Positions 1 through 64,000 of a stretch of 64,000 nucleotides of DNA are shown piece after piece; positions within the stretch are counted from its first letter, which is position 1; every line of letters starts with the position of its first letter. The notes below the pieces were generated by a model. That model was given only the letters and a program-made list of their open reading frames with translations, made no database searches and was not told the origin of the DNA. Origin of the DNA: Bacteroidota bacterium (GTDB taxonomy: Bacteria > Bacteroidota > Bacteroidia > Palsa-965); the NCBI GenBank assembly GCA_020402865.1, contig JADBYT010000008.1, positions 1 to 64,000 on the forward strand. Direction: 5' to 3'. Position numbers and translations under genes: made by a program.

Positions 1-180
1 GCAGCGAACAACCAATCACAGTGAGCGCAGCGAACAACCAATCACAGTGAGCGCAGCGAACAACCAATCACAGTGAGCGCAGCGAACAACCAATCACAGT
101 GAGCGCAGCGAACAACCAATCACAGTGAGCGCGGCGAACAATCAATCACAGTGAGCGCAGCGAACAATCAATCACAAAGC
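1..180. repeat. 26-bp tandem repeat array, about 7 units
   Basis: Seven head-to-tail units begin at 1, 27, 53, 79, 105, 131 and 157. The first five are identical; the sixth has A-to-G and C-to-T changes, and the seventh is truncated and diverged (CAAAGC end). Each unit contains GAGCGCAGCGAAC and AATCACA. There are no unique spacers, so this is a minisatellite-type array and not CRISPR. It runs off the left edge of the window, so its true copy number is unknown. It ends 18 bp before the start codon of the first gene. Confidence 0.95.
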
Positions 181-198
181 GAATAAAAAACAGATCAC

Positions 199-657
199 AT
201 GGATCCGATCTTCAAAAAACTCAACGTAAAATCCCAACCCGAACTCCTCGTCCTCAACGCCCCGGACAGCTTCCGCACACACATCGAAGCGATGAACGAA
301 TTCACCCCCATCCGCGAAAAACTCGCAGGAATAAAATCGCTTCAATTCGCCCTCGCATTCGTTACCAAACAAACCGAAATCGACCAGCTCATTCCCAAAC
401 TCGCACAGTTGCTCGATGGCGATGGAATGATCTGGTTTGCCTATCCCAAAGGCACTTCTAAACGCTACAAATGTGATTTTAACCGCGACACCGGCTGGAA
501 CAGCGTGGGCGATCAAGGCTTCGAACCGGTACGCATGGTAGCTATCGACGAAGACTGGTCGGCCCTACGATTCCGCCGTGTCGAACACATTAAGGTGATG
601 ACACGCGGCAAAAAAATTACATTCACCGAAGAAGGTAAAAAGCGCATCAATAAATAA
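199..657 (+). CDS. small hypothetical protein (DUF3052-like)
   Basis: A 152-residue soluble protein with no signal peptide or membrane segment. A central stretch, GMIWFAYPKGTSKRYK at about residues 77-92, and the pattern hydrophobic-strand / basic loop / DWSALRFRR resemble small DUF3052-type proteins of Bacteroidota; this is a resemblance from memory, and no function is known to me. The basic tail (KKITFTEEGKKRINK) is notable. It starts directly after the 26-bp repeat array and converges on gldN, with a bidirectional hairpin terminator between them. The ATG at 199 is the first start after the repeats; no strong Shine-Dalgarno site is seen. Confidence 0.7.
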   Translation: MDPIFKKLNVKSQPELLVLNAPDSFRTHIEAMNEFTPIREKLAGIKSLQFALAFVTKQTEIDQLIPKLAQLLDGDGMIWFAYPKGTSKRYKCDFNRDTGWNSVGDQGFEPVRMVAIDEDWSALRFRRVEHIKVMTRGKKITFTEEGKKRINK

Positions 658-700
658 ACCGCATCCGTTTGTACTCACACATTCACATACTGATCAAAAA

Positions 701-730
701 AAACGGGCGATGAAAATTCATCGCCCGTTT
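701..730. terminator. bidirectional rho-independent terminator
   Basis: A perfect 13-bp stem (AAACGGGCGATGA / TCATCGCCCGTTT) with a 4-nt loop AAAT, flanked by an A-run on the left and T-run on the right. It lies between the converging gene at 199-657 and gldN, so it can end both transcripts. Confidence 0.85.
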
Positions 731-749
731 TGCTTATACTGTTTTCGTA

Positions 750-1613
750 TTAGAAGTGCCAGAGATCATGCTCATACACAAAGATGTCGTTCTTAATACG
801 CTCCGACTCAAACAAGGCATCAAGACCTTGTGTGTAGCCACGGATGGTACGGTCAAACACGTTGGTTTCTTTGTGAATGTAGCTCTGGAACATACGCTTC
901 CAGAAAATATCGTCGAGTGAACGGCGCTCGGCATCAGACTTGGTGTTGTACACCTCGCTGCGGGCAAATACCGGACGGCACTGCGGGAAGTAAACCCAGA
1001 AAAGGGCCTTGTAACCTACCACCTCGCCGCTCGACGGGTCTTTCTTTTCCTGAAGGGGACACAAACCAAGGATGCGCACATCCATCACCGAACGCTGTTT
1101 ATCGAAGAACCAGTCTTCTTTAATCCAGTAGGCCTTTACATCAATCGAGGTAAGTTCCGTACGAACCGGCGAAATAATGTAAGTGCCCGGGTTGTTCGGG
1201 TCTTCAGTTTGCTGTGTCGAGTCAACCTGCACGAAAAGATCCTGCAGCTGGGCTTTCGACATTTTCACCTGAAACTCATCGTCAAGTGCCGCATTGTCGA
1301 AGGCAAAGATATCGCCATCAAGCAGTGCCTTTTTGATTACGTCAAACAGGCTTTTGCGGTTGTTGATCGGTGTTTCAGGATAGTACAGCGGGTGGTTGAA
1401 CTTCTCACGAAGTTCAATGGTACGCCATACGCGCTTCGACCACATCACATCAGCCTCGCGGAGATGGGTGTAAGGAATCGGGCGGCGGTTGATCGTATTT
1501 TCCTTGTTGTAGATCTGATCAGGGAAAGTAGGATCAAGTACCTGAGCATGACCGATCTGCGCAAAAAATGCTGCGGCAACAATCAGTAACAAAGCAAACT
1601 TGATGGTTCTCAT
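750..1613 (-). CDS. gldN: type IX secretion system protein GldN/PorN
   Basis: A 287-residue periplasmic T9SS component with an N-terminal signal peptide (cleavage expected after GHAQ, about residue 24). In the family GldN/PorN forms the outer-membrane-associated ring with the GldK/PorK lipoprotein and contacts GldM/PorM. Family features visible here are the RPIPYTHLREADVMWSKRVW stretch near residues 44-63, the conserved central ISPVRTELTSIDVKAYWIKEDWFFD-type region, and the usual size. The start has a good Shine-Dalgarno site (GAAGGAGGATTC) just upstream. It is the last gene of gldKLMN, 25 bp after gldM, and is followed by the terminator at 701-730. Confidence 0.96.
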   Translation of the reverse strand: MRTIKFALLLIVAAAFFAQIGHAQVLDPTFPDQIYNKENTINRRPIPYTHLREADVMWSKRVWRTIELREKFNHPLYYPETPINNRKSLFDVIKKALLDGDIFAFDNAALDDEFQVKMSKAQLQDLFVQVDSTQQTEDPNNPGTYIISPVRTELTSIDVKAYWIKEDWFFDKQRSVMDVRILGLCPLQEKKDPSSGEVVGYKALFWVYFPQCRPVFARSEVYNTKSDAERRSLDDIFWKRMFQSYIHKETNVFDRTIRGYTQGLDALFESERIKNDIFVYEHDLWHF

Positions 1614-1638
1614 GATGAATCCTCCTTCAGAAGATTGT

Positions 1639-3291
1639 TTACTTCACTTTAATATTCACACCAGGGATTTTACGGAGCGATCCGTCGGGGCCCTGAACCG
1701 TAATCTGTTCAAAGAACACTTTCCCGCCGGGCTTCGCGCTGGCAAGAAGTGTTTTCATTTCTGGTGTTAGCGCCGGACCGTTGGCTTTTTTATCCACGAA
1801 TACGCCGTTTACGTTCATCGACATCACGAACGATACCACTTTGAACGAAAGGTCGAAATCGAAGTTTTCCATACGGGCAAAGATACCGCTGGCTGCATTG
1901 AGCTCACCTTTGTTCATCTGTCCGTCGCCTTTGATGTTGCCGAGGTAAGCTACCGGATCCGGTACACGCTTAATACGGAACTCGAAGCTACCCATCGACT
2001 TGCTGGCGCCGTTCAGTTTGGCGTTTACGCTGATGGTTGCTTTTGCACCTTGTGATACACGTACAATATAATCACCCGGCTTACCGGCAGAGGTAATTGT
2101 TCCGCCTGTCATTGAAGGTGTAATATCGCTGGGAGCCACACCGGCAGCTGAAATACTAACCGGATTGTCCACACCAATGTAAAACACGTTCATTTTGGTG
2201 GGTGATACCGCAGCCGAAGGCGCAGCTACCATGTACTCCGATTTGAACGGATACGAAGAGTAAGTGCCATCGGGCTTTTTCACACGGATAAGACCTGACC
2301 ACTGCTGCAAACCGGTTGAACCGGCGCTCACTTCGTAAAGGCTCATGCCGTCAGCACCAGGCTTCACGGTAGTTGAGTCAATCGGACCAATAGGCTTGCC
2401 GGTTACAGTATCCACTTTGCACAGCCATACAGACGGAGCCTGTGTGGAGTTGTAAGCAGCTACAAGGATGTTGGCGGTGTATTTCTCACCGGTAAGTACA
2501 TAGCTTGTAGGAGCAATTACACGTGCAGCCACAGCATCAAATTTGAAGTCGTTTTTGTTGATTGAGCTGAGAAGCTCGTTCACCACGTCGCCTTCGGTAT
2601 TTTTGATGTCATTCTGAATACGTGCAAGGTTGGCAAGCATGGCCGATACGGGCATGTGGTAGAAATTGTACCATTCCCACGAAACCATTTTCTCGTTATC
2701 CTTTGAATACTGATCGGGCGTATCAAGAATGCTCAGGTTTTTACCAATTGAAGCTTTGGCCTTTTCATCAAGCTGCCCCAGCAGAAACTTCTTGTATTCA
2801 GCAAGTTTCTTTTTGAGCACGGCAGAAGGCTTGGTCGCTTCAATTGAGGCCGGATCATCACCAATCATAAAATTGGTGGGGATATCATAATCATCGGGCT
2901 TGGTAAGCCACTTCGCACGCAGCGTATCACCGGATTTAATCTTAGCCGGATCTTTATCGCCGGGAGCAAGACCGAATTCAACCTGAGCTTTAAGCTCTGC
3001 TTTAAGATCCTGAATGTATTTGAAGAGCTTGTTCGCTTCTTCTTTTACCTTCATGGCTTTGTCGTAAAGCGGTTTGGCCTTCTTTTCATCGTTAGCCATG
3101 GCTGAAGCAAACTGCTGATAAAGCAGACCGTTCTTGCCGTCAATACCACGGTTGGTATTAACCAGACCTTCTTCAATTACGATGAAGGAGTTGATAATCT
3201 CTTTCGAGATATTAAGCGCGAGAAGCGCGGTCAGCACGAGATACATCATGCCGATCATCTTCTGACGCGGAGTTTGTTTTCCACCTGCCAT
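1639..3291 (-). CDS. gldM: type IX secretion/gliding motor protein GldM
   Basis: A 550-residue protein starting MAGGKQTPRQKMIGMMYLVL, the very conserved GldM N-terminus, with a single membrane helix at about residues 12-33 and a large periplasmic remainder. In the family GldM/PorM dimers pair with GldL in the inner membrane to form the proton-driven T9SS motor and reach through periplasmic domains D1-D4 to the GldK/N ring. Length fits (roughly 510-560 residues). A strong Shine-Dalgarno site (AAGGAGG) precedes the ATG. It sits between gldL (52 bp upstream) and gldN in one transcription unit. Confidence 0.97.
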   Translation of the reverse strand: MAGGKQTPRQKMIGMMYLVLTALLALNISKEIINSFIVIEEGLVNTNRGIDGKNGLLYQQFASAMANDEKKAKPLYDKAMKVKEEANKLFKYIQDLKAELKAQVEFGLAPGDKDPAKIKSGDTLRAKWLTKPDDYDIPTNFMIGDDPASIEATKPSAVLKKKLAEYKKFLLGQLDEKAKASIGKNLSILDTPDQYSKDNEKMVSWEWYNFYHMPVSAMLANLARIQNDIKNTEGDVVNELLSSINKNDFKFDAVAARVIAPTSYVLTGEKYTANILVAAYNSTQAPSVWLCKVDTVTGKPIGPIDSTTVKPGADGMSLYEVSAGSTGLQQWSGLIRVKKPDGTYSSYPFKSEYMVAAPSAAVSPTKMNVFYIGVDNPVSISAAGVAPSDITPSMTGGTITSAGKPGDYIVRVSQGAKATISVNAKLNGASKSMGSFEFRIKRVPDPVAYLGNIKGDGQMNKGELNAASGIFARMENFDFDLSFKVVSFVMSMNVNGVFVDKKANGPALTPEMKTLLASAKPGGKVFFEQITVQGPDGSLRKIPGVNIKVK

Positions 3292-3342
3292 TGCTGTAAA
3301 CCTCCTTGGTTACGTTTGACGTTTAGTTGGTTACAGCCGCAA

Positions 3343-4215
3343 TTAGCGGCGAACATTCATTGCGGTGAGCATATTGCCGTACACGGTATTCAACTGCTCG
3401 AGGTTTGTAGCGAGCGTGTTGATTTCCTGACGGTACTTCTGAGTATCGTCGAGTGATTCGTTGAGGTTGCTCAGTACACGGCCAATTCCTTCGTAAAGGG
3501 TGTTGGTGGCTTTGAGGTGCTCGTTCGAACCCTGCAGCTGAAGTTCGTAGGCTGCGTTGAGAGCCGACAGGTTCTTGGAAATTTTACCAAGCTGATCGTT
3601 GTAGTTCTGCGACTCCTCGTTGGCAAGTGCAAACGACTCAAGCGTTTTGGCTGCACGGCCATAAGCACCGGCAAGCTGATCAACTGAACTGCTCACGCTT
3701 TCGTTGGCGCGCTCATAAGCCTGAGACAACGCAGATACGGTGCCCGAAGCCTTGTTCATATTGTCAGAGAACTCTTTAGAAGCCACGCTGGCATCAGCAA
3801 TTTCTCCAAGTTTCTGGGTGCTGTCGCTCAAACGCTGGAAGCCCTGACCAAGACTTTCGAGAAGCTCTGGTCCTATTTTCGCTTCTTCAAGCATCTTGTC
3901 TAACTGACCGGTGATTGAATCACCTTCTTTCGAAGCAGAAGCAAGTTCACGTCCACGTCCACCTTCCTCGTCATTAATTCCGGCAAGTTCAGGATAAACA
4001 AGCGTCCAGTCAACGTCTTCATGCAAAGGTTCAAATGCAGAGAAGAAGAAGATTACGGCCTCCGTTCCAAGTCCGATTACAAGCATAGGACCTGCAAAAG
4101 GCCAGTGCATGATTTTAAAGAGAGCTCCTACGATTACAACTGCTGCGCCAAAACCGTAAAGCTTGGCCATGAAGTTTTTCCACTTCTTACTTGCAAAGAG
4201 ACTGTTACCGCTCAT
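3343..4215 (-). CDS. gldL: type IX secretion/gliding motor protein GldL
   Basis: A 290-residue protein with two adjacent N-terminal membrane helices (about residues 18-36 and 40-62; motif FKIMHWPFAGPMLVIGLGTE), the hallmark of GldL. An acidic cytoplasmic region with long predicted coiled coil follows (repeated LSQAYERANES / LSALNAAYELQLQ heptads). The glutamate in the second helix (TEAVIFF) matches the membrane-embedded acidic residue implicated in proton use by the GldLM motor. The long coiled-coil tail is closer in size to PorL of Porphyromonas (about 300) than to Flavobacterium GldL (about 215). It lies between gldK and gldM; no strong Shine-Dalgarno site is visible. Confidence 0.96.
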   Translation of the reverse strand: MSGNSLFASKKWKNFMAKLYGFGAAVVIVGALFKIMHWPFAGPMLVIGLGTEAVIFFFSAFEPLHEDVDWTLVYPELAGINDEEGGRGRELASASKEGDSITGQLDKMLEEAKIGPELLESLGQGFQRLSDSTQKLGEIADASVASKEFSDNMNKASGTVSALSQAYERANESVSSSVDQLAGAYGRAAKTLESFALANEESQNYNDQLGKISKNLSALNAAYELQLQGSNEHLKATNTLYEGIGRVLSNLNESLDDTQKYRQEINTLATNLEQLNTVYGNMLTAMNVRR

Positions 4216-4279
4216 TGGTGTGCTTGTTTGTTTGGTTAAGGTTAAATATTAAACTATTTGGTAGAGGAGTGTGTCCGGT

Positions 4280-5689
4280 TTAGAGGGCGTCGTCTTTTGA
4301 ACGACCAAGGAAAGTCATCACGCAGCGGAAACCCACATAACATTTTGCGGTATCCTGATATTCATAGGTGCGTGAGCTGTTCTGCAGATAGAATCCAACG
4401 TCTTTCCAGGAACCGCCGCGGATTACTTTGCGGCACAGTACAGGTACATTTTCATCCTGTACAGTGGTTTCGTACTCGTAGTTGGTGTTCAAATCGTGCA
4501 TAAAGTCATAAGCAGACTCGTCGAAAGCGTTTGAGGTCCACTCAGCAGCATTACCCGCCATGCAATAGAAGCCCCAGTCGTTCGGGTTGTAAGCGAAGAT
4601 ATTTACAGTGTGGAAACCACCGTCGTCGATATACGAACCGCGCATCGGCTTAAAGTTACCGAGGAAGCAGCCACGGGCATTACGAATGTAAGGACCGCCC
4701 CAGGGATACGGGCTGAGCTGCAGACCACCACGTGAGGCGTATTCCCACTCTGCCTCGGTAGGCAAACGGAAATCCTGAACCGTAGCTTCGTCGTTGCTCG
4801 AAAGGAAGTTGTTGAGCAGCATGGTACGCCATACGCAGAACGCGCGGGCCTGACGCCAGGTTACTCCAACCACCGGATAATCGTCGTAAGCCGGGTGCCA
4901 GAAATACATGTTGGTCATCGGCTCGTTAAACGAATAGGTGAAATCGTGAATCCAGGCAAGTGTGTCGGGATATACGTTAATGATATCCTTAATAATGAAC
5001 ACACTGCGATCAAGACCGGATTTACCATTTACAGTATAGCTTCCCTGTCCGGTAGGCCACTGACGGCCGTTCTGGCCGGGGGTGGTTTTGGGGACAAAAC
5101 GGTTTGCCTTCTTGGCAGCCGTTTTCAGGTCGATACGGTAATACTCATAAATGAGTTTACGCGTATCAATTTCCTTGCGGCCCCAGAAACGCTCGTTGGC
5201 AGGAAGATACATGGGATCAAGGGCTTCCTTGTATTCCACGGTGGTTTCACCCCAGTCCACTTTTTCGGCACGGTTCAGCGGCGGCGGATCAGGATAATCA
5301 TCGCCAATGTAAACAGGGCCATTGTCTTCATAGCCACGGAAATCTTCTTCGAGAATGAGGAATTCCTCAAACTCCTCGGAGAGCAGACGACGGGCGATGG
5401 AGTCCCTTACATCATATACAAACTGACGATACTCGTTGTTCGAGATCTCAGTCTGATCCATGTAAAACGCCTGCAATGAGATCGTTTTGGACTTAGTGGT
5501 GTGTGCATACGGAATGTCCTCATCGCTGGGGCCCATGTTGTAGCTGCCCATCGGGCAATACAGCATTCCATACGGGTCGAACGGATACCATCCCGGACGA
5601 TCTTGTACGCCCATCAGCTGTCCATTCTCCGTATTACACGAAGATGCAACAAGCATCGTTATCGAACCCAGAAACAATAGTCGTTTCAT
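4280..5689 (-). CDS. gldK: type IX secretion lipoprotein GldK/PorK
   Basis: A 469-residue lipoprotein. The open frame extends 40 codons further upstream, but the start is placed at 5689: it gives a lipoprotein signal (MKRLLFLGSITMLVASSC, lipobox Cys at residue 18) and is preceded by AGGAGG. The body is a formylglycine-generating-enzyme (FGE-sulfatase) fold used structurally in T9SS: IYAHTT-linked MDQTEISNNEYRQFV, FRLPTEAEWEYASRGG, WTSNAF and VIRGGSWKD motifs appear in order. In the family it pairs with GldN in the ring under the outer membrane and is not thought to be an enzyme. First gene of gldKLMN. Confidence 0.96.
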   Translation of the reverse strand: MKRLLFLGSITMLVASSCNTENGQLMGVQDRPGWYPFDPYGMLYCPMGSYNMGPSDEDIPYAHTTKSKTISLQAFYMDQTEISNNEYRQFVYDVRDSIARRLLSEEFEEFLILEEDFRGYEDNGPVYIGDDYPDPPPLNRAEKVDWGETTVEYKEALDPMYLPANERFWGRKEIDTRKLIYEYYRIDLKTAAKKANRFVPKTTPGQNGRQWPTGQGSYTVNGKSGLDRSVFIIKDIINVYPDTLAWIHDFTYSFNEPMTNMYFWHPAYDDYPVVGVTWRQARAFCVWRTMLLNNFLSSNDEATVQDFRLPTEAEWEYASRGGLQLSPYPWGGPYIRNARGCFLGNFKPMRGSYIDDGGFHTVNIFAYNPNDWGFYCMAGNAAEWTSNAFDESAYDFMHDLNTNYEYETTVQDENVPVLCRKVIRGGSWKDVGFYLQNSSRTYEYQDTAKCYVGFRCVMTFLGRSKDDAL

Positions 5690-5702
5690 TTTGCCTCCTT
5701 TA
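5687..5702 (-). promoter_or_regulatory. Shine-Dalgarno site fixing the gldK start
   Basis: On the minus strand CTAAAGGAGGCAAA directly precedes the ATG at 5689. This canonical site together with the lipobox 17 codons downstream outweighs the longer open frame that reaches 5809. Similar AGGAGG sites precede gldM and gldN, which suggests strong translation of this operon. Confidence 0.75.
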
Positions 5703-5896
5703 GTTTCCCTTTGTAAAGTAGTTTCCTTTTCAGGTGTTCCTTTATTAAAAACGCTGGCAACGTTTCCCAAATTGCCCTCATCATGCAGAAAATCATCATG
5801 TGCCTCCACATGATGACTTCTACATATATGAAATCGTTTTTACGAAGATAATGTCTTTTTGTTACTTAATGGTTAGTTTCCGATCAGGCGCCCAAA

Positions 5897-6889
5897 TTAA
5901 TCAAAGATTCGGACAGAACCATGACCCTCACGAACTGTTTTGATAACGATCGGGATACAATAGTTTACAAACAGCTCGAAAGAACCATTATTATAGTCAT
6001 TCAGGCGTGAAGTAGTAAAATCGTATGCAAAACCGATTTTCAAACCTGCATCCGGGTTATCACCCACCTGCTTCTGAAAACCAATCATCGGGCATATCGC
6101 ATCCTGGAAACGGTAAGAAAGACCACCCCAGAACTGATTGTTATATACCATAAGTGCATTAATATCGAACTGAGTAACCGTAGCGTCTGATTTCACGAGG
6201 AAAGACGGACGGAGTTCCCAGTTGCCAAGCGGGAAGTTCATACCACCGGTGAGGAAGTAGTGACGGGCCAGCTTGTAAGCGAGTGAGTGAGGTGTTGTAC
6301 CAATAGTTACGCTTCCGTCGTCAATAGTCGAAGCCGGGAGGTGGGTGGATGAAGCGCCGAACCACATGTTCTGGCGCTGGAACCAGATACCAAAGCCCAT
6401 ATCGAAATTGGTTTTCTTGATCAGCGGGGGGATAGAGCCGTCCTGCTGCCAGTTGGTAGTGGCCAGCCACTGCTGACTTGAGCCCTGCGGGCCTACGCGT
6501 TTGCTGAGCGCGCCCAGTTCGAGACCGATGCCGAGGGTGCTTCCGCCATTCTCATAACCGCCTTTAATCGGAATATGGAATGAATAAGCTGCACGGTAAG
6601 CCATATTCTGCTCGAAACCGAGCTTATCATACATTACGTTAAGGGCAACGCCGCCTCTAAGTTTCGGCAGGAACATGTCGCCGGAAAATACACCACTCTG
6701 GGGTGAACCGTCAAAACCGGCCCACTGCTGGCGGGCAATACCCGAGAAACAGAGTGCATGACGGATGCCGGCGTAGCCCGGGTTCATGAACATTTTATTA
6801 AACATGAACTGGGTAAACTGCGGATCCTGCTGCGCCGAGGCAGTGAGTGCAAATACCGCAAATGCAAGCGTAGTAAGGGTTTTCTTCAT
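5897..6889 (-). CDS. PorP/SprF family type IX secretion outer-membrane protein
   Basis: A 330-residue beta-barrel protein. The start is set at 6889, where a clean signal peptide begins (MKKTLTTLAFAVFALTASAQQ); 35 further in-frame codons upstream do not look like protein. The mature N-terminus, DPQFTQFMFNKMFMNPGYAG, is the diagnostic PorP/SprF opening, and LSYRFQDAICPMIGFQ plus a C-terminal strand pattern complete the family. These proteins sit in the outer membrane, link to the T9SS core, and some are devoted to particular cargo. It lies directly upstream of gldK, as in many Bacteroidota. Confidence 0.93.
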   Translation of the reverse strand: MKKTLTTLAFAVFALTASAQQDPQFTQFMFNKMFMNPGYAGIRHALCFSGIARQQWAGFDGSPQSGVFSGDMFLPKLRGGVALNVMYDKLGFEQNMAYRAAYSFHIPIKGGYENGGSTLGIGLELGALSKRVGPQGSSQQWLATTNWQQDGSIPPLIKKTNFDMGFGIWFQRQNMWFGASSTHLPASTIDDGSVTIGTTPHSLAYKLARHYFLTGGMNFPLGNWELRPSFLVKSDATVTQFDINALMVYNNQFWGGLSYRFQDAICPMIGFQKQVGDNPDAGLKIGFAYDFTTSRLNDYNNGSFELFVNYCIPIVIKTVREGHGSVRIFD

Positions 6890-7022
6890 AGGTCGCAAGT
6901 GTTTTGCCACACGTTTTCCTGTGTTAATAGTACTCAGGCGGTGGCTAAGATAGTTATTCGTTTTGATTATCCAAGTATTTTTCAACGTTTCCATGTTCGT
7001 TTTTCTTTCCGGGGTTCGGTTT

Positions 7023-8210
7023 TCAACTCAGCTTTTGAAAAGTCTGCCACCAGCGGTCGGGCATTTCCTCGCTGCAGGCCACTTCGTAGTCATTGTAACT
7101 GCACGGCACCAGCGCATGCCGTTCGAAACGTAATTTCTGATTGGGCGGATAGGGCACCTCCATCCACCAGCGGTCGCTGCGGGAGCTTTTGTAAAACACA
7201 ATTTCGTGCTTGTGATCCTTCAGGAAAACCCTGAAACGGGTGTAATCGGTTTTGTCGGTAAACGGGAAATCCTGTTTCCGGTTATAAAAGCCATCGGCAA
7301 AGCACCATACCATTTGCGCGGCGAGGTGAGCGGTCTGGCCGCGAAAATCAAATGCCGGGTTTATTTCGTAGATGCCAAACGAGCTGAGCTTATCGCTGAT
7401 ACCGGCATACCGGGCCAGGCGGCAGGCTTCATCGCCGGTAAAGCCGTTGGGGGTGGCATTGGCGTTGCCGGGTGCTTCGCCCAAACGCACCGCACCCATA
7501 TCAAAGCTGATCAGATCGGCATTGCGGATTACCGGTTCGGCCAGTTCGGGGGCGCTGCGCACCTGCCCGAGGCGGTGCACATCGAAATTCAATTTACCCA
7601 TCAGCTCCACCGACGATTGTTCGACGAAATAGGTCTGGTAGCCGAGGTTGCTGAAATTGAACAGGAAATTGGGCTGGTGCAGAATAATCCGGCTCAGGTA
7701 CGAACTGCTGTTCAGTTCATCACCCGAATCACCGATATCGAACATGGGATCAATGGCCAGCAGGTTTACCGTTTGCTCAATGGCTTCGTAGGCCAGATAT
7801 TGGGCGTAGGTTAAATCCTGTCCCCCGCCAAGAATAATGGGAATGATATTTTGCCGGAGCAGTGCCCCCATTACGGTTTTCAGGGCGTAATCGGTATCGG
7901 CCGGTGTATGCCCGGCATTGATATTGCCGAGGTCAATCATGTGCAGCGGCCAGTGGCCGGCATGCAGGCGGTAGAGGTATTCGCGTACCGTATCGGGCGC
8001 CATTGAACAGCCGTCGTTGCCCGGTGTGCGGCGGCCTTCGCATACACCAATGAGCGCCATTTTTGCGCCTTCGTGTGTGGGGTAGCCGTTTTCGGAGGTA
8101 TGAATACGCATCAGACTTCCGAACTGGGAGGCCTGATAAGGCCGCCCGCCCGAGATCCGTTCAAAATCGACCGGCGTGAAAAAGTCTGAATAGTCTGTAG
8201 CGATTGACAT
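7023..8210 (-). CDS. arginase-fold (formimidoylglutamase-like) protein, probably without the metal site
   Basis: A 395-residue cytoplasmic protein with the ureohydrolase fold order: LGGGQDLTYAQY (127-138), LLAIDPMFDIGDS (150-162), LISFDMGAVRL (233-243). Arginases, agmatinases and formimidoylglutamases use six ligands from GGDHS, DAHxD and SxDxDxxDP for two manganese ions. Here the first His is Gln131, the second His is Met156, and the second Asp of the last motif is Gly239; Asp154, Asp158 and Asp237 remain. A binuclear manganese site is therefore unlikely and the usual hydrolase label is doubtful. It sits between topA and porP/gldK on the same strand. No His-degradation genes are nearby. Confidence 0.85.
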   Translation of the reverse strand: MSIATDYSDFFTPVDFERISGGRPYQASQFGSLMRIHTSENGYPTHEGAKMALIGVCEGRRTPGNDGCSMAPDTVREYLYRLHAGHWPLHMIDLGNINAGHTPADTDYALKTVMGALLRQNIIPIILGGGQDLTYAQYLAYEAIEQTVNLLAIDPMFDIGDSGDELNSSSYLSRIILHQPNFLFNFSNLGYQTYFVEQSSVELMGKLNFDVHRLGQVRSAPELAEPVIRNADLISFDMGAVRLGEAPGNANATPNGFTGDEACRLARYAGISDKLSSFGIYEINPAFDFRGQTAHLAAQMVWCFADGFYNRKQDFPFTDKTDYTRFRVFLKDHKHEIVFYKSSRSDRWWMEVPYPPNQKLRFERHALVPCSYNDYEVACSEEMPDRWWQTFQKLS

Positions 8211-8317
8211 GAGATGCTGTTCTGATGGTTATAACACAAAGATGGAGAAAAGATACAGCCCGCCGGGTTGGCGGGCTGTATGAGATATTGTAAACCGGAT
8301 GTTGAAAACGTGTGCGG

Positions 8318-10750
<2,433 letters not shown>

Positions 10751-10927
10751 ACAAAATGTGTTACTTAAACATTCAACAAATTAGTGCCCCGGATTTCAGC
10801 CGGGGGGTGCAAAGAAAAACAAAGCAAAACCAAAATTGCAAATCTGATCCCTCACTTATTTCCTGTTTTTACCCCCCTTTACTACGTAAAGCCCCGCAAA
10901 TAATTTTTTTTACACCTTAACTGACAT

Positions 10928-10959
10928 TTTGGCAGATCGGGTATTTTTCCCTACTTTTG
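10928..10959 (+). promoter_or_regulatory. Bacteroidota-type promoter of miaB
   Basis: A -33 element TTTG at 10928-10931 is followed, after exactly 20 nt, by the -7 element TACTTTTG at 10952-10959. This matches the TTTG-N19-21-TAnnTTTG consensus of the Bacteroidota primary sigma factor. It lies 35 nt upstream of the chosen miaB ATG and inside the longer open frame, which is why the upstream start at 10929 was rejected. Confidence 0.8.
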
Positions 10960-10994
10960 CACCCCTTCTCCGTTTTTCCGGGAAGCGCAAAAAA

Positions 10995-12431
10995 ATGAAC
11001 GAAGTAGAAAAAGTGATCGACGAAACCCGCCAGGGTGAAGCACTCATGCTCGACGGCCAGGCCGAAACCGGAACACGCAAGCTGTTTCTGGAAAGTTATG
11101 GCTGCCAGATGAATTTTTCTGACAGTGAAATTGTGGCGTCAATCCTGAAAGATCAGGGCTACACCACCACAAAAGACTATACCGAGGCGGATGTAATTTT
11201 TGTAAACACCTGCGCCATCCGCGAAAACGCCGAACAGCGCGTGCGCAACCGCCTGAGCGAGTTTAAAGCCGCCAAGCGAAACAAGCCCGACATGGTGGTG
11301 GGCGTACTTGGCTGCATGGCCGAGCGACTCAAGCATAAATTCCTCGACGAGGAAAAGATTGTGGACATTGTGGTGGGGCCGGATGCTTACCGCGATTTGC
11401 CCAACCTGATCAGCAAAGTGGAAGGCGGACATAAGGCAGTGAACGTGATCCTCTCGAAGGAAGAAACCTACGCCGATATTACCCCTGTGCGCCTTGACAG
11501 CAACGGCGTTTCCGCCTTCATCAGCATTATGCGCGGGTGCGACAACATGTGCTCGTTTTGCGTAGTGCCGTTCACCCGTGGCCGCGAACGCTCACGCGAC
11601 CCTGAAAGCATTGTGGCAGAAGCCCGCGATCTTTTTGCACGCGGCTACCGCGAGGTTACGCTGCTCGGTCAGAATGTGGACTCGTACCTCTGGGCCGGGG
11701 GCGGATTGAAAAAAGAAATTCTTACCGACGAACAGCGTGCCGCAGCTGTGAACTTTGCCCGACTGCTTGAAATGGTTGCCCTTGTGCATCCTGACCTGCG
11801 CATCCGTTTCAGTACTTCGCACCCGAAAGACATGACCGACGAGGTGCTGTACACGATGGCGAAGTACGACAACATTTGCAAATACATTCACCTGCCTGTG
11901 CAAAGCGGCAACAGCGAAGTGCTCGAGCGCATGAACCGCGGCTACTCACGCGAGTGGTACATCAGCCGCATCGAGTCCATCCGCCGCATCATGCCCGATT
12001 GCGCCATCAGCACCGATGTAATTACCGGTTTCTGCGGCGAAACCGAAGAGCAGCACCGCGAAACAGTTTCGCTCATGGAAATCGTGAAATACGATTTCGC
12101 ATACATGTTTGCGTATTCCGAGCGCCCCAAAACCATGGCCGAGCGCCAGTTTGAGGATGATGTGCCGGAAGAAGTAAAAAAACGCCGCCTTACCGAGATT
12201 ATCGACATGCAGCAAATACATTCCGAGCAACGCACCAAAGCGCAGGTTGGAAAAGTGCACCGCGTACTCATCGAACACACCTCCAAACGCGACGAGGATA
12301 AATGGATGGGCCGCAACACACAGAACACCGTGGTGGTGTTTCCGAAAGGAAATCATAAGCCCGGTGAGTATGTGAATGTGCTGGTGGATCGCTGCACGAA
12401 GACGACGTTGATTGGAACGGTGGTGGAGTGA
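10995..12431 (+). CDS. miaB: tRNA-2-methylthio-N6-dimethylallyladenosine synthase MiaB
   Basis: A 478-residue radical-SAM methylthiotransferase that adds the 2-methylthio group to i6A37 of tRNAs. All six cluster-binding cysteines are visible: Cys37, Cys73 and Cys107 in the N-terminal UPF0004 domain, and the radical-SAM CxxxCxxC at Cys182, Cys186 and Cys189 ([10 protein letters not shown]). A TRAM RNA-binding domain forms the last 65 residues or so. The start at 10995 is chosen because the promoter at 10928-10959 lies within the first codons of the longer frame. It heads a plus-strand run; a toxin-antitoxin pair begins 13 bp after its stop. Confidence 0.96.
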
Positions 12432-12444
12432 AAACCAAACCAAA

Positions 12445-12729
12445 ATGACACGTAACGAACTGAATAATCTAATCATTACAACACTCAAACCCTATCAGCC
12501 AAGTATGATAGGGCTCTTTGGTTCGTATGCACGCGGCGAGGAGCGTGAAGACAGTGATATTGACTTATTGATTGATATACGAATGCCCATCACGCTTTTT
12601 GATCTGATAAAACTGGAAGAGGAATTATCGAAAAAAACCGGAAAACGTTTTGATATTGTTACACTGGCTTCAATTCATAATTCCAGACTAAAAGAATATA
12701 TTTTTAAAGACTTCCAATCACTGATATGA
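12445..12729 (+). CDS. mntA: MntA-type nucleotidyltransferase antitoxin
   Basis: A 94-residue minimal nucleotidyltransferase. The signature GSX10DXD is exact: Gly26-Ser27, then Asp38 and Asp40 (GSYARGEEREDSDIDLLID). In characterised MntA/HepT pairs the antitoxin adds AMP groups to a tyrosine of the HepT toxin and so silences it. The start at 12445 is preferred to an ATG 11 codons upstream that would overlap the end of miaB. It overlaps hepT by 4 nt (ATGA), typical of a tightly coupled pair. Base composition is clearly more AT-rich than the flanking miaB and sigma-54 regulator, suggesting acquisition by transfer. Confidence 0.92.
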   Translation: MTRNELNNLIITTLKPYQPSMIGLFGSYARGEEREDSDIDLLIDIRMPITLFDLIKLEEELSKKTGKRFDIVTLASIHNSRLKEYIFKDFQSLI

Positions 12730-13070
12730 CTATGAAGGATGATATGATTTATATTGAACATATCCTTGATGCGATTAACCAGATTCTTTTATATACAGAA
12801 CAGGTTGAAAGGGATGACTTCCTGAATGATAGGATGCGACAGGATGCAGTAATAAGACAATTTGAGATAATGGGAGAGGCCACAAAAAATATTTCTTCAG
12901 ACTTTACTGAACAGTATCCTTCAATTGAATGGCGATACATGGCAAAAATGAGAGATCGATTAATTCATAATTATTTTGGAGTGGATAAAAGAATTGTGTG
13001 GGAAACTGTTAAGTCTGATTTGCCCCGACTGCACAAGGAAATCACTAAACTATTGCCGGGTCAATTATGA
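12726..13070 (+). CDS. hepT: HepT-type HEPN ribonuclease toxin
   Basis: A 114-residue all-helical HEPN-domain protein. The HEPN catalytic motif RX4HXY is present as Arg76-x4-His81-x-Tyr83 (RDRLIHNY); the tyrosine is the residue AMPylated by MntA in studied systems. The length fits the family. It is translationally coupled to mntA through an ATGA overlap; an ATG two codons later (12732) is a possible alternative start. Catalytic residues are intact, so the toxin is probably functional and neutralised in cis. It is AT-rich compared with its neighbours. Confidence 0.92.
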   Translation: MTMKDDMIYIEHILDAINQILLYTEQVERDDFLNDRMRQDAVIRQFEIMGEATKNISSDFTEQYPSIEWRYMAKMRDRLIHNYFGVDKRIVWETVKSDLPRLHKEITKLLPGQL

Positions 13071-13142
13071 TATCGAATGTACAATAATCTCAATGCCTCA
13101 ACAGACTTTACCTAATACAGCACGCTACGAACGATTTACAAA

Positions 13143-14393
13143 ATGACCACACAGGAAATAAAACAACGTTTCGGCATTATCGGCAGCACTCCGCAGCTCG
13201 ACCGTGCCATTGATATAGCCACGCAGGTGGCGCCAACTGATCTGAGTGTGCTGATTGTGGGTGAAAGCGGAACCGGTAAGGAAGTATTCCCGAAAATCAT
13301 TCACCAGCTCAGCAGCCGCAAGCACGGGCAGTATATTGCCGTAAACTGCGGTGCCATTCCTGAAGGTACGATTGACTCGGAACTTTTCGGACACGAAAAA
13401 GGCTCGTTTACCGGCGCAACAGAAGCACGTAAGGGCTATTTTGAAGTGGCTGATGGCGGTACAATTTTTCTCGATGAAGTGGCAGAAATGCCGTTAGCCA
13501 CACAGGCCCGTTTGCTGCGTGTGCTGGAAAGCGGCGAATTTATCCGTGTGGGTTCCTCGAAAGTGCAGAAAACCAATGTGCGCGTGGTGGCGGCCACCAA
13601 CGTGAACATGATGGAAGCCATAAGCCGCAACAAATTCCGCGAAGATCTATACTACCGCCTCAGCACGGTGCCCATTTCGCTGCCTGCCCTGCGCGAGCGA
13701 CGCGGCGATATTCATTTGCTGTTTCGCAAGTTTGCCAGCGACTTTGCCACCAAGTACCGCATGCCGGTAATCAAACTTCTGCCCGAAGCCGAACAGGCCT
13801 TAAGCAGTTACTACTGGCACGGCAATATCCGCCAGCTGAAGAACGTAACCGAACAGCTTTCCATCATCGAAAAAAACCGCGAGATTGATGCCGAAACGCT
13901 GAAGAAATACCTGCCCGATTACAAAACCTCGTCCTCTTCCCTGCCCGTGCTTTCGCGCCCCGAAGCCGGCGATCCGGCTGAACGCGATTTTCTTTACTCC
14001 ATGATTCAGCAACTGAGTAAAGAACTCAACGAACTTAAAGCCATTACCGCACAACTCATTCAGGGCGGGCGAATTAATACTGATCTGGTGCAGCAAACAC
14101 CGGGCATCCAAAAATACGTGGCCGAACTTCCTGCACCCGCACACACCCCTTCATTGATTTCAGACAATCCGGTGGTGATTCAGCATGCAAACAGCTGGAC
14201 GCCTGCCAACGAGGATATTCTGCTGCACGAGGATGTGACGGAAGATTCATTATCCTTGCAGGACAAAGAAATTGAACTCATACGCCGTGCGCTGGAAAAG
14301 CACCGTGGCAAACGCAAAAGCGCAGCCCGTGAGCTTGGCATTTCGGAGCGCACGCTGTACCGGAAAATAAACGAATACGATATAAAAGGCTGA
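13143..14393 (+). CDS. sigma-54 interacting transcriptional activator (no receiver domain)
   Basis: A 416-residue AAA+ enhancer-binding protein that remodels sigma-54 RNA polymerase. Walker A GESGTGKE is at 40-47, the sigma-54 contacting loop is GSFTGA at 87-92 (a common variant of GAFTGA), Walker B is GTIFLDEV, and the arginine-finger region follows (FREDLYYRLS). The C-terminus is a Fis-type helix-turn-helix (KSAARELGISERTLYRKINEY). There is no N-terminal receiver or sensor domain, so it either is constitutively active or is regulated by a partner. It overlaps the next gene by 1 nt (TGATG). The order miaB-regulator-lptE-secG is recurrent in the phylum; its targets are not known to me. Confidence 0.93.
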   Translation: MTTQEIKQRFGIIGSTPQLDRAIDIATQVAPTDLSVLIVGESGTGKEVFPKIIHQLSSRKHGQYIAVNCGAIPEGTIDSELFGHEKGSFTGATEARKGYFEVADGGTIFLDEVAEMPLATQARLLRVLESGEFIRVGSSKVQKTNVRVVAATNVNMMEAISRNKFREDLYYRLSTVPISLPALRERRGDIHLLFRKFASDFATKYRMPVIKLLPEAEQALSSYYWHGNIRQLKNVTEQLSIIEKNREIDAETLKKYLPDYKTSSSSLPVLSRPEAGDPAERDFLYSMIQQLSKELNELKAITAQLIQGGRINTDLVQQTPGIQKYVAELPAPAHTPSLISDNPVVIQHANSWTPANEDILLHEDVTEDSLSLQDKEIELIRRALEKHRGKRKSAARELGISERTLYRKINEYDIKG

Positions 14394-14914
14394 TGCGCAG
14401 GCTTGGATTTTTTGTAGTGTTGTTGCTTACGCTGCTCGCATTTCAGGAGCAGAGTTGCGGCATTTACAGCTTTACCGGCGGCCGGAAGTTTGATGATTCA
14501 GTGACCGTTTCAGTGGCTACGTTTACCAATACAGCACCACTGGCAAAAGCCACCGTTCCACAAACCGTTTCGGAAGCCCTGCGCGACGCCATTCAGCGCC
14601 AGACACGCCTTACATTTGTACCCGGTAACGCCGATCTTGAATTTACAGGCGAAATTACCGGTTACTCCGTTGCGCCAGTTGCTATTCAGGGTGGCGGCCA
14701 GACCGATCAGGCCCAGTTAAACCGGCTAACCATTACGGTGAGCGTGAATTATGTGGACAAAATTGAAGAGCAATACAGTTTTGAAACCAATTTCAGCCGC
14801 TTTGCCGATTTCCCGGCCACAAGTACACTGAGTGCGGTAGAAGATCAGCTGATTAAGGAAATTACCGACCAGCTTATTCAGGACATCATGAACAGGTCGA
14901 TAAACGCCTGGTAA
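14393..14914 (+). CDS. LptE-like (lipopolysaccharide assembly) lipoprotein
   Basis: A 173-residue secreted lipoprotein. The N-terminal hydrophobic segment ends at Gln-Ser-Cys-Gly (Cys at about residue 22), followed by YSFTGG, the usual opening of the LptE-like family of Bacteroidota. The body has the alpha/beta layout expected (SVSVATFTNTAP, LRDAIQRQTRL, LEFTGEITGYSV, then a long C-terminal helix). In Gram-negatives LptE plugs the LptD barrel and helps place LPS in the outer membrane; the assignment for this divergent family is inference from similarity and context. Its ATG shares a base with the stop of the sigma-54 regulator, so the two are co-translated. Confidence 0.8.
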   Translation: MRRLGFFVVLLLTLLAFQEQSCGIYSFTGGRKFDDSVTVSVATFTNTAPLAKATVPQTVSEALRDAIQRQTRLTFVPGNADLEFTGEITGYSVAPVAIQGGGQTDQAQLNRLTITVSVNYVDKIEEQYSFETNFSRFADFPATSTLSAVEDQLIKEITDQLIQDIMNRSINAW

Positions 14915-14929
14915 CCGCACGCGCACGCT

Positions 14930-16621
14930 ATGAACGCCAAACTCCTCACATCGTGGCTGAATGCCCCCGAAACACTGGGCCGCGAAGCGGGTGCACAACT
15001 CGATGCGCTGACGCGGACATTTCCGTATTTCCAAACCGCGCAGTTGCTTTACATCAAAACACTGCACAACGAAAACAGCTTCCTCTACAACAACCAGCTG
15101 AAAGCGGCCGCCGTGTATGCTTCCAACCGCAGGATGCTGTATGAACTCATTACACGCAAAGCCCCCGCACCCGCACTTACCGAAACTACACCCTTAGCCG
15201 AAACTCCGGCACCCGCCATTGCAACTGCGCCCGAACCCGAACAGGACACCGTTACCACGCCCGAACCGGCCGCCGAACAAACTTCGCCCCCGGCCCAAAT
15301 GCCCGTGGCTGACGAAAATTTTCCGGCCGAAACTCCGGTACAGGAAAACGAAATCATTCATCCCGACTTCCCCAAAAAACTTTTTGCCGGAAACGATGAA
15401 TGGGAAGCCGGCATGATGCGCCAGCTTCAACTCCTCCACCACTGGCGCAATCAGCCGGAAATAATTAAACCGGTTCAGCCACAGACGCCGGAAACAGCAA
15501 ACACCCCGAAAGACGAAACGCCCGCCGTTACCGAAACGGCAGTAAACGAAACAACATCAGCCACCGTAAACAACGCCCCTACTGCGGCCGACGAAATAAA
15601 CACACTGCTTTACGTGCTGGCCGAACCTTCGGACTGGGACGATTTGCCCGAAAGCACGGTGGAAGAGGAAATTACAGCCGAAGACAACGCCACCGAACCC
15701 GCCACCTGGCAGGTGCAGCCGGTTGATGAGGCCGACCTGACTGTAAGCGAAGTAATAATACAACCTGCTGCCGAAGTCCCGGCCGATGAGGTTGAAATAC
15801 CCGTCATAACCGCCCCCGACCAGCTCGAACTTCCGGCCACACTGCCCGCCGATCCGGTAGAACAACTCATCCTTGCCGGCGCTGTGAACGCCAGTATAAC
15901 GCAGGAAGTTGACGATCACTGGCCCTCGCCCGAAGAACTGCAGCCACGCAAAACAGCAGAAGCTGTTGTACCGGTGGTTTCGACAAGCTCAACCTCCGGT
16001 ACAACCGAAATTCCGATTCCCGCAGCACATAGCGGCGACTCAACCACCGGCGCAACAGACAATACAACAGTGGTTTCAACCAGCACAGCCACAGAAACTA
16101 CGGAAACACTTCCGGTGGCTGAGCCTGATGAAACCACCAACGAACTGAGTTTCAGCAGCTGGCTGAAAAAACTGAACAACGCGGCTCCAGCGCCCGAACC
16201 TGCAGCCGAAACAATCCAACCCACTGAGCGGGAAACAAAGTCTCCCGAAACAGTTGTTTCACCGCAAATTACTACGGCCGAAACAGAAGCAGTTGCACCA
16301 GCCCCCGATCCGGAAACCGAAAATACGCCCCCGGCTGAAGAAGTTATTCCATCCGGAAAGCAGCAGATTATCGACAAGTTTATACGCGAGGAACCGCGCA
16401 TCAAGCCCAATAAAAACAAGTTCTACAACCCTGTAAACATGGCCCGCCAGAGTGTACAGGAGAGCGATGATTTCATTACCGAAACCTTAGCCAGAATTTA
16501 CGTAAAACAGGGCAATTTTTCGAAGGCAATACGGGCCTATCAAAAATTGAGTTTGAAGTTTCCGGAAAAAAGCAGTTACTTTGCAGCCCTTATTGAAGAA
16601 CTGAAGCGAACACCTAAATAA
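14930..16621 (+). CDS. conserved protein with disordered P/T/E-rich middle and TPR-like end
   Basis: A 563-residue protein with three parts: a helical N-terminal block (1-75, [20 protein letters not shown] and [12 protein letters not shown]), a low-complexity acidic Pro/Thr/Glu/Ala region of about 400 residues, and a C-terminal tetratricopeptide-like helix pair ([34 protein letters not shown]). There is no signal peptide or membrane segment. Proteins of this layout recur between lptE-like and secG genes in Bacteroidota, but I know no assigned function. The middle region contains a REP-like palindrome at 15970-16000 translated in frame. It is 15 bp from the previous gene and 14 bp from secG, so probably one operon. 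Confidence 0.8.
15970..16000. repeat. REP-like palindrome inside a coding region
   Basis: Outer arms ACCGG/CCGGT and GGTT/AACC pair around a core TTCGACAAGCTC, giving a 31-nt imperfect hairpin. The core TTCGACAAGCTCAACC strongly resembles short dispersed palindromes seen in many bacterial genomes. It is read in frame in the disordered part of the 563-residue protein, giving VVSTSSTSG, so insertion was tolerated. Only one copy was noticed in this window. Confidence 0.55.
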
Positions 16622-16635
16622 ATCCTTTCACTGAA

Positions 16636-17016
16636 ATGACAACTGTCATCTCCATTCTGATTCTCCTGGTGAGCCTGCTGCTCATCCTCGTTGTGCTTGT
16701 ACAGAACCCCAAAGGCGGCGGACTTGCGTCCGGTTTCAGTGGCGGTAATCAGGTTATGGGCGCCCGCCGTACTACCGATTTTCTCGAAAAAGCCACCTGG
16801 GGCCTTGCCGGTTTGCTTATGCTGATGAGCATTTTATCGACCAGCCTTACGGTTTCGAATGCAGAAACGCCTGAAGAAACAGACACGAACTCAAAAACCA
16901 TTGATAAAGCCGGCGAACTGGATGCAAAATCCAAGCAGCCTGCCGCTAAACCGGTAACACCTGCTCCGGCTCCCGGACAGCAGCCCCCGGCACCGGCGCC
17001 CGCTCCCGGTCAGTAA
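16636..17016 (+). CDS. secG: preprotein translocase subunit SecG
   Basis: A 126-residue inner-membrane protein with two membrane helices (about 3-24 and 53-74) joined by the diagnostic loop [15 protein letters not shown] with TDFLEKATW. SecG assists SecYE in protein export. An unusual C-terminal tail of about 50 residues is rich in Lys, Pro and Ala (repeated PAPAPGQ), absent from classic SecG but frequent in Bacteroidota members. Last gene of the miaB-to-secG plus-strand run; a strong hairpin terminator follows at 17043-17075. Confidence 0.95.
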
Positions 17017-17042
17017 TATTTACAGGATTTTACCTGTTTGAT

Positions 17043-17075
17043 AAAAAATGTCAGGATGTCAGCCTGACATTTTTT
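17043..17075. terminator. rho-independent terminator between secG and groES
   Basis: A 13-bp perfect stem (AAAAAATGTCAGG / CCTGACATTTTTT) with a 7-nt loop ATGTCAG and a U-run on the plus strand. It separates the secG operon from groESL, which therefore needs its own promoter. In the 143 bp between this hairpin and groES I could not find a CIRCE repeat nor a convincing TAnnTTTG box. Confidence 0.85.
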
Positions 17076-17218
17076 ATTTGCACACAACTGCAAAAATGGC
17101 TGAAAAGCGCATTAATAGTGCCTTTGGCACAAAATCTGACAAGAAGCGCACGAGTTGCAGCTATAGACAATGTTGCAACCCGTTGAACCAAAAAAACCAT
17201 CAAATAAATAGTTTAAAA

Positions 17219-17497
17219 ATGGCAAAAGTGAACATCAAGCCGCTGGCCGACCGTGTGGTCGTTGAAGCTGCACCTGCCGAAGAAAAAACCGCAGGAGGCA
17301 TTATCATCCCGGATACCGCAAAAGAGAAGCCGCAGCGCGGCAAAGTGGTAGCTGCCGGTCCCGGCAAAAAAGATGAACCGGTTACCGTAAAAGTGGGCGA
17401 TACTGTGCTCTACGGCAAATATTCCGGCACTGAAATCCAGATCGACGGTAAAGATTACCTCATCATGCGTGAATCAGACATTTTCGCTATCGTTTAA
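17219..17497 (+). CDS. groES: co-chaperonin GroES
   Basis: A 92-residue 10-kDa chaperonin that caps GroEL. The start is the ATG at 17219 ([16 protein letters not shown]), the family N-terminus; the frame is open for 57 more codons upstream but that stretch contains the intergenic terminator. The mobile loop ([18 protein letters not shown] at about 20-37) and the roof/C-terminal core ([24 protein letters not shown]) are intact. It lies 37 bp ahead of groEL in the same transcription unit. Confidence 0.98.
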
Positions 17498-17513
17498 TCA
17501 GGTTTTGTTTTAA

Positions 17514-19163
<1,650 letters not shown>

Positions 19164-19182
19164 TCTGCCTGAAATTTATACA

Positions 19183-19212
19183 CGAACGGCTGCCTTATCC
19201 GGCAGCCGTTCG
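19183..19212. terminator. bidirectional rho-independent terminator
   Basis: A 12-bp perfect stem (CGAACGGCTGCC / GGCAGCCGTTCG), 6-nt loop, followed by TTTTTATT on the plus strand. It lies between converging groEL and the transglutaminase-like gene and can serve both. Confidence 0.88.
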
Positions 19213-19218
19213 TTTTTA

Positions 19219-20487
19219 TTATCGCTTCTCCGGTGCAGCCCAGAACTGGTTTTCATTGCAGGTAAACCAGAGTTCGTAGTGGCGCTTATTCTTTAGTTTT
19301 TTCGAATTATGCCCCGGCTTTAATTTGTAAAAGCCCGACGGGATAAGCTGCACGTACGACGTAGTTTTGCCTTGTACAGCTGTTTCGTAATCGTAACAAC
19401 TGCTTGTGGCACACTGCAACATGTACAGATTTTTAGCCATGTAGTTGTAGAGGTAATGCTGTATATCGGTTTTCTCGCGATGGTTCCAGTTTGCGGTTTC
19501 GTTTATTTTAAGCGGAAGTCCGGCTATTAACCGGCTTCTTACTTCCTGAATGCTCAGCAAATTGTTGTTTTCATCCATCACATACGCATCGTTTGTGGGA
19601 TCCATCCACAGCCACTTGCGCAGCGAAACCGAATACACGGCATTGATTACATGGCAATCGGGATCATTATTGAGGCTGTCTTTGGGCAAACACGTCACCA
19701 GCCGCGAAGCAAAACCCATGGAGAGATACATTTCATTCAACACGGTAGCCAGACCGCGGCAGTTGAGTGTACGTTTTTCGGCGCTGCAAATCTGTAATAG
19801 ATCGCTGGCGTTACGTTTTGAAGGGTTACCCATGTTCCCGTTGTGGGGAACCCGGTCGTGAATCCAGTGCATGAGACTGATGATACGGGAAACCTCGTTA
19901 CCGTTTCCGGCCACCGAATCAAGCTTGTAGGTGAGCCGCAATGCCGTAAGGTTTGAATCCGATGCAGGCTGATAAGTGAAAGCAGGCATGGGCATATTCT
20001 CAGAATTATTGTATGCCCCGGCATTTTTGAGCATGTAGAGATAGTCGCCAACAGCACGGACCTGCTTTACTATTACAGCGTAGCGCGGCATGCTTCTGAT
20101 ATTATCAAGATCTGTATCCGCTTGCATGTGGCTATAGTTTGAATATCCGTACTTCACTGACATTTCAAGAAAGTTAACAGCATCCTCTTTTTTGTTTTCG
20201 AGCGAAAGCAGGCAGGCGTAATTATAATATACGGAGGCCATCATCCACATGTATTTATTGCGCTCACTTTGCTTCAAAGCATGAAACTCCGCTTCGGTTT
20301 CCACAATCAGTTTATGGCATCCCGGCACATCTCGTTTTTCATACGCCACCATTACCAGACTATCCTGGCGATGCATAAATGTTTCGAAGTTCTTTTTACC
20401 GGGCTTGCCTGAAAACCCGAACAAGCCTGCGGCCAGCACTACAAGCGCAAAAATGAATACCGCCTGTAGAAAAATGCGTTTTTGCAT
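19219..20487 (-). CDS. exported transglutaminase-like domain protein
   Basis: A 422-residue protein with an N-terminal hydrophobic anchor or signal (about 5-24), a helical TPR-like region (about 80-145, with YYNYACLLSLENKKEDAVNFLEMSVKYG), and a transglutaminase-like core. The Cys-His-Asp triad is visible at Cys243 (LNCRGLATVLNEMYLSMGF), His279 (DCHVINAVYS) and Asp296 (WLWMDPTND). Such proteins may be peptidases or cross-linking enzymes; substrate unknown. It probably acts in the periplasm. The gene stands alone on the minus strand; a -7-like TATCTTTG lies at 20568-20575, 80 bp upstream. Confidence 0.8.
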   Translation of the reverse strand: MQKRIFLQAVFIFALVVLAAGLFGFSGKPGKKNFETFMHRQDSLVMVAYEKRDVPGCHKLIVETEAEFHALKQSERNKYMWMMASVYYNYACLLSLENKKEDAVNFLEMSVKYGYSNYSHMQADTDLDNIRSMPRYAVIVKQVRAVGDYLYMLKNAGAYNNSENMPMPAFTYQPASDSNLTALRLTYKLDSVAGNGNEVSRIISLMHWIHDRVPHNGNMGNPSKRNASDLLQICSAEKRTLNCRGLATVLNEMYLSMGFASRLVTCLPKDSLNNDPDCHVINAVYSVSLRKWLWMDPTNDAYVMDENNNLLSIQEVRSRLIAGLPLKINETANWNHREKTDIQHYLYNYMAKNLYMLQCATSSCYDYETAVQGKTTSYVQLIPSGFYKLKPGHNSKKLKNKRHYELWFTCNENQFWAAPEKR

Positions 20488-20567
20488 AGTATTGTTTTAT
20501 ATACGACGAACGTACTGCCTCTTAAGTTACAGGCTACTTCCCTTCCAGATTTCTGCTAACTAACGGC

Positions 20568-20575
20568 CAAAGATA
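20568..20575 (-). promoter_or_regulatory. -7 promoter element TATCTTTG
   Basis: Minus-strand TATCTTTG matches the Bacteroidota -7 consensus TAnnTTTG, 80 nt upstream of the transglutaminase-like gene. No TTTG -33 element was found at 19-21 nt spacing, so it is only a candidate. Confidence 0.4.
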
Positions 20576-20731
20576 TACCGGCAGAAAGAAAAGCATACAC
20601 AGCCGGAGTTGAAAATTTAATCCGGCACCGGAACTTACCCAATGTTTGAAACGGCGTTAAAACACAGAATCGGGGCATACTGATGAAAACGGCATACCCG
20701 ACAAATGGATGCACTTTCGTCGAGTAAATCT

Positions 20732-20739
20732 TATCTTTG
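20732..20739 (+). promoter_or_regulatory. -7 promoter element TATCTTTG
   Basis: Plus-strand TATCTTTG fits the TAnnTTTG -7 consensus and lies 23 nt before the ATG of the small membrane protein at 20763. No clear -33 TTTG is seen at the expected distance. The box lies inside a longer open frame, supporting the internal start. Confidence 0.5.
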
Positions 20740-20762
20740 TAATTCATCAAAAAAGCAAGACC

Positions 20763-20948
20763 ATGAGCAAGATGCGCAAAATTGCATTAGGAGGAATCGG
20801 AGTTGTTGTAGTGGCATCCGTTGCATTGAAAATTGCAGGCATTCACCCCGGCATTGTGGCCGTGCATGCGTTGCCGTTTTGCATGCTGCTGCTCATTGAT
20901 CTTACACACAGGCGTTCGCGCCAAAGCAGTGATCAAAAACCACAATAG
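20763..20948 (+). CDS. small membrane protein, unknown function
   Basis: A 61-residue protein starting MSKMRKIALGGIGVVVVASV, with one or two hydrophobic segments (about 8-25 and 29-46) around a short IHPGIVAVHALP turn, and a charged, Gln/Arg-rich tail. Not recognised. The start at 20763 is preferred to a longer version because a -7 promoter element lies just upstream. An overlapping frame is open from 20833 but its real start is later (20986). It is followed after 37 bp by a beta-barrel gene and may be co-transcribed with it. Confidence 0.55.
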   Translation: MSKMRKIALGGIGVVVVASVALKIAGIHPGIVAVHALPFCMLLLIDLTHRRSRQSSDQKPQ

Positions 20949-20985
20949 CACGCCCGCCCAAACCACTGCTCCCCTCAGAAACTAT

Positions 20986-21852
20986 ATGAAATCATTTTTC
21001 CTCGGCGCTGTGCTGCTGCTTTCCTCAGCGGCATCGGCTCAGTTTGTGGCAAACCGCAGCCTCAAACGAACACCGCGCAATCAGAACGACTCTTTGCCTG
21101 CCATCTGTACATTTAACTCAAAAGGTCAGTTCTACATTGGCTTTGGTTACAATAAAGAATGGTACACAAAATCAAACATTCATGTAAAAGATGAATCGGG
21201 CGACTATGATTTTGTGCTGCACAAGATGACGGCCAAAGACCGCCCCAAATTCAACGAAATTTTCCGTGTGGCCATTTCCATTCCACAATACGGATACCGT
21301 ATCGGCTACTGGCTGCCCTCTTCGCGCTTTGGTATTGAACTGAATTTCGATCACGCGAAATATGTGGTTGACGAATACCAGACCGTGAGGCTAACCGGCC
21401 GCATTGAGGACAAAATTTACGATCAGGACACCTTGGTTGATCCGATCAGGTTTTTCGACATGGAGCATACTGACGGGGCCAACTTCCTGATGCTTAATCT
21501 TATGTTTCGTAAGCCGCTTGTGCAAAAACGTTTTCTGCAAATCAGCGCAATTGCCAAAGCGGGAGGCGGTATTGTGATTCCGCGCACTGATGTTACGCTT
21601 TTCGGGCAGCGCTGGAACCATTGCTTCCACGTGGCCGGGCAGGTGGCCGGTATTGAAACCGGTTTGCGCATTGAACTAATGAAGTACTTCTGGATTGAGC
21701 CTACCATCAAAGGCGCATTTGCCAATTTCAATTCCGTGCTGGCAATAGACGATGTGCTCATCAGCCACCGCTTTGGTGCATTTATGGTACTTGGACATGC
21801 CGGTTTTCAGTTTCCGCTTGGCAAAGTGCACAAAGGCCGCTTGCCCCGCTGA
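20986..21852 (+). CDS. probable outer-membrane beta-barrel protein
   Basis: A 288-residue secreted protein. The start at 20986 gives a signal peptide (MKSFFLGAVLLLSSAASAQF, cleavage about residue 19); the open frame reaches 51 codons further back, overlapping the previous gene, and is rejected. The mature part alternates aromatic and polar residues in short strands (GQFYIGFGYNKEWY, YGYRIGYWLPSSRFGIELNF, FGAFMVLGHAGFQFPLG), as in small outer-membrane barrels of Bacteroidota. No specific family recognised. It may be co-transcribed with the small membrane protein upstream. Confidence 0.65.
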   Translation: MKSFFLGAVLLLSSAASAQFVANRSLKRTPRNQNDSLPAICTFNSKGQFYIGFGYNKEWYTKSNIHVKDESGDYDFVLHKMTAKDRPKFNEIFRVAISIPQYGYRIGYWLPSSRFGIELNFDHAKYVVDEYQTVRLTGRIEDKIYDQDTLVDPIRFFDMEHTDGANFLMLNLMFRKPLVQKRFLQISAIAKAGGGIVIPRTDVTLFGQRWNHCFHVAGQVAGIETGLRIELMKYFWIEPTIKGAFANFNSVLAIDDVLISHRFGAFMVLGHAGFQFPLGKVHKGRLPR

Positions 21853-21953
21853 AAAATACGAGTCTGTAAATACAATTTTGGACTTATTGGTCGTTAGGTA
21901 ATATCGTCGGAATGAATTCGGCGATTAATTATTACATTGCCTAAAATTATCGC

Positions 21954-22268
21954 ATGAAGATTCTGGCTATCGACCGAATATTACCCACTGCTTCGGAAGA
22001 CAAAATCAGGGGAGTAGTTATACGTGAAGCATTACACGTGTGGATGCTTTATACAAAAGATATTGTGCGTGAAGTGTATTTCCGCAAAGACCGCCCCGGT
22101 ACGGTGCTGGTAATGGAATGCGCCGACGCCGCAGAAGCGAAAAAACTTCTGCAGACTTTCCCGCTTGTAAAAGCCGGTGTGATTGAATTTGATGTTATTC
22201 CTGTAGGCCATTTTGTGCCCTTCGGAACCCTGATTGACCGCTCGCATTTTGAAGACCGGATTGATTAA
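21954..22268 (+). CDS. small alpha/beta protein (YciI/muconolactone-isomerase-like size), unknown function
   Basis: A 104-residue soluble protein. The alternation of strands and helices (REVYFRKDRPGTVLVMECADAAEAKKLLQTFPLVKAGVIEF, described here by its segments at about 42-81) fits a ferredoxin-like dimeric alpha/beta barrel, the fold of YciI and related stress or catabolic proteins. No catalytic residues can be assigned. The ATG at 21954 follows a non-coding stretch of about 100 bp; no clear promoter. It is 97 bp upstream of a T9SS cargo gene. Confidence 0.65.
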   Translation: MKILAIDRILPTASEDKIRGVVIREALHVWMLYTKDIVREVYFRKDRPGTVLVMECADAAEAKKLLQTFPLVKAGVIEFDVIPVGHFVPFGTLIDRSHFEDRID

Positions 22269-22365
22269 CACATCAGTTGAACAGGTAAGAAAAACAAAAA
22301 GTGGCTCATGGCCGCTTTTTTCATTTATGTATATTCGTGTTATACAAATTCAAAACCACTGTTCA

Positions 22366-22959
22366 ATGAAAAAACTCTACGCATTCCTTCTTGCCCTTAC
22401 AGCCGGGGCAACACTGCATCTTAACGCCCAGTGCACCGTGGCTATTACCAGCCTTACCGTTAATGGCTTAACGGTAAACGTAACATCAACCGGTACTGGT
22501 GTTGCCACATTCCCTACCTATGGCTGGGATTGGGGTGATACACAAATTGGTGTCGGCCAGACACAATCGCACACTTACACAGCTGCAGGCACCTATAACA
22601 TCTGCGCATACTTTTTTGATTTAGCAGATACTGCAGGTTGCCAGGCCACTGCCTGCACAACCATTACACTTACAGCTGTAGGTGTGCCCGAAACAGCACA
22701 GCTGCTTACCACCATGAATGCATTCCCCAGCCCGTTTGTAAATGAGGCCAACATCAAATACACACTCTCGCAAAACAGCGATGTGGAAATTGAAGTATTC
22801 GACATTACCGGTAAGCGTGTAGCCACACTGCAAAACGGCGCCATGACCGCAGGCACCCACAACGTGGTTTGGGAGGCTACAGAAGTAAACGCAGGTGTTT
22901 ATTTTATTCGTCTCAAGGCCGGTGATGCAATTATTACCCGCCGCATTATTAAACAGTAA
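22366..22959 (+). CDS. secreted PKD-type protein with T9SS C-terminal sorting domain
   Basis: A 197-residue secreted protein. The start at 22366 gives the signal peptide MKKLYAFLLALTAGATLHLNAQ; the longer frame from 22234 overlaps the previous gene. Residues about 25-110 form one PKD/Ig-like domain (YGWDWGDTQIGVGQTQSHTY). The last 75 residues are a type A sorting domain: FPSPFVNEANIKYTL, VEIEVFDITGKRVATL, AGVYFIRLKAGD, ending RRIIKQ. In T9SS this domain takes the protein through the outer membrane and is usually removed on attachment to the surface. Very small for T9SS cargo, carrying a single domain. Confidence 0.85.
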   Translation: MKKLYAFLLALTAGATLHLNAQCTVAITSLTVNGLTVNVTSTGTGVATFPTYGWDWGDTQIGVGQTQSHTYTAAGTYNICAYFFDLADTAGCQATACTTITLTAVGVPETAQLLTTMNAFPSPFVNEANIKYTLSQNSDVEIEVFDITGKRVATLQNGAMTAGTHNVVWEATEVNAGVYFIRLKAGDAIITRRIIKQ

Positions 22960-22970
22960 GTATTTAATTT

Positions 22971-23009
22971 ACAAAGAACGCCGCCCGGAATTCGGGCGGC
23001 GTTCTTTGT
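22971..23009. terminator. strong hairpin terminator
   Basis: A perfect 17-bp stem (ACAAAGAACGCCGCCCG and its complement) with a 5-nt loop GAATT, followed by TTTTAA. It ends the T9SS cargo gene at 22366-22959. Confidence 0.85.
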
Positions 23010-23131
23010 TTTAATCCGATGTACTATCTCATTCAATAGAGGGAATAAAGAAGTAAATCGGATGTTTTTCCTTTTCTCAGCGCATACAAATTCTGTATCT
23101 CATTCATTCACTCATTTCCATACATTTTACC

Positions 23132-23171
23132 ATAAAAAACACCTCCGGAAAATACCGGAGGTGTTTTTTAT
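23132..23171. terminator. bidirectional hairpin terminator
   Basis: A 17-bp perfect stem (ATAAAAAACACCTCCGG and its complement) with a 6-nt loop AAAATA; A-run on one side and T-run on the other. It lies just past the stop codon of the minus-strand T9SS cargo gene at 23185. Confidence 0.88.
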
Positions 23172-23184
23172 AGAGCAGGAAAAA

Positions 23185-24300
23185 TTACTGCTTCACGAAT
23201 TTGGTGGTGTACACCTGACCGTTTTCAGTAACCTGTACAAAGTACACTCCCGCTTCGAAATTTTCGAGGTTGTACACATTGTTTACACCTACATTCTGGC
23301 TGGCCGAAACTACCTGACCAAGTGCATTGATGATCTGAATTTGCATGGGTGCATTGTTGGTGCGGTTCACCTGAATGTTTACCATGTTGTTAGCAGGATT
23401 GGGATACACACCAACCATTGAAGTCTGGTTGGGATCATTACCAATGCTGTTGATGCCAGCAATATCATAAGAGAAAAGCAGGTTGGCAGCGCCCTGAGTT
23501 ACACCCACAAGTGCAAGCGGCGAAGCGTTTACATATACCCCACCAGCGAGGTCGCCGGGAGTACCCATGTCGGCAGTAACGTCATGCAGTACAGTTTGTG
23601 CACCGCTGGCAATGTTTACCTGAATGAGGTCAGCGAGGTCAGTTCCGCTTACACCGGTTTGGTGGAAAGCCCACAGGTAAGGACCGCCGGGCGAAGTGCC
23701 GTCGAATGCAAGACCGTATGTAGCTGTGAGACCATGCGATGAAGCAGGTACTGATGAAAGTACTGTACCGGTCATGCTAACCAGTGTAAAGTCGGTTGTC
23801 CAGGTACCCACCCAGAAGCCACCCTGACCGCTGTTTGCAGTAGGATCGTAAGTGCAGTAGCGAATGTTGGGTACTGTGGGCACGCTGATGGTTGAAGCAA
23901 GTGTTTGTGTGGCGGGGTCAATTTTGTAAATATTGGAGTTGTTAGCTCCGGCATATACAAAAGAACCGTCTGTAGTGAGTGAGCGAACACCGGTTACACC
24001 GGGTACGGTGAAGCTACCGGTAACTGTGCCGGTTGCAGAAACAACCCACATGGTATCGGAAGCCCAGCGAGACACCCAGAAGTTAAGGCCAACCGGAGTT
24101 ACACCGGCATTACCTGTACCAGCACCAGCAGCTGTAATGTCGTAGCTGAAAAGTATCTGCCAGGGGGTCTGAACGGTGGGAGGAGGATTGTTGTTACCTG
24201 TAGCCGGAGAAGTTTCGGCAGAAGGAACAGAAGGTGTTTGTGCAGCAAGTGTACCGAAAGCAAGCACAGCACCTGCAAGGAGGGTAAAGGTTTTAGTCAT
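23185..24300 (-). CDS. secreted beta-propeller-like protein with T9SS C-terminal sorting domain
   Basis: A 371-residue secreted protein. The start at 24300 gives a signal peptide (MTKTFTLLAGAVLAFGTLAAQ); an open stretch of 29 more codons upstream lacks protein character. Residues about 45-290 show repeated strand motifs with SFTVPGVTGVRSLTTDGSFVY and DPATQTLASTISVPTVPN, suggesting a beta-propeller or similar surface fold. The final 75 residues form a type A sorting domain (VYPNPANNMVNIQV, MQIQIINALGQVV, EAGVYFVQVTENG, ending TKFVKQ). It converges on the cargo gene at 22366 and is monocistronic. Confidence 0.85.
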   Translation of the reverse strand: MTKTFTLLAGAVLAFGTLAAQTPSVPSAETSPATGNNNPPPTVQTPWQILFSYDITAAGAGTGNAGVTPVGLNFWVSRWASDTMWVVSATGTVTGSFTVPGVTGVRSLTTDGSFVYAGANNSNIYKIDPATQTLASTISVPTVPNIRYCTYDPTANSGQGGFWVGTWTTDFTLVSMTGTVLSSVPASSHGLTATYGLAFDGTSPGGPYLWAFHQTGVSGTDLADLIQVNIASGAQTVLHDVTADMGTPGDLAGGVYVNASPLALVGVTQGAANLLFSYDIAGINSIGNDPNQTSMVGVYPNPANNMVNIQVNRTNNAPMQIQIINALGQVVSASQNVGVNNVYNLENFEAGVYFVQVTENGQVYTTKFVKQ

Positions 24301-24514
24301 GAGATTAGTTTGGTTAAGACGGATTAAATTTAGTGAAAAAAACTCTTCGCCATAAAAACACCCATCATATACTATATTTCCAAGCACCCGAACAAACTAT
24401 ACGTTCCGGCTCCTCCCTTAGCTTTTCACTGCTAACTATTCAGCCAGCACGCATTCACACCGGCATTAGATCTTGTATCGTTTATGAGTTCATGAAATAG
24501 GCGAATCGATAAAA

Positions 24515-24545
24515 AAAACGTCCGGCCACACACGCCGGACGTTTT
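24515..24545. terminator. bidirectional hairpin terminator after yqeY
   Basis: A 12-bp stem (AAAACGTCCGGC / GCCGGACGTTTT) with loop CACACAC, flanked by an A-run (read as U-run on the minus strand). It ends the ftsZ-yqeY transcript. The rest of 24301-24578 shows no gene. Confidence 0.83.
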
Positions 24546-24578
24546 CACACACAAACACAAGCAAGGTGTTTCACACAC

Positions 24579-25025
24579 TTATACCTTGCTCAGTAAATCC
24601 TTCACAAGGGAAGAAATCATTTTACCATCTGCTTTTCCGGCGAGTTGTTTTGTGGCAACGCCCATTACCTTACCCATATCGGCGGGTGATGCGGCTCCGG
24701 TTTGCGCAATGATGGTGTTGAGAATTTCGCGTACTTCGTCTTCACTCATTTGTTTTGGCAAATAAGCTTCGATGATGCCGGCCTGAAAGTTTTCTACCTC
24801 TGCCAGTTCGGGGCGGTTTTGCGTAATGTATATTTCGGCGGTTTCGCGGCGCTTCTTTACTTCTTTCTGCAGCGCCTTGATGGCCGATTCTTCGGTTAAT
24901 CCTTCGGGCGATGTTTTGAGCAGGAGCAATACCGACTTGATCGCCCTGATGGCTTCGAGCCGGGGCTGGTCTTTGGCCAGCATTGCCGCTTTCATATCGG
25001 CCTGAATTTGTTCTTCGAGTTGCAT
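24579..25025 (-). CDS. yqeY: GatB/YqeY domain protein
   Basis: A 148-residue protein matching the YqeY family: helical N-terminal part (MQLEEQIQADMKAAMLAKD, RLEAIRAIKSVLLLL) and C-terminal GatB-like tail (LPKQMSEDEVREILNTII, DMGKVMGVATKQLAGKADG, ISSLVKDLL). The tail domain is shared with the GatB subunit of tRNA amidotransferase and probably contacts tRNA, but the cellular role of free-standing YqeY is not firmly established. Located 23 bp after ftsZ and probably co-transcribed with it. Confidence 0.93.
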   Translation of the reverse strand: MQLEEQIQADMKAAMLAKDQPRLEAIRAIKSVLLLLKTSPEGLTEESAIKALQKEVKKRRETAEIYITQNRPELAEVENFQAGIIEAYLPKQMSEDEVREILNTIIAQTGAASPADMGKVMGVATKQLAGKADGKMISSLVKDLLSKV

Positions 25026-25048
25026 TTTAGTTTGTATTGTCTCAACGA

Positions 25049-27268
25049 TTAATCCACGTTGTCGTGGAGAAAAGAGTTGTTGGGACGGATTTCAATTTTC
25101 TTGTCTTCGGTTTCGGTGAGAGTAAAGCGCGACACCTGCGATTCTGACGAATGAGCCACATTGTCGAGCTGAATGTTGCGGCGTTTGTAGGCCGGTTCGT
25201 TTTCCAGTTCGTTGAGCCCCTGCGATGTTTTGAGTTTCAGGCTGAGTTCTTTCAGTTTCTGAATACGTTCCTGAGCTTTACGCATCTGTTCTTCGGCCTC
25301 TACTTTTTTCACTTCGGGCTGGGCCACTACTTTAAGTTCGGGCTCGGGCATTTTTTCGGCCACAGGCTCGGGAGTGGTGTTTTGCGCGGGTGTTTCGGCA
25401 AAGAGGTCGTTGACCGGAGTTTCCACTACAGCTTCGGCGTTTGTAATTTCGAAGGTGATGGATTGCTGCGGCTGTGCGGGCTCGGCCACGTAACGCTGTT
25501 GAATTTCTTCGGCCTTGGGCTCTTCTTTTTTCACCAGAAAAGGCTCAAGCGGATTGGCAGTTTCGGCTTTGGGCTCGGTATTCGCCACAGGTTGCTGCAG
25601 CACGGGTGTTTCGGTAGCGAGATTGAGCACCACTTTAGACGCCTCAGGCTTTTTCGAATATTCGTAAGCAACCGGATTTGATGAATTGAAACCGGTGGCA
25701 ATGATGGTTACGTTTACCGATTCGCCAAGCGTTTCATCCACGCCGTAACCTTTAATGATTTCGGCGGTTTGTCCGGCTGCTTCCTGGATGTAGTCGGTAA
25801 TTTCGCCGAGTTCATCCATAGTGATTTCCGTAGCGCCGGAAATGATATTGAGCAGCACGTAGCGTGCGCCGGTAATGTTGTTATCGTTAAGCAGCGGCGA
25901 GCTGAGGGCCATTTCTACGGCACGTGTGGCGCGGTTTTCGCCCGATGCGTTTGCCGAACCCATAATAGCCACACCGCTGTTGCGCATTACCGTGCATACG
26001 TCGGCAAAGTCAACGTTAATCTGCTGGGTGAGGCTGATGATTTCGGCAATGCTTTTTGCAGCTGTCGAAAGTACATCGTCGGCGTGCGAGAAGGCATCGC
26101 TGAGTTTCAGGTTGCCATACATCTCACGCAGTTTATCGTTGCACACCACAAGCAGTGTATCCACATTCTGCTTGAGTTGTTCGAGACCGTCTTCGGCCTG
26201 CTGGCGGCGTTTTTTACCTTCAAAGGCAAACGGCACGGTAACAATAGCCACGGTAAGAATACCGAGCTCACGCGCAATGCCTGCAATGATAGGAGCCGCA
26301 CCGGTTCCTGTTCCGCCACCCATACCTGCGGTGATGAAACACATTTTGGTGTTGTTGGCAAGCAGGTTGCGGATGTCTTCGATGTTTTCGATAGCGGCAT
26401 TGCGGCCTACTTCAGGCATCGAGCCGGCACCGCGACCTTCGGTAAGCGCAGCACCGAGTACAATTTTATTCGGAACAGGGCTCATGTCGAGCGCCTGCTT
26501 ATCGGTATTACATACTACAAAGTCAACACCACGAATGCCCTGACGGTACATGTGGTTTACGGCGTTGCTTCCGCCGCCGCCTACGCCAATTACTTTAATA
26601 ATAGAAGACTGTTCGGGAAGATCAAATTTCATAGCTTCTGTGTGTTGTGTGTGTGTGGTGTCTGTCACAATTTCTTGTTCGGAAACTGCTGCAGGTGATA
26701 TTTCCAGGGGTAATGAGGCTGCCGGATCAACGGCAGGTGCGGACGAAACAGGTGTAATTTCTTCCGCCAGCTCAGCTTCGGCTGCAGGCTCGATGCTAAC
26801 CTGTGCCATGAGGTCTGTTTCGTTTGTGAATTGTGATGTAGTTTCTGCGGGTGTTTCGGTAATTATCTTTACTAACAATTCATCAGTTACCGGATTTGCA
26901 TCGGTAACAAACTCCGTTGCAGCCGCTGTTTCGTAATTCTCATTAAACGATTCAACAGTTTCTGAAACGGTTTCAAACGCGGCATCAGCAGGCGATTCCA
27001 CATTTTCGGCTACAGCAAAATTTTCGGCAGCACTGCCCTGCTCTGCGGCAAGAATTCCATCCCAGTTCATATCAGGCTCCTCGGCATAAGCTTCGGTGCT
27101 GGTAATGTCCCATGAAAAAACACTGCCTTCATTTTCAGACACAGGCACGTTCTGATCAGCCACAGCAGCAGGTTGCGAAGCATCGGCTGCCGACTGCTCC
27201 TGTGCGCTTTCGTTCAGGAATTGCTCCTGCTCGTCGTCGAAGGTGTCGAATATGCTGTAGTTGTCCAT
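25049..27268 (-). CDS. ftsZ: cell division protein FtsZ with long N-terminal extension
   Basis: A 739-residue tubulin-like GTPase that forms the division ring. The conserved core begins at Met213 (MKFDLPEQSSIIKVIGVGGGG) and contains the tubulin signature GGGTGTG at about 317-323, the T7 synergy region (NVDFADVCTVM) and GSANASGENRA. Upstream of the core about 212 residues rich in Glu, Ala, Thr and Pro form a probably disordered acidic extension. A C-terminal linker with coiled-coil segment (EEQMRKAQERIQKLKELSLKLK) follows. The start at 27268 is the first reasonable ATG with coding-like sequence after it; a start at 26632 would give a standard 527-residue FtsZ. A terminator separates it from ftsA. 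Confidence 0.95.
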   Translation of the reverse strand: MDNYSIFDTFDDEQEQFLNESAQEQSAADASQPAAVADQNVPVSENEGSVFSWDITSTEAYAEEPDMNWDGILAAEQGSAAENFAVAENVESPADAAFETVSETVESFNENYETAAATEFVTDANPVTDELLVKIITETPAETTSQFTNETDLMAQVSIEPAAEAELAEEITPVSSAPAVDPAASLPLEISPAAVSEQEIVTDTTHTQHTEAMKFDLPEQSSIIKVIGVGGGGSNAVNHMYRQGIRGVDFVVCNTDKQALDMSPVPNKIVLGAALTEGRGAGSMPEVGRNAAIENIEDIRNLLANNTKMCFITAGMGGGTGTGAAPIIAGIARELGILTVAIVTVPFAFEGKKRRQQAEDGLEQLKQNVDTLLVVCNDKLREMYGNLKLSDAFSHADDVLSTAAKSIAEIISLTQQINVDFADVCTVMRNSGVAIMGSANASGENRATRAVEMALSSPLLNDNNITGARYVLLNIISGATEITMDELGEITDYIQEAAGQTAEIIKGYGVDETLGESVNVTIIATGFNSSNPVAYEYSKKPEASKVVLNLATETPVLQQPVANTEPKAETANPLEPFLVKKEEPKAEEIQQRYVAEPAQPQQSITFEITNAEAVVETPVNDLFAETPAQNTTPEPVAEKMPEPELKVVAQPEVKKVEAEEQMRKAQERIQKLKELSLKLKTSQGLNELENEPAYKRRNIQLDNVAHSSESQVSRFTLTETEDKKIEIRPNNSFLHDNVD

Positions 27269-27425
27269 TTTGCGTTCGTATAGAAAATTGTGGAAAATTA
27301 GTTCTACTCTATTTTCGCTTTGCAAAAGGTTACACCAACTTACTAACCGGCAATTGTTCATTTCCACGGTTAGTATTCTTTCTCATTCAATCCATCACTC
27401 CTTTTCACTCACATCAAATCACAAA

Positions 27426-27453
27426 AAAAGCGGACTACAATCAGTCCGCTTTT
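27426..27453. terminator. hairpin terminator between ftsA and ftsZ
   Basis: An 11-bp stem (AAAAGCGGACT / AGTCCGCTTTT) with loop ACAATC and an A-run on the left, read as a U-run on the minus strand. It lies after ftsA and 158 bp before ftsZ, so at least part of ftsZ transcription must start between them. No consensus promoter was identified in the gap. Confidence 0.8.
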
Positions 27454-27501
27454 CATACCTAAGCTATAAAATACGGTAAACAGAGGCGTTCAGGCTTGCA
27501 T

Positions 27502-28776
27502 TTAACCGTTTGATTCTTCTTCAAACCATTGTTTCCCTTTGGTAAAAATCTGATCAAACCAATTGCCTTTTGTTTTCTTAGAATGTGTGCTCACTTTCGG
27601 TTTTTCTTCTTCTTTATTGGTTTGCAGTGGCTCATCGCTGAATCCGCGCATTACGAGCCCTACGCCGGTGGCATACATGGGGCTTGTAATCTCTTCGGAG
27701 CTGTTGGCGAGGTGTTCGTTGGGATACCCCACGCGTGTATCCATCCCGGTTACAAACTCGATGAGCTGTGTGATGTGTTTAAGCTGCGAGCCGCCGCCTG
27801 TGACCACAATACCGGCAATGAGTTTTTTCTCGAAACCCGAATTTCGGATTTCGTAATACACGTGTTCCACAATTTCTTCCATACGTGCCTGAATGATGTG
27901 CGCAAGGTTTTTTACCGAAATTTCCTTGTGCGGACGGCCACGCAAGCCGGGAATTGACACAATTTCGTTTTCCTGATTTTCGCTGGCCAGCGCCGAACCG
28001 AATTTTACCTTCAGAAGTTCAGCCTGCGTTTTAATTATGCTGCAACCTTCCTTGATGTCTTCGGTAATAATGTTGCCACCAAAAGGGATTACAGCCGTGT
28101 GGCGGATAATTCCATCGTGGAAAATGGCCACATCCGTTGTACCGCCGCCAATATCCACAAGCACTACGCCGGCTTCTTTCTCTTCATCGCTCAGGACAGC
28201 ATCGGCCGAGGCAAGCGGTTCGAGTGTGAGATCAGCAACTTCGAGCCCGGCTTTATTTACACACTTGTAAATGTTTTTTGCCGCAGCAACCTGTCCGGTT
28301 ATGATATGGAAATTGGCTTCGAGACGTGTGCCTGCCATACCAATGGGGTTCTTGATACCTACTTCAGCATCGATGATATATTCCTGCGGAAGTACGTGAA
28401 TAATTTCTTCGCCGGGCGACATTACAAGCCGGTACATATCGTCGATTAATTCGTCGATATCTTTCTGGCTGATTTCATCGTCGATGCTGCGGCGTGTTTT
28501 CATGCCGCGATGTTGCAGGCTTTTAATATGCTGCCCGGCGATACCCACATTTACGACTTTAATATCCACGCCCGATTTGTTGCTGGCTTCGGCCACGGCT
28601 TCCTTAATCGAACGCACGGTTTCGTCGATGTTAAGCACCACACCACGTGCCACGCCCAGCGACTCTGCCTTACCCATACCGAGAATTTCTATTTTCCCGT
28701 GATTGGTGCGGCGCCCTACGAGCACGGCAATTTTGGTGGTTCCGATATCAAGGCCTACAACAATTTCAGATTCCAT
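27502..28776 (-). CDS. ftsA: cell division protein FtsA
   Basis: A 424-residue actin-like protein that tethers FtsZ to the membrane. Family markers: VVGLDIGTTKIAVLVG at the N-terminus (phosphate 1 loop), VLVDIGGGTTDVAIF (phosphate 2), GIVVTGGGSQLKHI (adenosine motif), and the 1C domain between. The C-terminus NWFDQIFTKGKQWFEEE is an amphipathic helix that fits the membrane-targeting sequence. Its start overlaps the end of ftsQ by 11 bp, showing tight coupling. Confidence 0.97.
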   Translation of the reverse strand: MESEIVVGLDIGTTKIAVLVGRRTNHGKIEILGMGKAESLGVARGVVLNIDETVRSIKEAVAEASNKSGVDIKVVNVGIAGQHIKSLQHRGMKTRRSIDDEISQKDIDELIDDMYRLVMSPGEEIIHVLPQEYIIDAEVGIKNPIGMAGTRLEANFHIITGQVAAAKNIYKCVNKAGLEVADLTLEPLASADAVLSDEEKEAGVVLVDIGGGTTDVAIFHDGIIRHTAVIPFGGNIITEDIKEGCSIIKTQAELLKVKFGSALASENQENEIVSIPGLRGRPHKEISVKNLAHIIQARMEEIVEHVYYEIRNSGFEKKLIAGIVVTGGGSQLKHITQLIEFVTGMDTRVGYPNEHLANSSEEITSPMYATGVGLVMRGFSDEPLQTNKEEEKPKVSTHSKKTKGNWFDQIFTKGKQWFEEESNG

Positions 28777-29590
28777 TGGCTATGGTCTTTTTAGTGCAAA
28801 CAATTTGGTGATCGTACTGGAGATCGATTACTGTGTATTTGTCCCACGCACCGGTGTGCCGTAATCCTTCGGTATAAAACACGCGCAGCTTGGCAAACTT
28901 TTCGTCAAGCCGGGCAATATTCCCCAAAACAATGCGGTGGGATCCCACACGCGGAACGAGCTCAAAGTTACGATCCTCACGAATGTAAACCTGAGCAATT
29001 TGTGAACGTAGTAACGTATCGTTGTCAATAACCCGGCAAAGATGCCAGATATCATCGGTAATGATGGGCGAACGCAGGGCCGAATCGGCCGAAATTACCA
29101 TAAGGTTGCGCTCAAACAAACGGCCGTAGGTTTCGGTAATGTGGCCGGTAACAGGTGTCACAGCTGCAGTGTATTCTGCCATCCACGGCATCACCATGCC
29201 ATGATCGTCAATGTAGTACGATTCGTTTGCTTTGGTAATGATGCGTGCAATAGGTCGGCGTTGCTGAATTACAATATTCACTTCGCAGTCAACACCCATA
29301 AATGCTTCGGCACTTTGCACGGCAGGCAGTGAGTTGAGCCAGTGTTCGAGCGCCGGAATACTGATTTCGGAAACGGGTTTGCCTACGGGCACATCGCCTT
29401 TTTCGGCCAGCAGTCGCTGCACATCATCGTTGGTGATGAACAACTGATCGGCTGCGCGGGGCTGTCGGTTAATGGTGATGTTTATTTTTTCGCACACACG
29501 GGCGTTGTGACGTTTCAGTGCAAAGCCAGTTCCTGCCACCGCAATTACGGCCAGCAATGCCCAGAGTGTAATGCTGAGAATGCGTTTCAT
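28766..29590 (-). CDS. ftsQ: cell division protein FtsQ
   Basis: A 274-residue bitopic division protein: short cytoplasmic start, one membrane helix (about 4-24), then a POTRA-like segment (KINITINRQPRAADQLFITNDDVQRLL, about 36-62) and a beta-rich periplasmic domain (YYIDDHGMVMP; PRVGSHRIVLGN). In the divisome FtsQ docks FtsB/FtsL. Sequence is divergent from proteobacterial FtsQ, as usual in Bacteroidota, but domain order and location between murC and ftsA are clear. It overlaps murC by 4 nt. Confidence 0.93.
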   Translation of the reverse strand: MKRILSITLWALLAVIAVAGTGFALKRHNARVCEKINITINRQPRAADQLFITNDDVQRLLAEKGDVPVGKPVSEISIPALEHWLNSLPAVQSAEAFMGVDCEVNIVIQQRRPIARIITKANESYYIDDHGMVMPWMAEYTAAVTPVTGHITETYGRLFERNLMVISADSALRSPIITDDIWHLCRVIDNDTLLRSQIAQVYIREDRNFELVPRVGSHRIVLGNIARLDEKFAKLRVFYTEGLRHTGAWDKYTVIDLQYDHQIVCTKKTIANGI

Positions 29591-31017
29591 GGCCTGGCGG
29601 AATTATAGGTTTTATGTAATGCGTTTTCGATGGGCTGCACAAGCTGATCGATATCGCCGGCTCCAAGTGTGAGCACTACGCCGCATGACGTGTTTACAGC
29701 AGCATCAATTGCATCGGCTTTTCCAGCCACGCGTACTTTGCTGCCTGCAAGGTTTGCCAATGCCGCCGAAGTAATTCCGGCAATCGGTTTTTCGCGTGCC
29801 GGATAAATATCAAGCAGCAACGCTTCATCGAGTGTAGCCAGCACATCGGCAAATTCCTGCATGAAATCGCGCGTGCGGCTGAAAAGATGTGGCTGAAAGA
29901 TGCCCATAATTTTCTGCTGCGGAAAAAGTTCGCGCGCGGAAGAAATGGCCGCAGCCAGCTCGGCCGGATGATGGCCGTAATCGTCGATATACACTTTCTG
30001 CTCGGAACGGAAGCGGTATTCAAACCGGCGGCCCACACCTTTAAACGAAGCAAGACCGAGACGCACACCATCTTCACCGGCTCCGGCAGCAATTGCCAGC
30101 GCCGCTGCCGCCACAGCATTCTCTACATTATGTCGTCCGGGCAAACCCAATGTAAGCTCTTCCCATTGCTTCCCATGATGATTAAGCGTAAACACATAGT
30201 ATCCGTTTTCGATGCGGATATCGGATGCGTAATAATTGCATGTGGTATTGCCGAGCGAATAAGTAGCTACACCAGACAAATCCCGGATGCCCAGCTTTTC
30301 AACTACCTCGGGCTTGGTTACCAGTAATCCTCCGGGCTGAATCTGCGAAGCAAATTTCCGGTAAGTGGCAAACATCTCTTCCGTGTTGCCGTAAATATCA
30401 AGATGATCGGCATCAACCGAAGTGATCACCGCATAAGCCGGATGCAACCATAAAAACGAGCGGTCGTACTCATCGGCTTCTGCCACCACTACATTGTCAA
30501 ACGCACTTGCACCGGCTTTGCCCAGCGTGCTGCCCAGCAAAAGATTTGTGCCGTAGTTGCCCGAAATTCCGCCAAGAAAAGCCGAACAGTCAATTCCGGC
30601 GCTGCGCATGAGATGGGCGGTAAGCGTGGTAGTGGTGGTTTTTCCGTGCGTACCCGCAATGGCAAACGTGCGTGTAGCTTCGGCGATGAGGCCAAGTACC
30701 TGTGCGCGTTTCATCATTACATACTGCTGCTCACGAAACCATTGCATCTCGGCATGATCGGCGGGAACGGCAGGCGTGTACACAACTACCGTTGTTTCTT
30801 TTGCGCCTGCATGCTTAAGCTCAAGCGGAATACGCTGTACCGATTCCTCGTAGTACACATCAATCCCTTCCTGCTGCAACATGCGGGTAAGCGCTGTTTC
30901 TGTTTTATCGTAGCCGCTCACACGTTTGCCCATCGCTTTAAAAAAACGGGCAAGCGCACTCATCCCGATACCACCGATACCGAGGAAATGAATATGTGTG
31001 CAGGCATTCAGGTTCAT
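29587..31017 (-). CDS. murC: UDP-N-acetylmuramate--L-alanine ligase MurC
   Basis: A 476-residue Mur ligase adding L-Ala to UDP-MurNAc. The N-terminus HIHFLGIGGIGMSALARF is the MurC nucleotide-binding motif; the ATP loop is AGTHGKTTTTTLTAHLM; the substrate region has the VVAEADEYDRSFL signature, and the C-terminal domain has YGHHPAELAA and FQPHLFSRT. Length fits (about 450-490). It overlaps murG by 4 nt and ftsQ by 4 nt. Confidence 0.97.
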   Translation of the reverse strand: MNLNACTHIHFLGIGGIGMSALARFFKAMGKRVSGYDKTETALTRMLQQEGIDVYYEESVQRIPLELKHAGAKETTVVVYTPAVPADHAEMQWFREQQYVMMKRAQVLGLIAEATRTFAIAGTHGKTTTTTLTAHLMRSAGIDCSAFLGGISGNYGTNLLLGSTLGKAGASAFDNVVVAEADEYDRSFLWLHPAYAVITSVDADHLDIYGNTEEMFATYRKFASQIQPGGLLVTKPEVVEKLGIRDLSGVATYSLGNTTCNYYASDIRIENGYYVFTLNHHGKQWEELTLGLPGRHNVENAVAAAALAIAAGAGEDGVRLGLASFKGVGRRFEYRFRSEQKVYIDDYGHHPAELAAAISSARELFPQQKIMGIFQPHLFSRTRDFMQEFADVLATLDEALLLDIYPAREKPIAGITSAALANLAGSKVRVAGKADAIDAAVNTSCGVVLTLGAGDIDQLVQPIENALHKTYNSARP

Positions 31018-32159
31018 GACTTGCGGCGGTTAACGAGCGACATTACTTCGGAAGCGATACGTTGTGCAGCATCGGGTATAGCCAATGCGGCAATATTTAC
31101 GGTAAACTGATGGCGACGCTCATCATCATTCACCAGTTTTATAAGTTCAGTGATTAAGTGCGTCTGGGCGTCGGCATCTTTTATAAGTAGTCCGGCACCT
31201 TTGTTTACAAGCGCCATTGCATTTTTGGTTTGGTGATCTTCGGCCACAAAGGGAGAAGGCACAAACACAACAGGTTTATTTACAATGGCAAGCTCGGAAA
31301 TAGAACTTGCTCCGGCGCGGGATACAACTACATCGGCAGCTGCATAGGCATAATCCATTTCGCGGATGAATGCGTGCGGAAGAATATTGCCGTTGAATTT
31401 TGCAGCAAGCTCTTTTGCTTTTGGCGCCCAGGCTTCACCCGTTTGCCAGAGCAGTTGTATGCCGGCTTCACTCAAACGCTGCAAACCCGCACCAATGGCT
31501 TCATTCACAGTACGCGCACCGAGACTTCCGCCAATTACCAGCACTACCGGGCGCTCGCCATCAAGCTTGAACATTTCGAGCGCACGTGTCCGTTTGCCAT
31601 CGAGTTTTAAAATATCCTGACGAACCGGGTTGCCCGTTACAAGGAGTTTTTCTTTCGGAAAAAATCGCTCCATGTGATCATATGCCACACAGATCCGATC
31701 CACACTTGAAGCAAGAATTTTACTTGTGATACCCGGGTACGAATTGCCTTCGTGTATAAGCGTAGGCACACCTGCACGCGCAGCCACACGCAACATTGGG
31801 CCGCTGGCGTAACCACCGGTGCCAATAACCGCATCAGGCTTAAAGCTGCGCAGTATGCGGCGAGCGCGCAAAATACTGCTGACTACTTTGAAGGGAAACG
31901 AAAGATTTTCGAGAGTAAAGCGGCGCTGCAAACCGCTTATCCAGAGACCTTCAATCTTGTAACCGGCAGCAGGTACTTTTTCCATTTCCATACGCCCCTT
32001 TGCACCTACAAACAAAAACTCGGCATCGGGGTACATCACTTTTAATGCATTGGCAATGGCAATAGCGGGAAAAATATGTCCGCCGGTTCCACCTCCACTG
32101 AGAATAAATTTAAGCGGTGGCAAGCTCACCTCCTTTCTCAGTTTCATCGGGCTGGGCAT
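31014..32159 (-). CDS. murG: lipid II synthase MurG (UDP-GlcNAc transferase)
   Basis: A 381-residue peripheral membrane GT28 glycosyltransferase that adds GlcNAc to lipid I to make lipid II. Glycine-rich loop 1 is FILSGGGTGGHIFPAIAIA (about 19-37), GTGGYASGP follows, and the C-terminal half has VIGGSLGA and the UDP-GlcNAc-binding SRAGASSISE. The start at 32159 has a near GGGAGA; the ATG at 32147 is equally possible. Either way the gene begins inside the end of ftsW (overlap 38-50 bp). Confidence 0.97.
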   Translation of the reverse strand: MPSPMKLRKEVSLPPLKFILSGGGTGGHIFPAIAIANALKVMYPDAEFLFVGAKGRMEMEKVPAAGYKIEGLWISGLQRRFTLENLSFPFKVVSSILRARRILRSFKPDAVIGTGGYASGPMLRVAARAGVPTLIHEGNSYPGITSKILASSVDRICVAYDHMERFFPKEKLLVTGNPVRQDILKLDGKRTRALEMFKLDGERPVVLVIGGSLGARTVNEAIGAGLQRLSEAGIQLLWQTGEAWAPKAKELAAKFNGNILPHAFIREMDYAYAAADVVVSRAGASSISELAIVNKPVVFVPSPFVAEDHQTKNAMALVNKGAGLLIKDADAQTHLITELIKLVNDDERRHQFTVNIAALAIPDAAQRIASEVMSLVNRRKS

Positions 32160-33300
32160 CTTCTCCCGTTTCAGTTTCGCGGCTTACGCTGAGAATTACC
32201 CCCACGGCAATGCTCGAAAAAAGGAGTGAGGTTCCGCCCATACTCAGAAATGGCAATGGCTGGCCGGTAACCGGGAAAAGATTAACGGCTACTGCCATAT
32301 TTATCAGTCCCTGAAACACCAGCTGAAACGATAGTCCGAAAGCCAGCAAGGCACCAAATGTTTTTTTGCTTTTTGAAGCCACTTTTATTCCCCTGAACAG
32401 AAGAATAAGATACAAAAGCACAATGCCCACACCGCCAATCACAGAACCGTATTCTTCAATTACAATGGCATAGATAAAATCAGAATACGGATGTGGCAGA
32501 AAATTTCGTTGTGTACTGTTGCCAGCTCCTTTACCAGTAACACCACCGGTGGCAATAGCTATTTTAGCCTGATTCGACTGAAAGTTTTTATCGTCGTTGG
32601 CGGCTTCGTTTCCGGTGACGAAATTTACAATTCGATTTTTCCATGTTTCCAAACGTGGCAGTGCTTTAGGGAACGCAGCTCCAAGAAGGATAAGCAACGC
32701 AAAACCAGCTGCTGCAATACCGGCCACTTTACCAATATGTTTAAGCGACACGCCGCCGATAAACATGAGTATGCAAGAGGTAGTAAACAGCAACGCCGAT
32801 GTGGAAAAGTTGGCCGGAAGAATAAGCAGGCAAACGATTGCCACAGGCGCCATAATTTTAATGAGTACTTTTTTGAAATCCTTGAGCTCGTTCTGATTCT
32901 GCGAAAGCACACGCCCCAGATACATGATAAGTGCCAGTTTGGCAAAGTCTGATGTTTGAAACGTAAGACCGGTGCCGGGAATGGCAATCCAGCGATCGGC
33001 ATTATTCAGGTTGGTACCGCCGGCCAGTGTGTAAAGCAGTAGCGGTAGTGAGAGAATCAGCAGAATTTGCGAGATGCGTGAGAAATAAGTGTAACGAATG
33101 CGATGCGTGAAATACATGAGTATCATGCCCAGCAAAATAATTTTGCCATGCTTAAACAGATAATATTCCGTATCACCTTCATGATGCTTGTAGGCAAGCG
33201 TTACAATTGAACTGTACACAGCCAGCAGCGAAAGCAATGAAAGCAATACGACGATCATCCAGATCACCTTATCGCCTTTGAAATAACTGAACAGATTCAT
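32110..33300 (-). CDS. ftsW: peptidoglycan polymerase FtsW (SEDS family)
   Basis: A 396-residue polytopic membrane protein with about ten helices. SEDS landmarks: ADRWIAIPGTGLTFQTSDFAKLALI near 105-130, and in the C-terminal part GNSTQRNFLPHPYSDFIYAIVIEEYG, then GQPLPFLSMGGTSLL. With FtsI it polymerises septal glycan from lipid II. The family residues following the P(H)xxSDF motif are intact. An acidic tail (ETGEDAQPDETEKGGE) is cytoplasmic. It is 26 bp downstream of the MurD-like fragment gene and overlaps murG. Confidence 0.96.
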   Translation of the reverse strand: MNLFSYFKGDKVIWMIVVLLSLLSLLAVYSSIVTLAYKHHEGDTEYYLFKHGKIILLGMILMYFTHRIRYTYFSRISQILLILSLPLLLYTLAGGTNLNNADRWIAIPGTGLTFQTSDFAKLALIMYLGRVLSQNQNELKDFKKVLIKIMAPVAIVCLLILPANFSTSALLFTTSCILMFIGGVSLKHIGKVAGIAAAGFALLILLGAAFPKALPRLETWKNRIVNFVTGNEAANDDKNFQSNQAKIAIATGGVTGKGAGNSTQRNFLPHPYSDFIYAIVIEEYGSVIGGVGIVLLYLILLFRGIKVASKSKKTFGALLAFGLSFQLVFQGLINMAVAVNLFPVTGQPLPFLSMGGTSLLFSSIAVGVILSVSRETETGEDAQPDETEKGGELATA

Positions 33301-33326
33301 TTTTACTGCCTGCTGTGTAAGTGTGA

Positions 33327-33842
33327 TTAACTAAACTTTACCTGAACGGTATCCCGGAAACGGTTGCCACGATTTTTATAATTATCAAACGGATCGTAGC
33401 TGGGGCATCCGGGTGCGAAAAGCACTGTTTTTACATCGCCACGTGCAAGAATGGCGGCGTTATCCACAGCATCTTTCAAATCGGCAGCCTGAATAACCAT
33501 GGGTACTGCATCGGCAAATGCCTTGAAATATTTCCATGGTGTAGAGCCGAGGCAAATCACGGCACTTACTTTTTCAGCGGCAAGCGAAGTAAGTTTATCG
33601 TGATCTTCAGCACGGTCAATTCCGCCCATTATCAATACCACATTGCCCGGCACATCGCGCAGCGCCATCCATACCAGATCAACACTCGTAGCCATTGAGT
33701 GGTTAATCCAGTTTACGCCCTGATGTTCGGTTATTACTTCGAGGTGATGGGCGTTGTCGCCCTGCGCTTTCATGCGCATGCGGAGCATTTCCTCGTGCAG
33801 CGTAATATCCTGCGGTTTGATTTTATTTTCGTGAGTTGCCAT
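33327..33842 (-). CDS. stand-alone MurD C-terminal-domain-like protein (probable pseudo-ligase)
   Basis: A 171-residue protein whose residues about 32-165 align end to end with the C-terminal domain (about 309-441) of the MurD encoded just upstream: HHLEVI versus HRLEFV, WINHSMATS versus FINDSKATN, IMGGIDRAED versus IVGGVDKGND, VICLGS versus IVCLGT, and SYDPFDNYKNRG versus SFDLFENYEDRG. The N-terminal and ATPase domains of a Mur ligase are absent. In the DSKATN motif Asp becomes His48, Lys becomes Met50 and Asn becomes Ser53, so ligase-type chemistry is not expected. The ATG at 33842 is preferred to a GTG two codons earlier. It lies 21 bp after murD and 26 bp before ftsW. Role unknown; perhaps binding or regulation. 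Confidence 0.85.
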   Translation of the reverse strand: MATHENKIKPQDITLHEEMLRMRMKAQGDNAHHLEVITEHQGVNWINHSMATSVDLVWMALRDVPGNVVLIMGGIDRAEDHDKLTSLAAEKVSAVICLGSTPWKYFKAFADAVPMVIQAADLKDAVDNAAILARGDVKTVLFAPGCPSYDPFDNYKNRGNRFRDTVQVKFS

Positions 33843-33863
33843 TTGCACGGAAACAGTTAAAGA

Positions 33864-35201
33864 TTAGAGTGCGCGCACCGCAGCTTTAAACTGGCGGCCA
33901 CGGTCTTCGTAGTTCTCAAACAGATCGAAGCTGGCGCAGGCGGGCGAAAGAAGTACGGTATCGCCTTTTCCGGCCAAACGATACGAAAGCGCCACAGCTT
34001 CCTGCGCCGAACCGGCCTCCACAATGTTTTCCACCCGGCCCTGAAATGCCGCAAGAATTTTACTGTTGTCAGTTCCGAGACACACAATGGCTTTCACCTT
34101 TGCCTGTACCAGTTCAAACAACGCACTGTAATCGTTACCCTTATCCACACCGCCAACAATCCACACCACCGGCGTATTCATGCTTTCGAGTGCATACCAC
34201 GTAGAGTTTACATTGGTCGCTTTCGAATCATTGATAAAGTCGATATTGTTGATGCGCGATACAAATTCGAGTCGGTGTTCAACACTCTGAAAGTCGGAAA
34301 GGCTTTCACGGATGGCTTCTTTACGAACTTCCAGCAGGCGGGATGCGATTCCGCCGGCCATCGAGTTGTAAACGTTGTGCTTGCCTTGCAACGCGAGTTC
34401 TTCGATGGTCATAGTAAATTGGTTTTTATGGATGTTAAAAATGATTTCATTGTGGTGTAACCAGGCTCCCTCCTGCTCTAACTGCTGTTTGATACTGAAG
34501 GGATATTTTTTTGCATTGATCGGATACTTGTGTATTTCATTCAGTGTCACTTCATCGTCGGCACAATACACAAAAGCATCTTCGGGTCGCTGATTCTGCG
34601 CTATGCGGAACTTTGCGGCGGCATATTTTTCAAGCTGGTATTCGTATCGGTCGAGATGATCAGGGGTAATATTGAGCAGCACGGCGATGTCGGCACGGAA
34701 GTCGTACATATCATCCAACTGAAAGCTGCTCAGTTCAAGCACATACACCTCATGCCCGCCCTCATACACGAGCTTGGCGAAACTGTGTCCTACGTTTCCA
34801 CCCAATGCCGCATTCACACCGGCCTTGGTGAGAATATGATGCGTAAGTGTGGATGTGGTAGTTTTACCATTGCTTCCTGTAATACAAACCGTTTTCGCAT
34901 TCGTGTAACGACCGGCAAACTCGATTTCCGAAATCACCGGAATACCATTTGCACGGAGCTGCTTCACCAGCGGCACGGTTCCGGGAATGCCCGGACTCTT
35001 AATTACCTCATCGGCATTAAGTACCTGATTTTCGGTGTGTTGTTTCTCTTCCCAGCGAATATCATGTTGTGAAAGAACGTCCTTGTATTTCTGGCTTATC
35101 GGCCCTTTGTCGGAAACAAATACGTCATACCCCTTCTGTTGTGCCAGAAGAGCAGCGCCTGTTCCGCTTTCGCCTGCGCCAAGTATGACCATTCGTTTCA
35201 T
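33864..35201 (-). CDS. murD: UDP-N-acetylmuramoylalanine--D-glutamate ligase MurD
   Basis: A 445-residue Mur ligase adding D-Glu to UDP-MurNAc-L-Ala. N-terminal dinucleotide-like domain (VILGAGESGTGAALLA), ATP loop ITGSNGKTTTSTLT at 107-120, ELSSFQLD at 156-163, NITPDHLDRY at 177-186, and the C-terminal domain with DSKATN at 325-330 and SFDLFENYEDRG. The first ATG is at 35201; the TTG one codon earlier is less likely. It lies between mraY and the MurD-like fragment gene. Confidence 0.97.
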   Translation of the reverse strand: MKRMVILGAGESGTGAALLAQQKGYDVFVSDKGPISQKYKDVLSQHDIRWEEKQHTENQVLNADEVIKSPGIPGTVPLVKQLRANGIPVISEIEFAGRYTNAKTVCITGSNGKTTTSTLTHHILTKAGVNAALGGNVGHSFAKLVYEGGHEVYVLELSSFQLDDMYDFRADIAVLLNITPDHLDRYEYQLEKYAAAKFRIAQNQRPEDAFVYCADDEVTLNEIHKYPINAKKYPFSIKQQLEQEGAWLHHNEIIFNIHKNQFTMTIEELALQGKHNVYNSMAGGIASRLLEVRKEAIRESLSDFQSVEHRLEFVSRINNIDFINDSKATNVNSTWYALESMNTPVVWIVGGVDKGNDYSALFELVQAKVKAIVCLGTDNSKILAAFQGRVENIVEAGSAQEAVALSYRLAGKGDTVLLSPACASFDLFENYEDRGRQFKAAVRAL

Positions 35202-35230
35202 CAAAACTTTTATTTAATTATTTTATTTAT

Positions 35231-36511
35231 TTAGCGAAGCTTAAGTGTGGCAATGGCAACAATACCAAGCAGTAATCCCACAATCCAGAACCGCGTAACA
35301 ATCTTTGATTCGTGAAACCCTTTTTTCTGGTAATGATGGTGCAGCGGCGACATGAGGAACAAGCGGTTAGCCTTCGCATAATCGAGTCCGTATTTGCGCT
35401 TGCGGTATTTAAACACCGCCACCTGAAGCACCACTGAAAGATTTTCTACCAGAAAAATTCCGCACACAATCGGAATCAGCATCTCTTTGCGAATGGCTAT
35501 GGCAAACGTGGCAATGATGCCACCCAAGGCCAGACTTCCGGTATCGCCCATAAACACCTGCGCCGGATAGGCATTGTACCAGAGGAAACCAATGCAGGCT
35601 CCCACAAATGCACCTATGAAGATTACAAGTTCACCGGTGTCGGGGATGTACATAATGTTGAGGTAATCGGCAAAAATGGTGTTACCCGATACGTAAGCCA
35701 GAATCCCCAACACAACTCCGATAATGGCCGAAGTTCCAGCTGCAAGCCCGTCTATACCATCCGTTACGTTAGCACCGTTTGACACTGCAGTAATAATGAA
35801 TATCACAATAAGCACAAACAATATCCAGCCGTACTGCCGGGCGGCATCACCAAACACACCCAGAATATCGTTGTAATCAAACTCATTGTTTTTTACAAAA
35901 GGAATAGTGGTAGTGAGTGATTTGGTTTCGGTTTTCGAATATTCGGGGAAACCAAGATCGGCGCATCCATCATCAAGCTTTCCGGGATCGCTGGTAAGCG
36001 AAAGCATTTGCTTGTTGTCTGTCGAAATTTTTTCGCGCACCACAACAGCATCACTGAAGTAAAGCGTAAGCCCAACAATAAGTCCGAGACCAATCTGTCC
36101 CATTACCTTGAACTTGCCGTGCAATCCTTTTTTATCTTTTTTGAATACCTTGATATAATCATCAATAAAACCAATTGCACCCAACCAGATTGTGGTAATG
36201 AGCATGAGAATGATATACACATTACTAAGTTTGGCAAACAGCAGTGTAGGAATCACAATAGCCGAAAGAATAATGAGTCCGCCCATTGTGGGAGTCCCTT
36301 GTTTTTCGTTCTGTCCCTGCAAACCGAGATCGCGAATAATTTCGCCCACCTGCTTTTTCTGCAGCAAACGAATAAGCCGTTTACCGAAAAGCACAGTAAT
36401 AATAAGCGAGGTTATCACTGACATGGCCGCACGGAACGAGATGTATTTGAATACACCCGCACCCGGAAAATCAAAACCCTGGTTCAACCAGTCGAAGAGA
36501 TAGTACAGCAT
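35231..36511 (-). CDS. mraY: phospho-N-acetylmuramoyl-pentapeptide transferase MraY
   Basis: A 426-residue polytopic membrane enzyme making lipid I. Catalytic elements: [12 protein letters not shown] (Asp-Asp), [11 protein letters not shown] (nucleophile region), and [10 protein letters not shown] (His cluster). A hydrophilic insert of about 70 residues between helices ([22 protein letters not shown] to FDYNDI) is typical of Bacteroidota MraY and larger than in E. coli (360 residues). The start at 36511 gives the family MLYYLFDWL opening and begins 1 nt after the murE stop; the longer frame would overlap murE. Confidence 0.96.
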
Positions 36512-36512
36512 G

Positions 36513-37973
36513 TCAGTCTTCGGTATTAAGTGTTTCTTTAAGTATGGCCATGTCGTCAAAAGGATGTTTCACCCCGTTGATTTCCTGGTATTTTTCGTGT
36601 CCTTTACCCGCCACCAGAATAATGTCGCCGGGCTTTGCCAGTGCCACTGCAGTACGTATGGCTTCACGGCGGTCTATGATGGAAAGCGTGCTGCGCTGGT
36701 ATTGAATTTCCACGCCCTGTTGCATTTCGGTCAGAATTGCGGCCGGATCTTCAGTGCGGGGATTATCGGAAGTGAGCAGTACACGGTCGCTGTTTTCGCA
36801 GGCAATACGTGCCATAACCGGACGCTTTGCGCGGTCTCTGTCGCCACCGCAACCAACCACTGTAATTACCTGTTCGTTTCCGGTGCGGATGTCGGCAATG
36901 GTTTTAAGCACATTGAGCAGTGCGTCTGGCGTGTGTGCATAATCTACAATGCCGGTAATACCATTGTTGCTGCGCACATACTGGAAGCGGCCCTCAACGG
37001 GGCCAAGAGTACTGAGCGTGGTGAGCGTGTGCATTTTGTCTTTGCCCAGCAACATGGCTGTGGCATACACCGCCGTGAGGTTGTAAGCATTAAAACTGCC
37101 GATGAGTTTGCTCCAGAACTCGGTGCTGTCCATGCTGAGCTGCAAACCGGAGAACTGATTCTCAATTACACGGCATTTGAAATCGGCTACATTTTTTACA
37201 GAATAGCTGCGCTTAAGTGCACGTGTGTTCTGCACCATTACCGCACCGTTCACATCGTCGCGGTTCACAAGTGCAAACGCATCGGAGGGCAGCATATCAA
37301 ACAACATTTTCTTAGCCTTGATGTAAGCATCAAATGTTTTATGATAATCGAGGTGATCGTGTGTGATGTTGGTAAATACACCACCGGCAAACTGAATACC
37401 AGCAACACGTCCCTGCACAAGCGCATGTGAGCTTACTTCCATAAATGCATACTTACATCCGGCATCCACCATACGGCGGAGCAGCGCATTAAGCGTAATG
37501 GCATCAGGTGTGGTATGCGTGGATGGAATTTCCTCGTTGTTAATCATGTTGGCCACGGTGGTAAGCATACCAGCCTTGTAGCCAAGTGCGCGGAAAAGGC
37601 GGAACAATAAAGTAACCGTGGTTGTTTTCCCGTTGGTGCCGGTTACACCAATGAGCTTAAGCTGCGACGAAGGCTGGTCGTAAAAATTACCGGCAATTAT
37701 GCCCAGCGCCTGCGCACTGTCGGCCACCTTTACATAGGTAATTTTCGGATTTATTTCTTCGGGAAGTTCTTCGCACACAATTGCAGCAGCCCCCGAAGCA
37801 ATAGCCTTTTCAATAAAGCCATGCCCATCGGCCTGCGTTCCGCGAACGGCCACAAAAAGTCCGTCCTTTTCCACAAGACGCGAATCAAAAGCCAATGAGG
37901 TGATTGCCACGTTGGTTGATCCCGTTACTTCGAGCAGACTGGCTTTATAGAGTATGTCGCGGAGCAGTTTCAT
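36513..37973 (-). CDS. murE: UDP-MurNAc-tripeptide synthetase MurE (meso-DAP type)
   Basis: A 486-residue Mur ligase adding the third residue of the stem peptide. ATP loop [18 protein letters not shown], carbamylated-lysine region [12 protein letters not shown], and substrate motif [14 protein letters not shown] is the signature for meso-diaminopimelate (Lys-type enzymes have DNPA or similar), so this organism should have DAP-type peptidoglycan. VAGKGHE near the C-terminus is conserved. Its stop is separated from the mraY start by one base, and its start overlaps the ftsI end by 4 nt. Confidence 0.97.
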
Positions 37974-40093
37974 AGCGTGAGTTCCAGAATTACTTCCGAT
38001 CCTTTTTTGATTGGTGACCCGGGTGCAACCGACTGGCGGCTAACTATACCCGAACCAATTATTCGTACACGAATCCCTTTGTTTTCGAGCAATGCCAGAC
38101 AATCTATTGCTGTCATTCCTGTTAAATCAGGCATTATACCCGCGCTTAGTTTTTGTTCGGGCTTTATGGTTGTAGCGGCATAGCTGTTTCCCGAAACCTT
38201 AAGCGCGGTTATTGTACCCGGCGCCTGTTGCGGTGCGGGAAGATTAAGTTGTTTGAGGGCAGTAAGCGTAGGTTCGGCAAAACCCTTCTGTACAGCTGGG
38301 AGCGAGGTAAGCATCGGCCCGGCGTTTACAGCTTTGTGTATATCGAGTTCGGTGGCGTAAATGCGGTCGGCAATTTGTTTGAAAATGGGACCAGCCACCA
38401 CACCGCCATAGTATGCATCGCCCGAAGGTGCATTCACAATTACAATGCACGAATACTTGGGCTGATCGGCCGGGAAATAACCCACAAACGACGCCTGATA
38501 GGTTACACCATTTTCGCCCCGGTAGCTGTTGCCCTGCGCAATCTGCGCGGTTCCGGTTTTCCCGGCCACTTTGTATATGATACTGCCCATACTTTTGCCA
38601 GTACCATTTTGCACCACACCTTCGAGCAATCGACGTGCCTTGGCAATGGTTTGCGGCTTGGCAATTGCCGGATTGATAATCTGAGGTTCAAAGCGTTTGA
38701 TGACCCGGCCTTTGTCGCGCACCTCCTTCACAAACATAGGTTTCACCATTTTACCATTATTGGCAATAGCATTATAAAGCGTAAGTGTTTGCATTGGTGT
38801 AATAAGCGATTCATAACCAATGCTGATCCAAGGCAGCGAAACGCCCGACCAGTCACGATCTTTCGGATCTTTCACACGCGGACGGCCTTCGCCGGGAATT
38901 GACACATTGAGTTTCTGTCCAAGACCAATACGGCGCAAACCGTCGGTGAATTTTTTAGGATTCCGTCCAAATGCTTTATTTATCAAACGAGAGATACCAA
39001 CGTTTGACGATTCCCAGAATGCCTCTTCAGTGGTTACCAGATTTTTCTTGGGTGCATGCGAATCTTTCATCGTACGATCGAAAAACTTGTATTGCCCACC
39101 GTTCAGATCAACCTGATCGTCGAGATCAATAAGTCCTTCGTCCATACCCACCAGCAGGGAGGCCATTTTAAATGTTGAACCGGGCTCACGTGCATCGCCT
39201 ATTGCGTAATTGTAAGTTTCGCGGTACACGCCTGAGTCGGCGCGGGTAAGGTTGGCAATGGCGCGTATTTCGCCGGTGGCCACTTCCATAAGTACGCAGG
39301 TGCCGTAGCGCGCGTTGTGTTCGGCCAGCGAATTCATCAGCGCATTTTCAGCCACATCCTGAATATTGATATCGATGGTAGAGACAATGTCTTTCCCATC
39401 CTGCGGCTCAATTTCGTTTTCGTCGTTAATGGGCATGTAGGCGCCGGCAGCAATGCGGCGCATCAGTCGTTTCCCGCCCACGCCGGTAAGCAGTGAATCG
39501 TAGGCGCCTTCCAGACCAACCTTCAGTGTGTCTTTAATGTAGCCGATGGTGCGCGCAGCCAGCGTGCGGAAAGGCAGTTCGCGGCGGTTTGACTGAATGT
39601 AGATGAAGCCGCCACGATAGCGGCCGCAGCGGAAAAGCGGAAGTTTCTTGAGTTCCTGCAACGTGTTGTAAGAAACACCGCGGCAAATTTCTACATAGCG
39701 GTCGCTGTCGTTTCGGGCGCGCAGGAGTTCGCGTGTGTATTCGCGGGCGGTTTTACGCTGGTATGGTGAAAGCAGTCGTTCGAGGTGCGGGGTAAGCCGC
39801 GAAACACTGTCTTCAAACTCGGCATCATTTATAAACGAGTTGGCTCGGGTATCCACGCCAATGTTGTAATACGGCAGCGAAGTGGCGAGCAGGCTTCCGT
39901 CAACCGCAAAAATATTTCCGCGCACAGCTTCAATATCCATTTCACGCACGGTAAACTTTTGCGCTTCCTGTTTCCAGTAACTGCCTTGCGCAAACTGAAT
40001 ATAGAAGACACGCCCAATCACCGCCAGTGCAAAAACGGCACTGAAGATGTACACAAGGTACACGCGGCGAAGTATGTCTTTTTGCATTTCCAT
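37970..40093 (-). CDS. ftsI: FtsI-type penicillin-binding protein with PASTA domain
   Basis: A 707-residue septal transpeptidase (class B PBP). One N-terminal membrane helix (about 13-32), pedestal domain with RGNIFAVDGSLLATS, then the transpeptidase domain with active-site Ser in PGSTFKMAS, the SSN triad (FWESSNVGIS) and KTGTAQIA. A C-terminal PASTA domain of about 65 residues (MPDLTGMTAIDCLALLENKGIRVR to [14 protein letters not shown]) may bind peptidoglycan; E. coli FtsI lacks it, but Bacteroidota and Gram-positive homologues have it. It is adjacent (0 bp gap) to the FtsL-like gene; an ATG two codons later is an alternative start. Confidence 0.96.
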   Translation of the reverse strand: MEMQKDILRRVYLVYIFSAVFALAVIGRVFYIQFAQGSYWKQEAQKFTVREMDIEAVRGNIFAVDGSLLATSLPYYNIGVDTRANSFINDAEFEDSVSRLTPHLERLLSPYQRKTAREYTRELLRARNDSDRYVEICRGVSYNTLQELKKLPLFRCGRYRGGFIYIQSNRRELPFRTLAARTIGYIKDTLKVGLEGAYDSLLTGVGGKRLMRRIAAGAYMPINDENEIEPQDGKDIVSTIDINIQDVAENALMNSLAEHNARYGTCVLMEVATGEIRAIANLTRADSGVYRETYNYAIGDAREPGSTFKMASLLVGMDEGLIDLDDQVDLNGGQYKFFDRTMKDSHAPKKNLVTTEEAFWESSNVGISRLINKAFGRNPKKFTDGLRRIGLGQKLNVSIPGEGRPRVKDPKDRDWSGVSLPWISIGYESLITPMQTLTLYNAIANNGKMVKPMFVKEVRDKGRVIKRFEPQIINPAIAKPQTIAKARRLLEGVVQNGTGKSMGSIIYKVAGKTGTAQIAQGNSYRGENGVTYQASFVGYFPADQPKYSCIVIVNAPSGDAYYGGVVAGPIFKQIADRIYATELDIHKAVNAGPMLTSLPAVQKGFAEPTLTALKQLNLPAPQQAPGTITALKVSGNSYAATTIKPEQKLSAGIMPDLTGMTAIDCLALLENKGIRVRIIGSGIVSRQSVAPGSPIKKGSEVILELTL

Positions 40094-40522
40094 TTATTTG
40101 CGTTCGGTGTTGGCGGTGTCGGGAACGAGCGGGTAATTGACTACTATTTTTTGCGGTGGCTCGAGTGATTCTTTAAGGTTGATGGCCGCAGTGCGCTGCG
40201 CCACTTCTGATTGTTTGCTGATGAACATGAGGTCAGACTTTGTAATGATGTAGGCTGAGCGCAGTTCTTTTATTTCGTTGGCAATGCGGTTGGTTTTGCG
40301 TATTTGTTCTTCGGCGTAGTAGCCGTTTGAGATGTAGAGCAGCGTGATGAGTGTTACAAAAAAGATGAAGGGCAGTGAGCGGATCACATACTCTCGACTC
40401 AGGAAAGACCCGCTCATTACTGAGCCAACGGTGCGGACCATACGGCCGGGCTTCACCGTTCGGGTGGCCTTGGCTTCGGGCTGTTGCGCCTGGGATTTTT
40501 CTTTTATCGTATTCTTTGTCAT
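40094..40522 (-). CDS. ftsL: FtsL-like divisome protein
   Basis: A 142-residue bitopic protein: basic cytoplasmic N-terminus of about 50 residues, one membrane helix (about 50-67, PFIFFVTLITLLYISNGYY), then a short coiled coil (AEEQIRKTNRIANEIKELRS) ending in a proline-rich tail. Topology, size and position between rsmH and ftsI are those of FtsL, which with FtsB and FtsQ activates FtsWI. Sequence similarity to model FtsL proteins is low, so the name rests on architecture and synteny. Overlaps rsmH by 4 nt. Confidence 0.88.
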   Translation of the reverse strand: MTKNTIKEKSQAQQPEAKATRTVKPGRMVRTVGSVMSGSFLSREYVIRSLPFIFFVTLITLLYISNGYYAEEQIRKTNRIANEIKELRSAYIITKSDLMFISKQSEVAQRTAAINLKESLEPPQKIVVNYPLVPDTANTERK

Positions 40523-41433
40523 GCCGCTGTTTGCGGTTTTTCTGCGGTTCGCAATTTTGCGCTGCGTGAGCGCGGATTTTCTTCGAGTTCTTCTTTGCCC
40601 GGAGTTACCGGCTTCCGGTTTACCGGTTCGAGGGGGCGGATGAGATTTCCGTAGAAATCTTTTTCGGCGTCGTCATCGAAGTTTCCGGTGCGGAAGAAAT
40701 GTTTCACTAACCGGTCTTCGAGCGAGTGGTAACTGATTACGGCCATTCGTCCGCTTGGCTTGAGCATTTCTGCAGTTTGCGTGAGCAGTGCTTTCAATGC
40801 TTCCAGTTCGCCGTTTACTTCGATGCGCAGTGCCTGAAAAACCTGAGCGAGGTACTGATTCTCGCGTCCGCGTTTCATGCACGGTGCAATGGCGGCTTTG
40901 AGCTGCGCAATTGTGGCAATGGGCTCTTCGCTGCGGGCCTGCACAATGCGGCGGGCAAGCTGCGGCGCATTATCCACTTCGCCATACTGACGAAAAATGC
41001 TGCGCAGCTGAAACTCCTCCGTAGTGGCCAACACATCGGCAGCTGTAAGCGGTTGTGCCTGACTCATGCGCATATCCAGCGGACCATCAAAGCGCGTAGA
41101 GAAACCACGCTCGGCCACATCGAACTGATGCGACGACACACCGAGATCAGCCAGCAGTCCGTCTATTGCCGATATGCCGTGCAGGCGGAGAAAGTTTTTC
41201 AGGTACCTGAAATTCTGCCTCACCAGCGTAAACCGGGCATCATCAATCACATTTGCTTCGGCATCGGCATCCTGATCAAAAGCCAGCAAGCGGCCGTTTT
41301 CATTCAGTTGCGCCAGAATACCGCGTGAGTGACCGCCACCGCCAAAGGTGACATCTACATACACACCGTCGGGACGGATCGCAAGCGCCTCCAGACTCTC
41401 ATGGAAAAGAACGGGTTTATGGTAAGTCAACAT
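40519..41433 (-). CDS. rsmH: 16S rRNA m4C1402 methyltransferase RsmH (MraW)
   Basis: A 304-residue SAM-dependent methyltransferase acting at C1402 of 16S rRNA. Conserved N-terminal YHKPVLFHESLEAL, SAM-binding DVTFGGGGHSRGIL (about 27-40), LLADLGVSSHQFD and the C-terminal ISYHSLEDRLVKHFF. It starts inside the end of mraZ (17-bp overlap), the usual mraZ-mraW arrangement. Confidence 0.97.
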   Translation of the reverse strand: MLTYHKPVLFHESLEALAIRPDGVYVDVTFGGGGHSRGILAQLNENGRLLAFDQDADAEANVIDDARFTLVRQNFRYLKNFLRLHGISAIDGLLADLGVSSHQFDVAERGFSTRFDGPLDMRMSQAQPLTAADVLATTEEFQLRSIFRQYGEVDNAPQLARRIVQARSEEPIATIAQLKAAIAPCMKRGRENQYLAQVFQALRIEVNGELEALKALLTQTAEMLKPSGRMAVISYHSLEDRLVKHFFRTGNFDDDAEKDFYGNLIRPLEPVNRKPVTPGKEELEENPRSRSAKLRTAEKPQTAA

Positions 41434-41896
41434 CCTCGTTACGATTACCCATGCTGCCCATTACTTCTTCGGCCAGATCGCCAAAGTCGATTGAAGGATC
41501 GTTGATAGCCTGCTCGTAGCGGTCCTTATCCCAGATCTCAATCATGTTTACCGCTGCCGACATCACGATGTTTTTGGAGATTCCGCCAAACGTCATCAGA
41601 TCTTTAGGCAACAACAAACGGCCGGTATTATCCAGCTCAACGGGCTTCACACCGGCGTTAAACATGCGGATGAAGTCAACATTCTTCTTCTTAAAGCGGT
41701 TCAGCTTGTTCACATCCTTCACCATCGCTGTCCACTCGTCCATACTGTACAGCTCCAGGCACTTCTGAAACACACTGCGCTTTACCACAAACCCCTTGTC
41801 GAGCACAGGCTGCAGCTGCTTTTTGAACGCAGAAGGGAGCAGCAAACGCCCCTTTGCATCCAAGCTACATTCATACACGCCGATGAGATTCAACAT
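41417..41896 (-). CDS. mraZ: transcriptional regulator MraZ
   Basis: A 159-residue protein of two AbrB/SpoVT-type halves: YECSLDAKGRLLLPSAFKKQL (about 9-29) and VELDNTGRLLLPKDLMTFGG (about 90-109). In E. coli and Mycoplasma MraZ binds repeated TGGG boxes upstream of its own gene and represses the dcw cluster. Matching boxes lie at 41937-41962. The start at 41896 (MLNLIGVYECSLDAKGR) fits the family; the longer frame reaches 41944 and would cover promoter sequence. First gene of the dcw cluster. Confidence 0.95.
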   Translation of the reverse strand: MLNLIGVYECSLDAKGRLLLPSAFKKQLQPVLDKGFVVKRSVFQKCLELYSMDEWTAMVKDVNKLNRFKKKNVDFIRMFNAGVKPVELDNTGRLLLPKDLMTFGGISKNIVMSAAVNMIEIWDKDRYEQAINDPSIDFGDLAEEVMGSMGNRNEDVDLP

Positions 41897-41919
41897 GAGA
41901 TTTCTGGTTTTCAGAACTG

Positions 41920-41926
41920 CAAAATA
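41920..41926 (-). promoter_or_regulatory. candidate mraZ -7 element TATTTTG
   Basis: Minus-strand TATTTTG is one base shorter than the TAnnTTTG consensus and lies 23 nt before the mraZ ATG. The MraZ boxes begin 10 bp upstream of it and cover the -33 zone, so binding there would block polymerase. Assignment is inference from position. Confidence 0.4.
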
Positions 41927-41936
41927 GCGGAATCTT

Positions 41937-41962
41937 CCCCACATTTCCCCACTTTACCCCAC
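41937..41962 (-). promoter_or_regulatory. MraZ operator: three GTGGGG boxes at 10-bp period
   Basis: On the minus strand GTGGGG occurs at 41962-41957, 41952-41947 and 41942-41937, each separated by 4 nt so the start-to-start distance is exactly 10 bp (one helical turn). Known MraZ operators are TGGG-type direct repeats with the same period immediately upstream of mraZ. Position, spacing and motif all agree. Confidence 0.85.
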
Positions 41963-42354
41963 TTTTGTTGAAAACTTTCCCGCAAACGCCCTAAACTGAC
42001 AGGTTAATTAACAAAGTGAGGGATAATAATGCCTTTATTTTCTGTGAATTAGGGCGAATTCGGGAATTTAAAACCCGGTGGGAGAAAATCCGGAAAGCCG
42101 GAAAAACAGAAAAAGTAGCGGGTGGATAAAAAATTATATTTAGTACATCTCTATTTCTCTGATTTTATCTTAGATATTTTAATTATTATACTGATTAATA
42201 TATAATTATGAAATGCTATAAAATAACTATCTTTTTTATTAATCAAATAATTATTCATCTAAAAATCCAATCACATTAAAACCGCTTGAACAAGTAATAA
42301 AATATTGAAAATCAGCATTCTATAAAAACAACTAAATAGTTATAGAAAACTGAG

Positions 42355-42370
42355 GTGGGAAATGGTGGGA
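42355..42370 (+). promoter_or_regulatory. distal pair of MraZ-like boxes (GTGGGA x2, 10-bp period)
   Basis: GTGGGA at 42355-42360 and again at 42365-42370, the same 10-bp period as the mraZ operator but on the opposite strand and about 390 bp from it. It lies 142 bp before the haem lipoprotein gene. A third isolated GTGGGA is at 42078-42083. A role in looping, or MraZ control of the divergent gene, is possible. Confidence 0.5.
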
Positions 42371-42511
42371 GAGAATTATCTGCTCCGGAACTGATGAACT
42401 AAAGGAAACAGCAACTATTCGGGCGTATTTCTGCGCGATTTTGCAGATTTATTAACAGATGCCGGGTAAACCTGATTAGTTGATATAGGTTAGTCATCAA
42501 ACACCAGCACC

Positions 42512-44017
42512 ATGAAAACCACTTTGTTCTATTTACTTACCAGCGCCGCGATACTGGCAGCTGTATTGCAGCCATCGTGTTCGGAAGAGCACACGGCGAC
42601 CAACGTTTCCAGCCCTGCGCCTCTTGTTCCGTCGCTGACATGGACAGTACCGGTTGATTTGCCCGATTCGCCGGCTACGCAGGTGCAGTTTACGTTGTTC
42701 GGGTGGCAATCGTTTGTGGCGCTTAACTGGCCTGCGCGATTAGATCAGCGCGGACTGCCCGATACGAATAAGAAATTCGGGCAAAGCGGTCCGGTGGTGT
42801 GGGAAACGTTTAAAGGTAAAGAGCAAACCTTCCTCCCTTCGGCAGCCGATCCGGGTCCGTGGGCAACAGCGGGCGAAGACCTCACCAAGAAAAACCTGAG
42901 TCTGTTCTCGAAAACCAATAACGACACCATCAACCTGGATACGCTGGGCACCGGCGGAAATGTGGATGAATTTGACCAGGCCGATGGTGGTTATCCGCTC
43001 ATTGATCAGAACGGCAACTATGTGACCTATGAAATTCTCATCAATGAATCGGAATATGAATACATCCGCGAAAACCAATACTACAATGGTATCAATCAGA
43101 AAAACGATGTACACAACTCGGCATTTGTGATACCCCCCAAAGGCCCGAATTCAGATGCCGACACCACGCTTATGAATACGCTTCCGCCTGATGCCCGCTA
43201 TGGTGCTACGGAAATAAAAGCCGCCTGGCGCATCATCCCGGCCGATATGCCCGCTTCACAAAAGGCACGTTACTACTGCCGTCAGGCAGTGCGTACGCTG
43301 CCGGGCGGAGCCACTGAAAACGTAGAAATCGGACTGGTAGGCCTGCACATTCTTCGTCTCACCCGCTCTACACACAATACCTGGATCTGGGCCACCTTTG
43401 AGCATGTGGACAACGACACCATCATGGCATCCTACGGCGGCAATTCGTCCATGAAACCCACCTTCAATCCGGGGCCGGGCGGCACACCTGCTCCGCCTTA
43501 TCCGCTGGGTTACTGTTTCAATACAAACGACTGTTCTTCAAGCGGACTGCCTGCAATTATCACCCCTTCCATGAACGGACTTCCGGTGCAGCCACCGGTA
43601 AATGTATCGCGGGTAAATCCGATTGATCCGCTGGTTGACTCGCTTAACGGGGTGTATCAAAAACTGTTCAGCGGCACAGTATGGCAGTATTTCCGCATGA
43701 TTGGCGTACTCAATCAGGTGCCCACGGGTAATTCAAACACCGCAGTACCTAATGCGCCGGGCGTTTATGTAAATGCGTTCCCGCTGCCCAACATTACCAT
43801 GGAAACTTATGCGCAAACAGCCAACGCAAATTTTGGCGCCACAAACTGCGTAAGCTGTCATGCCTTTGGATTTCCGCAGGCTTTTCCGGGCGACAAGAAA
43901 CTGGCGCAGAATTATCAGATTTTCACATTCCTGCTCAGCGATGCGGTTACAGACACGTCCACCGCACGAAAGCCACGCAGCGTGAAGATGCAGGAAGCTG
44001 AAAAGCCGAAGAATTAG
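42512..44017 (+). CDS. lipoprotein with a single c-type haem motif
   Basis: A 501-residue exported lipoprotein: hydrophobic start MKTTLFYLLTSAAILAAVLQ then Pro-Ser-Cys-Ser (lipid-attached Cys about residue 23). A conserved-looking block FTLFGWQSFVALNWP (about 61-75) is followed by WKGKE-like and YPLGYCFNTNDC segments. One haem-c site CVSCH is at 446-450, near the C-terminus, and Met or His in the surroundings could be the sixth ligand. There is no other CxxCH. The gene could be an outer-membrane or periplasmic redox protein; I do not recognise the family with certainty. It reads away from mraZ and ends before a long imperfect hairpin. Confidence 0.75.
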   Translation: MKTTLFYLLTSAAILAAVLQPSCSEEHTATNVSSPAPLVPSLTWTVPVDLPDSPATQVQFTLFGWQSFVALNWPARLDQRGLPDTNKKFGQSGPVVWETFKGKEQTFLPSAADPGPWATAGEDLTKKNLSLFSKTNNDTINLDTLGTGGNVDEFDQADGGYPLIDQNGNYVTYEILINESEYEYIRENQYYNGINQKNDVHNSAFVIPPKGPNSDADTTLMNTLPPDARYGATEIKAAWRIIPADMPASQKARYYCRQAVRTLPGGATENVEIGLVGLHILRLTRSTHNTWIWATFEHVDNDTIMASYGGNSSMKPTFNPGPGGTPAPPYPLGYCFNTNDCSSSGLPAIITPSMNGLPVQPPVNVSRVNPIDPLVDSLNGVYQKLFSGTVWQYFRMIGVLNQVPTGNSNTAVPNAPGVYVNAFPLPNITMETYAQTANANFGATNCVSCHAFGFPQAFPGDKKLAQNYQIFTFLLSDAVTDTSTARKPRSVKMQEAEKPKN

Positions 44018-44059
44018 AGCCTGTGTAAAATTTGTTTTTTGTTTGGTTAACACAATGCA

Positions 44060-44114
44060 GGCGGCTTCTGCCCGTTGATTCCCGGCAAACTGAATCAACG
44101 GAGCAGGAGCCGCC
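44060..44114. terminator. long imperfect hairpin, probable terminator
   Basis: A stem of about 22 bp with a few mismatches (GGCGGCTTCTGC.. and GTTGATTC arms) around a 10-nt loop CCGGCAAACT, between the haem lipoprotein gene and the acyltransferase gene, followed by TTGTTTTAA. Its shape fits a terminator but it could also be a small mobile palindrome. Confidence 0.6.
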
Positions 44115-44140
44115 CTGTATGTTGTTTTAAAATGGCTGCT

Positions 44141-44148
44141 TACCTTTG
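44141..44148 (+). promoter_or_regulatory. -7 promoter element TACCTTTG immediately before a start codon
   Basis: TACCTTTG fits TAnnTTTG exactly and ends 5 nt before the ATG at 44154. With transcription starting a few bases downstream of the -7 box the mRNA would be leaderless or nearly so. The best TTG in the -33 zone is at 44122-44124, closer than the usual spacing. Confidence 0.55.
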
Positions 44149-44153
44149 CAGCA

Positions 44154-45014
44154 ATGGCAGACAAGTTTATTGATATAGAAAAAGTTATTGCTTCCAAAAA
44201 TCCCAAACTGCTTAAATGGCTGCCCGGATTTTTGCTGCGCTACATCAAACGCATTTTGCATGAGAAGGATGTGAATGCGTTTATGGCGCAAAACGGCCAC
44301 CTCAAAAACTTCGAGTTTGTGCGGGCCGTGCTTGAGGAATTCGGCGTAACACTGGTAGTGAAAGGACTTGAAAATATTCCCGCCACCGGCAAATGTATCA
44401 TTGCCGCCAACCACCCGCTGGGCGGGCTCGACGGGCTTGCGCTGATGGAAGCAGCCGGACAAAAACGACCCGATATTCAGTTTCTGGTGAATGATATTCT
44501 GATGAACCTGAAAAGTCTCGATGAGCTTTTTGTACCGGTAAACAAACATGGTGCGCAGTATGCCATGGATTCCATAAACAACGCATACGCTTCAGACAGA
44601 CCTGTGCTCATTTTCCCTGCCGGATTAGTTTCGCGTAAACAGGAAAACGGTATTGAAGATCTGGTTTGGAAAAAATCATTCATTACCCAATCGCAGCGCA
44701 ACCAGTCGCCAATTGTGCCCACATTTATTGAAGGGAAAAACTCAAAATTCTTTTACAACATAGAAGTATGGCGGCGCAGGCTGGGAATAAAAGCCAATAT
44801 CGGCATGTTTTATCTGGTGGATGAAATGTATAAGCAGAAAGGCAAGACAATAACAATTATATTTGGCAAGCCGGTAATGCCCGAAACACTCACCCCCCAG
44901 ATTAGTCCGGTGGAATGGTCGGCCCGATTAAAAGCGCATGTGTATGCTATTGGAAGCGGGAAACACGATCTTGAGTTTAAGCCGGCGGCACACACACAAC
45001 ACGCTTCTGCATGA
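44154..45014 (+). CDS. PlsC-like acyltransferase, GlsA-like (glycine-lipid O-acyltransferase)
   Basis: A 286-residue membrane-associated acyltransferase of the PlsC fold. The catalytic NHxxxxD motif is ANHPLGGLDG (about 83-92), and the FPAGLVSRK segment (about 159-167) supplies the phosphate or acceptor contacts. Its stop overlaps the start of the N-acyltransferase gene by 4 nt (ATGA). In Bacteroides thetaiotaomicron adjacent O- and N-acyltransferases GlsA and GlsB make glycine lipids; the same pairing suggests this function, although an ornithine- or other amino-acid-lipid product is possible. The transcript may be leaderless. Confidence 0.82.
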   Translation: MADKFIDIEKVIASKNPKLLKWLPGFLLRYIKRILHEKDVNAFMAQNGHLKNFEFVRAVLEEFGVTLVVKGLENIPATGKCIIAANHPLGGLDGLALMEAAGQKRPDIQFLVNDILMNLKSLDELFVPVNKHGAQYAMDSINNAYASDRPVLIFPAGLVSRKQENGIEDLVWKKSFITQSQRNQSPIVPTFIEGKNSKFFYNIEVWRRRLGIKANIGMFYLVDEMYKQKGKTITIIFGKPVMPETLTPQISPVEWSARLKAHVYAIGSGKHDLEFKPAAHTQHASA

Positions 45015-45949
45015 TGCAGCCCGTTATTCCTCCTGTTGACCGTGCTCTGATTGAGCAGGAACTCAATAAGAACACATTTATCCGCCATACCAACAATGGC
45101 GATAACCTGCTTTACATTGTAAACATTCACAACGCCCCGCATACCGTGCGCGAAATCGGTCGCCTGCGCGAAGTAACTTTCCGTGCGGCTGGCGGAGGCA
45201 CAGGGCTCGACTGCGATCTCGACGAGCTGGATACCTGCGAGAAATGCTACGAGCAGTTGCTGGTGTGGAACCCGGCCGATAAGGAAATTGTAGGTGGTTA
45301 CCGTTTCATCCGATGCGCCGATGCGCGCGATGCCGAAGGCAAATACAACCTGGCCACCATGGAGCTGTTTGCCTTCAGTTCGAAATTCGAAAACGAATAC
45401 CTCCCCTATACCATTGAGCTGGGCCGCTCGTTTGTGCAGCCCGCTTACCAGCCTTCGGCCACCAACCGCAAAGGATTGTTCTCGCTCGATAATCTTTGGG
45501 ACGGACTCGGGGCACTTGTTATCGACAATCCCGACATCAGGTACTTCTTCGGCAAAGTAACCATGTACCGCCACTACAATGTAACCGCCCGCGATTACAT
45601 TCTGCAATTCATGGATCATTATTTCCCCGATCATGAAAACCTGGTGTGGCCGCACCGCCCTGTACTGCGCAATACGCCGGTAACCGAACTGGAAAACGAA
45701 CTGGCCGGGCAGAATTACAAAGACGGCCACCGCATTCTCAACCAGCACGTGCGCGCGCTCGATGAGAACATTCCGCCGCTGGTCAATGCTTACATGAACC
45801 TCAGTGCCAGCATGCGCAATTTCGGCACCGCCATAAATGATCATTTCGGCGATGTGGATGAAACCGGCATTCTGGTAACCATTGCCGATATTTATGACTC
45901 GAAAAAAGAGCGGCATGTGAGTTCGTACCTCGCGGAGAAAAACAAATAA
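45011..45949 (+). CDS. GNAT-type N-acyltransferase, GlsB/OlsB-like
   Basis: A 312-residue acyl-ACP-dependent N-acyltransferase of the OlsB/hemolysin-like GNAT group, which attaches a 3-hydroxy fatty acid to an amino acid (glycine for GlsB, ornithine for OlsB). Recognisable parts: REIGRLREVTFRAAGGGTG (about 45-63), ATMELFAFSSKFENEY, ELGRSFVQPAYQP (about 138-150) and FGKVTMYRHYN. It is co-translated with the GlsA-like acyltransferase through ATGA. Substrate cannot be read from sequence; glycine is the phylum precedent. Confidence 0.85.
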   Translation: MMQPVIPPVDRALIEQELNKNTFIRHTNNGDNLLYIVNIHNAPHTVREIGRLREVTFRAAGGGTGLDCDLDELDTCEKCYEQLLVWNPADKEIVGGYRFIRCADARDAEGKYNLATMELFAFSSKFENEYLPYTIELGRSFVQPAYQPSATNRKGLFSLDNLWDGLGALVIDNPDIRYFFGKVTMYRHYNVTARDYILQFMDHYFPDHENLVWPHRPVLRNTPVTELENELAGQNYKDGHRILNQHVRALDENIPPLVNAYMNLSASMRNFGTAINDHFGDVDETGILVTIADIYDSKKERHVSSYLAEKNK

Positions 45950-46021
45950 ATCGCAGATTAAAAATTACCACTCATTGTATTCCGGTGACATTGGTCACAT
46001 CCGGCAAGGTGGTGGTTTACG

Positions 46022-46028
46022 TAATTTG
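46022..46028 (+). promoter_or_regulatory. candidate -7 element TAATTTG near a start codon
   Basis: TAATTTG, one base shorter than TAnnTTTG, lies 8 nt before the ATG at 46037 of the hydroxylase-family gene. No clear -33 TTTG is seen. Confidence 0.35.
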
Positions 46029-46036
46029 CAGCAGGC

Positions 46037-46909
46037 ATGAAAAACTACATTGATATTTTTCTGCAAAGCTTCCGCGATTACGGCCGCTATCTGTGGAATG
46101 AAATTCTCCATCCGCACTGGGGCAATTATTTCTACTGGCTCATTGGCTTATCGTTTGTGGTGTGGGCGCTGGAGCTTGTGTTCCCGTGGCGCAAACAACA
46201 GAGAGCCATACGCGATGATTTCTGGCTCGATGTCTTTTACATGTTTTTCAATTTCTTTCTGTTCTCGCTCGTCATCTTCAATGGCGTGTCTAATGTAGGT
46301 GTACAGCTGTTCAATGATTTTATCGGGCTGTTTGGCTTGAAAAATTTAGTGGCTTTTGAAACCGGCAGCTGGCCGGTGTGGGCACAGTTACTCACACTGT
46401 TTATTGTACGCGATTTTGTGCAGTGGAATATTCACCGTCTGCTGCACCGTGTGCCGTGGTTGTGGGAAGTGCATAAAGTACATCATTCGGTGCAGCAAAT
46501 GGGTTTTGCGGCACACCTGCGCTATCACTGGATGGAAAATGTAGTGTACCGCACACTCGAATACATTCCGCTGGCCATGATCGGTTTCGGTATCAGCGAT
46601 TTTCTGCTTGTGCATTTGTTCACACTTGCCGTGGGTCATCTCAATCATGCCAACATTTATTTGCCGCTGGGCCCGCTCAAATACATTTTCAATTCGCCGC
46701 AAATGCACATCTGGCATCATGCCGAAGAAATGCCGCCCACACACAAAAACGGCATCAATTTCGGGCTCACACTCAGTGTGTGGGATTATCTTTTCGGCAC
46801 TGCCGTTATTCCGCACAACGGACGCGATATTCCGCTGGGTTTCGAGCGTGTAAATCAGTTTCCGCGCAGTTTCCTCGGCCAGCTGCTTTACCCCTTCCGC
46901 CGCCGTTGA
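46037..46909 (+). CDS. sterol desaturase / fatty-acid hydroxylase family membrane protein
   Basis: A 290-residue polytopic membrane protein with the di-iron histidine clusters of this superfamily: HRLLH (about 133-137), HKVHH (about 145-149), and HIWHH (about 229-233), plus a further H-x-N-H before it. Four or so hydrophobic stretches surround them. Members hydroxylate or desaturate lipid acyl or alkyl chains using oxygen. Its position 87 bp after the GlsA/GlsB-like pair suggests it modifies that lipid or another membrane lipid; substrate not determinable. Confidence 0.85.
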   Translation: MKNYIDIFLQSFRDYGRYLWNEILHPHWGNYFYWLIGLSFVVWALELVFPWRKQQRAIRDDFWLDVFYMFFNFFLFSLVIFNGVSNVGVQLFNDFIGLFGLKNLVAFETGSWPVWAQLLTLFIVRDFVQWNIHRLLHRVPWLWEVHKVHHSVQQMGFAAHLRYHWMENVVYRTLEYIPLAMIGFGISDFLLVHLFTLAVGHLNHANIYLPLGPLKYIFNSPQMHIWHHAEEMPPTHKNGINFGLTLSVWDYLFGTAVIPHNGRDIPLGFERVNQFPRSFLGQLLYPFRRR

Positions 46910-46930
46910 TTCCGGTTTCTGCACAAAGCC

Positions 46931-46938
46931 TATCTTTG
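46931..46938 (+). promoter_or_regulatory. -7 promoter element TATCTTTG immediately before engB
   Basis: TATCTTTG matches TAnnTTTG and ends 4 nt before the GTG start of engB, implying a leaderless transcript. A GTTG at 46904-46907 is a weak -33 candidate at 23-nt spacing. Confidence 0.55.
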
Positions 46939-46942
46939 TGCC

Positions 46943-47536
46943 GTGAAAATCTCCTCAGCCGTTTATATTTCCAGCAACGCCGACGTAAAAAAATGCCCGC
47001 CGGCCGATAAGCCTGAGTTTGCCTTCATTGGCCGCTCCAATGTAGGTAAGTCCTCACTCATCAATATGCTGTGCGGAATAAACGGACTGGCCCGCATCTC
47101 GGCGCGCCCCGGAAAAACACAGATCATCAATCACTACCTCATCAACAAGCAGTGGTACCTTGTTGATTTACCGGGCTACGGCTACGCCAAAGTCTCTAAA
47201 GAAAAACGTTCGGGCTTCGATAAAATGATCAGCGGCTACATTCTCGGCCGCAGCAATCTTATCTGCGTATTCGTACTTATCGACATACGCATTCCTCCGC
47301 AGGAAATCGACCTGCTTTTCATGGGCAACCTGGCCGAAAACGGCATTCCATTCTGCATGGTTTTTACCAAAGCTGACAAAATCGGGAAAGTAGCCGTAAG
47401 AAAAGCCGTTGCCGATTATCACAACCACATGCGTGCCGAGTGGGAAGAACTTCCCACACATTTCATCACCTCTTCCGAAAAAGGAACCGGCCGCGATGAA
47501 CTGCTGAAGTTTGTAGAAGCGAATAGTGTACTGTAA
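46943..47536 (+). CDS. engB: ribosome biogenesis GTPase EngB (YsxC/YihA)
   Basis: A 197-residue TRAFAC GTPase needed for 50S subunit assembly. G1 FIGRSNVGKSSLIN (about 28-41), G2/G3 region SARPGKTQIINHYL and LVDLPGYGYAKVS, and G4 VFTKADKIGK are intact. The start is GTG at 46943, just downstream of the -7 element TATCTTTG, giving the family opening MKISSAVYISSNAD. Monocistronic in this window. Confidence 0.95.
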   Translation: MKISSAVYISSNADVKKCPPADKPEFAFIGRSNVGKSSLINMLCGINGLARISARPGKTQIINHYLINKQWYLVDLPGYGYAKVSKEKRSGFDKMISGYILGRSNLICVFVLIDIRIPPQEIDLLFMGNLAENGIPFCMVFTKADKIGKVAVRKAVADYHNHMRAEWEELPTHFITSSEKGTGRDELLKFVEANSVL

Positions 47537-47749
47537 AAATTGATGGAGCGAAACGCAGGGAGCAATAAAAAACCGTTCGGCTCCTGCTACCTGCTCCAAG
47601 TCCTCCCGGCTTTTATGTATGGCTGCATCTCCGCAGGTCCGGGCTTTCCGCAGGTATCAGGGCTATACATTCATTCCGTCTGGTGCATTAAAATGTCTGT
47701 TTGCATGGGAGATGTATATGTAGTGGGAGTGTCTGGGGCGGGAACATCA
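47537..47749. other. non-coding stretch between engB and the 13-bp repeats
   Basis: About 210 bp with no credible gene. Just after engB it has a short region GGAGCGAAACGCAGGGAGC and AAACCGTTCGGCTCCTG with partial complementarity, which may help end the engB transcript. Nothing else recognisable. Confidence 0.5.
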
Positions 47750-47905
47750 AGCAGAGCATCTTAGCGTGGAGTCTTAGCTTGCGATATTAGCTTGCGATAT
47801 TAGCTTGCGATATTAACTTGCGATATTAGCTTGCGATCTTAGCTTGCGATCTTAGCTTGCGATCTTAGCTTGCGATCTTAGCTAGCGATCTTAGCTAGGG
47901 CGCGA
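47750..47905. repeat. 13-bp tandem repeat array, about 12 units
   Basis: Consensus AGCTTGCGATMTT. Clear units start at 47776, 47789, 47802, 47815, 47828, 47841, 47854, 47867 and 47880; the first four carry ATT and the next ones CTT, showing stepwise duplication of variants. Two diverged units precede (47750 AGCAGAGCATCTT, 47763 AGCGTGGAGTCTT) and one follows (47893). The 13-bp unit has no spacers. It ends at a GC-rich hairpin at 47898-47916. Confidence 0.93.
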
Positions 47906-47916
47906 GCATCGCGCCC
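47898..47916. terminator. GC-rich hairpin at the end of the repeat array
   Basis: GGGCGCGA / TCGCGCCC with a 3-nt loop GCA. It lies 14 bp past the stop of the Omp85-like gene (minus strand) and may end its transcript, although no U-run follows. Confidence 0.45.
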
Positions 47917-47929
47917 AAACGGGAATAAG

Positions 47930-49339
47930 CTAGAACGCAGCTACGGCGTGTAAAAACAAGCCGCGCTCGCCTAAGTGATTAAATGCAAACTCCGCGCGGA
48001 AAACCAAATCGTAATACGTCACCAGATCAGCACCCGCACCCACGCTTCGCTGCCACGTATTGCCCAAAAAATTATTGTCGGCAGCTTTACTGCTTCGGTC
48101 TTCCACATAAGCGGCATCGGCAAAAATGCCGGTGTAAATAGCTATTGGCACCGTATTAAATTTCTCCAGCGGAATCCATTTAAACCGCAGCATATACGTA
48201 GGCAAAAGCCGGAAACGCAACGCCGCTTTGGCCAGCGCATAGCTTTGCCCGTCAATCACGTAATACTCGTAGCCGCGTACATACACACTTGTGCCCAGCG
48301 CCCGGCGCATATAATACGGCTGCACGGGGCCGGGCATCCAGCGCACGCGCAGCATGCCTGCCGCAAACCAGCGTTTGCCAAGCGGCACATATTTCCGCAC
48401 ACCCGCTACCAGCAAATTTACCTCCGGCGACTCCTCGCCGCGCCCGGCAAAACCTATGCGCCCCGCTTCCAGTTCCACATATGTACCACGTAAAGCATAC
48501 GGCCGGTAATCGCGGTTATCAAACACCAGCCGCCACGAAAAACTGAAATACGGCATACGCAAATTGCGACCGGCAATGTAGTCGGGCGCCAATGTGCGTA
48601 CCGTATCGGCAATGCGCAGGTCGGTGAAGCGGAGTTCAAACGTTTGCCGCAGATACAGTCCTTTGCGCCATGCCAGCGCCGCTGCGGCTGCTGTTTCGGT
48701 GCGCAGCGGATCGTTATAGCTGCGGTAAAACTTCCATTTGTTCTGCTGCGTGGTAAACGCCACCTCCTTCACCTGCGAGTATGCCGCCGCTACCGAAAAG
48801 CCAAGCGTTTGCTTTTTGTTCAGGTAGGGCACACTGTAGGTAAGACCCAGCTGCGGCGCATAACCCACACGCACTTTGAGCTGCAGTGTTTCACGGCGGC
48901 CGCGGAAATTGTTGCGTATCAGATACCCGCCAATGCTGGCCCGCGCCAGGTTGTGCCCGTTTCGCCACCATGTATTGATATTGGGCTCCGCCACTTCAAA
49001 CAGCGGCGTGGGCCAGGTGTACCAGCGTTCATTTACTTCCACCATCACCACGCGGCAAAGCGTATCGCCCGGCATACACACCTGTCCCACACTCACCGTA
49101 TTAAACAGCGATGTATTGATGAGGTTTTGCCGCGAGCGCTCCATTTCCTGCACCACTGCGGCAGCCTCCAGCGTATCACCTTCGGCAAAGGTGAGCTCAC
49201 GCAGAATAATCGGCGCTTTGGTTTGCGTATTGCCGCGTATTACAATTGTACGCACCACCACACGCACACTATCCTGCGCAGCAACTAAAGCGGCGCAGTG
49301 CAACATAAAAAACAAAAGCAGCAAACGTAGGCGAGGCAT
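47930..49339 (-). CDS. Omp85-family outer-membrane protein with a single POTRA domain
   Basis: A 469-residue protein: signal peptide (MPRLRLLLLFFMLHCAALVAAQ), one POTRA-like domain at about 26-108 (VRTIVIRGNTQTKAPIILREL, EMERSRQNLINTSLFNTVSV), then a 16-strand-type barrel ending in a C-terminal Phe (HAVAAF). The loop-6 motif appears as YVRGYEYYVIDG near 330. BamA has five POTRA and TamA three, so this is a short member closer to patatin-linked or TpsB-like Omp85 proteins. Partner and substrate unknown. Conserved neighbour relations not recognised. Confidence 0.85.
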   Translation of the reverse strand: MPRLRLLLLFFMLHCAALVAAQDSVRVVVRTIVIRGNTQTKAPIILRELTFAEGDTLEAAAVVQEMERSRQNLINTSLFNTVSVGQVCMPGDTLCRVVMVEVNERWYTWPTPLFEVAEPNINTWWRNGHNLARASIGGYLIRNNFRGRRETLQLKVRVGYAPQLGLTYSVPYLNKKQTLGFSVAAAYSQVKEVAFTTQQNKWKFYRSYNDPLRTETAAAAALAWRKGLYLRQTFELRFTDLRIADTVRTLAPDYIAGRNLRMPYFSFSWRLVFDNRDYRPYALRGTYVELEAGRIGFAGRGEESPEVNLLVAGVRKYVPLGKRWFAAGMLRVRWMPGPVQPYYMRRALGTSVYVRGYEYYVIDGQSYALAKAALRFRLLPTYMLRFKWIPLEKFNTVPIAIYTGIFADAAYVEDRSSKAADNNFLGNTWQRSVGAGADLVTYYDLVFRAEFAFNHLGERGLFLHAVAAF

Positions 49340-49374
49340 CGTGGTTGGTAAAAACTAAGATACAATTAAACGCA

Positions 49375-49409
49375 CAACGCCCCGCAGACTTTTAAGTTGC
49401 GGGGCGTTG
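49375..49409. terminator. GC-rich hairpin between two minus-strand genes
   Basis: A 12-bp stem (CAACGCCCCGCA / TGCGGGGCGTTG) with an 11-nt loop, between the CBS-domain gene and the Omp85-like gene. It has no clear U-run but probably separates the two transcripts. Confidence 0.6.
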
Positions 49410-49428
49410 CACTTATTTGGCGTAACCG

Positions 49429-50091
49429 TTACATATTTATGAAATTCATAAACTCGTCGTAACGGCGCTTGAGGTCTTCGGTAAATTCGCTTTGATGGTG
49501 CGTGGCCAGCACGGTATAATTGTAACGTGCAAAAGTTTGCAGAATACGCGATAAATCCTCGCGGTTAATCTTCAGCGTGACAAGAATTTTCGAGTTATCA
49601 GCCAACGGTGAAACATACACGCTCAGAATCTTGGCATCATTCCCTTCTACAATCTGCGCAATCTGCGAAAGCGAATAGTCCACACTGTTCACTTCCAGCT
49701 CCAGAATTCCGCCCGGCTCGCGCACTGCAGCAAGTGTTGCCATGCGTTCGGCCAGTCGCTGTATGCTTATGGTGCCTGAATAATGGCCGTTTTCATCGGT
49801 CACGGCAATTACATCAAGATTCAGTTCGGCCATGAGTTTCAATGCATCATATACATGCTGCGTACCCAGCAGCACCGGCCGCACCAGCGAAATACGCTGT
49901 GAACCGATGGGTGCATCAGGGTCGTTGAAATCAAGAAGAATAGAATCGGAGATAATGCCCACGAATTCGGTGCCGTTTATCACCGCCAGATTCGACACAC
50001 GAAATTCGTCCATCCAGCGCAAAGCCTTTTCAGCCGTATCGTCAATCCGAAGCGGCGGTATATCGTCGGTAATGAGGTCGTTTGCTGTCAT
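49429..50091 (-). CDS. CBS-pair protein with C-terminal ACT-like domain
   Basis: A 220-residue cytoplasmic protein. Two CBS motifs bind an adenosyl ligand in this family: residues about 1-60 (LITDDIPPLRIDDTAEKALRWMDEFRVSNLAVINGTEFVGIISD) and about 68-125 (RPVLLGTQHVYDALKLMAELNLDVIAVTDENGHYSGTIS). Residues about 128-200 resemble an ACT-like regulatory fold (GGILELEVNSVDYSLSQIAQIVEG, SKILVTLKINREDLSRILQTF). No enzyme domain is attached, so it probably senses a nucleotide or amino acid and acts on a partner. A -7-like TACATTTG lies at 50133-50140. Confidence 0.88.
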   Translation of the reverse strand: MTANDLITDDIPPLRIDDTAEKALRWMDEFRVSNLAVINGTEFVGIISDSILLDFNDPDAPIGSQRISLVRPVLLGTQHVYDALKLMAELNLDVIAVTDENGHYSGTISIQRLAERMATLAAVREPGGILELEVNSVDYSLSQIAQIVEGNDAKILSVYVSPLADNSKILVTLKINREDLSRILQTFARYNYTVLATHHQSEFTEDLKRRYDEFMNFINM

Positions 50092-50132
50092 TTTTCTCTA
50101 CGCTGTGCCCCGGTTTGCCGGAGCGGGTCTTA

Positions 50133-50140
50133 CAAATGTA
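50133..50140 (-). promoter_or_regulatory. -7 promoter element TACATTTG
   Basis: Minus-strand TACATTTG matches TAnnTTTG, 41 nt upstream of the CBS-domain gene. No -33 TTTG found at the standard spacing. Confidence 0.45.
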
Positions 50141-50337
50141 AACTTTCTTTCGGGCCGCAGTCACGGTCTGGCATTTTGTTCCATTTTTTAACTGCAAAAA
50201 CCAGACCGCGAAAAACGGCTTCTAGAAATATAACGCCGGAAGCGGCAAAAAGTTAAATCGGAACGGTAAGTGGCGGCTAAATTTTAGCAGAAGGCCGGAT
50301 TTAGACAACGGATTACCAGTGTGCTTCGAAGTAAAGG

Positions 50338-50886
50338 TTATGCCGCCACAACTTCCAGTGGTATCAATCCGGGAATTCCTGAATAATCCAACGCACTGCT
50401 GTACAGGTAATGCTCGGCGCTTGATACAATACCCGCTTTTACCGGATTCTGATGGATGTAGTTCATTTTCTGCGCCGTAACGTGTGGTGAATACAACACA
50501 ATCGGGTGACTTCCATTTTGCCAGAGTTGATAGTAAGTATTGTCGGGGTTTCCTTTTCCAGCGTTATTAAAAATCCAGAGCAGCCATGTACGGCGGCTTT
50601 CTTCACGATGCGTGGTAAGGTGTTTAATGATTCTCTTTGCGGTGTACTTTTTAAAGTCGCGGATAATGGCACCTGGTGTGTTATTTTCTGCACTCATTAT
50701 CATGTGCAGATGGTTCGACATCAAACACCAAGCATGCACTTTAAGGCCTTTATGTGTTATGCAATAATTAAGGCTTTCCACGATAATATCTCGATAATCT
50801 TTTCGGGTGAAAATATCAACCCAGCGTACAACGGTGAACGTGACGAAATATGGTAAACGGGAATCATGAAATTTATAGTTGCTCAT
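50338..50886 (-). CDS. REP-associated tyrosine transposase (RAYT, Y1/IS200-like)
   Basis: A 182-residue HUH-superfamily single-strand transposase. The metal-binding HUH motif is SNHLHMIM with His59 and His61, preceded by the typical VHAWCLMSNH; the candidate nucleophile is Tyr81 in FKKYTAKRI. QNPVKAGIV and YLYSSALDY near the C-terminus are typical of RAYT proteins. Such enzymes are usually single-copy genes flanked by, and acting on, REP palindromes rather than mobilising themselves. A 173-nt palindromic element begins 60 bp upstream of its start. The protein looks complete. Confidence 0.92.
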   Translation of the reverse strand: MSNYKFHDSRLPYFVTFTVVRWVDIFTRKDYRDIIVESLNYCITHKGLKVHAWCLMSNHLHMIMSAENNTPGAIIRDFKKYTAKRIIKHLTTHREESRRTWLLWIFNNAGKGNPDNTYYQLWQNGSHPIVLYSPHVTAQKMNYIHQNPVKAGIVSSAEHYLYSSALDYSGIPGLIPLEVVAA

Positions 50887-50946
50887 GTATGTAAATATTG
50901 AATTGATTGTAAAAAAATATGGTCAGATTTCCTGAAGCATCTTTAT

Positions 50947-51119
50947 AAAAAGTTGCAAACTTTTTCAATTCTGGCGTCCGGTTTAGTTCGTCTGCGACGA
51001 AGTAAACCGGACGCAGCAGTACATGGCTGCCGCGTTGCGGCAGCTGGTAGCTGCGGGAAGTTTCAATCAGCTTCGCTGATTAAACTTTCTGCATTGGTTG
51101 AAAAAGTTTGCAACTTTTT
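50947..51119. mobile_element. 173-nt cloverleaf-like palindromic element (BIME/REP-like)
   Basis: Perfect 22-nt terminal inverted repeats at 50947-50968 and 51098-51119 (AAAAAGTTGCAAACTTTTTC..) enclose three hairpins: arms 50974-50985/51003-51014 (12 bp) plus an inner 6-bp stem with loop TGC; 51026-51033/51037-51044 (GCTGCCGC/GCGGCAGC, loop GTT); and 51058-51071/51075-51087 (loop TTC, one bulged C). The whole can fold into a four-way cloverleaf. It lies between the recQ stop (11 bp away) and the RAYT start, the typical address of REP elements. Coding potential is absent. Confidence 0.88.
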
Positions 51120-51129
51120 CAACCAATAC

Positions 51130-53340
51130 TTAGTTCTTTTCCAGCCAGGCCAGCGCCAAACGAATTTTATGATAAGGCACATCTCCCCCCAACGCATCAA
51201 ACACCGGCTTGAGCGCAGTTACCTTGCCCAATTTCTCCAATGCAATTTTCACCTTCGCAATTTCCCCGTCTGTCACAAAATCCCTGATATTCATTGGCTC
51301 GCCATTGAGATAAAGCTGGGCAATATGGCTCCAGATAGTGGTAGGATTAAGCTGACGACGCTGTGCAATTTCCTCCACATTCAACCCCTGCCGGTACATT
51401 TCCAGTGTTTCGCGGTAGCTGTCGCCGCGGGCTTTTTTCTTTGCGGGTGCCGCGCTGCTTTCATCGCTTCCGCCCCCCGCAAAGCTTTTTATCGCTTCAA
51501 TAAATACTTCGCCATAAAGCTCAAATTTATGCCGTCCAACGCCCGATACAGCCATCATGTCTTCTTCCGTTTGCGGCAATTCGGCGGCCATTTCGCGCAG
51601 GGTGCGGTCGCTGAATACAATGTAGGGCGGCACCCCTTCGTCGTTGGCAATGTTCAGGCGTAAACGGCGTAACTGCTGAAACAACTGCTCTTCGGGTGTT
51701 GCATCTGTAGTTTGCGCCGGCATGCTGCGCTGCTTCTGCCGGGCTTCTTTCTTTTGCTTTTTCTCTTGCGGTGTTTCATGCACAAGCACGCTCAGCTGCA
51801 CTTTGCCCATGCCTTTCAGTACCTGGCGGCCGGCCTCGGTTATCTTCAGCGCAAAGCCTTCGTCGTAGGCAATTTCGAGCAGGCCAAGGTGAATGAACTG
51901 CAGCATGTATTGCTGCCAGTCGGCAAAAGACACATCGCGGCCTGCCCCCCAGGTTTTAATCTGGTGGTAATTCCGCTCCAGCACCTCCGCACGCGATGAA
52001 CCGCGCAGCACATCCACCAGCATGTTAATGCCCGCCTCCTCGTTTGTGCGCACCACAGCCGACAGGGCTTTCTGCGCCAGTACTGTGCCATCGAAAAACG
52101 CAGGCGGATTTTTACATACATCGCAGTTCCCGCAATCGTTTTGCGCCGCTTCGCCAAAGCACGACAGCAAAATGCGGCGGCGGCAAATATTGGCTTCGGC
52201 CACCTGCTGCATGCGTTGCAGCTTGGCGGCATTCAGCTCGGGCTGACCACTTTCGGCCGCCAGTTTCGAAAGCAGCACCAGATCGCCCACGGTGTGAAAC
52301 AGCAGCGTATCGGCCGGAGCACCATCGCGGCCGGCACGGCCTATTTCCTGGTAATAGCTTTCGGGATTCTTCGGCAGGTTGTAATGAATCACCCAGCGCA
52401 CGTTCGACTTGTCGATACCCATGCCAAAAGCCACCGTGGCGCACACCACCTGAATGCGGTCGTGAATGAAATCGAGCTGGGTGCGTTCGCGCGAGGCATT
52501 GTCCATACCCGCATGGTAGCAGGCGGCGTTTATACCTTCTGCTTTCAGCGTTTCGGCCAGCTCTTCGGTAAGGCGGCGGCTCATGCAGTAAATTATGCCC
52601 GGCTGGCCCGGACGGTCGGCAATAAAATCGGCTATTTCTGTATCGCGCTGCTTTTTGTTGAGGCCATGTTTTACGGCAAGGCTGAGGTTGGGCCGGTCAA
52701 ACGAGGCTACAAACACGTTCGGATTGTTGAGCGCAAGCTGGCGGATTATGTCGCGGCGGGTGATTTTATCGGCTGTGGCGGTGAGCGCCATTACCGGAAT
52801 GCCCGGCAGCAAAGTGCGCAGCTGATGAAGCTGGGTGTATTCCGGCCTGAAATCATGCCCCCAGGCCGAAATGCAGTGCGCCTCGTCTATTGCAACAAAG
52901 CTTATGGGAAATTGCTGCTTCAGCCAGGGCAAATCGCTCAGCATACGTTCGGGCGAGAGATAGAGCAGTTTCACTTCGCCGTTGCGGCAGCGCATTACAA
53001 GATCCTGCTGCTCGCCCGGCGACACCGCGCTGTTCAGTGCGCCCGCGCCAATACCAGCCGCCCGCAACGCATCCACCTGATCTTTCATCAGCGCCAGCAA
53101 AGGCGAAATCACAATACATACACCGTCTTTCAGCAAGGCCGGCACCTGAAAGCATATTGATTTGCCGCCGCCTGTGGGCATCAGCACCACCGTATCACAC
53201 CCGGCCAGCACCGAATCGATAATATCCTGCTGCAACGGCCTGAACTGTTCATAGCCGAAATACTCTTTCAATACGTGCTGTGCGCGCTCCTGCATCGGGA
53301 GGCTTTGTGTGTGTGCTGCTGTGTCGGTAAATAAATTCAT
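51130..53340 (-). CDS. recQ: ATP-dependent DNA helicase RecQ
   Basis: A 736-residue 3'-5' helicase. Q motif EYFGYEQFRPLQQDII, Walker A MPTGGGKS, DEAH box (AIDEAHCISAWGHDFRPEY, split here at its halves), motif VI QEIGRAGRDG, then the RQC zinc site (CRRRILLSCFG to CGNCDVCKNP), winged helix, HRDC domain (LRREMAAELPQTEEDMMAVSGVGRHKFELYG region, about 565-615), and an extra C-terminal helix-turn-helix (MYRQGLNVEEIAQRRQLNPTT, about 655-675) seen in the RecQ forms of several phyla. Two -7-like boxes lie at 53381-53388 and 53396-53403. Confidence 0.96.
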   Translation of the reverse strand: MNLFTDTAAHTQSLPMQERAQHVLKEYFGYEQFRPLQQDIIDSVLAGCDTVVLMPTGGGKSICFQVPALLKDGVCIVISPLLALMKDQVDALRAAGIGAGALNSAVSPGEQQDLVMRCRNGEVKLLYLSPERMLSDLPWLKQQFPISFVAIDEAHCISAWGHDFRPEYTQLHQLRTLLPGIPVMALTATADKITRRDIIRQLALNNPNVFVASFDRPNLSLAVKHGLNKKQRDTEIADFIADRPGQPGIIYCMSRRLTEELAETLKAEGINAACYHAGMDNASRERTQLDFIHDRIQVVCATVAFGMGIDKSNVRWVIHYNLPKNPESYYQEIGRAGRDGAPADTLLFHTVGDLVLLSKLAAESGQPELNAAKLQRMQQVAEANICRRRILLSCFGEAAQNDCGNCDVCKNPPAFFDGTVLAQKALSAVVRTNEEAGINMLVDVLRGSSRAEVLERNYHQIKTWGAGRDVSFADWQQYMLQFIHLGLLEIAYDEGFALKITEAGRQVLKGMGKVQLSVLVHETPQEKKQKKEARQKQRSMPAQTTDATPEEQLFQQLRRLRLNIANDEGVPPYIVFSDRTLREMAAELPQTEEDMMAVSGVGRHKFELYGEVFIEAIKSFAGGGSDESSAAPAKKKARGDSYRETLEMYRQGLNVEEIAQRRQLNPTTIWSHIAQLYLNGEPMNIRDFVTDGEIAKVKIALEKLGKVTALKPVFDALGGDVPYHKIRLALAWLEKN

Positions 53341-53380
53341 GGGTAAAATCAGATTAATTGGGATAAAGATTATCGGGCAG

Positions 53381-53403
53381 CAAAACTACTTTGTACAAAG
53401 ATA
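53381..53403 (-). promoter_or_regulatory. two candidate -7 elements upstream of recQ
   Basis: Minus-strand TAGTTTTG (53388-53381) and TATCTTTG (53403-53396) both satisfy TAnnTTTG, 40 and 55 nt upstream of the recQ ATG. No -33 TTTG at 19-21 nt from either was seen. Confidence 0.45.
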
Positions 53404-53462
53404 CGGAAGCCGTTGGTGTTGCTTGTAGTCGGGTGTAGTCGTTTACAAACGGTTGCATAAAA

Positions 53463-53492
53463 AAAGCACACGCAAAAATTCACGTGTGCTTT
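53463..53492. terminator. hairpin terminator
   Basis: A 10-bp stem (AAAGCACACG / CGTGTGCTTT) with a 10-nt loop and flanking A-run, which is a U-run on the minus strand. It ends the T9SS cargo gene at 53513. Confidence 0.78.
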
Positions 53493-53512
53493 CTTCTCGA
53501 AAAACAAAAAAC

Positions 53513-55552
53513 TTATTCCGACTTCATCCAGTTCTTCACTGCACTGTAGGTTTCAGTTTCAATACGGATAATGTACATCCCGGCCGGGCCTTCGAAATTA
53601 ACCGGAACAAACTGTGCATTTGAAACAGTGTTTGTCCAGATTGCACGTCCGGTAATATCAGAAATGGTTAAGCGGATATCCTGTGCCGGCGAAAGCAGAT
53701 CAAGCATAAAGAAACCGTTGTTCGGGTTAGGGTAAAGCTGAATGGCCTGTCCGCGGAGGAATTCTTCGATGCCCCATGCGATCACATATACGCATGCCGA
53801 TGTGTCCACACAATTACCATTGGTTACCTGTACCGCAAAGTTTCCGGTAACATAACTATTGTAAAATGTTTGCATGTTTCCGCCGGGTGCCGGCAAAAAA
53901 TTGTTATCGCAATACAGCCACTGCCAGGTTGTACCGGGAAGTGAATCAAGCGAAGTAATTTCATAACCATTACTACCGATTATGGTTCCGAGGTTGAATA
54001 CTACAGTGCTAAGATTAATGGTAATGATACTGTCGCAACCACTTGTATTGGCAATGGTATCCGTGTAAATGCCGGTTTCGGAATAGGTAGCGCCGCTGGG
54101 TGCAGTATATACGCCGCAGGTATTTACAGTGATTGATGAAGTAGTGGCAGAATTAACCGTAAGGTTAATGGTGATTACACTGTCGCAGCCGGCCGCATTC
54201 GGAATAGTATCCATGTACATGCCGGACGCAGTTAGTACTTGCCCGCCGGGCGACGTGTAGCTATTACACACTACAGGTGCAATGGTTGATGCCGTGGGCA
54301 ACTGAAAGCTGAGGGTGATGGTAATGATGCTGTCGCAGCCGGATGCAGAACTTACAGTATCAATATAGGTACCCGAAGTGGTGTACACATTTCCTGCAGG
54401 CGAATTATAGGTTGTTCCGCACTCGGTGATATTCAGGGTCAGTGTGGCAATTTGGTTTACGGTAAGATTAATCGTAATCAGACTGTCGCAGCCGGCAGCA
54501 GTGGCAAGTGTATCGGTGTAAATGCCCGAAGTGGTATAGATATTTCCTGCGGGAGATGTGTATGAGCCGCAAGCTACTTCGGTAAGTGTCGCTGTTTGAG
54601 TATTGTTTACAATAACCTCAACCGTATCACGGACCACACAGCCCATTGTATCACTAACGGTAAGCACGTAAGCTGTGGTGGTTGAGGGCGAAGCCACAGG
54701 ATTGGCAATGGCAGAATCGCTCAGTCCGTTTGCCGGCGACCAACTGAATGCAAGCGTACCCATGCCCGTTCCGGCAGGCGAACCGCCAAGGGTGATTAAT
54801 CCGGTATCGCAGTATGCACCACCCAGTCCGGCATCAGCCGTAGCATTCAGTGCGGTACCATAAATAATAAACGGGAATCCCTGAGCGGGTATATTGGTTC
54901 CTCCATCCAATGCATTATTCCAAACTGTACCAGTGCGCTGGCGGCCGTTGCCCGTAATGGCTACCATAACCGGTACACGCGGCACCGCCCAAGGCCCGGA
55001 AGCCAGCGTACCGGTAGCACTCCAGTCGAGCCAGAACGTGCCGCCTTGAAGCACAAGCCCGTTTACGCTGCATACACTGCGCATAATAGGCCGGTTTGAG
55101 GCGCCTGTGGTGGTTTCGGTAATCCGGTACACACCAGACCATCCTGTGCGGGTCAGCCTGTTGGTTACGGTATCGCCATATACCACATTGGCACCGGCTG
55201 CATCAGGAATGTTATCCCAGATCCGGAAGTAAACACCGTTAATTGTGGAGGTAGTAGTGGAACCGGTCTGGTAGGCAAAAAAAGCAATTGAATCAATCCG
55301 CCAGGCACAATCACTAATTACAAAATCATCAGCCACATGGTTGAATGTGGTTTGCTGGTGACCAAACCCGATAGTGGCCATCGAGAACGAACCAGTGTAA
55401 AGCACACTTTCGTTGGCTCCGCCAGCACCTGTTCCGGCACTGTTAAAGATTGGACCGTTATCATACAACACCTGTGCTTTGGCGGTAAAGGAAAAACACA
55501 GTGCGGAAAATAACAATAAGCCACTCAGGAGGAGTGAGTAAATTTTCTTCAT
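53513..55552 (-). CDS. large secreted repeat protein with T9SS C-terminal sorting domain
   Basis: A 679-residue protein: signal peptide (MKKIYSLLLSGLLLFSALCFSFTAKAQ in two parts), an N-terminal beta-rich domain (about 28-225), a PKD/Ig-like domain (ITLGGSPAGTGMGTLAFSW, about 252-315) and four tandem repeats of about 45 residues each with CGSYTSPAGNIYTTSG, YTDT, AGCDSLITI and NLTVN. The last 75 residues form a type A sorting domain (LYPNPNNGFFMLDL, IRLTISDITGRAIW, GMYIIRIETETYS). Surface or secreted adhesin-like protein; ligand unknown. The C-terminus ends WMKSE rather than the VKQ-type ends of the other cargo here. A -7 element TACCTTTG lies at 55578-55585. Confidence 0.88.
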   Translation of the reverse strand: MKKIYSLLLSGLLLFSALCFSFTAKAQVLYDNGPIFNSAGTGAGGANESVLYTGSFSMATIGFGHQQTTFNHVADDFVISDCAWRIDSIAFFAYQTGSTTTSTINGVYFRIWDNIPDAAGANVVYGDTVTNRLTRTGWSGVYRITETTTGASNRPIMRSVCSVNGLVLQGGTFWLDWSATGTLASGPWAVPRVPVMVAITGNGRQRTGTVWNNALDGGTNIPAQGFPFIIYGTALNATADAGLGGAYCDTGLITLGGSPAGTGMGTLAFSWSPANGLSDSAIANPVASPSTTTAYVLTVSDTMGCVVRDTVEVIVNNTQTATLTEVACGSYTSPAGNIYTTSGIYTDTLATAAGCDSLITINLTVNQIATLTLNITECGTTYNSPAGNVYTTSGTYIDTVSSASGCDSIITITLSFQLPTASTIAPVVCNSYTSPGGQVLTASGMYMDTIPNAAGCDSVITINLTVNSATTSSITVNTCGVYTAPSGATYSETGIYTDTIANTSGCDSIITINLSTVVFNLGTIIGSNGYEITSLDSLPGTTWQWLYCDNNFLPAPGGNMQTFYNSYVTGNFAVQVTNGNCVDTSACVYVIAWGIEEFLRGQAIQLYPNPNNGFFMLDLLSPAQDIRLTISDITGRAIWTNTVSNAQFVPVNFEGPAGMYIIRIETETYSAVKNWMKSE

Positions 55553-55577
55553 AGCTGGGTGTAAATGATTTGGGCTG

Positions 55578-55585
55578 CAAAGGTA
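55578..55585 (-). promoter_or_regulatory. -7 promoter element TACCTTTG
   Basis: Minus-strand TACCTTTG matches TAnnTTTG and lies 25 nt before the start of the T9SS repeat protein. No -33 TTTG at standard spacing. Confidence 0.5.
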
Positions 55586-55655
55586 ATTTAATTTACAAAC
55601 GGATCGGCGTTATACACATATACAAGGACAAAGCAGATATACAACCGTTGCAGCA

Positions 55656-56021
55656 TCATCGCGCCTCATTCCTTCGCTTCAAATCCTCCTCTTCAAGTGC
55701 ATCCCAGTCAACGGGTTTTGATTGCTTGTTACGTTCGGCTTCAAAATAAAACAAGGCTGCGGCCATATGCCTGCATACCAAGTGCAAGCGATCCTCGCAG
55801 GTACAAAACACATCTGTAAAATTATCTTCTTCAAATGAAAACGAAACGGCATGCGGATTTACCTCTTCCACCCGCACTTCAAAAAAACCGGGCAGTACTT
55901 CGCGCGGTGCATTTACCCAGCCGCTGCTAAAGTAAAACCAGCCACGTTCAAGCACTGCTTCCTCAAGCTCGTTCCTGAAATTATCAAGCGTGAGCGATTC
56001 GTTATCGTCCAATTCCTTCAC
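55656..56021 (-). CDS. SWIM zinc-finger protein
   Basis: A 121-residue protein with a SWIM-type zinc motif CxCx7CxH: Cys73, Cys75, Cys83 and His85 (FCTCEDRLHLVCRHMA). Residues about 20-60 (VLERGWFYFSSGWV, GFFEVRVEEVNPHAVSFSF) match the usual lead-in of SWIM domains; the C-terminus is charged. SWIM domains bind DNA or proteins, often in helicases and transposases; here it stands alone. The start is a GTG at 56021. It follows the higA stop by 7 bp, so it may be the third gene of the higBA operon. Confidence 0.8.
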   Translation of the reverse strand: MKELDDNESLTLDNFRNELEEAVLERGWFYFSSGWVNAPREVLPGFFEVRVEEVNPHAVSFSFEEDNFTDVFCTCEDRLHLVCRHMAAALFYFEAERNKQSKPVDWDALEEEDLKRRNEAR

Positions 56022-56028
56022 CGCTTTT

Positions 56029-56382
56029 TCAATACGTTTGAATAAGTACTTCAGCCGGTATTGCCAGCGCCTTGCTTAACCGGCGTATCATTTCGAGCGT
56101 AAGTTTACGTTTACGGTTAAGCACTTCGCTCATGTGGCTTTTGCTGCCCACCAGCTTTGCAAGGTCATTTTGCTTCAGCCCAAGTTGCTCCATCCTGAAC
56201 TGAATGGCCTCTACCGGGTCAGGTAAATCTATCGGGAAATGCTGGTTCTCGTAGTGTTCTATAAGGATGCCTAGCACTTCAAGTTCATCACCTTCTGCGG
56301 AGCCTGGTTTGGCATCAAAAATTTGCTCCAGCCGGGCAAGGGCAAGCTGGTAATCAGCTTCGGTTTTTATGGGCTTTATCAT
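56029..56382 (-). CDS. higA: HigA-type antitoxin (HTH)
   Basis: A 117-residue antitoxin with an N-terminal acidic helix region (MIKPIKTEADYQLALARLEQIFD) and a C-terminal helix-turn-helix of Xre/HigA type (MEQLGLKQNDLAKLVGSKSHMSEVLNRKRKLTLEMIRRLSKAL, about 67-109). It should neutralise HigB and repress the operon. The open frame extends upstream to 56556 with a basic, low-complexity 58-residue N-terminus; because the family starts near the MIKPI region, 56382 is preferred. The 207-bp gap to higB is larger than usual for such pairs. Confidence 0.85.
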   Translation of the reverse strand: MIKPIKTEADYQLALARLEQIFDAKPGSAEGDELEVLGILIEHYENQHFPIDLPDPVEAIQFRMEQLGLKQNDLAKLVGSKSHMSEVLNRKRKLTLEMIRRLSKALAIPAEVLIQTY

Positions 56383-56588
56383 TGCAAAATCTGTTTCTGG
56401 CTTTGGTTTCGGCCTTCTTTTTTCCGAACTTCTTGTTACTCCCGGACCATAGCCGATTCGGGGGGTTGAACGTACAGCCATTACACCACAAAAAACAGGT
56501 GCGGGTAAATCCTGCTGCACAGTTATGCGTTTTTTATTTTGTTTCTTCTTTTTCATAAAACAGGTTTCTAATTAATTACAAAACTCCA

Positions 56589-56882
56589 TCAAACAGTTCG
56601 CGCATCAATCTTGTCATACATGGCATGTGTGCCTACAAATCGAATCCAAACCATTTTGTAAGCATAGTTAATTCTCACAACAAGCCTGAAATGGTTTCCC
56701 TTTATATTAAACACAACCCGGTTATCTTCCAGAATACTGGCCGAGGGATATGCTTTTTTTATATCTGCCGGACTTTCCCATACGGCCTCTTCCGCTTCCT
56801 GATACCATGATTTTAATGCCTGTTCGGTAATGCTGTGCCGTGTCCAAAACTCCCTCAATGTTCTTTTTGCTACTACTCGCAT
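56589..56882 (-). CDS. higB: HigB-type mRNA interferase toxin
   Basis: A 97-residue RelE-superfamily toxin that cleaves ribosome-bound mRNA. The family markers are MRVVAKRTLREFWTRH at the start, WYQEAEEAVWESPADIKKAYPSASIL in the middle, and the C-terminal strand and loop FRLVVRINYAYKMVWIRFVGTHAMYDKI with the conserved His. The start at 56882 follows a perfect promoter (56897-56928); the longer frame from 56978 would include it. Toxin first, antitoxin second, as in HigBA. Confidence 0.92.
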   Translation of the reverse strand: MRVVAKRTLREFWTRHSITEQALKSWYQEAEEAVWESPADIKKAYPSASILEDNRVVFNIKGNHFRLVVRINYAYKMVWIRFVGTHAMYDKIDARTV

Positions 56883-56896
56883 CTTCTTTCCATTTA

Positions 56897-56928
56897 CAAA
56901 ATTACAAATTTCCCAATACGGGAACAAA
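56897..56928 (-). promoter_or_regulatory. perfect Bacteroidota-type promoter of higB
   Basis: On the minus strand TTTG at 56928-56925, exactly 20 nt, then TAATTTTG at 56904-56897, 14 nt before the higB ATG. This is the full TTTG-N20-TAnnTTTG consensus and the clearest promoter in the window with that of miaB. Confidence 0.85.
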
Positions 56929-57033
56929 TTTATTTTCCATCCCCCCTGCTTTTTTTCAAAGGGGCCGCAAACGTACAACGGTTTTCCAAAAAGTCAAGCG
57001 GCTGAACAATCTGACAGACAGGCCATAAAAAAG

Positions 57034-57059
57034 CCGCCGTATTCTTTAGAATACGGCGG
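57034..57059. terminator. hairpin terminator after the thiolase gene
   Basis: A perfect 12-bp stem (CCGCCGTATTCT / AGAATACGGCGG) with loop TT; on the minus strand it is followed by CTTTTTTATGG. It ends the thiolase transcript ahead of the HigBA region. Confidence 0.85.
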
Positions 57060-57088
57060 ATGCGGGCAAATAAGTTTTCAACAGATCC

Positions 57089-58294
57089 TCAGGCGCGCTC
57101 TATTACCACCGCATAGCCTTGCCCTACGCCAATACACATGGTTACCACGGCATAGCGTTTTTGCTGTTCGTGCAGTTCCAGTGCGGCTGAGGTGAGTATG
57201 CGTGCGCCGCTCATGCCAAGCGGATGCCCTATGGCAATAGCGCCGCCGTTCGGGTTCACGCGGGCATCGTCATCGGCAATGCCCCAGGCGCGCAGGCAGG
57301 CCAGGCTTTGCGCGGCAAAGGCTTCGTTCAGTTCAATCACGTCAATATCGTTCCAGCTCAGACCGGCCTTTTTCAGTGCCGTGTTGGCCGCCGTAACCGG
57401 GCCTATACCCATAATGCGCGGCTCCACACCGCTTACCCCCATCGACACAATGCGCGCCAGCGGCTTCAGGTTGTGGGTGGCAATGGCGCTTTCGGAAGCC
57501 AGCAGCAAAGCCGCCGCCCCGTCGTTCAGGCCAGAGGCGTTGCCGGCTGTAACCGTGCCATCTTTGCGGAACGAAGGCTTGAGTGCAGAAAGGCCTTCTA
57601 ACGTGGTTTTGGGCTTTATAAATTCATCCTGCGCAAACACCAGCGCATCGCCTTTTTTCTGCGCAATGGTCACAGGCACAATTTCCTTTACAAACCGTCC
57701 GCGCGCCTGGGCGGCAGTTGCTTTCTGCTGCGAGCGCAGGGCAAATGCATCCTGATCGACGCGGCTTATGCTGTCGCGGTCGGCCAGGTTTTCGGCGGTT
57801 TCGCCCATGGCATCGGTGCCATACTGCTCTTTCATCTTGGCATTGATGAAACGCCAGCCAAAACTCGAGTCGAAAAGCTGCGCATCACGGCCATACGGGG
57901 TCGATGTTTTCGACATAATCCACGGGCCGCGCGTCATATTTTCCACGCCGCCGGCCACCACAAGCTCGGCATCGCCGCACATAATTACACGCGCCGCCGC
58001 CATCGCTGCCGACAGGCCCGAGGCACAGAGGCGGTTTACCGTTTCGCCGGGCACACTCACCGGCATGCCGGCCAGCAGCAGCGCCATGCGGGCCACGTTG
58101 CGGTTGTCTTCGCCCGCCTGGTTGGCGCAGCCCAAAAGCACATCACCAATCTGCTGCGGATCCACACCCGCGTTGCGGGCCATCAGTTCACGCAGCACAT
58201 GCGCCGCCAGATCGTCTGTGCGTACCGCCGCCAGCGTACCGGCAAAATTCCCTACCGGTGTGCGCACACCGTCAATTATATAGGCTGATTTCAT
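57089..58294 (-). CDS. acetyl-CoA C-acyltransferase / 3-oxoadipyl-CoA thiolase-like
   Basis: A 401-residue degradative thiolase. Nucleophile Cys90 (VNRLCASGLSAA), the NEAFAAQ loop, His in GGAIAIGHPLGMSGAR (near 354) and the second Cys in MCIGVGQGYAVVIERA (near 388) form the active site. The closing CIGVGQG resembles PcaF/PaaJ (3-oxoadipyl-CoA) thiolases more than FadA; no aromatic-degradation genes are adjacent, so the substrate stays open. The start at 58294 gives MKSAYIIDGVRTPVG; a -7 element TACCTTTG lies at 58319-58326. Confidence 0.94.
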   Translation of the reverse strand: MKSAYIIDGVRTPVGNFAGTLAAVRTDDLAAHVLRELMARNAGVDPQQIGDVLLGCANQAGEDNRNVARMALLLAGMPVSVPGETVNRLCASGLSAAMAAARVIMCGDAELVVAGGVENMTRGPWIMSKTSTPYGRDAQLFDSSFGWRFINAKMKEQYGTDAMGETAENLADRDSISRVDQDAFALRSQQKATAAQARGRFVKEIVPVTIAQKKGDALVFAQDEFIKPKTTLEGLSALKPSFRKDGTVTAGNASGLNDGAAALLLASESAIATHNLKPLARIVSMGVSGVEPRIMGIGPVTAANTALKKAGLSWNDIDVIELNEAFAAQSLACLRAWGIADDDARVNPNGGAIAIGHPLGMSGARILTSAALELHEQQKRYAVVTMCIGVGQGYAVVIERA

Positions 58295-58318
58295 AAGTCG
58301 GTTTTCTAAAACTGATGG

Positions 58319-58326
58319 CAAAGGTA
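58319..58326 (-). promoter_or_regulatory. -7 promoter element TACCTTTG
   Basis: Minus-strand TACCTTTG, 24 nt upstream of the thiolase start. A TTTA at 58347-58344 is a weak -33 candidate (17-nt spacing). Confidence 0.5.
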
Positions 58327-58569
58327 AGGTGTTGGAGCGGACGTAAAGCACATCAAATAACCACCTGTCCCGTGTTCCGCTGCAACGCTTCGCAGCTCCA
58401 GCGCCCAAAAGCATTCACGCCGCTCAGGGTTTCCGCTGCACCCGGGGCTATTTTAAATACCGTCCGGAATTTCAAAATACCAGCTCAAAAACTTCACTTT
58501 GAAAAACCCCGGATTATTCCGATATTGCTCCTGCTCAATACACTAATGAGTCTTACTAATGCTTTCCGC

Positions 58570-61500
58570 ATGAAAAAAATGTTTCGCATTCTCAGTCTGG
58601 TGCTTGCCTCTTCGGTAAGTGCTTTTGCACAGCAAGCTGCTGTTGCCGTGGTTAGTCATACCAACGGACAAACGGTGCTTCGTATGCAAAGCGGTGCAGT
58701 AACCTTTACACAGGTAACCACGCCCCGCGGCAATGCCGTGCTTCCGCATGTGGCTGGTGGCACGCCCCTGCTCAAAACCGGCGCGCCCGAACTCGACAAA
58801 CTTACCACCTCGGTAATCATTCCTGATCAGGGGCAGACCGAAATCGAAATCATCAGCAGCACCACACAGGAGTATCAGAATATTGATGTAGCGCCTTCAA
58901 AAGGTAATTTCGACCGCACCATCAATCCGGCATCCGTACCTTATACGTATGGCGAGGCTTACTCGCGCAACGAATATTATCCGGCTGCTCCTGCCGAACT
59001 CCGTGCGCCTTACATCGCGCGCGATTTCCGCGGACAAACCGTAGTCTTTCATCCCTTCCGCTACAATCCGGTAACCCGCACCCTGCTGGTTTATACTGAA
59101 ATGGTGGTGAAAGTAAAAACCACCGCCGGCAAAGGACAAAACGAACTCAGCCGCTCAGGTTTCTCGCTTTCACCCGAATTCCGCGCCATTTACGGCCGTC
59201 AGTTCCTCAACTACCCGCAGGTAACCTCCACCTTCTACACACCCGTAGGCGAAACCGGCGAAATGCTGCTCATCGCTCCTGCATCCTACATGCCTACACT
59301 GCAACCGTTTATCGACTGGAAAATGCAGCGCGGCATTCAGGTAACTGCGGTTGATGTGGCCACAATTGGCAACAACGCTACGGCCATCAAAAACTACATT
59401 GCCAATTTCTACAACACGCATACCCTTGCCTTTGTACTGCTCGCCGGCGATGCGGCGCAGGTTACACCCTCACAAACTGCGGCAGGCCCGTCAGACAACG
59501 ACTACGTATATATTCTCGGCAGCGACCATTATCCCGATTGCTTTATCGGTCGTTTCTCTGCCGAAAATACCACGCAGCTTGCCACTATGGTAAACCGCAC
59601 CATCAGCTACGAGCGCAATCCGGTTGTGGATCCGCGCTATGCGCACTGCCTCGGCATTGCATCCGATCAGGGCCCCGGCGACGATAATGAAATGGACTAC
59701 GAGCACGAACGCAACATAGGCAACCGCCTGCTCACCTTCAGCTACACCACTTTCCACGAAGTATATGATGGTTCGCAGGGCGGTGGCGATGCGCCGGGCA
59801 ATCCCTCCGCAGCCGATGTTACTCCTGTAGTTAATGCAGGTGTGGGTATCATCAACTACACCGGCCACGGCTCTTCATCTTCATTCTCTACCACCGGCTT
59901 TTCAAGCAATAATGTCGATCAGCTCACCAATACAAATGTGTGGCCGTTCATCTTCTCTGTAGCCTGTGTGAATGGCGACTTTGTAAACAACACCTGCTTT
60001 GCCGAGCACTGGATCCGCGCCAAACACCCGGTTACCGATGCTCCCACCGGTGCAGTAGCCGTTATCATGTCAACCATCAACCAAAGCTGGAATCCGCCCA
60101 TGGAAGGGCAGGACGAGATGAATGACATTATGATCGAAACCTATGCATCAAACATTAAACGCAGCTTTGGCGGCATTACCATGAACGGCTGCATGAAAAT
60201 GAACGATACCTACGGCGGCGGTGGCGAAGACATGACCGACACCTGGACCATTTTCGGCGATCCTTCGGTAATGGTGCGCACAAAAGACGCATCGTCAATG
60301 ACCGTAACCCACGCCCCGAGCATGATTCTCGGCGCCACCTCATTTACCGCATCCTGCAACGTAAACGATGCCATTGTTACGCTCTGGCAGGCCGGACAAA
60401 TTCTCGGCAGCGGTGTGGTAAGCGGTGGTAACGTTACCGTAAATTTTGCATCGCCCGTATCATCAACCGCACAGGTAACACTTACCGCTGTAGCATTCAA
60501 CTACACACCTTATCAGGGCCCGGTAAACGTAATTCCGCCTGCCGGCCCGTATGTGCAGAATACACTTGTAACGGTAAACGATCCCACAGGCAACAACAAC
60601 AACCTGGCCGATTACAGTGAAACCGTTACGCTTGATGTAACGCTGCAAAACATCGGCGTGGCATCGGCGGGCAACGTTACTGCAGTGCTCAGCACAACAG
60701 ATGCCAACGTAACCATTACCGACAACACCGAGAACTACGGCAACATGAATGCCAGCGCCACTCAGTTGCAGGCCAATGCCTACGGACTTACCATTGCTAA
60801 CAACGTGGCCGATCAGCACATTGTGCCCTTTACACTCACCATTACCGATGCGGCGGCCAACACGTGGACATCCAGCTTCAACCTTGTGCTTCAGGCTCCG
60901 GTGCTCACTACCGGCTCGCTCAGCATCAACGATCCGCTGGGCAACAGCAACAATGCAATGGATGCCGGCGAAACATTCAACGTACTTATTCCTACCGGCA
61001 ACACCGGCCATAGCAATTCAGTAAATGCAGTGGGCGTACTCAGCAGCACAAGTCCGTTCATTACCATCAACAACAATAACCTGCCGCTGGGTGTAATTAA
61101 CGTAAACGGTACTATCAATGCCGTGTTCAGCGTTACCCTTTCATCTTCCGCGTCAATAGGCGCTGCTGTAGATCTCAGCTACACGGTTACCGCAGGCAGC
61201 TACTCGGCCACTGCAAACTACCAGGAATTTGTGGGCATTGCTACCGAAACATTTGAAAGCAATTCTTACACCCAGTTCCCCTGGACACTTGCCGGCAACC
61301 TGCCGTGGTTTACCACTACCGACAATGCACTCGATGGCATTTATTGCTCTAAATCCGGTGCAATCGGTAATTCACAAACTTCGGAAATGGCCATTACCGC
61401 CAACGTACTTGCCAACGACAGCATTGCATTCTGGTACGCTGTTTCGTCTGAGGATTCCTACGACTTCCTGAAGTTTTACATTGACAACCAGATGGTAGGC

Positions 61501-61938
61501 AGCTGGAGCGGCGCAGTGAACTGGTCGTATATTGCCTTCCCGGTTACCGCCGGCACACACACTTTCCGCTGGGTGTATGAAAAAGATTATGTGTACGACG
61601 ACGGACAGGATTGTGCCTGGGTTGATAACGTAACCTTCCCGCCGGCACAGCTCAACGTAGGTATAAACGAACTGCCCGGCACCAATGTACTGAGCATGTA
61701 TCCCAACCCTGCCGCTGAAAATGTAACCTTTAGCTGGAACGCCGCACAAAACGGCATGGTTGAAATGACCGTGTTTGATGCTGCCGGACGTGCAGTAGCC
61801 GCACCGCTCAGCCGCAGCGTATTTACCGCCGGCGAACAGCGCTTTGTATGGTCAACCGAAAACCTGAACAGCGGTGTGTACTTTGTTCGCTTTACGGTTG
61901 ATGGAAAAACTACAGTTTCAAAACTGGTGAAACAATAA
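58570..61938 (+). CDS. gingipain-like (C25) cysteine protease with T9SS C-terminal sorting domain
   Basis: A 1122-residue secreted protease. The start at 58570 gives a signal peptide (MKKMFRILSLVLASSVSAFAQQ); 85 further open codons upstream are intergenic. A propeptide-like region (about 20-200) precedes the C25 caspase-fold domain (about 220-560): LLAGDAAQ, SDNDYVYILGSDHYPDCFIGR, catalytic His433 in NYTGHGSSSS and nucleophile Cys466 in SVACVNGDF. The 33-residue His-Cys distance equals that of RgpB. Then come CARDB-like Ig domains and a C-terminal type A sorting domain (MYPNPAAENVTFSW, MTVFDAAGRAVA, NSGVYFVRFTVDG, ending SKLVKQ). Specificity cannot be read from sequence. Confidence 0.9.
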   Translation: MKKMFRILSLVLASSVSAFAQQAAVAVVSHTNGQTVLRMQSGAVTFTQVTTPRGNAVLPHVAGGTPLLKTGAPELDKLTTSVIIPDQGQTEIEIISSTTQEYQNIDVAPSKGNFDRTINPASVPYTYGEAYSRNEYYPAAPAELRAPYIARDFRGQTVVFHPFRYNPVTRTLLVYTEMVVKVKTTAGKGQNELSRSGFSLSPEFRAIYGRQFLNYPQVTSTFYTPVGETGEMLLIAPASYMPTLQPFIDWKMQRGIQVTAVDVATIGNNATAIKNYIANFYNTHTLAFVLLAGDAAQVTPSQTAAGPSDNDYVYILGSDHYPDCFIGRFSAENTTQLATMVNRTISYERNPVVDPRYAHCLGIASDQGPGDDNEMDYEHERNIGNRLLTFSYTTFHEVYDGSQGGGDAPGNPSAADVTPVVNAGVGIINYTGHGSSSSFSTTGFSSNNVDQLTNTNVWPFIFSVACVNGDFVNNTCFAEHWIRAKHPVTDAPTGAVAVIMSTINQSWNPPMEGQDEMNDIMIETYASNIKRSFGGITMNGCMKMNDTYGGGGEDMTDTWTIFGDPSVMVRTKDASSMTVTHAPSMILGATSFTASCNVNDAIVTLWQAGQILGSGVVSGGNVTVNFASPVSSTAQVTLTAVAFNYTPYQGPVNVIPPAGPYVQNTLVTVNDPTGNNNNLADYSETVTLDVTLQNIGVASAGNVTAVLSTTDANVTITDNTENYGNMNASATQLQANAYGLTIANNVADQHIVPFTLTITDAAANTWTSSFNLVLQAPVLTTGSLSINDPLGNSNNAMDAGETFNVLIPTGNTGHSNSVNAVGVLSSTSPFITINNNNLPLGVINVNGTINAVFSVTLSSSASIGAAVDLSYTVTAGSYSATANYQEFVGIATETFESNSYTQFPWTLAGNLPWFTTTDNALDGIYCSKSGAIGNSQTSEMAITANVLANDSIAFWYAVSSEDSYDFLKFYIDNQMVGSWSGAVNWSYIAFPVTAGTHTFRWVYEKDYVYDDGQDCAWVDNVTFPPAQLNVGINELPGTNVLSMYPNPAAENVTFSWNAAQNGMVEMTVFDAAGRAVAAPLSRSVFTAGEQRFVWSTENLNSGVYFVRFTVDGKTTVSKLVKQ

Positions 61939-61951
61939 TTAACCTTCCTTG

Positions 61952-61996
61952 AAAACGCCAACGGCTGCCTGATCGTCAGGCAGCCGTTGGCGTTTT
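61952..61996. terminator. strong bidirectional terminator
   Basis: A perfect 21-bp stem (AAAACGCCAACGGCTGCCTGA, cut here at its first 20 or so bases, and its complement) with a 3-nt loop, flanked by A- and T-runs. It lies between the converging C25 protease and thioesterase genes. Confidence 0.9.
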
Positions 61997-62010
61997 AGCA
62001 TAAGTATGAA

Positions 62011-62448
62011 TCACTGCTTGTCTGAAACCGGAAACCACTCACGTTCACTCCGGTAAACGGTGCCTTTGAAAAGGGCAACCGTATTTCCGGCAGCATTGCG
62101 CACAGTTATGTGGTAAATGGCAATTTTATTGGTCAGACTCATTTCCTCGGCTGTGGCGGTAATTACATCGCCGGCTTTGAGCTTTTCGGTATGCGAGATG
62201 GAAGTTTCTACAGATACCGACATACGCCCGTGTGCATTTACCGCAAAAGCAAGCGCACTATCTGCCAGCGAGTAAGTGATGCCGCCGTGTGCAATGCCAA
62301 AACCATTGGTCATTTCGGGGCGCACAGTCATGCGCAGCACACAATTACCCGGCGCCACTTTTACACGTTCAATGCCAAGCCACTGGCTGAATGCATCGCC
62401 GTTGTACATTTTATCCACTACGCTGCGGGCAAGTTCGGGCTGTTCCAT
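62011..62448 (-). CDS. PaaI-type hotdog thioesterase
   Basis: A 145-residue single-hotdog acyl-CoA thioesterase. The signature FGIAHGGITYSLADSALAFAVN (about 51-72) carries the hotdog helix with the catalytic-type acidic residue; strands follow (SVSVETSISHTEKLKAGDVITATAEEM, IYHITVRNAAGNTVALFKGTVYRS). The family hydrolyses phenylacetyl- or other acyl-CoA esters; substrate unknown. It is separate from the thiolase 3.7 kb away. A TATCTTTA lies 8-14 nt before the ATG as a weak -7 candidate. Confidence 0.9.
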   Translation of the reverse strand: MEQPELARSVVDKMYNGDAFSQWLGIERVKVAPGNCVLRMTVRPEMTNGFGIAHGGITYSLADSALAFAVNAHGRMSVSVETSISHTEKLKAGDVITATAEEMSLTNKIAIYHITVRNAAGNTVALFKGTVYRSEREWFPVSDKQ

Positions 62449-62459
62449 GGCTTAAAGAT

Positions 62460-62491
62460 AAAAATCCCGCAGCTTTCGCCACGGGATTTTT
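62460..62491. terminator. hairpin terminator
   Basis: A 10-bp stem (AAAAATCCCG / CGGGATTTTT) with a 12-nt loop, between the thioesterase gene and the VWA-like gene on the same strand. It should end the latter's transcript and lies just upstream of the thioesterase start. Confidence 0.75.
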
Positions 62492-62522
62492 GTGTGTAAA
62501 AGCAATGCCCGGTAATCCTGAT

Positions 62523-63905
62523 TTATGCTTCACACACGGTTTCTTTGCGCATAAAAACTACCGATGCTGTCACGAACGAAGTGCTTGCAGCGTATGCAGC
62601 TGCGTCTGCTTTCCGCAGCTTAAAACTGTTGCAACACGAAGGCATGAGTGACCCTTCAGCAATAAACTTCCCCCCACGTAACGTAAACTTTTTGCTGCCC
62701 ACGGTGAGTGTTTCACCCTCACGCATTTTGGCAAGATCCTCAAGATCTTTCTCCATCAGATGCACCGAGCCGCCTGTGGCGCGCGCAATATTCAAATACG
62801 CCGGATTGATAAAATACTGTGCCCCGCAAAGAATAATTCGCACCGGCCTGTTCAGTTTCATAAGCAGCGATGTATCGCGCGGTGTGGCCCAGTTATCGGC
62901 TATCATTACCAACTCGCCGCCTTGTGCTTTGTCTGATGAGTTTTGCGTATAAATCAGCGCCTCCAGATTATTTTCAGGCCCGTCGCCCCCACAACCGGCA
63001 TTCATGGTTTTGCGCATGGTTTCATATACTTCTGCAAACCGCCCGGTAGTGGTTTCATAAATTCCACCGGTCTCTCCGATCTTCTTCATATTATCCATCT
63101 TCAGATCACCGTCATTGAAAAACACAAAACGTTTCACCTTTTTGTCGTCCGTGTTCATTTTGTACCACGCCATAAGCTGTGAAGTGTAGGGCGACATGCT
63201 TCCGGTAGCATCGCACACCACTTCCATCTGCGTCCATTTTTTATTGCGGCGGAAAATACGCTGCACCAGTGTATCAGTGCCAAAAATGGCAAGCGCCGTG
63301 AGCGATTTTACCATCGGGCGGAGTACTTCTACTGCCCGTGGTTTGGAACCGGTGTAAAAATCAAACAGCATTTCGGTCCGGGGCGAATCGGAAGGCATGG
63401 CTCCGAGAAAGTAACGATCAAGCGCAGTAAGTTCCATCGCTACCGATTCTTTGGATACCGGCATGATCCACTGAATCACAAAGCCGTGAAAAAAATTATT
63501 CAGCTCACCCGCTTTTCCTGTACCTTTTTGCGACACCAGCTTCCACGTTACGGTAGGCATCAGCGCCTCGGGCAAAATTTTATTCAACTGATGCAGCCGC
63601 TGCCAGTTTAAATGCCGCTGATCAAAAAGCGAATCGCCGGGCGACTCGGTATATACAAGTTCAATTTTTTCGATACGCCCGGCTTTAATACTGTCGATGA
63701 GCTTTGTCTTTTTCAGCGTTTCGGTGCTGAAACGCGAATAAATAATACTCGTTTTCCGGCCGCCCGGCGCCTCTGTGGCCTTGTATTTAGCCACCGATGC
63801 GGGTTTCTGATTCAGTATGCGGTCGGTTTGTTTGCTGATTTGTGCAGATACCGGCGCGCAAAAGCACATCAGGCCGGCGAATAAGGAAAATAAAACAGGT
63901 TTCAT
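62523..63905 (-). CDS. secreted VWA-like protein of unknown function
   Basis: A 460-residue protein with signal peptide (MKPVLFSLFAGLMCFCAPVSAQ). In the second half a von Willebrand A-like fold is suggested by VVCDATGSMSPYTSQLMAWY (a MIDAS-like DxTxS at about 232-236), FVFFNDGDLK, CGGDGPENNLEALIYT and LVMIADNWATPRD. Around position 420 a basic and cysteine-bearing tail (MPSCCNSFKLRK) follows. VWA domains mediate metal-dependent protein contacts. Last gene in the window; nothing distinguishable upstream to 64000. Confidence 0.65.
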   Translation of the reverse strand: MKPVLFSLFAGLMCFCAPVSAQISKQTDRILNQKPASVAKYKATEAPGGRKTSIIYSRFSTETLKKTKLIDSIKAGRIEKIELVYTESPGDSLFDQRHLNWQRLHQLNKILPEALMPTVTWKLVSQKGTGKAGELNNFFHGFVIQWIMPVSKESVAMELTALDRYFLGAMPSDSPRTEMLFDFYTGSKPRAVEVLRPMVKSLTALAIFGTDTLVQRIFRRNKKWTQMEVVCDATGSMSPYTSQLMAWYKMNTDDKKVKRFVFFNDGDLKMDNMKKIGETGGIYETTTGRFAEVYETMRKTMNAGCGGDGPENNLEALIYTQNSSDKAQGGELVMIADNWATPRDTSLLMKLNRPVRIILCGAQYFINPAYLNIARATGGSVHLMEKDLEDLAKMREGETLTVGSKKFTLRGGKFIAEGSLMPSCCNSFKLRKADAAAYAASTSFVTASVVFMRKETVCEA

Positions 63906-64000
63906 GATCGTGTATTTATCCTCTTAATACCGGAAGAGGGTAAAAGGTAACCACTGCCTGAAAATATTTTTTGGGGGAGTATGAAAGATGAAAAATATAG

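Follow-up and report, generated by a model that had tools for sequence, protein, structure and literature searches.

A Bacteroidia-specific arginase-fold subfamily with a broken metal centre, often encoded beside the type IX secretion genes

In a Bacteroidota genome, the gene between topA and the genes of the type IX secretion system (T9SS) encodes an arginase-fold protein that very probably no longer works as a ureohydrolase. The name ARG is used here for this pseudo-ureohydrolase (7023..8210) and for its subfamily, in which one half of the binuclear metal centre is broken in every member. As the best explanation, although with restrained confidence, we regard ARG as a cytoplasmic pseudoenzyme that binds protein, does not act as a ureohydrolase, and has a role associated with the envelope or the T9SS. 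Taken separately, a protein-binding or scaffold role is reasonably probable, and a functional tie to the T9SS is tentative.

The gene, its subfamily and the metal-ligand positions

The window, which is the whole stretch of 64,000 nucleotides that was analysed, contains the following features around ARG:

750..1613, minus strand, gldN, downstream of ARG
1639..3291, minus strand, gldM, downstream of ARG
3343..4215, minus strand, gldL (238 bits)
4280..5809, minus strand, gldK (552 bits)
5897..6994, minus strand, porP/sprF-type T9SS membrane protein (T9SS_PorP_fam, 221 bits), downstream of ARG
7023..8210, minus strand, ARG, 395 residues, ATG start, no internal stops
7026..7283, minus strand, C-terminal domain of ARG (residues 310-395) with the motifs RWWMEVP, RHxLVPCSY, and EEMPDRWW (alignment A3)
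8253..8281, minus strand, terminator-like hairpin between topA and ARG, 12 pairs, 8 of them G-C
8318..10750, minus strand, topA, DNA topoisomerase I, upstream neighbour of ARG

Gene calls and profile matches agree with the initial annotation, which had placed ARG between topA and porP-gldKLMN on the same strand. The true start of porP/sprF is probably Met36 (codon 6887-6889), as judged from its signal-peptide-like beginning, and this start leaves a gap of 133 bases to ARG. In the ARG sequence a signal peptide is not apparent. Because of the hairpin, ARG is maybe read together with porP-gldKLMN and not with topA, but a terminator consensus scan of the window was at chance level (four found versus 4.0 expected in shuffles, the hairpin at 8253..8281 having the longest stem). 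Elsewhere on the plus strand, the window encodes a MntA-like nucleotidyltransferase paired with a HepT-like protein (12412-13070), an arrangement typical of toxin-antitoxin systems, which follows a miaB-like gene, as well as a 563-residue Ala/Pro/Thr-rich protein (14930-16618) and a 152-residue protein (199-654), both without Pfam match. Another contig of the genome encodes a further GldM (338 bits; G000:C12:12749-14341, plus strand), perhaps part of a second GldKLMN-type motor.

PF00491 matches ARG at residues 50-304 with 86.3 bits (Pfam gathering cut-off 22), which makes the protein a member of the superfamily. The arginase fold covers residues ~17-313 and is followed by a family-specific C-terminal domain (~313-395). 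An AlphaFold2 model built from 42 sequences reached a pLDDT of 90.0 and a pTM of 0.91. This predicted model has the three-layer alpha/beta/alpha arginase fold, with Z-scores of 27.9-37.0 to arginases, agmatinases, and formiminoglutamases, and its top solved matches, from Trypanosoma cruzi formiminoglutamase, superpose with Z-scores of 36.9-37.0 and an rmsd of 1.9-2.0 Å over 276-278 residues. Fold and gene are thus intact, as had been supposed. Metformin hydrolase chains and formiminoglutamases rank highest in the Foldseek search with the model, and the first hit is 8x3g_E from a metformin hydrolase entry. For the C-terminal domain alone, neither a Pfam nor a PDB sequence match was found at E-values up to 10. 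Modelled separately, it consists of four strands followed by two helices, and its best Foldseek match (E 0.63) is not significant. With a pLDDT of only 78.6 for this model, a new fold cannot be concluded from the lack of a match.

The phylogenetic tree comprises 105 sequences, namely 91 ARG members, 11 HutG-like outgroup proteins, and three paralogues from the window genome with intact ligands. All 91 ARG members are found on one side of a branch with a support of 100, and their tree broadly follows the family labels. Across a phylum sample of 395 genomes, all listed matches that span the C-terminal domain fall in the 98 genomes of the class Bacteroidia, and those listed for the other 297 genomes end at about position 323 of the 389 profile positions or earlier. 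ARG is therefore a monophyletic subfamily with its own C-terminal domain, seen, among the matches listed, only in the class Bacteroidia. The subfamily is conserved under purifying selection, as the intact gene implied. Between the window and its nearest relative dN is 0.225 and dS 3.8, with similar values in other pairs, and because dS is saturated in this and most other pairs the dN/dS ratios are only indicative. A sequencing or frame error can be dismissed given that the gene is intact in dozens of relatives, and a strain-specific decaying gene is ruled out by the selection and the family-wide ligand pattern described below.

Three of the six metal ligands have been lost from the ARG protein of the window. 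The assignment to A and B sites follows the scheme of the arginases. The codons concerned are:

7818..7820, minus strand, Gln131, replacing the first-motif His (A site)
7743..7745, minus strand, Met156, replacing the second-motif His (B site)
7494..7496, minus strand, Gly239, replacing the second Asp of the third motif (B site)

Asp154, Asp158, Asp237, and Glu282 are retained. These replacements had been read correctly from the single sequence, and they turned out to be part of a family-wide pattern. Scanning of genome contigs provided 45 relatives. Alignment A1 contains 41 of these 45 loci and the window (L026, L034, L041, and L046 were left out), and 43 loci together with the window give 44 full-length rows. 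In these rows, position 131 is Gln in 38, Asn in four, and His in two; position 156 is never His and shows 11 residue types; and position 239 is never Asp but Ser in 41 and Gly in three. Asp is found in all 44 rows at positions 154 and 237 and in 42 rows at position 158 (Asn in two).

Adding relatives from the phylum survey extended the set to 93 rows, including the truncated L041. The short L046 and the divergent L090, L091, L092, and L119 (at most 107 bits) were dropped, the motifs of the latter four being equally eroded or missing. Position 131 is then Gln in 71 rows, His in 13, Asn in eight, and Asp in one. At position 156, where 15 residue types occur, four rows have His, and Asp239 is present in only three (L093-L095), which lost the other ligands. 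None of the 93 rows keeps all six ligands; 73 rows keep three of them, 14 rows four, two rows two, and four rows a single one. Removing the duplicate genes L060 and L063 leaves 91 non-redundant members. A strict B site (D154, H156, D237, and D239) is complete in none of them, and an A-site-like tetrad (H/Q/N131, D154, D/N158, and D237) is kept in 87, although in its strict H-D-D-D form in only ten. This one-sided erosion is a clear and testable pattern. The loss of the manganese site that had been proposed initially thus holds for the B site of every member and not for the A-site-like set, which persists in most. Among the 346 columns ranked by conservation across the 91 members, position 156 is 321st, and D154, D237, and D158 are 25th, 34th, and 53rd, respectively. 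None of the six metal ligands belongs to the 16 most conserved columns (R76, D93, G95, G100, G128, Q192, F209, E225, R229, G256, G270, W302, G307, F339, W348, and C370).

Association with the type IX secretion genes

Synteny of ARG with porP-gldKLMN is widespread. At the 95 loci analysed, one of which belongs to the HutG-like outgroup (L100) and some of which end before the neighbour becomes visible, topA is found directly upstream in 60 and porP or gldK directly downstream in 60, with both flanks present in 54. The median gaps are 40 bases between topA and ARG (often below 10 or overlapping), 157 bases between ARG and porP, and 199 bases between ARG and gldK. Where ARG and gldL are both present, they are at most 8 kb apart in 43 of 89 genomes of the class sample, 58 of 101 Bacteroidales, and 81 of 110 Flavobacteriales. 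Families f2, f3, f4, f9, and f10 have ARG away from gldKLMN beside varied genes, such as those for RmuC, S13 and M28 peptidases, HepT-like proteins, and an ABC permease, and polysaccharide genes as identified by eye. No common theme was found among the neighbours outside the topA-gldK arrangement. In one locus (L113), a HepT-like gene (7110-7514) is located three bases upstream of the ARG homologue. The most eroded homologues, L093-L095 of family f4, are encoded next to a cluster of polysaccharide export and glycosyltransferase genes, with topA close by in L094 and L095.

Co-occurrence was analysed in three overlapping samples, the class Bacteroidia sample sharing genomes with those of Bacteroidales and Flavobacteriales. 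Among the 98 Bacteroidia genomes, 89 encode both ARG and GldL, five GldL alone, one ARG alone, and three neither (Fisher p 0.0014, relatedness ignored). In 148 Bacteroidales, where eight genomes with weak matches only (at most 51 bits) were counted as lacking ARG, it is present in 101 of 137 GldL-positive and in none of 11 GldL-negative genomes (p 1.4e-6, relatedness ignored). In 146 Flavobacteriales, the numbers are 110 of 117 and none of 29, counting G593 with its sub-threshold GldL match as GldL-negative. Thus, ARG is absent from GldL-negative genomes in 3/4, 11/11, and 29/29 cases, in total 43 of 44 over the three overlapping samples. However, one family with genomes of 0.3-0.6 Mb accounts for 19 of the 20 GldL-negative Flavobacteriales listed, and the co-loss counts are therefore not independent events. 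A wide occurrence of the subfamily in genomes without T9SS, which the initial annotation had named as evidence against its reading, was not found across the three samples.

The association does not hold strictly in either direction. GldL-positive genomes without ARG amount to 5 of 94 in the class, 36 of 137 in the Bacteroidales, and 7 of 117 in the Flavobacteriales sample. A search with the C-terminal domain in all 46 distinct genomes of this kind and in two GldL-negative ones gave no match, while the control (G000) was matched. The searches for SprA and PF00491 covered 80 class genomes, namely all 98 except 18 from a single genus (f5 g6). SprA is above the cut-off in 74, five of which lack ARG, and ARG is kept in three of the six SprA-negative genomes (G002, G269, and G359). 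G359 has retained ARG without SprA, GldL, and GldM, whereas G002 from the same genus encodes GldL and GldM; the ARG branch lengths of both are equal (0.30 and 0.30). The one-contig genome G002, with GldL and GldM but without SprA, hints at a GldLM motor without a T9SS translocon. The core genes for GldKLMN and PorP-SprF adjoin ARG in many genomes, but, unlike the core, ARG is not strictly co-inherited, being neither present in every T9SS genome nor absent wherever SprA is absent, and lacks an apparent signal peptide. A strict T9SS or gliding component is therefore ruled out. Because ARG is kept without T9SS and T9SS exists without ARG, the tie is statistical, although co-loss is far commoner than its opposite. 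The role in T9SS or gliding suggested at first agrees with the recurrent synteny and the absence of ARG from nearly all GldL-negative genomes, but that of a specific part of the system does not agree with the T9SS genomes lacking ARG and the SprA-negative carriers.

The most serious alternative is that ARG is a housekeeping pseudoenzyme unrelated to T9SS. Its position would then be ancestral gene order, and the co-loss would arise because lineages that are reduced or adapted to a host lose genes in general. The SprA-negative carriers, the many T9SS-positive genomes without ARG, the variable neighbours outside the topA-gldK arrangement, and a tree that broadly tracks the family labels would all fit. 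The alternative is weakened by the Bacteroidales, where the 11 GldL-negative genomes, all without ARG, are spread over nine families and have sizes of 1.2-5.1 Mb, versus ARG in about three quarters of the GldL-positive ones, and we consider it rather unlikely.

Comparison with known ureohydrolases and the residual metal site

The name formimidoylglutamase (HutG), already suspected to be wrong, is not supported. The TIGR01227 equivalog model (NCBIfam) scores 101 bits against ARG at a cut-off of 229.15, so that the name is not earned. Of 30 A2 members, 28 are matched by this model at E-values up to 0.001 (best 8.6e-31). Of the six binuclear-centre ligands of HutG, half are present in the window and at most four in any of the 93 rows, and the neighbours of ARG are topA and porP-gldKLMN and not a histidine-utilisation cluster. 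HutG proteins (B. subtilis 3m1r, T. cruzi 4mxr/4myn, and V. cholerae 1xfk) have the fold of ARG residues ~21-313 in common, with a Z-score of 37.0 and an rmsd of 2.0 Å over 278 aligned residues for 4myn and a Z-score of 34.5 for 3m1r_C. By sequence, 3m1r is the nearest solved structure (E 9e-14), and the DLGNI-like and APG motifs align. ARG differs from HutG in having no complete B site, an extra C-terminal domain of ~80 residues, and its place beside topA and gldKLMN.

The best outgroup found consists of HutG-like proteins from non-Bacteroidia Bacteroidota (L100-L109 and L111), which score 110-159 bits with the ARG family profile. Unlike ARG, all 11 retain the second-motif His together with both last Asp, and they have no match to the C-terminal domain. 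All six ligands are present in seven of them, and the other four have Asn at position 131 (three) or 158 (one). As aligned, B. subtilis HutG 3m1r also has Asn in place of the first-motif His. The change at position 131 alone is therefore not diagnostic, in contrast to the changes at 156 and 239. In the window genome, the six ligands are complete in each of the three further PF00491 genes. One of these paralogues (L004, 1468-2523, minus strand, 351 residues), with a weak score of 70.7 bits to the arginase model and all six ligands intact, is likely a member of another ureohydrolase subfamily.

As judged from the retained A-site residues, some metal chemistry is possible in ARG. The protein could thus still be an enzyme, in which a mononuclear A-site metal bound by H/Q131, D154, D158, and D237 catalyses a different hydrolysis. 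The persistence of the A-site-like tetrad speaks for this, but its first-motif residue is variable, 26 of 93 rows have Asn or Gly instead of E282, and the distant members L093-L095 lost D154, D158, and D237 and, like L089, most of their ligands, while the gene was retained. Further erosion was thus tolerated after the base of the subfamily. This speaks against a metal being essential throughout the subfamily, most members of which retain what may be a single-metal site. A catalytic role is therefore improbable. About equally speculative is a Bacteroidia-specific regulator that discarded the B site, senses a single metal or a metabolite through the A site, and links this state, by means of the new Trp/Arg-containing C-terminal domain, to how the gldKLMN motor and other envelope machinery are assembled or synthesised. 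Such a regulator would explain why ARG persists in a few T9SS-free genomes.

It is harder to imagine ARG as a metal-free subunit that serves to cap or stabilise an active paralogue with ureohydrolase function. There is precedent in metformin hydrolase, whose metal-free arginase-fold subunit works through the active one (PMC11271267). In this enzyme, MetCb is proven to act as a pseudoenzyme partner, and its clade has mutations at three to five of the six ligands (PMC11271267). MetCb/MfmB (8x3g, 8ryi, and 8snf) resembles ARG in combining a ureohydrolase fold with eroded ligands (PMC11271267). Subunit B of metformin hydrolase is also among the PDB sequence matches of ARG (8ryi_C, E 2.8e-6), the first Foldseek hit is a metformin hydrolase entry, and the window genome does contain three intact PF00491 paralogues. 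However, these are located on other contigs, and, in contrast to MetCb with its adjacent active MetCa, ARG has no PF00491 paralogue next to it in the window and no second match to the ARG profile in the loci listed. In seven of 72 ARG-positive genomes (G099, G138, G214, G261, G359, G363, and G379), ARG is the only PF00491 match, which makes an obligate partner from this superfamily unlikely and led us to reject an obligate active paralogue. A functional pair of topoisomerase I and ARG, suggested by the short topA-ARG gap, is similarly far-fetched given the hairpin parting the two genes in the window, the 35 of 95 loci (some truncated) without topA directly upstream, and the usual loss of ARG with GldL, whereas topA is expected in every bacterium.

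Proposed role and meaning for the Bacteroidia

We favour ARG as a protein-binding pseudoenzyme with an accessory role. ARG would be a vertically inherited, Bacteroidia-specific subfamily that split from a HutG-like branch, and its binuclear centre would have been broken once, through loss of B-site ligands, before the subfamily spread. Selection appears to keep the fold and the A-site-like acid cluster, perhaps with one structural metal ion, together with Q192, E225/R229, G256, W302, and the added C-terminal domain rich in invariant Trp and Arg. ARG would then not hydrolyse guanidino or formimino substrates. Its place of action would be the cytoplasm, where it would bind a protein or serve as a scaffold responsive to a small ligand. 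The pathway it serves may support the T9SS or the envelope, and ARG would be an accessory rather than a core component.

Literature searches, which covered neither most subscription journals nor bioRxiv, found nothing on T9SS with formimidoylglutamase or on Fjoh_1852, the presumed tag of the Flavobacterium johnsoniae neighbour. Passages found on topoisomerase, gldK, and T9SS contained nothing on the ARG gene, and those on T9SS with arginase were unrelated; given the scope of the searches, absence from print is not shown. PMC12635249 mentions neither "arginase" nor "topA".

If ARG is not tied to the T9SS, it is still a widely conserved protein, and its default enzyme name may lead to errors when histidine and arginine metabolism are reconstructed. 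If it is, a system studied for gliding and for periodontal disease would have a cytoplasmic accessory that is so far unlisted.

Follow-up and report, generated by a model that had tools for sequence, protein, structure and literature searches.

The dcw cluster is among the best studied of bacterial gene clusters, and the locus described here raises the question of why such a cluster should carry, between murD and ftsW, a separate gene for the C-terminal domain of MurD alone. A stand-alone MurD C-terminal domain was not described in the literature searched, which left most subscription journals outside, and a survey of dcw gene content lists 17 genes without this one among them (PMC8871954). 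The window, that is, the whole stretch of 64,000 nucleotides that was analysed, carries a full dcw cluster, encoded on the minus strand in the order mraZ, rsmH, an ftsL-like gene, ftsI, murE, mraY, murD, the additional gene, for which we propose the name murDc, ftsW, murG, murC, ftsQ, ftsA and ftsZ. Some of these names were assigned by BLAST comparison and the remainder by reading the translations. The features considered below are listed here, with residue positions in E. coli MurD numbering.

35231..36559, minus strand: mraY, upstream of murD in the dcw cluster
33864..35204, minus strand: murD, full length, its own C-domain bearing the complete ligand-contact set
33327..33842, minus strand: murDc, stand-alone MurD C-terminal domain of 171 aa
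33684..33701, minus strand: HSMATS, residues 48–53 of murDc, counterpart of MurD DSKATN (Asp317 to His, Lys319 to Met)
33615..33626, minus strand: GGID, followed by Arg where MurD has Lys348
33366..33407, minus strand: CPSYDPFDNYKNRG, corresponding to the loop of MurD that binds D-Glu (CASFDLFENYEDRG), with Ser415 and the Tyr at 422 kept
32110..33300, minus strand: ftsW, directly downstream of murDc
31014..32159, minus strand: murG, downstream of ftsW

The murDc frame runs from an ATG at 33842 to a stop codon at 33327–33329 (an alternative GTG start at 33848 would give 173 aa) and is separated by 21 bp from murD and by 26 bp from ftsW. At the GC content of the window, a 171-codon open frame has a chance probability of 1.7e-4, and homology leaves no doubt that the predicted gene is real. 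An earlier reading of the sequence alone had described an open frame in a sound murD-murDc-ftsW layout that holds nothing but a MurD C-domain, and the spacing, the coordinates and the Pfam and TIGR01087 matches given below all agree with that description. A fusion of MurD and murDc by stop read-through was considered and rejected: the murD stop and the murDc start share a frame at 33840–33866 (TAA, seven sense codons, ATG), which is continuous through the TAA in the window but not in relatives, and in several of these the murD and murDc frames overlap and differ, so read-through is no conserved feature. A promoter scan gave nothing above chance level. By the dcw region, the window also encodes two predicted secreted proteins (22234–22959, plus strand, and 23185–24387, minus strand) with sorting-domain-like tails, presumably of the type IX secretion kind.

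The Pfam domain Mur_ligase_C (PF02875) matches residues 34–144 of murDc with 31.9 bits (E 2.7e-7), above the gathering cut-off of 28.4 bits, which is also passed by three of the four dcw relatives of murDc that were scored. It is the sole Pfam match, with neither the N-terminal UMA domain nor the ATPase middle domain detected, so that one of the three domains of full-length ligases here makes up the whole protein. The MurD model TIGR01087 is matched in its C-terminal third only (profile positions 294–440), with 106.6 bits; as this is below the cut-off of 211.95 bits, murDc is not assigned to MurD itself. Identity to the neighbouring MurD is 33–35%. The AlphaFold2 model (pLDDT 89, pTM 0.81) matches MurD C-domains with Z of about 25 over 140 residues, and Foldseek relates it to MurD with E 2.5e-13, whereas families beyond MurD (MurT, MurE, FolC and others) reach Z of 13.7 at most; murDc is thus predicted to have the fold of a MurD C-domain. 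The homologue search by profile and structure prediction that had been suggested along with the sequence-only reading led to MurD by both routes.

Among characterized proteins, MurD (PDB 7sir, 7u35, 1uag and others) shares with murDc the C-terminal fold, sequence homology and an adjacent gene; unlike MurD, murDc has no UMA-binding or ATPase domain and its ligand contacts are degraded, so it should be unable to ligate alone. MurT, of the lipid II amidotransferase MurT/GatD, also acts on the lipid II line and shares the Mur-ligase C-domain fold (Z 13.7), but differs from murDc in its ATP-binding middle domain and in having GatD as a partner; murDc gives no match to the MurT family models. That a homologue of a Mur ligase can take on a new role within a different complex is shown by the plant MurE-like protein PAP11 (PMC9434261), which is a full-length MurE-like protein in the plastid transcription complex (plastid RNA polymerase) and not an orthologue of murDc.

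The HSMATS motif replaces Asp317 and Lys319, which we take to be substrate or nucleotide contacts of E. coli MurD. The D-Glu contacts of that enzyme are Thr321, Ser415, position 422 and Lys348 (PMC3527612), and Arg302 is also among its contact positions (PMC3527612, PMC4816537). In the window murDc, the positions Arg302, Asp317, Lys319, Thr321, Lys348 and Ser415 are occupied by His, His, Met, Thr, Arg and Ser, so that Arg302 and Lys348 are substituted as well, while Thr321, Ser415, the Tyr at 422, Arg425 and Gly426 are retained. All six of these positions are intact in 80 of 82 MurD rows of the alignment versus 6 of 63 murDc rows, and the six complete rows all come from a single family, f12; in every other sampled family, murDc lacks at least one ligand-contacting residue. 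Which residues are lost varies. In the window's genus, Arg302, Asp317 and Lys319 are gone and the D-Glu side is kept, with Arg at 348 in most copies and a nearly invariant FDNYKNRG loop. Families f4, f10, f25, f32, f42, f46 and others mostly retain Arg302, Asp317 and Lys319 and have lost Lys348, a position held by Asp, Glu, Ser, Asn or Tyr in most families other than the window's. Retention of Arg302 and a basic residue at 348 are anticorrelated in this table, which contains few independent changes. The substituted motif on which the sequence-only reading rested is indeed present, but it is confined to the window's genus: the sister genus has NNSMAT and f13 has NHSIAT, and in most other families the Asp and Ser of DSKATN, and often the Lys, are retained. 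HSMATS is therefore not the defining trait of murDc and, given this variation by lineage, is one local form of a general relaxation. To judge from its sequence, murDc is no ordinary enzyme, as it has no UMA or ATPase domain and mostly degraded contacts.

The order to which the host belongs comprises one family with 12 genomes, of which 11 could be scored. All 11 carry murDc beside murD, and the unmatched twelfth genome is 59% complete; ORF maps of these loci read mraY-murD-murDc-ftsW-murG. Sampling was extended to 59 relatives and then to 396 genomes across the class Bacteroidia, where a second match beside murD was found in about 80 genomes and in 19 of 78 family codes; its position was inspected in each of the 19 families, in part of the genomes. 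The order murD-murDc-ftsW-murG recurs at the dcw loci read in other families, and four public Bacteroidota MAGs share murD-murDc-ftsW. Two of the 19 families depart from this arrangement, f42 with a murDc-ftsW pair apart from murD and f73 with murD missing. Outside the class, nearly all of about 148 genomes of the phylum have one match, with no clear case of murDc; two have two matches each, with weak best scores. Homologues are thus widespread outside the strain, and the suspicion that the gene might be unique to it can be set aside. We propose to delimit the orthologue group as stand-alone C-domains encoded directly upstream of ftsW, a description that fits the murDc of the window. In f21, seven of 17 genomes of one genus have murDc and the others are without it, and the three spacers read from non-carriers contain no remnant of the gene; such clean loss within a genus indicates that murDc is useful but dispensable rather than generally essential. 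No trait was found that its distribution tracks.

Several candidates were discarded. An apparent MurDc-FtsW fusion in G062 (612-aa open frame) is a separate 213-aa ORF followed by ftsW; second matches in G093, G162, G228, G016, G180, G223 and G098 are weak and fall on ordinary longer Mur-ligase-like frames; and G296 and G221 appear to have murD split over contig ends. There are also supernumerary copies. One genome of f74 (G291, L087) carries murDc twice in tandem between murD and ftsW, and extra stand-alone MurD C-domains lie outside the dcw cluster in f46, f4, f42 and f9 (L061, L062, L063, L073, L101), those of f4 and f46 adjoining a gene that reads as aldehyde dehydrogenase.

Where synonymous sites are unsaturated, dN/dS of murDc is 0.03–0.04 in f4, 0.04–0.07 in f10, 0.015–0.10 in f12 and 0.07–0.14 in f21; divergent pairs in f9 give 0.27–0.40. 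Computable ratios in the window's genus are 0.10–0.26 for murDc versus 0.03–0.10 for the MurD C-domain, and synonymous sites there are near saturation, yet 43–59% of murDc residues are identical. Codon comparison thus demonstrates purifying selection on murDc. The sequence-only reading had named a dN/dS near 1 and frameshifts or stops in relatives as signs of a decaying pseudogene; the ratios lie well below 1 and the frames are open, which, together with conserved synteny, rules out a pseudogene. In most families murDc evolves faster than the MurD C-domain. This is reversed in f12, where one genome pair has murDc 95% identical versus 77% for the MurD C-domain. The neighbouring MurD C-domain in f12 (L049, L076, L108–L110) is itself divergent, and a shift of constraint or a replacement of murD is possible.

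A quick tree of MurD C-domains and murDc separates the two labels by one change and a careful tree by two, compared with a mean of 38.6–46.6 changes expected for shuffled labels on both trees. In the careful tree, all 50 dcw copies of murDc cluster together and are separate from every MurD C-domain; the non-dcw extra copy of f9 (L073) falls outside, although a tree forcing all 51 copies together is not rejected (AU p 0.48). These sequence comparisons suggest that murDc most likely arose once, when part of murD was duplicated early in the history of the class Bacteroidia, and was then lost many times. Repeated independent partial duplications in different families, which we think unlikely, would suit the patchy distribution, the position of L073 and the low support for a single split (20 in one tree; present in 17% of bootstrap trees, one extra non-dcw copy included), given that fast branches may attract one another; but no murDc copy nests with its own MurD, the dcw copies group together, and the nearest MurD is usually not that of the same genome, which by identity to murDc has a median rank of 29.5 of 82. 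Given the low branch support and the long murDc branches, a single origin is the best reading rather than proof. Of the tandem partial duplication of murD proposed earlier, the partial duplication stands; the trees make it ancient, predating many Bacteroidia families, and not a recent, local event.

In two families, f34 (g36, g180, g111 and probably g134; L031, L114, L116, L118, L119, L137, L138) and f20 (g87, g183, g154, g104, g22; L140–L145), the spacer between murD and ftsW contains an open frame of about 100–165 residues without any MurD motif, and the spacer proteins scanned have no Pfam match above the cut-off. Profile comparison nevertheless relates both to murDc (P 2.4e-6 for f34 and 5.2e-6 for f20, collinear over 93–114 columns), with 0 of 150 column shuffles scoring as high in either case. 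The two profiles do not match one another directly, each matching the murDc profile only. A model of the f20 protein (pLDDT 80, six input sequences) preserves the succession of helices and strands, with MurD as the top-scoring known structure (Z 12.2) and Mur ligases or close kin making up all of the 50 best matches. The f20 protein has a motif of its own, HGKLWGMDVFSW. Retention of the place, the frame and, in f20, the predicted fold after all MurD motifs have gone argues for a binding role.

Rearranged loci bear on the partner of the gene. In G263 (f73), the canonical murD is gone from the cluster, where mraY-murDc-ftsW remains, and the only other match is an 876-aa MurL-like epimerase-MurD fusion outside the dcw cluster.

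L089:2267-4894, minus strand: MurL-MurD fusion of G263
L088:1684-2223, plus strand: murDc-like gene of G263

The murDc of this genome has diverged strongly and may instead be what is left of the missing murD. In G052 (f42; L057, L058), mraY-murD is on one contig and murDc-ftsW on another, each among unrelated genes, those next to murDc-ftsW reading as an Hpt-domain protein and ferritin. The dcw cluster is here split exactly between murD and murDc, leaving murDc and ftsW as a pair that stays together. In these two cases, murDc stays with the ftsW side rather than with murD.

For a gene with such conservation and such loss of catalytic residues, the role that we infer is that of a non-enzymatic helper of cell-wall precursor synthesis, which murDc probably is; more specific roles as regulator, scaffold or sensor are hypotheses. 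The proposal that it is a non-catalytic pseudo-ligase domain with an adaptor or regulatory function in the lipid II line from MurD to FtsW has, in our estimate, about an even chance of being right. Such a protein would work by binding and not by catalysis, its C-domain surface docking on MurD or on a neighbour (MurG, FtsW or other Mur ligases) and thereby tuning or localising precursor supply near FtsW. The gene neighbourhood weakly suggests a physical partnership; an association of Mur ligases with MurG has been reported, in which MurG and MreB serve as scaffolds (PMC4929429). The C-domain of MurD closes over the nucleotide by swinging on Arg302 (PMC4816537). The lineage of the window has lost the ATP-closing half (Arg302, Asp317, Lys319) and kept the half that faces D-Glu (Thr321, Arg for Lys348, Ser415 and the Tyr at 422), so that ligand-gated docking is possible there, and a free C-domain without the Arg302 handle could bind the surfaces used by the enzyme's own C-domain, or else neighbours that scaffold the Mur ligases, MurG among them.

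The same retained half, with its nearly invariant loop, would also befit a sensor that binds D-Glu, UDP-MurNAc-L-Ala-D-Glu or a related precursor and reports the pool to MurD, MurG or FtsW. We regard this as improbable, since Lys348 is replaced in most other families and the whole loop is lost in f20 and f34, and a role based on the pocket could therefore hold only in part of the murDc family. Still more doubtful is a C-domain acting in trans, which would dock on MurD, or on another Mur ligase, at the ATP-loaded N-terminal and middle domains and replace, or compete with, the resident C-domain. Joint retention of Arg302, Asp317 and Lys319 in several families would fit it, as would the complete contact set and the stronger conservation of murDc in f12, where mainly it is conceivable; but the MurD of carriers, including f12, has a complete C-domain of its own, no murDc outside f12 has the full set, all motifs are gone in f20 and f34, and G263 lacks a canonical murD beside murDc. 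A tolerated relic, a second copy of the murD 3' end that persists because deletions in an essential operon risk polar effects, could explain fast evolution, repeated loss, dispensability within genera and loss of the catalytic motif, but is very improbable and already largely contradicted by dN/dS of 0.02–0.14 in close pairs, the absence of stop codons at synonymous saturation, a predicted fold that survives the loss of all motifs, invariant positions within the window's genus and the clean absence from some f21 relatives.

Returning to the pseudo-ligase domain, we lean slightly towards regarding murDc as a class-specific dcw gene of Bacteroidia, whose product would regulate or organise the MurD-FtsW step of lipid II synthesis and would have drifted past the family models in some families. 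Across these families, murDc appears to display stages in the passage of an enzyme domain to a non-enzyme, from complete contacts in f12 to the loss of all motifs with the predicted fold kept in f20. So far seen only in Bacteroidia, it would add a component of cell-wall synthesis in a large bacterial group.
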